Source: Syncephalis plumigaleata
Lineage: Eukaryota > Zoopagomycota > Zoopagomycetes > Zoopagales > Piptocephalidaceae
Assembly (NCBI GenBank): GCA_025201365.1
Contig: JAIXMF010000081.1
Coordinates: forward strand, 1 to 44,798
DNA: 44,798 nucleotides
Direction: 5' to 3'
Shown: positions 1 to 44,798 of the stretch, piece by piece
How the letters are laid out: each line of letters begins with the position of its first letter
Numbering within the stretch: the stretch's first letter is position 1
The notes under the pieces: model-generated
Seen by the model: the letters and a program-made list of their open reading frames with translations, nothing else
Told to the model about the DNA's origin: nothing
The model's database searches: none
Made by a program: the position numbers and the translations under genes

Positions 1-2460
1 ACGTACACAAATGAATAGGTACGTAACTAGTTAGTAGTAATAACAGGAATATTATTACTAGTGGTGGTGTGCAGTTAATGGTGTAGTAGTAGTAGTAGTA
101 GTAAAGTGACTGATCAATAATAAAAACAAACGAGTATTTTTTAACACAATAGATAAGATACTAAGATGAAATGAAGTTGTTGTGGTTGTTAATGATGTTG
201 CTATTGATGTTGTTGTTGTTATGAATGATATTGATAATATTGGTAATGGTGATAATGGTGATGATGATGATGATGATGCCACAAGGGTGCACACGTCGTA
301 ACAATCACGCGATAACCGGTTACTGCACGGATGTCGCGTTGACTAAGAGGAACGTGTATGAATGAATGAGTGTGTGTGTGTGTGTGTGTGTATAGACACG
401 CTATGACCTGAACACACAGACACACGCACGTACGCACAAATGCACACACAGATAAACAGACTAATGCACGCGCAAAACACAAACACGTACTAGTGAATAG
501 CAGTGACTACACTATTGCTGCTACAAGTACTACAAGTAGCAGTAATAATAATGGTAATGGTAGCGTATGATCGTTGCTATTGTTGGTTTGATGGCCAACA
601 ACACAAGGTGAAAAAAAGGAAACCAGCCTACTCAATTGTAGAAACACGTGGCTGATCACCTCACACTTATAAATGAATATACGCATGTATGCGTGTATGT
701 ATGCGTGTATATACAATACAATATGGCGTAGTGATATGTATCCATTCAGTCAAAGTAGACATATAACGTGTTCATATCATTGTACAAGTTGATAGATATC
801 AAAAGTAAGCATGAACGTGGAGTATTCGATAGTTGAGAATAGAAGCAATTCCATTATTAGATGAGTATAATTATGATAATAGGAGGGATATGGTTAGCTA
901 GAAGGTCACTGATAATAAGAGAAATATAGTATAATGCTACTTACCCAACCAAATAGTAACAGTAGTAATAGTAGTGTCGGTTATACCTTTGTAATGCAAC
1001 GTAAAAAGGAATGGAATATGCGAAATAAACGATGCAATTGGTTATATAAAAACAAACAATCACAGTTGGTGTAGAATAGTAATGGTGGTAGATGAGAGCA
1101 GCGAGTATAGACGAGTAAGGGATGTAAACGAGCGTACAGGCGGTGTAGACAAGTTATGTAGTAGTAGTAGAGACGGAGGACTGTATAGAGGTCGAGTGTA
1201 ATAAGGCGAGTAGTAAGAGAGGAAGAGAGAATAGTGTAGTGTAGTGTAGTGTAGTGTAGTAATGGAGAATAATGTATCAGTTTAGAAAAAGACCAACTAA
1301 AACATCAAGTATGGTGTGTGTGTAATTTTATAAAAAGGGGCAGAGGTGTCGGCGTTTATTACTCCTCTCCTCTCCTCTCCTCGGTTGCTCGATTGATTGC
1401 TTGTTCGCACTTTCTATACTCATACAAGTTGTGAGCCCACTTCGTAGACAAGGCCAAACTTGTGTATAAATCAATGTGACAATAAAGTAGAGCACGATGT
1501 GTCAATCAACACAGTCACTATTCACGATAATTACTGCTAGTAGTAGTAGTACCAGTATTCTACTTTACAAAACAATGCCGTATAGTATAGAAAAAAGAAC
1601 AGTAAAATTGGTATCTATCGTAGTAGTAGTAGTAGTGGTAGTAGTAGATGCAGTTACACACATACACATACACTACACTGACGAAAGAGGAAAATAGATC
1701 AATGTTACCCCTTCTCTCCAATGACTATCACGAATGATGATGATGTTGTTGTATATGTAGACATTAACTGGACAGCCAATCAATGAACTTGTAGGTCACG
1801 TTCTATGATTGATTCTGATTGAATATACTTGCATTTAGTGTTAAATGAGATAGAAATAAAGAGAGCGAAAGCGAGAGAGAGAGAGGGAGGAAGCATAGTA
1901 ATGCATACATACATACATACATGTGTATGTGGGTAGAATAGTAGTCGATGTAACAGTGGCATGGCCTGACGGTTACATTTCACGTTGATGCAATGCTGTT
2001 TCGTGAAACAATACCCATTGCACGTCGCCTTGTACCGGAAATTTACATGAAGGTGCATGAGCCAGCAGTGCATATGGCTAGAACAGATAAAAATAACGGA
2101 AAAAAGAAAAGAAGAAAAGAAGAAAAGGAAAGCAAGAAAGGTGGTAAAGGCACGTACAATAGAAGATCGATAGTTCATGAGAAGAAGAGGAATGCATTTT
2201 TACGATGATAGTGCATTGCATATTATATGTATATATATATGTATGTATGTATGTAACATGATGGAGTTATCAAACTGATACTATACTATTATCTCAACAT
2301 TAGCGTATATCTACAATAAAGTTATCGGATTATAATAATGAACAAATACTATAGATCATAAGCTTCTTGTTAATATATACAACATTGTAGTAAGTAATCG
2401 ATAGTAATCATGTTATCAAGTGCTCTAGTAGTTAACAAATGAGTGATTTATTTATTGCAT
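1..2460. other. Gene-poor microsatellite-rich stretch
   Basis: No gene can be supported here. The stretch is full of simple repeats: TAG/TAC triplets near 88-104 and 1619-1645, GAT triplets near 256-277, a GT run near 369-391, a five-base GTAGT repeat near 1228-1262, a TCCTC repeat near 1360-1382 and a CATA repeat near 1903-1922. Open frames on either strand are low-complexity translations of these repeats. A lysine-rich frame at 1993-2208 (+), extendable upstream to an acceptor-like AG near 1950, is the only one with ordinary composition, but it matches no family I recognise and has no visible partner exons. Confidence 0.6.
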
Positions 2461-5211
2461 TTAAGCCAAGTCACGAAACATTTCACGCGCCTTTTCCAGT
2501 CCAGATCGTCCTGTTACTGCAGATATCAAATGATTGACAAATTCAGGTTCGTACTAGTAGGTCAATATTGATGATGGTTAGTCACAGTATCGAATAGATT
2601 ATAAACGGTATAGAACAAGCAATAATTACCTGGCATGCACGTAAGCAGTCGGGTGAGAAATTGACCTCTAACAGGACAGGCTGCAGTTGATCCGTTAACA
2701 TCATGTCAATGCCGTAAACGGCGAATGCATCTTTATCGGCTGGCATATCGCTAAAACCTAATGGTGCCTGTTGAATGGTGGCTGCCTTGAATACATCTAG
2801 AGAGAAAGATATATATATAAATGTATTGATTCTATGATTATTACACTATGCTGTGCTACTTACTGCCGATAACACGATCAATGGCCGGTTGTACTTTGGA
2901 TTCCCACTTCAAACCCGGTTGTTCCCGTTCCATATCGGCAATGAACTTGGTGTGATGTAACTGTGTCATCGCGTATTCGCTATAGTTCATGACCGTAAAA
3001 TGCTTCTCATAATCGTGCAAGTCATCAAGTGAGTATGGTTTGTTGGCCAGTCGAATCCAGAACATACGATAAACGGCTACACGTAGTTGAGGCTTAGTCC
3101 CACGTACCAAGACAATATAACGTAGATCGAATTTACGACCATTGTATAATAGTGGACGGCATAGATAACGCTGAGCAATATAGGGTACAGAGTCACGAGA
3201 TCGGATTAATCGACTTAGATTATCTGTAACAGCAATACCAATACTACGACCGAAATTCCTAGTATTATTGTCAATACACGTTAAATAAACATTGATACAT
3301 TGCTGTTCCTCGTACATCCTATGCATCCACTTACCATGGTTTCATAATCCAAAGATTTTCATTACGTTTCTCGGCGTCATCACCTAGCGCGTTATCGAGG
3401 AAACATCCAACAACCGGTGCTAATTGATCCACCAAATTAAATGTTTCCGGATACCAGTCTACTCGTCCGTAAGTTTCCCTATCCAACCGTTTATTTAGTC
3501 ATGCCTCAGTAATGTACTTTACTCGTACATTGCCCCGATACTTACCAGATGAGTTGACTAAGTCGATTTTTATAGACAACGCATGCTTCACCCGGTAGCT
3601 GATTGACACATTGACCTGCCTGCAGTGTGTTAAACTTATCGGCGAAATCCTCGGTAAGCCATAGTAGATCGGCTGCCTCACGACGATCCACCAGTTCAAC
3701 GCCCGTCAAATGAAGATGCTCGCGTACGAATGTCGTATCCGTGTAGACACGTAGCGTACCCGTGGATGCAGCCGGTAGCATGGTGGGTCCCATAGGTACG
3801 GCAAGTTGCGCGTCAGTCAACGGGGTAATACGCGCGTTATTATCCTTGTAGCAACGAATAAGTTGCTCGGCCAAAGCTGCTTCTGGCGTTGAGAATGCGC
3901 AGAGATACGCTTGACGCGATAACAACTCGGTGATATCCGCGGGAACCATATCACGCGTAACACGATCACCACTCGACAAGTCTTGCATAGGATACATGAC
4001 ACAATAGGAGATGGTGTCACTCGTATTAGGACCGCGTATAAAGAGGAATGGAAGAACACAGCAATTGGGCGTGTTAGAATGACGAATAGCTGAACCAACC
4101 TACATGGCAATAAACGGATCATTTAGCTAGTGACATAGAATATCATTATCATTATGATATGTACTAATAATACCTCATCCATAATATCTAGAATAGTATC
4201 AAGTGATTAATAATAATGATAATAATAAATACCATGACACTTACACCATAGATTCTCTTGACGTTGCTCGCCCTTCTCGTTAAGCATGGCTATTTGATAA
4301 GTGCCGGCAAAACGCCACATGGCATTGAGTACGGCACCCACACGCCATGCTTTATTGGCGGATACATTACGATCCTCCATATTGTTCAGCACTTTCTGTT
4401 CTAATTCCTCGGCAGCCTCCCGTTGCTCATCCGATAGCGTTAATAGCTAATAGCAGTGCAATTCATTAGAAGATTGGATTGCTTACATTCTCACTTGTAT
4501 CGTCATAATCACTTACCGATAGTGCACTAATTATATCCCAATTCTCCTTGACCAATGTTGAACGAGCTGTCTCCTCGGGTACATTGGCTTGTTGAGCAAC
4601 AAGTCGCACCATAGCCTCGTCTGTACTTGACTTTTGCTCATTATCACGGGCTGTCCATGAATCGACACTCGCTTCTTCTTGCTCCTCCTCCTTCTCCTCT
4701 TCTTCCTCTTCTTCTTCAGGGATGCCCATCAAATTGGCCATGCGTTCAAGAAGCGTGTCGTTCTTTTCCAGTTCCTCTCTGGCCTTTTCAGGCGTCGTCG
4801 TCCAGGCATGATCCAATAGGAAAACATCGCTAAACGTATATACACATTATTAAGTAACACGCTTGCTATTTCTTTTTCTCGTCGCTTACCTTTGACTTGC
4901 TAGTTGTTGACCCTCAACTACTTGTAGTGTATACGGGCTGCCTAATACCGCCTTCTCCTCTTCGTCTAATTCCGCTAAACAAAAGTATCTACCAGCGTCT
5001 AGCGTGTCATTACACAATTTATTGAATAAATGCTTCGTTTAATATTAGCTATATGCTTGCGCTAAAATAATTATAGTACAACTCGACTTACTGGCCATAA
5101 CGATTCAGGCAGGCTAGCCAGTTGGTATCGGTGCAATTCAACAAACGCATTAAAGGCAATAACCTCGTCAGACACACTGCTAGGACGGGTTTCGACGGAT
5201 GGAATTGCCAT
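2461..5211 (-). CDS. TTLL12: Tubulin--tyrosine ligase-like protein 12 homologue
   Basis: Ten exons (5211-5092, 5032-4890, 4829-4517, 4446-4245, 4187-4174, 4099-3546, 3478-3335, 3258-2864, 2796-2630, 2553-2461) join in one frame to give 714 aa; human TTLL12 is about 644. Family landmarks appear in order: LDAGRYF near residue 50, DHAWTT and ERMANLMGI near 94-118, YIMDE (from a 14-nt exon), VTRDM, the ligase ATP-grasp segment LWIMKPW, FDLRYIVLVRG, DDLHDYEKHFTVMNY, and LLEVNFSPDC near the C-terminus. TTLL12 proteins combine a SET-like N-terminal part with a TTL-like domain and act on tubulin and chromatin, though their ligase activity is doubtful in animals. An acidic Glu run lies near residue 120. 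The start at 5211 gives the best N-terminal match; an upstream in-frame ATG at 5280 is less likely. Identification is very secure; exact exon ends are good to a base or two. Confidence 0.93.
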
Positions 5212-5334
5212 GATTGTAGACAAGTACGCGTTAGCAAGGTTGAAACAGGAAGAAAAAAGAAAAACAATGATGTAATACATTGTAATTATTGTGATAATTT
5301 ATTATTGATTTTATTAACAAGAATTCTTAATCTA

Positions 5335-5450
5335 AAAATTAATAATCTAATAAATGTGTAGAATTTTGTAATGGAATGTTAATAAATTTATTAACTTTTG
5401 TTAATGCCTTTCCCTTATCTTTTGTTAATGTTCCCATTAGTAGGTGTTGT
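5335..5450 (+). repeat. Fragment of a MITE-like repeat
   Basis: This AT-rich stretch closely matches the interior of the intact element at 23250-23483 (for example the shared run TGTGTAGAATTTTGTAATG and the following TTAATAAAT). The terminal ACAGGG end is not present here, so it is a truncated copy. It lies just outside the left inverted repeat arm. Confidence 0.65.
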
Positions 5451-5598
5451 TAACTTTTATCCCCTTCCCTTTCCATCCTCTCATTCATCGCTATCATCTC
5501 CCTTCATCCATTTCATCCGTGCATCTATCCATCCACTCAACGCTCTTTCATTCCATGTACGTTACATGCTATTCTATCTACTCTTTGTTATACATCTT

Positions 5599-6096
5599 GT
5601 TCCTTCTTCTTCTCTTACCATAAACAACTCTTATTCACTAATTCCACTGCTCATTCCTTTACTATTCTGTGCACTCCACTATACTCTTCTTGCTCTCTAC
5701 CTGTCTGTACTATTCGATGTAATTGCTCATATCACTGCTCTCCTAATATCTATTCTCCTCTCGGTTTGTCGACTCGTCTACTACTCTATTCATACACTCG
5801 TATCTCTATTGTTTATTTGTAATTTACTCGGTAAGTAGTGTATACGCGGTATTCACTCTATTCACTAGCTGCTGCTACTGCTCCTCTTTCTTGTCCTGTC
5901 AACTCTGTTTATTTGTTTATTTGTTTGTATTCTATAAGCATATGTGCTCATTCGCTCTATTCACTCCTACTGCTATCCATACTACTTGTCTCTCTGCTTC
6001 TATTCTCATTCAGCCAATAAACACCATATCAACTTCATACATATCGCTGTATTCTCTACCCTCTATTGACCATACTTTGCTTTCAACCAATACAAC
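5599..6096 (+). repeat. Inverted repeat, left arm (~500 bp)
   Basis: The pyrimidine-rich segment is nearly identical to the reverse complement of 8683-9208, apart from small insertions such as 9 bases near its outer end. It runs from GTTCCTTC to about CAACTAGTT. Long open frames in both arms are conserved only because the DNA is conserved. The arm contains a splice-donor-like GTAAGTAG, so it may be a duplicated leader with an intron start; I see no protein family in it. Confidence 0.8.
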
Positions 6097-6570
6097 TAGT
6101 TACTACTGCTGCTACTACCACTGCTATTCCTATCATTCATATTCAGTTATCAGCAGCATACAATCAACTAGAATATATCACTCATCTACTCACTGATGAT
6201 GCATTAATATCGATGGATGTATATTTACCTGTAGTCATTGTAATGAGTTGTATAGCAAATCATCGAACAACACAATAGATACTGACCATCTGACATGATC
6301 GTGCGTGCATTGACATGAATACGCTACTACTACCTAATACTTGAATCACGAACTATAACTGAATGACAGCATAGCTTACAAGTAGAAACAATGGTTTAAT
6401 GGTCATTGCCATCATAGTTGGAGTGTATTCAATGACTTGTCTATTATCTCGAATGCTCTAATGTTAGCTAGTTGCATACCAATGCATCATGTAGATTGAG
6501 CTATTGTTGGAACTAAATCGAATTCCATTCCATTTCAACATCAATCATACACGTTTCAATTGCAGCTGAA

Positions 6571-6820
6571 TTCAATACACTATTATGGATTTTATCCACG
6601 TTAGCCGCAATATAATCAGGACCTTAGTAGTATTCAATATCTATTATGGCCTTTATCCATGTTGGTTTGCAATAAAGTCAGTACCCTAAAGTCATTCAAT
6701 GTCTATAATTAGCTACTACACATGGCGAACGGTTCCATGGCTCATTTATTTGATACTACGTTTGAAAGACATTCCAATACACTATTCTGTATTCATCCAC
6801 GTTAGCTGTAACAGAATCAC
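6571..6820 (+). repeat. Degenerate direct repeats (~60 bp unit)
   Basis: At least three diverged copies begin near 6571, 6633 and 6772. Each reads roughly TTCAATAC(A/T)CTATT, then TTATCCA(C/T)GTT, then AATA/CAGAATCA. They lie 250-500 bp upstream of the kinase-like gene. No coding potential is apparent; they may be promoter-proximal duplications. Confidence 0.45.
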
Positions 6821-7067
6821 AGCTGTAAATGAGTACCGTAAATGTCGCCTAATATCTATCATTCGAAATTACATGGGGCCAGCAATTTCATGGTTCGTTT
6901 ATTCGGTACGTCGGTTAAGAAACGCTTCAACACCGTAACCATCGGCCTTTCACCTATAAATGAGCAGCCATTTGCCGTGAACAAGTTGATAGCTCACTAT
7001 CCTCTTCTCATTTACACGCACAACATACGCACATTCACTTCTTTGCTCTTAGACCGTAACGAACAAT

Positions 7068-8313
7068 ATGCGAGTAACTCTACATTCTGCATTGGCTATT
7101 AGCACTTGTGCTCTAGCATTGTTATCCCAGCTACCGAGTGTTCACTCAATCCTTGGTGATTTTGATGAAAATGGCAAGCTATTCATATATGATCTATCTG
7201 ATGACTGCTAACTTGTTTATAGGTAATTATCCTATAAACACCTTTGCCCAGGAATACGTTATGGCATACCAGAAAGAACTTGGACTATCGGATATACGCT
7301 GGGGCGGTGGAAATAAGTATGAGCTTAGACTAGCTCGGGTAATTTGGAACAACCAAGTTGCCTTTATGAAATGCGACAGGGCATCTATTGAAATAAGAGC
7401 ATTCAACGTAAGTGTATCTATTTATTATTCAAATAACCTCACTCATCATATGATATAAAATAGGCATTGAACGAAGCAAAGAGGTTGACAAGCCTCGACA
7501 CAATAGGTCGACAAAATGTCATGGATCCATTGCATCAGTTTGAATTTTACAAGGAAAGCCGTACTAGATATTTCTGCTATCTTTACAGCTATATCGATGG
7601 TACAGTTCTACCAGAATACTTTAAAAAACATACCATTTCCCATGCATTTATTACTGCTGCCAAGATATTGCCTGAGGTTATTAAAGGTAAATGTGATGCT
7701 TATTCATATAGCATGATTACTAATTGCTTTATAGGTGCAATTTACCTTTACAATGCTGGTATTATTCATGAAGATCTGTATCCAAAAAGTAAGTAAACAT
7801 TACAATAATTGAATACGCTAACAATATAATGTAGACATCATGATACAGTTAACTCCAACTGGTGAAATAGCTGGAGTAAAGATCATTGATCTGGATGCAA
7901 CAGAAGTATTTAGAAAGGAACAAGGCTGGCAACCTATAAACCCGAATACCAATGAATATTTATCACTGAATCCACGTCAAAGACATAGAGGTTGTGACGA
8001 GCTCAAGAAGACGATAGTTAAATTCTTAAAAGAATTTGTTTCCCTCGAGAAAGAAAAAAATCCTTTCGATCCTAAATACGTATTGACCGAACAAGCCACG
8101 CAGAACTATTTAGAAAGCTTTAAGCAATTTCCACGTTATGCCGAAGTAGAACTAGGCAATGTGAAGGCAGCCTTTTCTGCGGTACAATACCTTCTTAAAG
8201 CGTTGTACACCTTAATTGATGATCCATATACTTGCTCCTCTCCTATACGCGCATCAAGAGGACTACAGCCACGTCCTCGTATACCTAGTAGACCAGCCAG
8301 TCCCTCGGCCTAA
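7068..8313 (+). CDS. Secreted protein kinase-like protein (paralogue A)
   Basis: Five exons (7068-7155, 7223-7407, 7464-7686, 7735-7788, 7835-8313) give 342 aa. Residues 1-27 form a clear signal peptide ending near SVHS. The rest looks like a diverged protein kinase fold: a glycine-containing strand WGGG (56-59), a VAFMK segment with candidate beta-3 lysine K79, a catalytic-loop-like HEDLYPKN (177-184) with D179 and N184, and IIDLDA with D202 in the place of the DFG aspartate. Key residues are therefore kept, although HED and DLD are unusual. Two paralogues at 9776-11199 and 13223-14379 share the exon layout, including an internal exon of exactly 54 nt. The gene sits between the inverted repeat arms. 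Exact family and substrate are unknown; kinase-like is my inference from motif order. Confidence 0.78.
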
Positions 8314-8682
8314 TCAATACACTATTAGTATACGGTAAGTACCGAGCAATAACTGATTCATTATACCAAAATGCTAATAGGTCATTGAATCGATTAGCAA
8401 TCATATAGACAATGAGAATGTGATGACACTCGCACAGCATGACCATACAACTGCTGGTATTGTTGTATGATTTAATGATTTCATCATCAATAAAACATAT
8501 TCACTATTTCGATACAATAATATTCTAGCTTTTAAATGTACTGCTGCAATACGATGTGCTCGTCATTAGGAGTATAGCCAGCAATGGACTTGGCTACGTG
8601 TATACAACTAGATATACAATGACTATACAAAATGACTGATGCTAACCGATAGTTATGAATAGTGAATGCTTGCTTACTGACA
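8314..8682. other. Intergenic, no gene seen
   Basis: The stretch between the kinase-like gene and the right inverted repeat arm holds AATAAA-like signals near 8490 that could end the upstream transcript. Nothing else is recognisable. Confidence 0.5.
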
Positions 8683-9208
8683 TAGCTATATTAGTTGAAA
8701 GCAAAGTATGCTCAATAGTGTGTAGAGAATACAGCGATATGTATGAAGTTGATACGGTGTTTATTGGCTGAATGAGAATAGAAGCAGAGGGACAAGTAGT
8801 ATGGATAGCAGTAAGAGTGAATAGAGCGAATGAGCACATATGCTTACAGAATACAGACAAATAAACAAATAAACAAACAAGCAGAGTTGGCAGAACAAGA
8901 AAGAGCAGCAGCAGCAACTAGTGAATAGAGTGAATAGAGTAAACACCGCGTATACACTACTTACCGTGTAGATTACAAATAAACAATAGAGATACGAGTG
9001 TATGAATAGAGTAGTAGACGAGTCGACAAACCGAGAGGAGAATAGATATTAGGAGAGCAGTGATATGAGCAATTACATCGAATAGTACAGACAGGTAGAG
9101 AGCAAGAAGAGTATAGTGGAGTGCACAGAATAGTAAAGGAATGAGCAGTGGAATTAGTGAATAAGAGTTGTTTATGGTAAGAGAAGAAGAAGAATAAGAA
9201 GAAGGAAC
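8683..9208 (-). repeat. Inverted repeat, right arm (~525 bp)
   Basis: This is the reverse-complement partner of 5599-6096, estimated by eye at well over 90% identity. The two arms face each other across the secreted kinase-like gene and about 2.6 kb of DNA. Beyond its outer end lies a purine-rich stretch and then a transposon terminal fragment at 9407-9480, mirroring the MITE fragment outside the left arm. Confidence 0.8.
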
Positions 9209-9406
9209 TGACACAGTTGACCACGACAAGTGGTACTAGCAGATAGAGTGGGGGATGTCGAGTATAATGGAGGTATACACGAGAACAAACAGGAGAGGAA
9301 GGGAGAGGGAAGAGAAGAAGGAACAAGAAGTGGTGTGTAGTAATGAGCAAGCAGTTAGCATAGTATTTTTTCTTGTCAAAATTGTTGGCTTATGCCGTTT
9401 TTATTA

Positions 9407-9480
9407 TACAGGGTTTTTCCAACCAATTAGCGCATTTATCCTTTAACATTTGTTCTTATTAATAAATAATCTTGCGCATT
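9407..9480 (+). mobile_element. MITE terminal fragment (solo end)
   Basis: The fragment starts TACAGGGTTTTTCCAACCAA and continues through CCTTTAAC and TTGTTCTTATTAATAAATAA. It matches both ends of the intact element at 23250-23483 and the fragment at 11683-11744. No second terminal repeat is found nearby. Confidence 0.65.
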
Positions 9481-9775
9481 CATTAGCACCATTATTATTA
9501 TTGAAGTCAATATATAACATTAGTGTCTGTGTACGTCATTAACGCTCTCTATAGTACATTCACCTTATAGCCACTATTAATCGTGTTCATTGTATGGCTG
9601 CATAGAATATCTTAGTGTTATACATTGAACATCGTATGCTTATAAATATGATACTTTATTAGCATTCTAGATAAAACATTATATCTATTGACTGTATGCT
9701 TAGAAGAGAGAGAGAAAGATAAGAAAGTTTTATTGATTGAATTCTACGTATGGCAAATGAAATCTCTATCATTCA

Positions 9776-11199
9776 TCATACTTGTGCAGCAATTAGTTTA
9801 TATGCATCAGTATCCATAAAGTGCAGCACCATTTTAGGTTCTTTAAGATTTAGCATTGCGTCTCTCAGCATTCCTAAGATTTCTTTCTGTAATTTGTATG
9901 CGTCCCACTGACTACTTGGAGGAGGGTCATGCGTAAAGTCCTTGCTTAGTAGACCATTGTAATCCGTGAGTAGTTTGCCGATGAATTGACCAATTTCTTT
10001 GACATCATACATGAAAGAAGGAAGCATTGGCGCCAATTCAGGCGATGGTGACAAACCAACATTGGTCATTACTAATCTTCTGAAATCCTTGTGGATAATT
10101 GCATAACCAAAGTTAATAAGCTTGATGTCATGTATAATATTTGATTTATATTCAGCAGAAACCCAGACATCTATTATGATAGCAGTTAGATTCATTTATA
10201 TACTAATAGCAATGACTTACGATTTCCTCCCATAATGTTGTACACGACTCCTATTTCATTAAGGGTTGAAACAGCTAAATAGTAGCAGTGTTATGATTAG
10301 CATTATTATTCAGACTATTGCTACTACTGATATACATACCTTCCATTACTCGAGCAACCAAACGTGGTGTATTTTTGACTAACTCAAATGTAGGAACTCG
10401 ATTAAGGTAAGCCGTCATAGAGCTAACCTTCTTGTTAGGTAAATCAAACACAAAACATCCCATTTCCTCATCTGCCGTTAGAGCACTATCTATACGTTTA
10501 AATAAAACGGCATTTAATTTCCTCCTGTATTCTGGATCGTCTATTCTCTCGACATACTAAAAATGATAACAGCAAAAGTGTAAGTTAACGATGTCAATTA
10601 TTATAGCTGTAACTTACATCATAAAATCTCTTTGCATTTTCATGTTCCACGTTTCCCTTATCACATACTACAAGCAGTTCACCTTTACCCATCTCACTTT
10701 CAATTTTATATCGAGAAGTAGCCACAGATCCTTGCCATACCATCGGTTTAAATTTGTACTTTCCGGAGAAATGAATAATTAGATCCCTCCTGTTCTTTGG
10801 ATGTGGTGTCGTATGTATAGTCATTCTCTCTGCTGATTGGGGTTGTGACATATGTTGTGATTTGTCATGTTTATTACTTGGATGATCAGGAGATAATGCT
10901 GCTTTACTCCATTTAGCGGACCTAAATTTTATCTTAGCACTTCGTTGTTGATTCCATTGTTGTCCTTGGTTGTCGTTTGGATGCATTGGCGTAGCTACAT
11001 TATTCCAGTTGTTGCTTTCAAATTGCATATTAGTATTTGGCTGCTGATGCCATTGTTGTCCCGTCATTGGCATTTGATTCGGATTGTTATTGGTGAATGG
11101 AGATGGTGTACCCCACATATCCATGCCATTTGTGTGATGAGATAACATCATGCACACACACAGTGTGATTGCAGATAATGAAGTCGTGTTGTATCTCAT
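9776..11199 (-). CDS. Secreted kinase-like paralogue B with Q/N-rich arm
   Basis: Four exons (11199-10618, 10556-10340, 10274-10221, 10170-9776) give 415 aa. The ATG at 11199 is preferred because it starts directly with a signal-peptide-like segment; an in-frame ATG exists at 11259. A long arm of about 100 residues rich in Gln, Asn, Met, Trp and His follows, then the kinase-like region shared with paralogues A and C. The exon boundaries and phases match paralogue A, including the 54-nt exon. Catalytic positions are degraded: the HED loop region reads NIMGGN, the lysine position is lost (LLVVCDKG), and the DFG position is INFG. It is probably a secreted pseudokinase; its role is unknown. Confidence 0.75.
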
Positions 11200-11682
11200 G
11201 GTTATCCCAGTTGAGTAACTTCGTAATATGTTGTCAATAAACTTGATTCTTGTAGCCACACTTGTGCTGATCTATATCGACGACTAGTGCAGTGTATTGC
11301 GTATACTAAACGGAATGGCTTTAACGTGTAGTTCTATGAGGAGACTTGACTACGGTAAAAAGAAAAAGAAGAGAGCGTAATTATTATTGATAGCCAAGTG
11401 TTGACATTTTTATCATCCATTTATAGCTGTAGATACAATGATGGAGTTTAAATCTCTTACAATGACACGTGCAGTCCATACAAACACTCATATGTCGTGT
11501 ACCATATTTGGACTGAATCATGGTTGTGGATAGCTGTTTTTGGATGTTGTATTCAAATTGCAAACATACATTGCTCGTTATGAATGTTTTATTGACCTTT
11601 CTGTAAACCGTTTACATACACCAGATAGAATAGAAAGGAAAAAGGATGGCGCATAGTGATAATAGTGCTAACTAATGTGCAA

Positions 11683-11744
11683 AATTATTTATTGATATGA
11701 GCAAAAGTTAAAGGCTTACAATGCTAACTGGTTGGAAAACTCTG
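11683..11744 (-). mobile_element. MITE terminal fragment (solo end)
   Basis: Read on the minus strand it starts TACAGAGTTTTCCAACCAGT and continues through GCCTTTAACTTTTG to ATAAATAATT. This matches the terminal region of the intact element at 23250-23483. It lies upstream of paralogue B. Confidence 0.6.
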
Positions 11745-11959
11745 TATGCTCATGCTTCATCGACACGCCCATATGATTATGGGATCATTCGATGACATGT
11801 CGTGATATATTGCAATCAGTATCAATCACGTCAAATGACAATGGAATGAGCAATGATAGATGACGTACAAATGGAAAATAATCTATTTGACTAGCAAAAA
11901 AAGAACCAGTTCATAGGCAATGCAATTCGTGTTCAATCAAAGTATAAATATCGAATTAT

Positions 11960-12640
11960 GCCACAATGTCAACAGTCTAAATACATTATCGTTAACTTGA
12001 ATGAGGCTTAACTTTGTTTGCTCACATAGCATCTTCTTGTCCTCGGCACTCTGATATGTCTAATGTAGATTCTTGAGTAACCAGTTGACTAAGATGGCCA
12101 AGACATCAGCTTTACGATTGGTTCATCGTGCTCCTCATCGTACGAGGAATGCGTGACAATACGCATAGCACGTTCATTGAATCATCGCATAATGACCTGT
12201 TCACTGGTACGGAAGACATGCAATAGCTTAAGACAATCTTGCAGCTGAATTAATAGCCGATGAATTAGTTCAACAAATGGTGCGACATTCGCAGGTAATG
12301 GCGATGTGTAGATTCAAACAATTGACAAACCATACGGTTACATGAAGTGGCAGACATTCATCTCATTAGTACTAATCTGCTCAGCGTACTACTTACAAGC
12401 AATGGATTGACCATTCAGCTATACCAATATCCACTTCTAATTTGTACAATGCTGTTGGAACAGTATTGCACTATCATTCAGATAGCAAATCTACTGGTCA
12501 ATATCCATATGGGTGGGATGGTAAACGTGCAATCTGATGGATATTCCACCACCCCGAGTACAATCCATGTACAGAGGAGAGTATCGCATGGAGATAGTTT
12601 GACTGTGGTCTATGACCATCGTATTATGTTCACTAGGAAT
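11960..12640 (-). pseudogene. Possible decayed coding remnant
   Basis: Minus-strand translation gives protein-like stretches that change frame and contain in-frame stops, for example FNERAMRIVTHSSYDEEHDE (about 12090-12180) preceded by LIHRLLIQLQDCLKLLHVFR in the same frame, and WLLKNLH and QSAEDKKMLCEQTKLSLIQ further down in another frame. Composition and charge pattern look like a former helical protein, but I cannot name the family. No intact frame or consistent splice model was found. The call is tentative. Confidence 0.3.
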
Positions 12641-12754
12641 ATCCGCCATCATCATCATCATCTCGGCTATAAATCAAACATTTTTGACACACTCGACTTG
12701 CCATCTTCATACTCGCTCTTCTGCTCTATTCTACTCTAGCTACTATTAGTATCC

Positions 12755-12833
12755 CTACTCGTATATATTATTACTCTGTATTCTCGTTCCAGTCAACTTA
12801 TCTGTCTATCTATTCCACTAGACTAATATCAAC
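12755..12833 (+). promoter_or_regulatory. Conserved upstream block of secreted-peptide gene
   Basis: The block contains CTACTCGTATATA and then an almost unbroken match (TTCTCGTTCCAGTCAACTTA onward through the start codon) to the minus-strand sequence 43770-43690 upstream of the second peptide gene. Conservation covers a TATA-like element and the 5' leader, so the two genes probably arose by recent duplication and share regulation. Confidence 0.6.
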
Positions 12834-12974
12834 ATGAAGTTCTCTGCCATTATCGCCATTGCCGTCGCCGTCGTCGCTGCCACCAGTCTGGTTGCCGTTG
12901 AAGCAGCACCTGCCTCGGATCGTCGTGCTACTGTATCTGCTCAAAGTTTTAATCCTTGGAGACCTATTAGTTAA
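12834..12974 (+). CDS. Short secreted peptide (46 aa), family copy 1
   Basis: A single exon encodes 46 aa. Residues 1-24 are a textbook signal peptide (MKFSAIIAIAVAVVAATSLV, then AVEA). The predicted mature peptide begins APASDRRA and is only about 22 residues, ending NPWRPIS. The same signal peptide and the DRRA motif recur at 43504-43689. RR could be a Kex2-type processing site. The stop TAA lies in TTAAGCA, and the following ACAGGACAAGAACAT resembles the tail of the micro-exon gene at 37-41 kb. The small size would make most gene finders miss it. Role unknown: peptide effector, pheromone-like or cell-surface peptide are possibilities. Confidence 0.7.
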   Translation: MKFSAIIAIAVAVVAATSLVAVEAAPASDRRATVSAQSFNPWRPIS

Positions 12975-13222
12975 GCAAACAGGACAAGAACATCGAAATA
13001 TGTCGTATTTTGATCATTACATTGATAATAGTGAATCGAATGGACATGCTATTGTTATCATAATATGGATTGATTCACACTTTTAGATGGGATTGAATCG
13101 TCAAAATCATAGTTTATTCTAATCATGAAAGCATCAATTATTAATACAACTCGTATAAACTTGCTTCCAAATAAGTGATATGACGTCTTACGGAAATACA
13201 GCGTAAGTATATTTCCAAATGG

Positions 13223-14381
13223 CTATAGTAGTCGTGGTCGTGGTTGGTGTGCTTGCTGTGCTTGTACTAGCATACTCCTCAATGCAACCGCAAAGCTAGA
13301 ACAGTCTCGAGTACGTGTCGCTATGGTAGTTATCTGAAGCACTGAAATATAGGCAGCTACAGCTTGCTCCAATGTCGCTTTGCTTCGCATTGGGAAATAT
13401 GCTAAATCAGCTTCTCGTGCTTGTTTTATATATTGTGCTATCCTCATATGGTCCTCAGGAGTAATATCTAGTGGATTTGCCGCAATTTCTAGGTTAATCT
13501 TGCTTGAAATATAATCGTAAAGCTCCTCATGGTAGCCAGTGCATGCATAAGGACTTGGTGATCCAGGACTGCTCTTTGCTGGTGCGATATTGGTATACAA
13601 CTGCTTTGTAGGTGGTTGCGGTCTTTCTGTTACCTCAAAGACAACAATCTTTACCTTCAATTGTCCATTATTTTGTGATTCAACAGAAATATCTACATTT
13701 ATACGTTAACTAGATGTGATATAACTTGGTAATGCTTACCGCCTAAGTCTAGTTTTATATCTTTAATACCGGCATTGTAAAGGTAAAGGAAACCTATGGA
13801 ATAGTTAGTGCATGCACTGAATACCACAGATAAACAGCTTACCTTTAAGTATTTGTGGTACGACTTGGTTGAGAGTAACAAAACGATCTAAATAGTTTTG
13901 TTGATGTATGAATTGGTCCAAAGGCTTATCACCAACATTACCGTAGATAAAACAGTTTCCTGCAGGCTGAGATGGTCCTGCAGGAACCGGTATAAATTTT
14001 AGTGGATTCCTGACGTAATTACGATATTCTTTATTGGCACCTCTATTTCGTGCGGCCACAAGTGCCTTTTATACAAGAGTAAGTAGAAGAAGTATAAATG
14101 ATATCCATTATACTTACATCAAATGCTGCTTTCTCAATATTAATAGGCGTGCATGTCATATATGCGGGCTCTTCACCATACGTAAGTTTAGCATAACTAA
14201 CAACACCGCCTACTCCACCCTTCCATTGCACATTTGATATACCTTCATTGATAGCTCTTTGCTCTATGTAGTTACGAGCGTATAGATTTGAACCACCAAT
14301 TACTTGTGCCTGGGTGGCACATGATATCAGCACCAATGCTGCGGTTATCGTCAATGTCGTCTGATGAAGTAGTGAACGCAT
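13223..14381 (-). CDS. Secreted kinase-like paralogue C (pseudokinase)
   Basis: Four exons (14381-14118, 14065-13843, 13793-13740, 13692-13223) give 336 aa with an N-terminal signal peptide (about residues 1-25, ending near ATQA). Exon sizes 223 and 54 nt and their phases are identical to paralogue A, proving common descent. YLYNAGI, which precedes the catalytic loop, is conserved, but the loop itself reads KDIKLDLG in place of HEDLYPK, the beta-3 lysine position is Thr (AYMTC), and the metal-binding aspartate region reads VVFEV. All expected catalytic residues are therefore lost. The C-terminal half is helical and ends in a Gln/Pro-rich tail. Function unknown; likely a secreted binding protein built on a kinase fold. 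Confidence 0.77.
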
Positions 14382-14944
14382 GTTATTCGTGATATCTAGT
14401 AGAATCCAAAGATAGGATAGACGAGCATGTATTTGTGTGGGTAGCGAGAGAAGAGAGAGAAAAGATGGTTTGATGCAAAGAAAGTAGCAATATTATCGTC
14501 TCTATTTATGTCGTAAACAGCTCAGATGTGCCATTCTCCTGACTGGAAGGATGCTTCGACTGTAAACTGAGTATTACGGAGCAAAACAATATCAGCTCCA
14601 CATGTCAATTGCCATTAACAGTATAGCAATCACCAGCTGTATTCTGTTTTAGTTTATCTTGGTAGTTCAGAATGCGCCATTCTATTCCATCCTACTATGG
14701 ACAAGTGGACGTTTCAGTTGTAGCTCGTGTACTAAGGGAAGGAGGAAACATTGCACGATATCATCTGCCATTATTAGCATGCTTACTATAGAAAAGGCAT
14801 TCATTCAAACCAATTGTGTATCGACTAGCATGTTCATGTTCAATCGACCATTACATCGATGATAATGAATGGAATAACGAATCAATGAATACACACACAT
14901 GTTACTATTGCAATCTGTTGTTCTCTTTGAGGAGGTATCGAGAT
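14382..14944. other. Intergenic, no gene seen
   Basis: This divides the start of paralogue C from the end of the convergently placed GatB gene. A purine-rich run lies near 14445-14465. Open frames are short and have no splice partners or recognisable motifs. Confidence 0.5.
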
Positions 14945-17301
14945 TTATGATAGATCCATTAGATCTTTTAATAATTGATTAGCAAGTTTCGGACTGGCTT
15001 GCCCTTTCGTTTGCTGCATCACCTGTCCGACGAACCATCCAAACAATCGTTTATTTCCTTGTCTAACCTGCTCCACCTAATGCATTCCAACCATTAATGC
15101 TATCCATTTATTCCTCGTCAATCATATCGCTTACCTTATCTGGATGACTACTAATTAGCTTCTGACATATACTTTGTAGGTGTGAAGTATCGCGAATCTC
15201 ACTCCAACCATTTGCTTCTGCGATAGTCTCGGCATTTTGTGGATCATTCTCGTCAATCATACACGTCAGTATTCGTTTAGCAAGTTTGCCTATGGTACAT
15301 ACATATGAGCCATTCAATTAAACAGGATGATCAAGCTAGTTACCACTGATTCGATCATTCTGCAATGCCGTCACTATGGATCTTAGCTGTTCCACGCTAA
15401 CCGTATTACTACTGAAAGGTATATTCCTGCTATTCAATCGACCCATCAGCTCATTGGTAATCCTAAGCATCATCGATTAGCCAGTGTTAATGCATCGATT
15501 GTGCTATCCTACCAATTGAAAGCTAAACGTATATCGGTATTTTTAGCAACCTATATGATATTAGTATTAATCGTCTTCTCTCTGATAACGCTGTATTCTT
15601 ACCTGTTCAAAGTAAACATCCACTAATGGTTCAATAAATAGTGTATTGCATTCCTCAATGGAAAGCCCATACTCTGACATGAATCGTTGTTTGCGAGCAT
15701 CAGGCAGCTCAGGCAATGTCGCTCTATGCTGTTCGATATATTTCTATCATACTAGTGAGCTATTCTATTCAATATTGATGTGCATAGTTGCTCACTACCT
15801 TTGATATGCATATTGGTGGCAAATCTGGATCAGGCATGTATCTAATGAATGCTACATTAACAGCAATACGTATCATAAAAACATGCTATCACTCATTAGT
15901 CACCTATAATCTACTGCCGTTTCCTTGGTACGTAGACTAAATGTTCTCTTTCGTATCACATCATAGCCACGAGTCTCTTGCAACAAGCGCTCATTCGATT
16001 CTAGTAAGCCGATTTGTCGATTGACTTCCGCATCTACCAGTGTACTATTAGTCATCCATAGTTGTTCCAGTGGCTACTTTCCTTACCAATGGCTGCCGTA
16101 AGAAATCGAATACTCGTTAGATTCTTTAGCTCGCATCTCACACTTAGTGGCTCGTTGGGTCTGCACACCGACACATTGACGTCACATCGAAGTGATCCCT
16201 AGTCATTCCCGGTGTAAGCTATAGGATGTCAACAATCGTCAATGTCACTGACCTGTTCCATATTGCCATCCGACACTCCCGTTGCACGTAGTATCGATTG
16301 TAGTTTACGTACAGCAGTACCCGCCTCCATAGATGATCTGTAAATGTTACCATTAGCTTGCTGTAGCATGGCATAGTAGTGGTGGTGGTGGTAGTAACTC
16401 ACCGTAGATCTGGCTTAGTGACAATTTCAATGAGTGGCACACCAGCACGATTCAGATCAACATGTACAATCTTTCCTGTAATATCACTCGTGCTCTTTCC
16501 TGTATCCTAATCATTATAACGATCAACGTGTAAACGATAATCATTATGAGCATTACTATGGTACCTGTTCCAATTGCAGTTGCTCCAATCGTATCATTCT
16601 TTCATAGGATAGACCATCCAATGACGATAGGCATAGTGTTCCCCCACGAGCAATCGGTTCTAATGGTAAATGAGACTGTAGTTCCTTCTATTCATGTTGA
16701 CTATTACCTTTATGCTGTGTAATTTGATAGCCAGCTGGAAGGTCATGATAGAAATAGTGTTTACGATCAAAGCTTGAATATGATTGAATTTGAGCCGATA
16801 ATGCTAGAGCAAGTCGTGTCGCCAACCCGACACATTCTGGATTCAATGACTATATCGCAATAATAATAATAATAATAATAGTAATAATAATAAACGGTTT
16901 ATTCGCATGCTACCTTTAAATAATACTAGTGAAACTTACGGGAAGCGTACCAGGAAATGCCGTGTCTATTACAGACACTTGTGTGTTGGGCTGCTCTTCA
17001 TAGGTAGCGGACGCGTCTATAACATGTATTGCAGCAATACGTAAACGTGCAGTCTAGTCGATAGTCCAGTATACTTACTCGAGAATAGCTTGTGTCGCGA
17101 ACATAATTGCGCGTGAATCTCCAGACCTATTACAACTTGCCAGCTTGAATGCACACCTTGTACCAGATTACTCGGCAATGAAGCTGCCGTTGTTGCCGTA
17201 CGCTTATTATCCTGTCTCAAGCGTAGTGCTGCTCTATGTGAGTTGAATTGCCATAGTTTTGCAAATGGGAGTCCTCTTTGCAACGAACGTGAAAAAGACA
17301 T
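14945..17301 (-). CDS. GATB: Aspartyl/glutamyl-tRNA(Asn/Gln) amidotransferase subunit B
   Basis: Fourteen exons (17301-17079, 17016-16940, 16849-16708, 16659-16565, 16506-16403, 16337-16253, 16198-16087, 16033-15904, 15841-15799, 15743-15603, 15550-15513, 15462-15344, 15289-15135, 15076-14945) join in frame to 531 aa. Family signatures appear in order: [13 protein letters not shown] near 55, [34 protein letters not shown]-type [75 protein letters not shown], and the C-terminal YqeY-like domain ending [17 protein letters not shown]. GatB binds tRNA and ammonia in the GatCAB complex that makes Gln-tRNA(Gln) in mitochondria. The basic, hydroxylated first ~45 residues fit a mitochondrial presequence. 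One exon is 38 nt and one 43 nt. Very secure. Confidence 0.95.
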
Positions 17302-17890
17302 GACGAAAATACACGAGTGAAGAAACAGGAATACATGATTGCATCAAGTGAATTATGTGCTCCACCTTGCAATCTTTTCGTTAATCATTCCTGTAGCTGC
17401 TTGATTTCATTTCTATTATTATGAGCTGCACCATAATAAGAACGAATATTACAAGTCATATTACTATTACTACTACTACTATGAGCCAATAAATATATCT
17501 ATCGTATTCATACAAATGTCATTCATTATCATGACATCTACATGACATGTTCATCTGTATGTCATCTATCATTGCTCATTCCATTGTCAATTGACGTGAT
17601 CGATACTGATTGCAATGCATAATGATATGTCATCGAATGATCCCACAATCATATGGACGTGTCAATGGAACATGAACATACTTGATGCTATCTATAATGC
17701 AATACGACATTCATTCAATTCATATGATCATTGCTTAAGTATCATTCCCTCACACACATACACGCTGACTACATGGAAATCAAATGATATACGCTTGACA
17801 TTGTCATTCTAATGTATGTATGTTCAGCAATGTAAGAATAGAATAGCAAAAGTAAGCTTTATTCCTATTGATCAATCAATAGTTCATGTA
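17302..17890. other. Intergenic, no gene seen
   Basis: Upstream of GatB and downstream of the S9 peptidase homologue. AATAAATAT near 17490 and repeated ATGACAT/GTCAT motifs near 17520-17600 are visible, but no coding region or RNA gene is recognisable. Confidence 0.5.
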
Positions 17891-20269
17891 TTAAGCAGAA
17901 TTCAACGGTTTGACTGCCTTTCCTAGCTTGCTAATAGCGTATGCTAATTTAGCGGCATTTTGACCAAGGTATGAATCATCTAGAGTGACTTGTTAGTATA
18001 CAGCATACATATGCTACGTTGCAATTGCTTACCTTGTTCCTTATCATCGTGCTCCAGCATAACAATCGTATGTGGATTAGTGCTATTCTTTGCACTTTGA
18101 GCAGTAGCAGCACGTAGTTTGGCTACCCATTTAGCAGCATCTATCGTAAGTGGCATTAGTTAGTACGGATTAATCAATGGACTTATTTTTATACTCACCC
18201 CAGTATGATGAAAACATGTTCTCGAGATAGTTAATCACAAGTATATTGGGATATATGGCATTAGACTTGATGTTTTCGTATGGTGAATATGATCTAATGG
18301 CTTTATAATCATCGATTGATTTAGCTGGATTACCCCATTCAGGTATGCCTACGTATTCGCTGTCAGTGCTTTGCTCCATCATTGCATCCAAAACATTTAA
18401 ATACGGCACTATAACGTCAAATTAGCATTAATCACTATTCGAGGTATGATCTTTATACTTACTGCTGATAATGGCCACCTTGGCAATATCAGGTTGTCTA
18501 TTGATGGCAGCACCAATAATTGTAGAACCATCGTTATAACCTTCAACTACCATGAGATTATGGCTGGTATACTTCTCGGATACCAAGGCATTAGTGGCAG
18601 CCATGAAATCATCAATAAAAGCTTGATTATTATTGTGCACCGTGGCTATGTCATCTCCAGTCAACTCTGGATCTTCTGTTCTTCTGCTATGGGCGATTGC
18701 ACAGACAAATCCACGATTGAGCAACGATACAAACTCTGCTCTAAAGTCAATTTCGAACATAGGAGTACCACCACCGTTGCCTACTACCCAAGCAGGATTC
18801 GCACCATTCTTCTGCATTCCACGCTTATAGGCAATGGTAATAGGAATGTTGACTTGATTTCCCTTGCTATCTGGCTTGCCTTTAGCATAGATGAGCTCGG
18901 TAACATAATCCGATTCATTATAGTCAGGTACTGGATCTACATATGTCTTCGTTGCCTTCTTTGTTGCCATGTTGTAGGAATAGGTTGTTGGAGGTGTGAT
19001 CAATGACGAGTACTCAAATATGAGTGTATCACTGTTGTAATCGGCTACTCCTTTATAAGTCGCCCTATATGATTTAGCTGGGAACTCGATATTGTGTGAC
19101 TTTGCATTAGGCTGTAGTCTTCCTTCGCTATCATAATCGTATACGGTGACTTGCTGAGTGACTGCAACGTCATTGAATAATACAATATGATTTCGGAAGA
19201 CGGCTATATCGCTAATCTCAAGCTTAGCGTTTTCCAGTACTCGCTTATGAGCACTTTTATCATTTATCTTGTCGATATCGCATACGTATGCCGTCTTCTT
19301 CATGGTATCACCAGAAGTGATTACAAGTAAGAACTGCTTGTTCAAATGATATACCTGCAAGTATGATTCAGTCGATAATGTTACTGGAATAGGCGCCATT
19401 TTGCTTGCAGTATCACTGGTGGCGTCCAAATAAAAGTATTGTGGTTCGACATTTGCCTTTGATATACATATGAAAAAGTATCGATTGCTACTGGATTTCT
19501 TTACGCTAATATAGGATCCTTTTTGACCGGTATGAATGGCACTATCTTTATCTACAGAAGTACCGATAGTATGTCGCATTAGGCGAACACCATCAGAATC
19601 TTTAGTTGCATACAAAGTACTCTTTCCAGTGCCACTCCATTCGGCCCAGTAACCAATGTTCTCAACTTTGTCTGGAAGTAACTTTCCAGAAGCAAGATCA
19701 TTGAACTGCAAGCTGGATTTCCGGTTAATGGAATCGTATACTTTAAAGCCAACTATGGTATGATCGCTGTTTGGCTTTACATCAAATACATCTCTGGATC
19801 CCTCAGGTAGTGTGCTAGGATCCAATACAATTTCCTCGGGTGCATTCGGTACGTCTATCTTCTTTCGGTAGTAAACAGATGATTTAGCACCAGGTTGCCG
19901 CTTAGAATAATAGCTGTAATTTCCTATATATTGGGAGGATTCCGTTGGAGATCGACCTATTACTTTGACCATTTCTTTACGAATCTGATCTTTAAGCTGT
20001 TGATCCTTAGCGAGCACTTGCTGAGCATAGACCTTCTCGGCATCGAGGTACTCTTTCACATCTGTACTGTCCTGGTCTTCATCCTTTATCCACTGGTAAG
20101 GATCATCGATAACCTCGCCATGGTACTTGTGCTGGAATGGTTTTGCCTTGGCCACTGGTACTTGTTCCGATTGAGCCCCTACAAGTGCGTGTAATGGTAC
20201 GGCCAATCCAATAAGTACTGCAAAGTAGGCAAGTACTACAAACTTGCTTGTAGTATGATAGCAGAACAT
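17891..20269 (-). CDS. Secreted prolyl oligopeptidase (S9A) homologue, catalytically dead
   Basis: Four exons (20269-18463, 18408-18199, 18140-18033, 17979-17891) give 737 aa. Residues 1-32 are a signal peptide. The N-terminal DDPYQWIKDE and beta-propeller region, then LLNRGFVCAIAHSR and EWGNPAKSIDDYKAIRSYSPY, place it with oligopeptidase B/PtrB. The catalytic nucleophile motif GGSAGG is replaced by GYNDGS (577-582), so the serine position is Asn579; the catalytic aspartate position in the GLHD region reads YLENM, giving Asn666; the histidine loop is shortened and unclear (LEHDDKE near 702). It is therefore probably a secreted pseudo-protease acting as a binding or decoy protein. The alternative, an alignment shift hiding an active serine, seems unlikely given the flanking IIGAAIN match. 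Exon joins are consistent. Confidence 0.88.
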
Positions 20270-21003
20270 GTCTACTAGATAATGGTTGAGGAAACGTGAC
20301 GTGACGTATTGATTGTATAAACGTAAAAATGATAATGAGCTGTAAAACGAATAAAATAGAAATGCGGCGCTTTAACCATAATCTACAGCAGACTGTCCTT
20401 GACATTATAAGAGGTTTGGAGTGGAGCTGTCAATGCTTCAACATCGTGCTATCTATGGCCACATTTGTCACGTCAATGTGGCGTTGCATCAAATTATCCA
20501 GTATTAGGTATGTACTGTAGTGGTTATTTCGAGTCCTGCCAATACCAATTTGACACATTTTGTCGCATGTACTTGCAATCCTTGTTATGACTGCAATGGA
20601 TGTTTCATGCTGTACATGTACTCCTCAAGAGTACCTTTACCATTTGTTCGCATATTGATACATCGTGCTTCTCATATATTTATTGGTCCAACCTGTAACA
20701 TAAACCAGTCATTATTCCATTCATCATACATATTTGTTCTGTACCTATTGGGAAAGGAACTGTTAATGGACTCATGGTGTTTACTTGATATTTGCTCTTG
20801 TGAAATCACTAGAGCACTATTAGTAAAGCAAGAGCATGGTTATTTTCAGGAATGTTTAAACAATGCTATAGATGATGTTACTTGTACTCGTATCTCCTGC
20901 TTAATGATTATTATTGGATAGTTGCTGGTTTACGCTCATAGCTAAAGCATCATGAATGTATCCAATAAACGTAAGCGATATTGAAGAAAATTTACATTTA
21001 TTA
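20270..21003. other. Intergenic, no gene seen
   Basis: Contains the 5' flank of the S9 homologue and the 3' flank of the UDP-glycosyltransferase. A 133-codon open frame at 20520-20921 (+) is cysteine-rich without family resemblance or neighbouring exons, so I do not call it a gene. Confidence 0.5.
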
Positions 21004-22846
21004 TTATGCTTTTTTCTGTTTCACTTGCGTGGATTTAACAAGTGAAATGTACATATACTGAACAGTCTTTACACCTCCATAGACAGATGCGCCAAGTAGG
21101 GCGATAGCAAAAGCGTATAAATCATAATTGTTGGCCTTCCACCATGGCATACGCCAGTCGGCACTTTCGTGTGCTTTAATTGCACCTGGTACCGCGGCTA
21201 GCTCAATTATATCGGCACCACGTTCACGAGCACGATCGGCAATTCGAATCATTTTCTGCACATTAAGCATATTAGTCCGGAACTTGGACGCATCAGGTGA
21301 ATCATGAGCAAGGAAACGACGAAGCTTCTCGTTAAGTGTATTCTGATTAACCATAGATTTACGTATCCATAGGCCGTATCCTTCTTCGGTTATAGTAATT
21401 GCGTTATTCGGTTGATCGGCGAAAACGGGAATACCCAGTATTGGCACGGCAGCGAACATACTTTCGAAGATGGATGCCACACCACAATGACTAATGAATA
21501 GACGAGTGGCCGAATGTTCCAGTACGGCACGTTGCGGTGCTTTGCTGAGTAGACGAATTACCGGATGCTTACCGGATTGCATATCCTTAATACTATGAAC
21601 GACCTCGTCAACCACGATAGTTTCAGGTAGGAGGTCGTCCCTTCCCGACATGCGCATCAATCCCCATACCGCACCATCGAGTAATCCATCTTGATGGGCT
21701 ATTAGCAGTGAAGTAATGATATTTGTGAATAGATTACGCGAGATAACCGTGTGACTACCGAATCCAACGTAGACAACGCGAGAACGAGCATCCATGAATT
21801 CGCTTAGATCCTTGGGAAGTGGCTTGTACTTGTGAGGGATTGCCGGTCCGATCATATATACATTAGATGGCAGTTGACGGGGAATCTACAAATATACACG
21901 TAAAGTTAGCTTGATTATTAGTTGTTACAATAAATAAAATAGTACTTGCCTCGAATCCAAAAAAGTTATTCACCAATATTAGGCCATGTCTCCAGCGATC
22001 TGCTACAAACGTGTATGGCTCCTTGCCCACTTCAGCGTAGGCCGCCTTCTGCGCTTTAATGATTGGCTGAACATGCCATATCATGGATAGAGGGTGTACA
22101 ACCTTATCGTAGAACCTTGCAAAGAAACCGGAGAATTCGTGCGTGGTTGTACTAGGATCCATTGGATCCGGGATGTAAGGCTGAGTTGCGAAACCTGCAA
22201 TAATCAAACAAGAGAGAGATACATTAATGGAAAGTATTCAATAAAAAGTAATTTACTTACCTCTAAACCCGAATGCAGACATAGTAATGACGAATGGTGT
22301 GTTTGTTTCATAGGCAGCGTCGAAGCAGCCGTCCATGAAAAAGTCACACACGATGACGTCGACCTTACGCGTGGTAAGCCAATTGTAAAAGAACCTGTAC
22401 TGGCTCGGATAATCTTTTAGGGAACTCGTGAAAAGTGCCACACCCATGTCGAGTAAACTGGCATCCTTATCGCCAGTAATCAGTTTATGGAATAATTTCA
22501 GTCTATCTTCCGCGAGCATTGGATTCGGACCAAGCGACACAGGCTCGACATTAGGATGGTCGGCCGTCCAAGCGGTAACATCTTTGTCGGCAGAGATAAA
22601 TGTCACCTTATGACCACGCTCCACTAGAATATCCGCTAATGATAATTGTGGTGCAGCATGAGTTCTTCCGTAGAAAGCGGCACAGAATGCGATATTCAAT
22701 GGTGTATCAGATTTTAAGGATGTTGTTGAGTCCGACGAGCTTTTACTGTTTGTCCTAGCAGTTGATGCTGATGTATGGCTGCTAGTACTGCTCGCTAGTA
22801 ATAGCACTAAAACACCTAAATAGGCGGTAATCGATAATAATCGCAT
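21004..22846 (-). CDS. UDP-glycosyltransferase, membrane-anchored (GT1 type)
   Basis: Three exons (22846-22261, 22194-21950, 21885-21004) give 570 aa. Residues 1-24 form a signal peptide, followed by a Ser/Thr-rich linker to about 48. The N-terminal acceptor domain starts LNIAFCAAFYGRTHAAP; the C-terminal donor domain has VVYVGFGSHTV and the UGT signature region ISHCGVASIFE (408-418) followed by GIPVFADQPNNA, including the DQ pair (434-435) that contacts the sugar nucleotide. A hydrophobic segment near 535-560 and a basic tail ending KQKKA (Lys at -5 and -3) match an ER-retained type I membrane enzyme. It would transfer sugar from UDP-sugars to small lipophilic acceptors. The second intron starts GCAAGT, a GC-AG intron. 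The start at 22846 removes nine residues before the signal peptide. Confidence 0.9.
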
Positions 22847-23249
22847 TGTAAGCGTGTTATATTGATAGAACAAATAAGCAACAAGATAGGATGATCAAAT
22901 GGTAAAATGAATAACGGCGTGAACTGACATGCTAGCTGCACAATGGATTGCTTTTAAGTAGTAGTTCGGTAAATCGGCTAATTGCCAGCGCGGTAAGCAA
23001 AGGTAAGAGTCATCGTATATCACGCTGTTTATGCTTGTCCATAGCGATAGAACACGTTAGCATATGGTTTTCCGAAATTAGCCGAAAGCATGGTACACAA
23101 ACTATGGGCAATTCATCAGTGGAACATCATGCAACGAATACGAGTTGCTGTATCTGATATACGTAGCCTGATTATATCTTACTGTGCATATCATGCCTCT
23201 GTTATGATTACCATAATGCTTTCTATAAGATAAACATCTCGTATATAAC
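22847..23249. other. Intergenic, no gene seen
   Basis: Promoter side of the UDP-glycosyltransferase gene and left flank of the MITE. No feature beyond short chance open frames. Confidence 0.45.
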
Positions 23250-23483
23250 TACAGGGATTTTCCAACCAGTTGACATAGTTAAACATTTATTAATAAATGT
23301 GTAGAATTTTGTAATGAAATGTTAATAAATCTATTGCCTTTTACTAATGCCTTTTATTAATATTCCCATTAGTAAATTTATTAATGCTTCCATTAGCAAT
23401 TGCTAGCTAGTATGTCAAAATTATTTATTAATAAGAACAAAAGTTAAAGGCTAACTGCGCAAATTGGATGGAAATAGCCTGTA
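23250..23483 (+). mobile_element. Intact 234-bp MITE with terminal inverted repeats
   Basis: The left end reads TACAGGGATTTTCCAACCAG and the right end, reverse-complemented, reads TACAGGCTATTTCCATCCAA, then TTTAACTTTTGTTCTTATTAA matching the family. Both ends carry TA, as expected for Tc1/mariner-type TA insertions. The interior is AT-rich and non-coding. Related pieces occur at 5335-5450, 9407-9480 and 11683-11744. No transposase is present in the window, so the element is non-autonomous. Confidence 0.72.
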
Positions 23484-23542
23484 TTGTTTCTTAGCCTTTA
23501 TTTTTCTCTCTTTTTTACCTATTTAAATTCCTCTATTAAATA

Positions 23543-25948
<2,406 letters not shown>

Positions 25949-26505
25949 TATGTGGTGCGGACACATCGTCTCCATAAGACATTAATTAAAAAAAGTATAT
26001 AATTCACGATGTCGCTTGCAATACTTTTGCGGTTGCATTGCACGTTTGTATGTTGTGACTTACCTAACCAGATATTCATACATATATAAGCTTCTACGAA
26101 GCACGTAAATTATAATAAAAAGAAGTTCCGTTTTGAAATAGTTTGTGTGTGTCCTATCGTTGTCCCTAGTCAGAGTTGGCTAGTGTTCTTTATACGTAGA
26201 GAGAGAAAGCTGTACGAGTGTACAGTTAGGAAAGAGTTACACGACGGATTATTACGAGCGATTCATTAAGCCTAGTTACATTGCCGCCCAACGAGCTAGG
26301 AGAAGCAACATGGCTACCCACGTCAGACCCGTCAATAACCCCCCGCCACAAATAGTAATGGTTACATTTAATACAAGACTCTTTATTAGAGGAATCATAC
26401 ACATACACACATATCTGTCATAGAAAGCGCGATATCAATAATGTAAACTTATCTTTCCTCCTCCTCCTTTTCAACAACATTCACTGCTACTACTACTACA
26501 ATAAA
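25949..26505. other. Intergenic between tandem genes
   Basis: 3' flank of the AAA ATPase and promoter of the CoA-transferase. An AATAAAAAG signal lies near 26113, and a pyrimidine-rich leader with CTACTACTACTACA precedes the ATG at 26506. No gene is seen. Confidence 0.5.
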
Positions 26506-28531
26506 ATGTGGTTTGCCTATGTAAAACGACCTATTAGTCGAGCAATACTACCTAATAGTACTACTGCTATTACTACTGGTAGTAGTGTGTCTCATTTAAG
26601 ACTATGTAAGTAATAGTTGTCGCGTATGTTTATTTGCTTGTTATACATAACAGTAATGCTACTAGTTCAATCGTCCGCCACGTCCACTGGTTATCGTCCA
26701 CTCGATGGGATACGCGTATTGGAAGTTGGTCAGGTACCTGTTTTCTTTTAAGCTGCCATAGTTATGAACTAATGAATAAATGACGCGGCATATTAATATA
26801 GCTCATTGCTGGTCCTTTTACCGGTACACTACTCGGGTAAGTACTATTGGCATATGTATTCACTTCAGTAAACATGATGATGATATTCGACGATATCCCG
26901 CTATTAGCTATTATGGTGCAGGTTAGCTATACGTAATACGATGGCAGTAGAGATGCATACTAAGCGAACATTTGTTTATTTGACATGGTTCATTGATTGA
27001 TAGAGGTGGTAAGCTATCCTGTATTGTAACTATTGCATGAACCATAGTAGTTACTATTATTATTTGTGCTTCGATGGTATAGATCAAAGTAGAAGCACCC
27101 ATTGGTGGTGATCCACTACGAACATGGCGTGCCGTAGACGATGATGGCGTATCGCCGTGGTATCGTTCCCTTGGACGTAATAAAAAGTCATGTGCCATTG
27201 ACATGCGACAAACTGAAGGGCAAGCGTAGGTTGCGACAGAGTAGATGCTATATAACCAATTGACATTGTCAACTCTCCTCTAGATTAGTACGTGAATTGG
27301 CCGCTGTCAGTGATGTTATCGTAGAAAACTTTCGACCTGGTACAATGGAGAAATGGGGTCTAGGTCCAGGTGAGTATAGTCATCATTATACTTACTTCTT
27401 ATCATTGTATGTAATAGAGTTTAATTGACATGACTACAGACATATTATGCGCGGATAATCCTAAACTTATCTACACACGTGTTTCCGGTTATGGTCAGAC
27501 AGGTCCTTATGCAAAACGACCAGGTTACGCGTCAGTATGCGAGGTAATAAGCCAGCTAGTTAGTTAATACATTTCATACTGATCATGTACATTGATATCC
27601 TTGATAGGCTATGGGTGGACTTCGTTACGTGACAGGATTCCCCGGAGAAACACCCGTACGATCGAATATCAGTATAGGAGATTCGCTGGCTGGATTACAC
27701 TCTGCATTCGGTGTCTTGCTTGGTCTACTTGCTCGCAATCATCCTAACCGTACCGATAAACCCGGACAAGTGGTTGATGTGTCCATCTATGAAAGTGTAT
27801 TCAACATGATGGAAGGTATCGTGCCCGAATACGATCGTATGGGTATCATACGGGAACCCTCGGGTACATCGATTACAGGTGTCGTGCCTACCAATGCCTA
27901 TCGATGCAAGGATGGCAAATACATTATTATCGGTGCAAATGGCGATTCCATCTATAAACGATTAATGCTTGCTATTGATCGAGCAGAACTAGTAAGTGAA
28001 TGAGCAATAGAGATAAGATGGATAGAATGGCTAACAAGATGTGTTATTATTATTATTTCCATAGACTACCGATGAGTATGGATCTAATCAGAATCGTGTT
28101 AAACATGCTCAAGTAATCGATGATGCCATTACCAATTGGACGATGCAGTATACGACAAATGAGGCATTAGAGAGGTTGCATCAAGCCAATGTACCAGCTA
28201 GTGCCATCTACGATACCCGTGATATTGTGACAGATCCACACTATCAAGCACGCGACATGATTGAAGAGGTAGACGTGCATGGTCGACCACTTAAGGTAAA
28301 CTAGCATCTGTAATAATGTATATATATATGATGTAGATCGTTAATGATATCTCGTTTATTTGAATATAGATACCGGCCATGTCTCCGAAACTAACCGATA
28401 CGCCTGGTCGCTCGGAATGGGCCGGCTCGGATCTTGGTGCACATACACGCCAGATATTAACCGGTTTATTGAGCAAGTCAGACCACGTAGTAGAGGCATT
28501 AGCAGAGAAGGGTATCATTTATATGAATTAA
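26506..28531 (+). CDS. Family III CoA-transferase (SUGCT/CaiB-BaiF type)
   Basis: Eleven exons (26506-26605, 26654-26733, 26802-26836, 26908-26921, 27004-27008, 27083-27225, 27284-27369, ~27440-27543, 27608-27991, 28065-28295, 28370-28531) give 447 aa. The first ~40 residues are basic and Ser/Thr-rich, a likely mitochondrial presequence. Family motifs follow: [93 protein letters not shown] with the region of the catalytic Asp, and [15 protein letters not shown]. Such enzymes move CoA between carboxylic acids; the human relative SUGCT uses glutarate. The family motif GAEVIKVE is complete only if a 14-nt exon and a 5-nt exon (27004-27008) are spliced in, and both have proper AG and GT flanks. 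One junction near 27440 may be off by a base. Confidence 0.92.
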
Positions 28532-29021
28532 TGCGATAAAACTACAACTACTTATTGCGTATTCTAACCAATATATACGTATATACGTGTATATCAATTA
28601 GAATGAATGGAATGCCATCTCATAATGAATGACGAATGTATATTACTTCTAATCACGTGATTGTAAATCGACTTTCTTTTTTTCTATGCCTAACAACCGA
28701 GCATTATCACATATCGTTCCGGTTCTCTCGCTTTCTCGCTTTCCTGCTTTCTCACTGTTTTCTTTTTACAGTATTGCACACATACACTTGACGGTGTATG
28801 TGTCCATGTATGGTCATACCTTATTTCAACCTTGTTGTTGTGGACGATAACGCTTGTAGTATCAGACCTGTGCGTGTACGCGTATTTAAAACCTCACTGT
28901 AGTTGTGCGTACGTGCGTACGTGTGTGTTACTTCTCCATTGCCATTGAGCCGGTCAGAGTTAAGCAACCAGTACTCTTCTACTCTCTCTTTCTTTATACA
29001 TTACTTCTTCACTACTTCAAT
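28532..29021. other. Intergenic, PRS promoter and leader
   Basis: No gene is seen. A CT-rich leader (TCTCTCTTTCTTT) directly precedes the PRS start codon, and an alternating GTACGTGCGTACGTGTGTGT stretch lies near 28905-28925. Confidence 0.45.
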
Positions 29022-30589
29022 ATGAGACGAACCAAGATTTTCGCCGGCTCCTCCCATCCCGAGTTAGGCCGACTCATATCTCAACGACTTGGTCATCCGC
29101 TTTCCAACTCTGATCTACGCTCGTTTGCCAACCATGAAACTAGCGTGCAATTGGGCGTATCTGTCCGTAATGAGGATGTGTTCATTATCCAGAGTGGTAG
29201 CGATACCGTTAATGACCATCTGATGGAGCTACTTATCATGGTAAATGCTTGTAAAGGTAAGAATAAGTCAGGGTCGCACCTTGCAAACAATACTGATACA
29301 CCACATGATAAAATTAGGCGCTAGTGCCTCGCGTATTACCGCCGTAATACCCTATTTCCCCTATTCGAAACAATGTAAGCGTAAGAAGCGACGTGGAGCC
29401 ATTGCCGCCAAGTGTAAGTAGTAAACATATAAACAACTATGAGCTAGGTCTAATGTAACATACACTAATGATCCTATAGTGGTAGCAAATATGCTCTCGG
29501 TAGCGGGTGTCAATCATATTATCACTATGGATTTGCATGCCTCACAGATGCAAGGATTCTTCAATGGACCAATTGATAATCTATTCGCTGAACCAAGCAT
29601 GGTATGCTGGGTTCGTGAGAATATACCCGACTGGCAAGAAGCAGTAGTCGTAAGCAAGAATGCAGGCGGTGTTAAACGGTAAGCCTTTTTCTTTGTATAC
29701 ATGTATATGTATATGAGCGCCATATTTAGTCGTTCTCCATGAAACTTGCATATTAACTGCTATGATACTCTATTACATACTATGTTATTAGTGTGACATC
29801 TTTAGCGGATAAACTTCACATTAATTTTGCGTTGATTCATACGGATCGTAATCCACATCGACAAGGTGCATGGAGTGCCATGTCGTCGCGTGCCCCTTCT
29901 CGTGTTCCATCGGATAATGAAGTGGAAGACGATGAAGACGAAGAGGAGGAGGAATCCGATGAAGATAATGAAGATCAAAAGATTGTAGAGGAAGCAGATG
30001 AGGAGGGAACAGCGAATGAGACAAACAACGAGACGAAATACGAGCAACGACAGAAACAAGTACACATTGCAGCATTACAACGAGCAGTCGGTGAACGAGT
30101 ACGACCCAATGGATTACTAGGTAGACGACGAGTGCCAAAGACACCGAGTACACCTGAACCCTATTCGTACACGACACGCGGTGAACGTATCTCACTTGTG
30201 GGTAGTGTACGTGGTCGAGTGGCAATACTAGTAGTAAGTATACGATATACACTGATAGCAATAATACTCATCATTTATATTAGGATGATATGATTGATGG
30301 TACTCGATCTTTCCTTCAAGCGGCCGATCATCTAGTGAATCAATGTGGTGCCAAAGCAGTTTATATCCTAGCCACGCATGGTATTCTATCGGGTGATGCC
30401 TTGCATGACATTGAAATGAGTTCAACCGTGGATCGTATTGTAGTCACAAATACGATTCCTATCTCATCAGCGAAACGTCAATTAACCAACAAATTAGACG
30501 TGATTGATATTAGTGCCGTGTTAGCCGAGGCCATTCGTCGTACACATAATGGTGAATCGGTATCGTTCCTGTTTGATCATGCTTTATAG
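29022..30589 (+). CDS. Ribose-phosphate pyrophosphokinase with acidic insertion
   Basis: Five exons (29022-29256, 29318-29413, 29480-29678, 29792-30233, 30284-30589) give 425 aa, versus about 320 for ordinary PRPP synthetase. Family features: [54 protein letters not shown], and GRVAILVDDMIDGT followed by [15 protein letters not shown]. The enzyme makes PRPP from ribose 5-phosphate and ATP. Between ALIHTDRN (near 196) and ISLVGSVRG (near 310) lies an insertion of about 105 residues with a long Asp/Glu run and a basic second half. The PRPP loop [10 protein letters not shown] is shorter than the usual DDMxDTGGT. Both traits recall the insertion-bearing yeast subunits Prs1/Prs5, so it may be a regulatory partner in a hetero-oligomer. 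Confidence 0.93.
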
Positions 30590-30861
30590 GTAGTTTTATA
30601 TAAAGAAAGAAACAGACAGACAAACAAACAATATGAAGATGAAGACGAAGATGACTTAAAATTCCCCCCCTCCTCCAACTATTCTCTAGTAAAATGAACG
30701 ATGATAAGAACAAGAATAGTTTAATGAATTAGACACATGTATACAATCTATTTAGTTCGTTGTTAATTAGTTAAACTTGAGTAGAGTTTATTAAGAAGGC
30801 GTTGCATTTCATAACAAGCGTAAATAGATAGATAGATAGATATAGTTTAATTCATTCATTA

Positions 30862-32194
30862 CTACAAACTAGCCGATGATGACAATTCACCAACTTTAAC
30901 CAGTAATTTACCACGATTTTTACCATTGAATAGCATGAGTAGTGCCTCGGGTGCTTGTTCTAGCCCATCCACCACATGTAGGGAGACCTTCATCTTACCC
31001 TCCTGTTGCCAACGAGTGAGATCTTTAATGGCCACCGGGTACTGCTTTTCATAATCGAACACGACGAATCCTTCCATTTTAGCCCGTTGTGCAATGAGCG
31101 TCATGTAATTACGAGGACCTTGAGGCTTTGCCGTGTTATACTGACTGATACTGCCGCACAATACGATACGTGCACCTACGGCCAATCGACCGAGTACAGC
31201 GTCGAGTGCATCGCCACCTACATTGTCAAAGAAGACGTTAATGTACTTTGGTGTGACTGCTATCAAATCCTTGAAAAAAGTGGGCGAGCGATAATCGACC
31301 GCGGCATCCAGACCGAGTTCCTCGGTTAGGTAGCGACACTTTTCGGGACCACCGGCAATGCCAATAACACGACAACCTTGTGCCTTTGCAATTTGAGCTA
31401 TGACATAACAATAATGAGTAACCAAACAAATAGTGAATAATAATGAATAGTTACCTGCTAAACTGCCAGTAGCACCGGCAGCACCGGATACAACTACTGT
31501 TTCACCGGCTTTAGGTTTACCAACGTCTATATTGTCATCATCGTAGTATCCAGTAAGTATAATGTATAGTACTGCCACTATTTACAATTTACTTACCAAG
31601 TAGACCGAAATAGGCAGTCATACCAGTGCCACTTAATAGATGGAATGCCTCCGGTATGGATAGACCGCGTGGAATGCTATTTGTTTGTATATCCATTGTA
31701 TTAGCGAGATGTAGAATTAAACAACGACAATACACGATGAATGATTGCTACTATTATTTACCTTAGTGGAGAGGCTTGCTTCTCATCAACTACACCATAT
31801 TGTTGCCAGCCGACAAAGCCCGTGACAATGTCACCACGCTTAAACTTGCTACTCTGTGACTCGATAACTTCTGCTACGGCACCACCACGCATCACCGTAT
31901 TAAGATCTATATTATTGATGTGATAGCATATGAAATAAGCAATAATGGTTAGTACGTGTCATTACTATTGCAACAAGTGTTTCTATTATACTTACCCATG
32001 GGTGGTATATAACTGCGTACGTTATTCATCCAGCCACGCATAGCAGGGTCGAGTGAAAGGTATAGCGTGCGTACGAGTATTTGACCAGCAGCAGGTTTCG
32101 GTATAGGTGCTTGCACCGTACGAAACACCTCATTAGGAATGATATTGGCCGTAGGCCGTTTAACAAAGAGAATCTGCGTATTCTTGGCTGACAT
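30862..32194 (-). CDS. NADP-dependent MDR oxidoreductase (PTGR/CurA type)
   Basis: Five exons (32194-31996, 31906-31762, 31676-31597, 31526-31455, 31397-30862) give 343 aa, normal for the family. Motifs: ILVRTLYLSLDPAMRGWMN, VMRGGAVAEVIES, HLLSGTGMTAYFGLL, the nucleotide-binding VVVSGAAGATGSLAGQIAK, GCRVIGIAGGPEKC, FDNVGGDALDAVL and CGSISQYN. Such enzymes reduce alpha,beta-unsaturated ketones and aldehydes with NADPH. It is convergent with PRS, ending 272 bp from its stop. A second copy starts at 44072. The start at 32194 follows the context of that paralogue. Confidence 0.93.
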
Positions 32195-34162
32195 GATAAA
32201 AGAAGAGAAGTGAGAGAAGAGAAACAAGAAAGAGTAGTGCGGTAATGGTTAGTGATAGACCAGAACAAATGGCCGTATATAAGTATCCGATGACTCGGAT
32301 GAAAAGTGCCGATTACCCAGTCACCATCACGGCTACAATGAACCGATGCCAACCACCGCCACCACCACAGCTATTATTATACCATATGAGCATTGACTAC
32401 TATTACAACAGTATGCTTTATTTGATATAAATAAATAAACTAAGGTATGACTAATTAGACTATATGATGATTACGCAAAATAGTAATAGATAAAACGGTA
32501 AAGCAATATGCTAGATCACGTTACCACATTATGAGCAAATCTATCATTGTTATAGTAAAAGCGACGTTATTGCATTGTCTATTTGCGTCAGCATCAATCT
32601 CGTGACTATTCATTCCCATAGAGCGCTATATTGATTGTACTTCTTAACGTGATGCAATTTTGATCAAGTAGAGCTGACAATGCTATTACGGCTACTTCCC
32701 ATAGATAACCGGTTACTGTCTACTGTTAAACTATCGTATGGCCAGTATGTGGCACCAGCATGAACGGGTAGGCCTTGTCGTGAATGTATGACTGAAGTAG
32801 AATCATCATCCTACGGACACGCAAGCAAATTGGATAGCTAGGCAGACAGGTAGACAGACAGAGAGATGCACAAGCACACATGTAGACACGCTTGCGCATA
32901 CCACATCATGCACCTACACACAAACTATTGATGATGATAATACACTGCTTCTGTTTTAAAATAGAAGACCAAAATCTTGATTCCTTTCTTTCTTTCTACT
33001 TGTTCGTTCGTTCCGTTTTTTTGTCCATTTGTTTCTATTCATTGTCGCTGGACGTCCGAGTTATCAGCTTCTTTCTTACTGTTAACTCTATTTGTTTCTT
33101 TAGTTGTTTCTTTCTTTCCTATTCGTATTCGTATTCATCTAGGACACGTCTGTTCCGTCTAGTGTAGTTCACCAAAAGTATACGAAGAAGAATAGTGAAA
33201 GAAACAGCCAACCTATCATAGTGTAGGATTCTACGTTTCTATTCTCGTTTGGCTGCACACGCTCACTTGCAGCATATTGTTTCAATCTCGCACCAAGTAC
33301 ACACACTACCCATTTTATCTCTACTTTGTATATTTAAGCAAGTAAACCAGTACTCACCGTGCAGTAGCATACACACGCCTGGTTGTGTGTGTTTGTGTTT
33401 CCATTCTATCGTTCTATCTTTTACTCGCTCACTCCATACCTATTCCTATTTCTAGTTCCAGTTTATCGACCTTGCACTCCTCATTCACTTTTCCTCACTT
33501 ATTTGCTCATTCTCGTTCAGTACTCTTGATTGCTGTTGCTACTGCTGCTGCTATCGTGATTGTTTACTTTGATTACTCTATTTCATTTCGTAACTTTCCT
33601 TCTTTTTTGCCAATACTTACTTATCTTGCTGTGCATGCACACACGTTGTTAGTATTTTTCTTTCCTTCTTTCTATTAGTAATATCATTTATTCCAGCGTC
33701 TTATTCAAATAGTGTTCTATTCGCCGCCACTCTATTCTATTGTTAATCTTTTTGTAACTAATAATCCATTTCTCTTGTCTTTTTCGTTATCATACGCATA
33801 TAAGCAATTCATTAGTCTTTGCTTTACTGCATCATCGTCATCACTAGCACTGGCAATATCTTCTATTCAATTGTGTACGTCGCGTTACTACTACCAGCGC
33901 AACCCGTATCCTGGACTGTGCGTTATCATATCCGCTTACTAGTCTATTAATACTTTATTTCAGTGTTCGGAGTATTAAAAAATACCATAGCATATTAGTG
34001 GACTATTTGCAATTTCACGCTCAGTTTAGCGCCTAAGCAGATTCGTTTTTTGCTCGTTCATTTTAGTGCATTACCTTTATTCTCACACCTTGCCGTTACC
34101 AGTCCGTGTTTGAGGAGGGACATATACCGCATAGCTCCGACACTCCTTGGATATTGTGATTC
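32195..34162. other. Long gene-free leader/promoter region
   Basis: Between the divergent oxidoreductase and FKBP-like genes. The right half (about 32970-33700) is very pyrimidine-rich (TTCTTTCTTTCT, CGTTCGTTCCG), giving long open frames with hydrophobic or Ser/Phe composition that I treat as non-coding. This composition resembles the leaders before 41942 and the inverted repeat arms at 5.6 and 9.0 kb. No RNA gene is recognised. Confidence 0.5.
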
Positions 34163-36541
34163 ATGCCAACCTTCAATAAAACCGATTACGACAACCAACA
34201 TCAGCATTCGCATATGATGACAGGCAGTCTCACTATCCCGTCTGAAGATAGGCGTCGTTCTGCTTCACCGACGCCTAACATAGCATCAGCACTACTTGAA
34301 GAGGGACTACTGAAGACGGTGGACGTACCAGGCTATGATATTGGCGAGGATTACAATACCAATGAGACGTTGACGGCTAATTTGACCCATGACAACGAAT
34401 CGAACCTGCCGATAGTGTGGCAAGACGATACGCTTGCCGTGTTTCACTTTTCTTTGTACACTCTCCGTCCAGGCAATAAGAATGTAGCAAACTCACCTGC
34501 TGCATCTATATTGACTGAAACCATTGACAATACGATCGAGGAGGAGGAAGAAAACGACACTCACAATGCTGTGCCTAATAATGTTGCCATTAATATAACC
34601 GAGAATAATGGAAATGGCGTATATGAAGAGCAAGCGTTAAGCGAAGAAGAGGAAGAAGATCATGACGAAGACGAAGAAGACGAGGAAGATGATGATGATG
34701 AAGTGGAAGAAGATCAATTCCCTGCTTATGCTATGGCTGCACTACAACGACGTATGAGTGCATTCTCATTGGAACCACCATTGACCATAGCGGCACAGCC
34801 TGATAGGAGCTCATTTGATGCCGGAAGCAATAATGGCAATAATAGCAATAGCGATTATGAATCAACCGAGGTAACAATGCGTGGATCAATGGATAGCGGT
34901 GTGTCAGGTGTTCAAGTAGAATCTGAACAAGAATACGAGACTACTAGTGCTGATGCATCTGGTGCCGCAACATTATCAGAACGAGTGGTTATTCGTGAAT
35001 TAGTACGTGATACACGTACCACACCACATGGACGTCCATTCGAGTTGCGTATTGGTCGAGGATTCACTGCCGCTGCATTGGAGATTGCCATCAAATCAAT
35101 GCGAGTCGGTGAACAATCACGATTCCTACTTCGACGTGAATGTACAGAGGTAAGTAGTAGCATTACTAGTGTATATACCAATAGAATTTGTTATGAGCTG
35201 TTACTTATATTGATTATATAATGTAGGGATTTGCACAATTGGAACGAGCACTTCGTTACAAGACTCGCATAGTTCAAGTAGACGTGGAAGTTTGTCGGGT
35301 ACACTATTACAGCATGCGACAGCCTCTTCATCGACGCAAGGCTCACCGGTCCTTCCTAGTTCAACGTTGAATGTAGGCAATGGCACGTCATCCTGCCTGC
35401 ACCAATTGCATCAGCATCATCTTCGACAAAGATCTATCGATCCGGCTGATGCAGCAATAATGCATGACTTGGAAACACTTCCATTGGAGTTACACATTCA
35501 TTTATTGGAGAAGAGAGCACCTACAAGGACCGGGGAACAATGGTGGCGATGGTCAAGGGGTAGACGATTACAGGAGGCACTCGTGCTACGTCAATTGGGC
35601 AATCGACTATACGCAGATGGTGACTGGCTAGGTGCCACGGCTCGATATGAAATGTGTCTAACGCTACTTGAACCGATGCCGGACGATCAGCACCTTTCGA
35701 ATGACGATCTTCTCGAAAGTATTGCCGAAGATGCCGAGGATGTAGACGAGAAGGAGCTGCAACATGTTTGCCTACTCAATCTAGCTGCATGTGATCTTAA
35801 ACTACGACGCTACGCTCAGTGTATTAAACATTGCGATATGGCACTTGCTCAACGTCCTGGCGATGCGAAGGCACACTATCGACGAGCAACGGCACGTATT
35901 GCCTTGGCGAGGAATTGCCACGAGCTCGTGAAGACTTGGAAGCAGCCCGATCGTTGATGATCTCCGAATTACGTCGTCGTGGTCGTAGAATGAGTGGTGT
36001 ACCAGGGCTTACACCGGGATTCCCTAGTAGTGCTACACCATCCTTGCCTATTCCACTTCTTGGTGCTTCTAGCGATACGAATAATGGCGCTATCTCCGGA
36101 TCACCAATCAATACTGCCGGACTATTGGGCATTCCATTCGGATCCACCGGTCGTACTGACTCGGGCATCAGTTGTCTAGGTGTGCCAGAATTCTATACTG
36201 GTGATACCGATGCAGCTAATCAAGTCTATGACACTGATGTGATTGGCGATGACGATGACGACGACAACAATAACAATAATGCCACCACGCAGTTATCGCA
36301 TAGTTCTGCCTCTCCCGTAGCTGCCGTAAATATTCTATCGTCGATGCGATCATCGGTCGGTAATACTACGGTGTCGGCTCATCCATGTCAGACATTCAGC
36401 GCAGAACCTGTTTCCGACAATCCCGACCCGCATGACAGCAAGAGTATCGAGTTGCAGCAAGCTTTCCAACAGTTAAGACGCGCTGAACAAGCGGAAGAAA
36501 ATCGGGCACGCCTACTATTTAGGCCAGATAGTGTAGCATAA
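34163..36541 (+). CDS. FKBP-like/TPR co-chaperone-type protein, frame broken
   Basis: Exon 34163-35149 encodes a disordered N-terminus with Glu/Asp runs (near residues 120-190) and then the second half of an FKBP-like domain (FELRIGRGFTAAALE, SMRVGEQSRFLL). Exon 35227 to about 35298 continues GFAQLERALR and VQVDVEV. The TPR part (LRQLGNRLYADGDWLGATAR, LNLAACDLKLRRYAQCIKH, AKAHYRRATARIAL) is in a frame reached by a splice somewhere near 35299-35414, with CAG at 35412-35414 as candidate acceptor. At about 35906 one base seems to be missing: the TPR helix continues as GEELPRAREDLEAA only in the next frame, which then runs to 36541 through a Ser/Gly/Asn-rich tail. It resembles FKBP8/AIP-type TPR co-chaperones. 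The break may be an assembly error in a G run or a real mutation. Confidence 0.72.
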
Positions 36542-36860
36542 CCTGTTGTTGTACCGATGAACAGTGTAGTAGCTACCACATCATCCTCCTACATGTACAC
36601 CAGTATTAGTTCGTATTTCATTTTCATATAAGTGTGTATGTGTGTAATTTGGCAATGTTCTTTTGTTGTCCTTAAGTTTCCTCCTACCATTGCATTGCAT
36701 TGCATTGACTTGTTTATCTGTCCGTTCGTTAGTTTGTCTATTTCTGTACATTCACAGCAACTCATGCAAGTCGTATTAATTAAGCAATGGTGGCATCTTT
36801 ATTCTTTTCCAAATGGTGTTTCGATTGTTCTTTGTCTATTAAATAATACTATTTCGTGTT

Positions 36861-37071
36861 TTATATCACATCATAAGTGTATCCATATGAATGGCAACGT
36901 ATGATTAATGTTTGTTTATTCAATAAATGATTGAATGATGATCTTGTAGATATATTTCTTGATCCAAGGAATAATGACTTGAGTGGTATGGACACTGAAG
37001 GGTCTTGCACCAATCCATTCTTGACTTGCATACCACCTATAATATCTACTTGATGATGTCCTTGTCTTGTC
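36861..37071 (-). other. Last exon of micro-exon gene, probably 3' UTR
   Basis: A clean acceptor (GATTACAG) precedes 37071. The downstream sequence matches the minus strand at 43503-43390 (ACAAGACAAG, then CAAGTCATTATTCCTTGG, then TATATCTACAAGATCAT and ATTGAATAAA). The match stops at AATAAA, as expected for a shared 3' end and poly(A) signal. The length differences visible between the copies (-51, +3, -3) are multiples of three, so coding cannot be excluded: one frame is open to 36861 and another to the conserved GAATAA. Confidence 0.5.
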
Positions 37072-37072
37072 C

Positions 37073-40000
37073 TGTAATCATAATGGATTAGTATGAGTAC
37101 AATTATCATGTGGATTATTACTTACTGCTTATTCCTATCATTCAATTAACGTGTATTGTATTGCAATTAGATCGACGTATCAATGCTAAAAATGCTAGCT
37201 TACATCCTAGCATCCATGATCATACGGGAATTGTATGTCACACTATGATTAATGCTTCATGTCTACTAGCTGACACTTTCAGCTTACAAGCTATCATGCA
37301 GCCATACGTTAATCATTTGTGATATTTCGATTAGTATACCGTAGATTGTGATGGTGACATCAACCTACATGTTGATTCGCTTCATCCAACTAGGCCATAC
37401 AACAGCGGTTTAGTTTTACAAGATGCTTGACCAAATCAAACAATAAAACTTACTTCTTTCTGTACATGATTATATGTAGATTGTACATTCCATTGTAATG
37501 AGTGCATGGTGCATCATTGTTCAAATACCAACTTACTTCCTATTATAATAATAATGATACAAACACATATAGTATTATGATTAGTATACCGTAGATTATA
37601 ACCAGAATGCTGGCTTACCCTCTGACATTTGTAGTTTTATGTGAATCATTCAATGGCATTACCATTAGCGTATCACATCTTGTAATCAGCATGTCAGCTT
37701 ACCTCCTATTACATGTAATCATACACGAAACATAGAGCACTTAGTAATTAGTTCATCCAGTATGAGTATCGAATAATAACTTGCCTCCTATCATTTGTAA
37801 CCACATATGAATTGTATTCATAACGATTAACACATCGTATCCTGTAATGATAATGCTAGCTTACTATCTGTTACATATAACAATAAGCAAATTATACACC
37901 AGCTTACAATTAGTTCATCGTATGAAATGACCATTATTTTAGCTTACCCACTGATGCGCATAGGCGTAAGTGAATTGTATACCGATTACGATTAGTTCAT
38001 CGTATACGGTAGTCACTGTTTCGGCTTACTTTCTGTCACGTTCAAGTATAAGTAGTTGCATACCAATTTACAATTAGTTCATTGCGTGCCGCGACTGCTG
38101 TGCAAACTTACTCCCTGTTACATGTAACAATACACGAATTCCATACCAATTTACGATTAGTTCAACGTACGCTGTAGTCGCTATTTTGACTTACTCTCTG
38201 TCACATTCAAGTATTAGTGAATTATGCACCAATTTATAATTAATTCAACGTATGTTGTAATCACTACTTTGGCTTACAAACTGATGCACATAAACTTGCA
38301 ATTAGTTCAGCGTATGTTGTAATTGCTATTATGACTCACGAACTGATGTGCATAAGCGTAAGTGAGTTGCACACCCATTACGATTAGTTTGTCGTATGAT
38401 GTAGCTGCTATTCTGACCTACCGGCTGATGTGCATAAGTGTAAGTGAGTCGTATACCAATTACGATTAGTTCACCGTATGCAATAATTGATATGCAAACT
38501 TACTCTCTGTTACATGTAGTCATAAGTGAATTATTTACCCCTACAATTAGCACATGACGTGCTATCATTATTATTATGACTCACGAACTGATATGCGTAA
38601 GCGCAAGTGAGTTGCACACCAATTATGATTAGTTCACCGTACGGTGTAGCTGCTATATCAACTTACATCCTGTCATAAGTGATTATAGGTGAATGGTATG
38701 CCGATTTATAATTAGTTCATTGTATGCTATAGTTGCTATATAAACTTACTGACTGAAACGCATGAGCACAAGTAATTGCACACCAGTTTACGATTAGCCC
38801 GTTGTTTGCTGTAACCGCTCTTCTGACTTACCACCTGATATGCATAAGTATAAGTGAATTGTACAGCAATTACGATTAGTGCATCGTATACGGTAGCCAC
38901 TGTTTTGGCTTACTTTCTGTTATGTGTAATGATAAATGGATTGCACATCGATTATGATTAGTTTATTGTGTGCCGCGACTGCTGTACAAACTTACTCCCT
39001 GTTATACGTAATTATAAGTGAATTGTACACCAATTTACGATTAGCACACGACATGTTATAATTGATATGCAAACTTACGTTCTGTTATATGTAATCATAG
39101 ATGAATTGCGCATCAATTACAATTAGTTCAGCGTATATTGTAATTGCTATTATGACTCACGAACTGATGTGCATAAGCGTAAATGAATTTCACACCCATT
39201 ACGATTAGTTTGTCGTATGATGTAGCTGCTATTCTGGCTTACTGCCTGATGCGCATAAACATAAATGAGTCGTATACCAATTTACAATTACTTTACCGTA
39301 TGAAATAGTTATTATGTTAACTTACCTCCTTTTATATGTGATCATACATGAATTCCACACCAGCTCACAATTAGTTCATTGTATGTTGTAATCGCTATTT
39401 TAACTTACTCTCTGTTACATGTAATAATAAATGGATTGCACACCAATTTGCTATTAGTTCATTGTATATTGCAGGCATCATACCCACTTACCCACTGCCA
39501 TTCATAATCATACGTTGATTCCACATTGCAATTAACGCATCACTCATTGTCATTATAATAAAAACTTACTCCTCGCTGTACGTTTTCGTATGTGGATCAC
39601 ATGCCACACTCCAATTAGTGCACTGTCTATTGTCATTAACATGCTAGTTTACCTTCTGTTGTACGTGATAGTACGTGGATTGTATTCCACACTCCAATTA
39701 ATATCTCGTGTGCTTCAATCGAAATAATAACTTACGGCCTATTGTATTCCATAGTCATAGGTGAGCTACATTTTGGGATTGTAGTCCACGTGTTAACTTA
39801 CACTCTATGTCGTGTGATCATCATATACACACGTATATGAATTGTATGTTGCATTATGATTATTGTGATTATTATTGGAATGCTAGCTTACTTGCTTCTG
39901 CATGTGGTGTTACAAGTCAATCATGTATCATGCTACAATCAGCATACTGTATCCTATAGTCATCATAATGACTTGCCTCCTATTATTCGTAATAATAAAT

Positions 40001-41172
40001 ATATACTATGATTAGCATGCCGTATACTGACACTAGAATGCCAACCTACAGTCTATGCCGTGTAATCATCCATCATGAACCATGTTCCTCATTTCGATTA
40101 ACACATTACATATCACGATAGGAATGTCTAGTTACCCTCTGTTACATGGATGCATATGTGAATCATCAATCAATTTGTAATTAACTGATCGCATATTGCA
40201 ATGATCATCACTTACATACTATTACTCGTAATCATATGTGAATTGTATGCCATAGGGTAATGAGTACATCGACTAGTAAGACTGGAATGCTAACTTCTTA
40301 CAATCTATTATGTATATATATGTGTGTAATGCATTGCTATTAACACATCATGCATTAGTATGGAAATGGCCACTTACATACTAATGCAATCATATGGGAA
40401 GAGAATGATGATTGTTGTTGTTGTTAGTAGTACATTATACGATGATGCTAGACTAGCAACTTACATCCTGTTACAGGTCATCGTACACGTATCATGACAT
40501 GTCAATTTGTAATGAGCACATCGTATGCTATGATCGAAATGATCACCTACTTGCTGTCATATGTGTGTGTGTGTGGAATGACAAGTGAAGCAATTGTGCC
40601 ATTGCAATTAGTATGACGTATACTGCAATCAGAATACCGCCCACTTACAATCTATTACGCGTCATCATCGATGAATCGAGTGCCACATTCCAACGAGTGC
40701 TCGCTTACCCACTAATGCATGCAATCATATGTGAATCGAATGGCTCATTACAATGATACTAGTAGCTTACGTGTTCCTATGCATGATAATCATACGGGAA
40801 TCGATTGCCACATTCCAATGAGCGTATGGCATAGGATCATCGTGATTCACAACTCACCTCCTATCATACGAGTATTGCAATTAGTACATTGTATGTTTAT
40901 TTAGACAGAATATCAACTTACGTCTGCTTCTAGAATAGTAACATATGATTTTGATTTACATTCCAGTCAACACGACATATGTCATGCTCACTCGTTGTTT
41001 AACTCACCAGCTATGATTGACAGCATCATATGTGGCATCTTCATCAGTATCGCAATCAACGTCATACGATATAGACTTACCATCTATTGATTGTCATTAG
41101 AAAGACCATTAGATAATAGTATTACGATTAGTATGTTGACTAGTATCAATGTGATGATGATGATAAAAATAC
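37073..41172 (-). repeat. Array of ~50 intron-like units (~80 bp each)
   Basis: Each minus-strand unit has the order GTAAGT/C, 30-40 variable bases, CTAATCGTAA(A)TTGG (branch-like), 25-35 bases often including TTACATGTAA, then CAG/TAG, three variable bases and the next GTAAGT. Identity between units is moderate overall but high at the splice-like positions. A few donors are GTGAGT, GTAGGT, GTAACT, GTAAAC or GCAAGT, all usable splice donors. The spacing (70-95 bp) equals the normal intron length in this genome. The unit near 37369 is degenerate and the one near 40922 is irregular. Confidence 0.85.
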
Positions 41173-41257
41173 CAGGGGAATTTGATGATATGGATGTTGT
41201 AGCATTGACTATAAGCTGGCCATTATTGTTATTATTGTTATCAGCAGATGATTCCAT
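37129..41257 (-). CDS. Micro-exon gene: ~82-aa protein from ~50 exons
   Basis: Exon 1 is 41257-41173 (MESSAD, an Asn run, QLIVNATTS). Micro-exons follow, given by lowest coordinate and minus-strand bases: 41081 ATG, 41008 CTG, 40922 CAGAC, 40858 GAG, 40771 GAACAC, 40709 TGG, 40649 ATT, 40551 CAA, 40465 GAT, 40378 TAT, 40302 ATT, 40216 TAT, 40136 AGG, 40050 ACT, 39977 GAG, 39892 AAGCAA or CAA, 39802 AGT, 39736 GCC, 39653 AAG, 39570 CGAGGA, 39492 TGG, 39409 AGA, 39326 GAG, 39243 GCA, 39161 TTC, 39079 AAC, 38996 GGA, 38914 AAA, 38832 GTG, 38750 TCA, 38667 GAT, 38585 TTC, 38504 AGA, 38422 CCG, 38340 TTC, 38278 TTT, 38195 AGA, 38112 GGA, 38030 AAA, 37948 TGG, 37865 ATA, 37785 GAG, 37703 GAG, 37619 AGG, 37537 GAA, 37454 AAAGAA, 37288 CTT, 37204 GAT, 37126 GAATAAGCA. 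The frame is open to the TAA at 37131-37129; the other two phases hit stops. Function unknown. An alternative 5' model extends exon 1 into a hydrophobic segment (GIFIIIITLILVNILI). Confidence 0.6.
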
Positions 41258-41941
41258 GTTGATATTGTCCTTATGGGAGAGCAAGAGAAACAAACAAACA
41301 AACAAACGAAATGGAGTAATGAGTATGGAATAGAATAAAAAGAGAGATATGGTCAAATAGTATGGTAGTTCTAGGGAAGTAGTGCAGGCGCTTTTGACCA
41401 ATGTAAACGACACCGCATTGACACCTTACCACTTCTGCATTTCTTTACCGTGTTTCTTCTTCGTGTTCTTTTTCGTGTTTCTGTACGTTTTCTATGCATA
41501 TACATATTCAGTTTGCGTTGTATTCCTTTGTGCCTTCTACGCGTTTGTACTCTCACTAGCTTACGATAGTAATTACTCATAGCATATATTCTACTCTACT
41601 CTGCATAGTTATTCATACTATTGTGTACACTTTTACTGCTTGTAAACTACGATTACTGCGGAGAAACACTTTCTTCCGTAGCACTTGATCTTGCCACGAT
41701 CTACTCCTGTCTAACTAGTTTAGTCGCTATTTCTTTCTGTACAACAAAGCCATACACCCTGCTGTACTCATTGCCGTTGTATTTATCGTATTTCTCTCCT
41801 ACAATTACATGCTATTTTTATTCAGTTATCTCGTCATAGTCATAGTAAGTGCTTTTATCCTTCACCGTGCTAATAACCGTTATAGCGAGTATACTAACAA
41901 CTATATGCTATGTTGTAGGCACAGTTACACTTCTCGTAATT
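41258..41941. promoter_or_regulatory. Shared divergent promoter and leaders
   Basis: The micro-exon gene (-) and the gene at 41942 (+) start head to head about 680 bp apart. The right part is a pyrimidine-rich leader containing a probable 5' UTR intron, 41845-41918: donor GTAAGT, branch TACTAAC, acceptor TTGTAG. A CAAA repeat lies at 41284-41307. Open frames here are therefore largely untranslated leader or intron. Confidence 0.55.
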
Positions 41942-42952
41942 ATGGCTTGTGTTTATACTGTGCACCCTTCTATATTCGTAGGTCATAGCGCTCATAACCC
42001 CGCAAACGTGCCACTCCGCACAATTGCATCGCCGGTTCAAACGAATTCGGTTGCTGCTGCTACATTCTCCCGACAAACTTGCTGCGCGAAATACTTACTA
42101 GACAGTATTGTTAGCGTAATGAGCAAGCGACTACACCAACGGCTCTTCAATGCGATTGTATCGCTTTTCTATTGCATTAGCGGCAGTTATCAACAAGCAG
42201 CCCTACAAGACTGTTGCGCCGAACATTTCCTATCAGCCATTCTTGATCCAGTGAATAAGGTGCTTTATGCGGGTGCACCATTTAAAAGCAATGAAACGAA
42301 GACGCTGGTGTCACGTTTTCACGATACTACGACTATGCCTCGTAACCGAGTAGCGAGACCACCGCATATTGCTCCACCACCAATCCAGCGCACTCTCTAC
42401 GTGATAGAGGAATCGCCACTCGAATCAAGTAGCATCCAACACTCGCTCAACTCGATAGAGGCATTGCCACTCGAATCAGATAATGACCAGCACGCATCCA
42501 TGCTGCCAAGTACACCGGAAGAAGAGATCATATTTGTAATCGAGGACTACACGGATAAGGTGGCATCCAATCCGCGTAAACGACCTGTAGAGGATGAAGC
42601 TGATCTTGCTACGAGCTGCATGCCACGAACAAAGAAGGGTCGATTGCAAATCCCGGTCAATACGTGCCAATGGCCACGAACACGTAAACGCACAGCCATA
42701 CGATGTCGTACACAGCCCTCATTCAAGCTGCCTGGCTTAGTACTCGTCTGCCCACCAATGGATGTAGACGATGACTATATGCTTAATACACCAACTACGC
42801 CAAATGATGCGCACCTTCCGATAGTGTCATTCTCTCTGGCTCAAGGACTACCGTGGATGACCACAGCCAAACAGGATTGGGCCAAGCAGCACATGTTGTC
42901 GATGCCTTCATTTGATTTGACGAAAGATGCTATGCTACTTGATACCTACTGA
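41942..42952 (+). CDS. Unknown basic protein with nuclear signals
   Basis: A 336-aa frame begins MACVYTVHPS after the 5' UTR intron; the longer frame from 41849 would start inside that intron. No family is recognised. Features: several Cys pairs (QTCCAKY near 45, LQDCCAEH near 93), two imperfect copies of a (V/S)IE-(E/A)-(S/L)PLES motif near 160-185, an acidic stretch PEEEIIFVIEDYTD, then basic clusters RKRPVEDE and RTKKGR that could form a bipartite nuclear localisation signal, and TRKRTAIRCR. The C-terminus is Leu/Met/Asp-rich. Single-exon coding, ordinary codon use. It could be a transcription co-factor, but that is only inference from composition. Confidence 0.65.
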   Translation: MACVYTVHPSIFVGHSAHNPANVPLRTIASPVQTNSVAAATFSRQTCCAKYLLDSIVSVMSKRLHQRLFNAIVSLFYCISGSYQQAALQDCCAEHFLSAILDPVNKVLYAGAPFKSNETKTLVSRFHDTTTMPRNRVARPPHIAPPPIQRTLYVIEESPLESSSIQHSLNSIEALPLESDNDQHASMLPSTPEEEIIFVIEDYTDKVASNPRKRPVEDEADLATSCMPRTKKGRLQIPVNTCQWPRTRKRTAIRCRTQPSFKLPGLVLVCPPMDVDDDYMLNTPTTPNDAHLPIVSFSLAQGLPWMTTAKQDWAKQHMLSMPSFDLTKDAMLLDTY

Positions 42953-43389
42953 TCCAATTCAAGATCTGTATACAACCACGCATCGAATGGAGTATTACCA
43001 CATGGCTCCATGGACATTTACAACAGCAGCAATTCGAAATTACAAAAGCATTATTCAGTATTATTCAGTATCATTCAGTATCATATTTTGGTTAGCGATC
43101 AGTTTTTGTATACAAGCTTATTTGTAATCTGTATTCTAGTAAACATGTTAGCATCTTCATGCTCACTATGGCAAATCTTTAGTGTTCATCAATGGCAGTG
43201 TATTCTTCAATCTAATATAATTGTTTATCAATATTTGACTAGTGTCCTTCATTATTGTCTGAATCTACACATCATCATCATTTCAGAATACTCCATCAAT
43301 AATGAAGCGTATACCTGTTACAACCATCATGGCTGGTTGTATTCTACTGAAATGATTGTATTGAACATCTCGTATATGAATATAGATTG
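42953..43389. other. Intergenic, no gene seen
   Basis: AT-rich flank between the unknown gene and the shared tail of the second peptide gene. Repeats of TATTCAGTA near 43050-43080 are visible. The open frame at 43010-43390 has no support. Confidence 0.45.
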
Positions 43390-43503
43390 ACATATTTATT
43401 CAATAGATGATTGAATGATCTTGTAGATATAATTGTGGTTGTACCAAGGAATAATGACTTGAATACCAATATATTTATTTGACAATGTTCTTGTCTTGTT
43501 TGC
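43390..43503 (-). other. Conserved 3' tail of secreted-peptide gene
   Basis: Directly after the stop codon the minus strand reads CAAACAAGACAAGAACATTG, then CAAGTCATTATTCCTTGG and ends at ATTGAATAAA, matching the last exon of the micro-exon gene (37071-36915). In this copy the part before and after the micro-exon gene's last splice junction is contiguous. Confidence 0.65.
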
Positions 43504-43689
43504 TTAAGCGTTGCCAAGCAGTTTGTTCTCAAAATCTGCAATAGCTATAAGTGGATCTCTTGGCATTCTGTTAAGAGAATTATCGGTTTGAGAAGCACGA
43601 CGATCCAGGGCGGGACCAGCTTCAACGGCGACCAGACTGGTGAGAGCGACAACGGCGACGGCAATAGCAATAACAGTAGAGAACTTCAT
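43504..43689 (-). CDS. Short secreted peptide (61 aa), family copy 2
   Basis: A single exon encodes 61 aa with signal peptide 1-24 (MKFSTVIAIAVAVVALTSLV, then AVEA) and a predicted mature peptide starting GPALDRRAS and ending ENKLLGNA. Signal sequence, DRRA motif and 80 bp of upstream DNA match copy 1 at 12834. The mature part is longer by 15 residues. The stop TAA in CTTAAGCA aligns with the TAA of the 9-nt exon in the micro-exon gene, and the 3' tail is shared. Possible Kex2-type RR cleavage. Function unknown. Confidence 0.72.
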   Translation of the reverse strand: MKFSTVIAIAVAVVALTSLVAVEAGPALDRRASQTDNSLNRMPRDPLIAIADFENKLLGNA

Positions 43690-43770
43690 GCTGATATTAA
43701 TCTAGTGGAATAGATAGACAGATAAGTTGACTGGAACGAGAATATAAGGCAGTGGTATATACGAGTAGTG
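43690..43770 (-). promoter_or_regulatory. Conserved upstream block of peptide copy 2
   Basis: The minus-strand counterpart of 12755-12833, with CTACTCGTATATA, TTCTCGTTCCAGTCAACTTA and TCTGTCTATCTATTCCACTA before the ATG. Differences are mostly single bases plus a short indel near the TATA-like element. Confidence 0.6.
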
Positions 43771-44071
43771 ATTATAGTAAAAGAACAAGGATATCTGCAC
43801 ATGGTGATGACGTGTGATATGATTGGTACTGCACTGGCGAATGGTTGCACAACAGCCTCAGAACAAAGGAAGCAATGGCACGAATAATTTATCCGAATGA
43901 AGCAGGGAAGACTGATGATTTGATTTGCGCTGCCAACTTTGTCATGTTCTAGTTAAATAGAGCAGATTAGCATGAGCATAGCACGCGAAGCACACATACT
44001 TTCCTTTACAATTGTCTACATTTTATTCTATCCTGTCGTACACACACACACACACTCATATCATTGTCAAT

Positions 44072-44798
44072 ATGGATTCCATCAGTGATAATACACAAAT
44101 TCTCTTTGTTAAACGGCCTACCGATCGATTAAACGCCGAAGAAACCTTCAAAGCGGTTAGTCGAGCTGTGCCGCAACCAGAGGATGGCCAATTATTACTA
44201 CGTATCATCTATCTGTCTATTGATCCAGGCACTCGATGTAAATAATAATGCATACTAGTTAATTATACTGATCGAGTACTAATTATCATTTCACGGTTAT
44301 TTATATATTCAAGCATGGATGGAAGATAAGCGTAACTATGTCAGTCCATTGGGTAAGTGATAATAGCGACATAATATTGGCATTACAATTGACTTCTTAT
44401 ACGCTTGATTAACGTTTACACTAGTACTCAATGAAGTTATGCGTGGTAGTGGTGTAGCGGAAATCATCGAGTCCAAGTCGCCTCAGTATAAGGTTGGCGA
44501 GATTGTCATCACATCTACTGGTAAGAAGCGGCTATTCCGCCTATGATTAAGATGACTAATATGACAACGATATATGTTAGGCTGGCAAGAATACGCGGTA
44601 GTCGATGCAAGTCTCGTTAGTCGTCTCTCGTAAGTAGCAGTACTCGTCATGATGGCAGCAACAACAGAACAATACATTGACAATAATGTATAATGCACGA
44701 ACTAGTGTGCCAAAGGGAGTGTCATTGCCCGCGGCATTTGCTGGATTGCATATTGCAGGTTTGACCGCTTATTTCGGCATGCTAGGTAAGGAGTGTGC
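44072..44798 (+). CDS. MDR oxidoreductase paralogue (partial, cut by window end)
   Basis: Exons 44072-44237, 44314-44352, 44425-44520, 44581-44629 and 44706-44785 are visible; the gene continues past the window. The protein starts MDSISDNTQILFVKRPTDRL and continues IIYLSIDPGTRSWMEDKRNY, VMRGSGVAEIIESKS, GWQEYAVVDASLV and AGLTAYFGML, closely matching the gene at 30862-32194. The last visible exon is 80 nt in both genes, but this copy has two further introns in the upstream part. The NADPH-binding region lies beyond the edge. Confidence 0.9.

Follow-up and report, generated by a model that had tools for sequence, protein, structure and literature searches.

Can a gene consist almost entirely of exons that are one codon long? 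This question is raised by a tandem array on the minus strand of the DNA stretch analyzed here (the window, 44,798 nucleotides), for which a preliminary description had proposed to read every unit as an intron and every triplet as a separately selected exon. The motif AG-NNN-GTRRGY occurs 44 times on the two strands of the window, compared with a mean of 7.27 and a maximum of 17 in 100 shuffles, and 39 of the 44 sites lie on the minus strand between positions 37198 and 41085. Read without splicing, the array's longest stop-free stretch on this strand comprises 57 aa. We modeled the sequence of the minus strand from 41344 to about 36900 as one 52-exon gene with exon 1, 50 internal exons and a 3'UTR exon (Table 1). 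Judged from its sequence, this is very probably a single protein-coding eukaryotic gene with dozens of short introns and exons that are mostly single codons, and many relatives in the same genome probably share the chopped one-codon-exon structure.

Table 1. Predicted features of the microexon gene and of two intronless genes in the window.
Feature	Position	Strand	Remarks
Exon 1	41173..41344	-	putative 5'UTR from CTCTTTTTATTC (41344); ATG at 41257
Exon 1, 3' end	41173	-	...TCCCCTG before GTATTT, phase 1; block common to aligned copies
Intron 1	41084..41172	-	GTATTT...CTAATGACAATCAATAG; absent from intronless relatives L053-L057
Exons 2-4	40922..41083	-	ATG, CTG, AAGCAGAC (8 nt)
Exons 5-21	39570..40860	-	near-constant 5' codons; similar series in decoded copies
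Exons 22-47	37454..39494	-	variable middle with 25 exons of one codon plus a hexamer (WREAFNGKVSDFRPFFRGKWIEEREKE)
Exon 48	37369..37389	-	21 nt, TTGGATGAAGCGAATCAACAT (LDEANQH); uninterrupted in L053 and L054
Exons 49-51	37126..37290	-	CTT, GAT, GAATAAGCA; in-frame TAA stop
Terminal 3'UTR exon	36900..37071	-	poly(A) signal AATAAA at 36920-36915; 3' end approximate
Intronless second-family gene	43504..43689	-	signal peptide, RR, 61-aa ORF, then the first family's 3'UTR sequence
Intronless second-family gene	12834..12974	+	signal peptide, RR, 46-aa ORF, TTAAGCA joined to AACAGGACAAG

Counting weaker donors as well (two GCAAGT and one each of GTAAGA, GTAACT and GTAAAC), the model contains 44 exons of three nt, three of 6 nt and one each of 8, 9 and 21 nt; the earlier inventory of ~43 triplets, three hexamers and one 9-nt exon was close, but the frame-setting 8-nt exon and the 21-nt exon had been overlooked. 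Of the 50 internal donors, 48 are GT and 2 GC, one or the other being required by the decoder. The 49 introns between internal exons measure 57-95 nt (median 79; 12 of them multiples of 3). A loosely defined YTVAY motif lies 12-60 nt upstream of the AG in all 49 and the strict form CTAAY/TTAAT in 36, every unit showing the GT/GC donor, branch motif and AG of a spliceosomal intron. The end of exon 1 and exons 2-4 (1+3+3+8 nt) bring back phase 0 and yield D-A-E-A-D; the relative L055 has CATGATTCTGAAGCTGCCGGG at the place of exons 2-4. Exons 5-21 read GAG GAACAC TGG ATT CAA GAT TAT ATT TAT AGG ACT GAG CAA AGT GCC AAG CGAGGA (EEHWIQDYIYRTEQSAKRG).

The putative cap site was placed where conservation starts. 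A 113-aa hydrophobic ORF, obtained by reading exon 1 through into intron 1, was rejected because copies and relatives support the splice at TCCCCTG|GTATTT. A TAA occurs in the last internal exon of seven short copies (window, L031, L032, L034, L045, L046, L047), while L029, the nearest copy to that of the window, has a last internal exon without TAA. Coding by the terminal exon (DKTRTSSS... frame) was likewise rejected, since the stop sits one exon earlier (except in L029) and the alignment contains frame-breaking differences. This exon was aligned in 20 of the 21 copies; its candidate places across the genome number 214, of which 40 were scored.

Twenty copies were decoded, L042 being left out. 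The frame-blind decoder, which took its initial site profiles from AG-NNN-GTRRGY sites and thus from 3-nt units, returned 1,251 internal exons, of which 1,190 are multiples of 3 and 1,038 are 3 nt long; 40 have 21 nt. All 1,251 donors are GT or GC (72 GC), as the decoder required. Among the 61 exons that are not multiples of 3, 30 are 8 nt long, and two conserved places account for 29 of them. The phase-0 stretch of the 20-copy decode includes 887 three-nt exons, none of them a stop; for the 732 that are distinct by their flanks, about 35 stops would be expected (shuffle mean 35, lowest value 21 in 2,000 shuffles). In the ten copies whose exons in this stretch are all multiples of 3, stops number 0/655 in phase 0, against 18/645 and 70/645 when the other two phases are read. 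Clustering to 247 units with unlike flanks (raw decode, phase-0 stretch alone) left 0 stops against 11.0 expected (P ~1e-5), and a wider test that included 3' exons not forming whole codons and re-set exons gave 0 stops in 257 clusters, with 11.3 expected. A raw count of AG-NNN-GTRRGY sites contains 18/914 stops inside arrays versus 4/19 outside; the 18 are all exon-end/donor overlaps such as AG|TAA|GTGGGC, with no decoded exon among them.

After the first decode, exons of 1-2 nt were re-set to 3, 6 or 9 nt given an upstream AG, four in all becoming 6 nt. As re-setting favors multiples of 3, the quoted length and stop counts are those from before it; re-set exons were used for the divergence counts, the ATG-to-stop readings and the intron and donor counts of the window. 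Eight of the 20 decoded copies read from ATG to stop (window, L029, L030, L031, L035, L043, L045, L046), L029 only by running into its last exon. No stop is reached in the gene models of L037, L038, L041 and L047, an early stop is met in L032, L033, L034, L036, L039 and L040, and exon 1 was not recognized in L044 (contig end) and L048. The ten copies with an exon in the stretch that is not a multiple of 3 hold 2-8 phase-0 stops each; in at least L037 and L038 these trace to one 1-nt exon arising from a nearby second AG, and in others to the loss of single bases, through decay or assembly error, or to mistakes of the decoder.

With the predicted spliced protein (a composite) as query, continuous ORFs were found in C220 and C318, matching at 48% over residues 5-125 without a stop. 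Each uninterrupted relative was then compared with its best of 19 spliced copies, counting the junctions that the alignment crosses gap-free: 35 of 94 for L054, 15 of 43 for L053, 20 of 61 for L055 and 23 of 53 for L057. When the exon order was shuffled 20 times, the respective means were 1.5, 0.85, 2.05 and 0.8, and the maxima 4, 4, 7 and 3. The relatives run past the end of exon 1 directly into predicted codons, and in L054 the last codons meet the 3'UTR exon where the model places the junction, a TGA being formed across the join. DNA matches to the intronless loci C325, C223 and C112 end at query base 128, the last base of exon 1, and that to C329 ends earlier, at base 78. The 5' and 3' codons of the array are present nearly one for one in the intronless relatives; the most variable middle junctions are not directly covered by them, their middles being different. 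The uninterrupted relatives indicate that the codons of the array belong together in one protein, and they could be older than the introns. No relatives were found in viral and prokaryotic contigs. The beta-tubulin L062 matches best to chains with names such as beta-1 and beta-4B, which are animal-type; this would suit an opisthokont host genome and, as a mere conjecture, an early-diverging fungus.

The reading of units as introns and triplets as exons is hence supported by the 3n lengths from a frame-blind decoder, by phase-0 triplets free of stops where the other phases show them, by a window frame that closes from ATG to stop, and by relatives that cross predicted junctions far beyond the shuffled-order control. 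The statement that the flanks are conserved and the triplets variable is borne out by 25 aligned middle units of the window: the columns that vary most include the three of the exon, and those that vary least include AG and GTAAG. Site differences amount to 32.0% in middle exons, 14.0% in middle introns and 6.2% at splice sites, in counts over 91 pairs that are not independent because pairs share history and that leave out six of the 20 decoded copies (L032, L034, L036, L039, L047, L048). Divergence in the middle codons is roughly double that of the surrounding introns, a contrast somewhat inflated by binning on flank divergence (14 chosen pairs), and 424 of 473 changes alter the residue. Separate selection on each triplet is supported for the array middle, where exons diverge more than introns, but not for the 5' and 3' ends, whose triplets show roughly the same degree of conservation as the introns.

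The units are tandemly related at ~82 bp, as in a satellite with merely splice-like motifs and meaningless triplets. Such a satellite should not, however, lack stops among its phase-0 three-nt exons, keep a frame closing from exon 1 to a stop, or have uninterrupted homologues; stop avoidance and the intronless relatives rule out an array without a coding role, and we give this reading virtually no credence. Hardly more credible is that the array is one long intron removed stepwise by recursive splicing at AG|GT, with the triplets absent from most mRNAs. Exon definition should not work on an exon of 3 nt, and AG-NNN-GT units look like recursive splice points with a 3-nt insert; yet recursive sites keep zero exon sequence between AG and GT, whereas the codons here are kept in intronless relatives, avoid stops and vary as codons. 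The window copy might also be a decayed member of a family in which only some relatives are functional, since in our models an early stop interrupts six of the 20 decoded copies and further ones stay unclosed, and its array resembles a second copy of the C135 array (93-97%, three queries) with different ends. We consider this unlikely for a copy that is itself open from ATG to stop and retains GT or GC at all internal donors, as demanded of the decode.

A gene of single-codon exons leaves two origins to be weighed: uninterrupted genes may be ancestral, with a burst of intron insertion between codons, or intronless copies may derive from spliced mRNA. The former seems possible but somewhat less likely than not. 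It agrees with the greater diversity of the four intronless rows (72-79% alike) versus the 19 microexon rows (91%), with the 100/98 split between the two on an unrooted tree of the 5' sequence, and with the upstream sequence that the intronless L057 and the window gene at 12834 share with microexon genes. Single-phase insertion at almost every codon boundary is, however, hard to picture, while one reverse-transcription event would remove all introns, and in L054 the homology begins at the putative cap, its upstream sequence matching none of the copies. At C318, no poly(A) tail was found and no persuasive target duplication, the longest shared word being 9 nt.

If the window gene is transcribed and spliced completely and in order, an ordinary spliceosome would remove its 51 short introns by intron definition and join 44 single-codon and a few slightly longer exons into an mRNA of ~0.53 kb, encoding an 89-aa, putatively helix-prone protein (MESSADNNNNNNGQLIVNATTSISSNSPDAEADEEHWIQDYIYRTEQSAKRGWREAFNGKVSDFRPFFRGKWIEEREKELDEANQHLDE). 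Since each intron is equipped with a donor (mostly GTAAGT/GTAAGC), a branch-like motif and a YAG of its own, a 3-nt exon would need to add nothing to recognition. As most internal exons are 3n, the gain, loss or skipping of a unit would usually change one residue. The predicted family has conserved ends and a fast-changing middle; arrays may have grown by duplication of intron-plus-codon units, and selection from a partner or rival organism may drive the diversity. It is conceivable, though rather doubtful, that the introns serve as one-codon recombination or duplication cassettes for codon-by-codon exon shuffling, a large system for new peptides in which units gained, lost or exchanged rewrite single residues with the frame intact. 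Skipped one-codon exons could then give many isoforms per gene, the system would span tens of first-family genes and a sizeable share of the 147 secreted-peptide loci that were scored, and uninterrupted copies would bank finished peptide versions.

Full-text literature searches gave no chain of 3-nt exons among the matches listed. Micro-exon genes as such are already known from schistosomes and as aphid bicycle genes. Schistosome micro-exon genes have exons of 6-36 bp and are described as an alternative-splicing system (PMC5825161). The present genes resemble them in fast-evolving families and in coding sequence mostly in very short symmetric exons (1,190/1,251 multiples of 3), but differ in that 3 nt is the rule (1,038/1,251). 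The schistosome products are secreted or membrane-anchored; here a putative signal peptide was recognized by eye in the second family, and the first family has no obvious one. Bicycle genes, putative effectors in aphids, average ~17 exons per gene, with internal exons almost all in phase 2, and megacycle has >100 microexons (PMC9168663); they share the many small internal exons and the divergent family, whereas here exons mostly hold one codon and are in phase 0 or 1 (in the window copy phase 1 for exons 2-4, then phase 0). Single 3-bp or 1-nt microexons occur in Drosophila hth (PMC7392893) and in plant APC11 and VPS55 (PMC8831610), so spliceosomes can use exons of 1-3 nt, but as isolated events in ordinary genes and not chained by the dozen; intronless APC11 copies are attributed to RT-mediated intron loss, and VPS55 has strong GTRAGT donors (PMC8831610). 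As with fungal introner-like elements (PMC4457414), related introns have multiplied within a genome. Introners are homologous introns scattered through unrelated genes; here one 86-nt unit used as query, a search of limited sensitivity, gave nine matches, all on contigs with known arrays.

If the proposed structure is true, the lower limit of gene structure would reach the codon as exon, dozens consecutively and in many genes. This raises the question of how 50 exons that are not long enough to contact two factors at once could be joined by a spliceosome without skipping, and suggests why such genes could evade standard annotation. Exon shuffling, the gain and loss of introns, and diversifying selection could then be tested codon by codon, with the uninterrupted relatives as natural controls.

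A second family of short, predicted secreted peptides, with signal peptides recognized by eye, has the 3'UTR exon in common with the first and, as far as its members were inspected, the microexon architecture too. In Pfam, four of the five predicted proteins tried had no family, and the fifth, from the decoded copy L035, gave three weak hits below the cut-off. The 300 nt upstream of the window gene at 12834 are 84% alike to the microexon locus L049.

Within the genome searched, which its genes mark as eukaryotic (32.6 Mb, 383 contigs, among them the window as contig C364), the minus strand of the window holds 39 AG-NNN-GTRRGY sites from 41085 to 37198; elsewhere in the 44.8 kb, counting both strands, there are five, and the whole-window expectation is 7.27. 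The array unit is ~82 bp long. In an alignment of 25 of its units, the AG and GTAAG columns are nearly invariant, while the three exon columns rank among the most variable.

The 5' block of the array (41060-41300) returned 32 genome matches, 27 of which cover all or nearly all of it (88-100%), and the 3' block returned 214 candidates, of which 40 were scored, each with E <= 2.9e-64. Twenty array copies were fetched. Most follow a common plan, with an almost constant 5' codon series and a middle that varies in length and letters. Short-type copies carry TAA within the last internal exon, while the long type ends in the constant series CTT GAT CTT TTT GGA ... GAA ATT CTT; both are followed by a 3'UTR exon with AATAAA. 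The upstream regions fall into two unlike classes, A and B, which both join the conserved sequence at CTCTTTTTATTC, the putative transcription start. Contig C135 was 93-97% alike to the window array in three queries, and further array contigs are also paired (C268/C340, C80/C340), which suggests separately assembled haplotypes. The array of copy L039 appears broken at ~4286-5997 by ~1.7 kb of unlike sequence, where the decode is meaningless, and the middle of L040 includes a threonine-rich stretch of single-codon exons (ACG, ACA, ACT, ACC), where other copies are charged.

Exons were predicted by dynamic programming that scores donors, acceptors, a branch motif and intron length. Neither frame nor exon length (up to 30 nt) entered the score; the site profiles had first been trained on 3-nt units. 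Of 21 copies, every one except L042 was decoded, which gave 20 copies with 42-93 internal exons each. Of the 1,251 internal exons, 1,038 are 3 nt long and 1,190 have a length that is a multiple of three; among the 61 others, 30 measure 8 nt, 29 of these at two conserved places. The predicted phase is 1 after exon 1 and is restored to 0 by the first 8-nt exon, and the second (AATAAAGG, in long copies) determines the phase that lets the final exon end with TGA or TAA. For the window, the predicted frame opens with ATG 41257, closes with TAA in exon 51 and encodes 89 residues. Such closure was found in eight of the 20 decoded copies (window, L029, L030, L031, L035, L043, L045 and L046). The model shows no stop for four others and an early one for six, and it did not recognise exon 1 in the last two.

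None of the 887 three-nucleotide exons in the phase-0 stretch is a stop codon, and 50 of the 61 sense codons are represented. Position-wise shuffles of the 732 distinct three-nucleotide exons gave a mean of 35 stops and a minimum of 21 (2,000 shuffles), and in 247 units with unlike flanks no stop was found in three-nucleotide exons against 11.0 expected. In the spliced chains of the ten copies lacking a non-3n exon in this stretch, stops number 0/655 in phase 0 versus 18/645 and 70/645 in the other two phases. The remaining ten copies, whose chains include non-3n exons, have 2-8 stops in phase 0.

A six-frame search of the genome with the predicted spliced protein found continuous frames on C220 and C318 (48% identity, residues 5-125, no stop, equal scores), a continuous match with two stops on C325, and shorter matches at C223, C112 and C329. 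In the DNA of these intronless relatives (C220 not included), the 5'UTR, exon 1 and codons are joined without introns; L053, L054 and L055 contain the 21-nt exon, and L054 also joins the 3'UTR exon as the model predicts. A junction was counted as spanned if the 16 nt around it aligned ungapped with at least 11 agreeing, using the best partner among 19 spliced copies. This held for 35/94 junctions in L054 (partner L040), 23/53 in L057 (L030), 20/61 in L055 (L032), 15/43 in L053 (L046) and 17/53 in L056 (L030), while shuffled exon orders (20 each for L054, L057, L055 and L053) gave means of 0.8-2.05 and a maximum of 7. Since the variable middles align poorly, the middle junctions draw their support from frame and stops alone. 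On C325 (L060/L055), the intronless copy starts just 3' of what looks by eye like a tRNA-Glu gene. L055 and L056 are near-identical, and an extra piece in L056 resembles sequence downstream of the L053 copy.

We prefer intron loss through reverse transcription as the source of the uninterrupted genes. That the interrupted genes instead had an intronless ancestor is a reading to which we give about one chance in three. In a tree of 5' sequences, a single branch (100/98) parts intronless from microexon rows, the intronless side being the deeper. The region upstream of L057 is of class B (83-86% alike), and that of L054 matched none among the copies. Inspected by eye, ordinary genes in the window also have short introns with donors of the GTAAGT type, and the normal splicing machinery would thus in principle suffice. 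Under intron definition, introns would be excised successively and exon letters left unconstrained.

The nearest known kinds, as far as the consulted parts of the sources go, are schistosome micro-exon genes (PMC5825161), aphid bicycle genes (PMC9168663) and lone microexons of 3 bp and 1 nt (PMC7392893; PMC8831610). The window array would work as micro-exon genes do, taken to the limit; its exon size lies outside the 6-36 bp given for schistosome genes in the consulted part of PMC5825161. No chain of 3-nt exons was among the matches listed in a full-text literature search, on which the claim of novelty rests.

Divergence was compared in 91 pairs of 14 copies, six copies having been dropped. 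In the middle of the array, 32.0% of aligned exon sites differ, against 14.0% in introns and 6.2% at splice sites; exons and introns differ by 6.8% and 6.1% at the 5' end and by 5.7% and 7.1% at the 3' end. One-codon exons were the same, sense-changed or silently changed in 315, 424 and 49 cases in the middle, 982, 165 and 34 at the 5' end, and 590, 33 and 0 at the 3' end. Ten chosen pairs showed 92 residue-altering changes and 6 that were not, and fourteen chosen pairs showed 162 changed middle and 3' exons, nine of them silently and none to a stop. Among single-base changes in the middle, 49/197 are silent versus 21% expected, which is near chance; the argument for diversifying selection therefore draws on the excess of exon over intron divergence and on swaps of two or three bases. 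Entire units could also have been exchanged and so have added to the change, because in the fourteen pairs triplets change more where their flanks change too.

Four loci of a second family (L049-L052) share the 3'UTR exon and lack the 5' block; an exon that by eye encodes a signal peptide and ends in RR is followed by one-codon exons. For L050, the one modelled in full, MKYSVIIAIAVAVVALTSLVAVEASPALDRRAPVPVGIPGGFRAQDIKHPDLPPQ is predicted from 23 exons, counting that of the 3'UTR. The first-exon region of L050 gave 202 genome candidates (40 scored, 92-100%), and its protein gave 147 matches among 150 scored of 172 candidates, whether interrupted or not. By eye, the window ORFs at 7117-8313 (+), 9776-10195 (-) and 14043-14492 (-) look related, with kinase-like or signal-peptide-like stretches; Pfam gave no family for 7822-8313, the one ORF of these searched.

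Uninterrupted second-family genes in the window
Feature	Position	Strand	Description
Uninterrupted second-family gene	43689-43504	-	Signal peptide, RR, short variable peptide; 3'UTR-like sequence directly after
Uninterrupted second-family gene	12834-12974	+	Signal peptide, RR, short variable peptide; 3'UTR-like sequence directly after

The sequence upstream of window position 12834 resembles that of L049 and L052 (84% and 79%, respectively).
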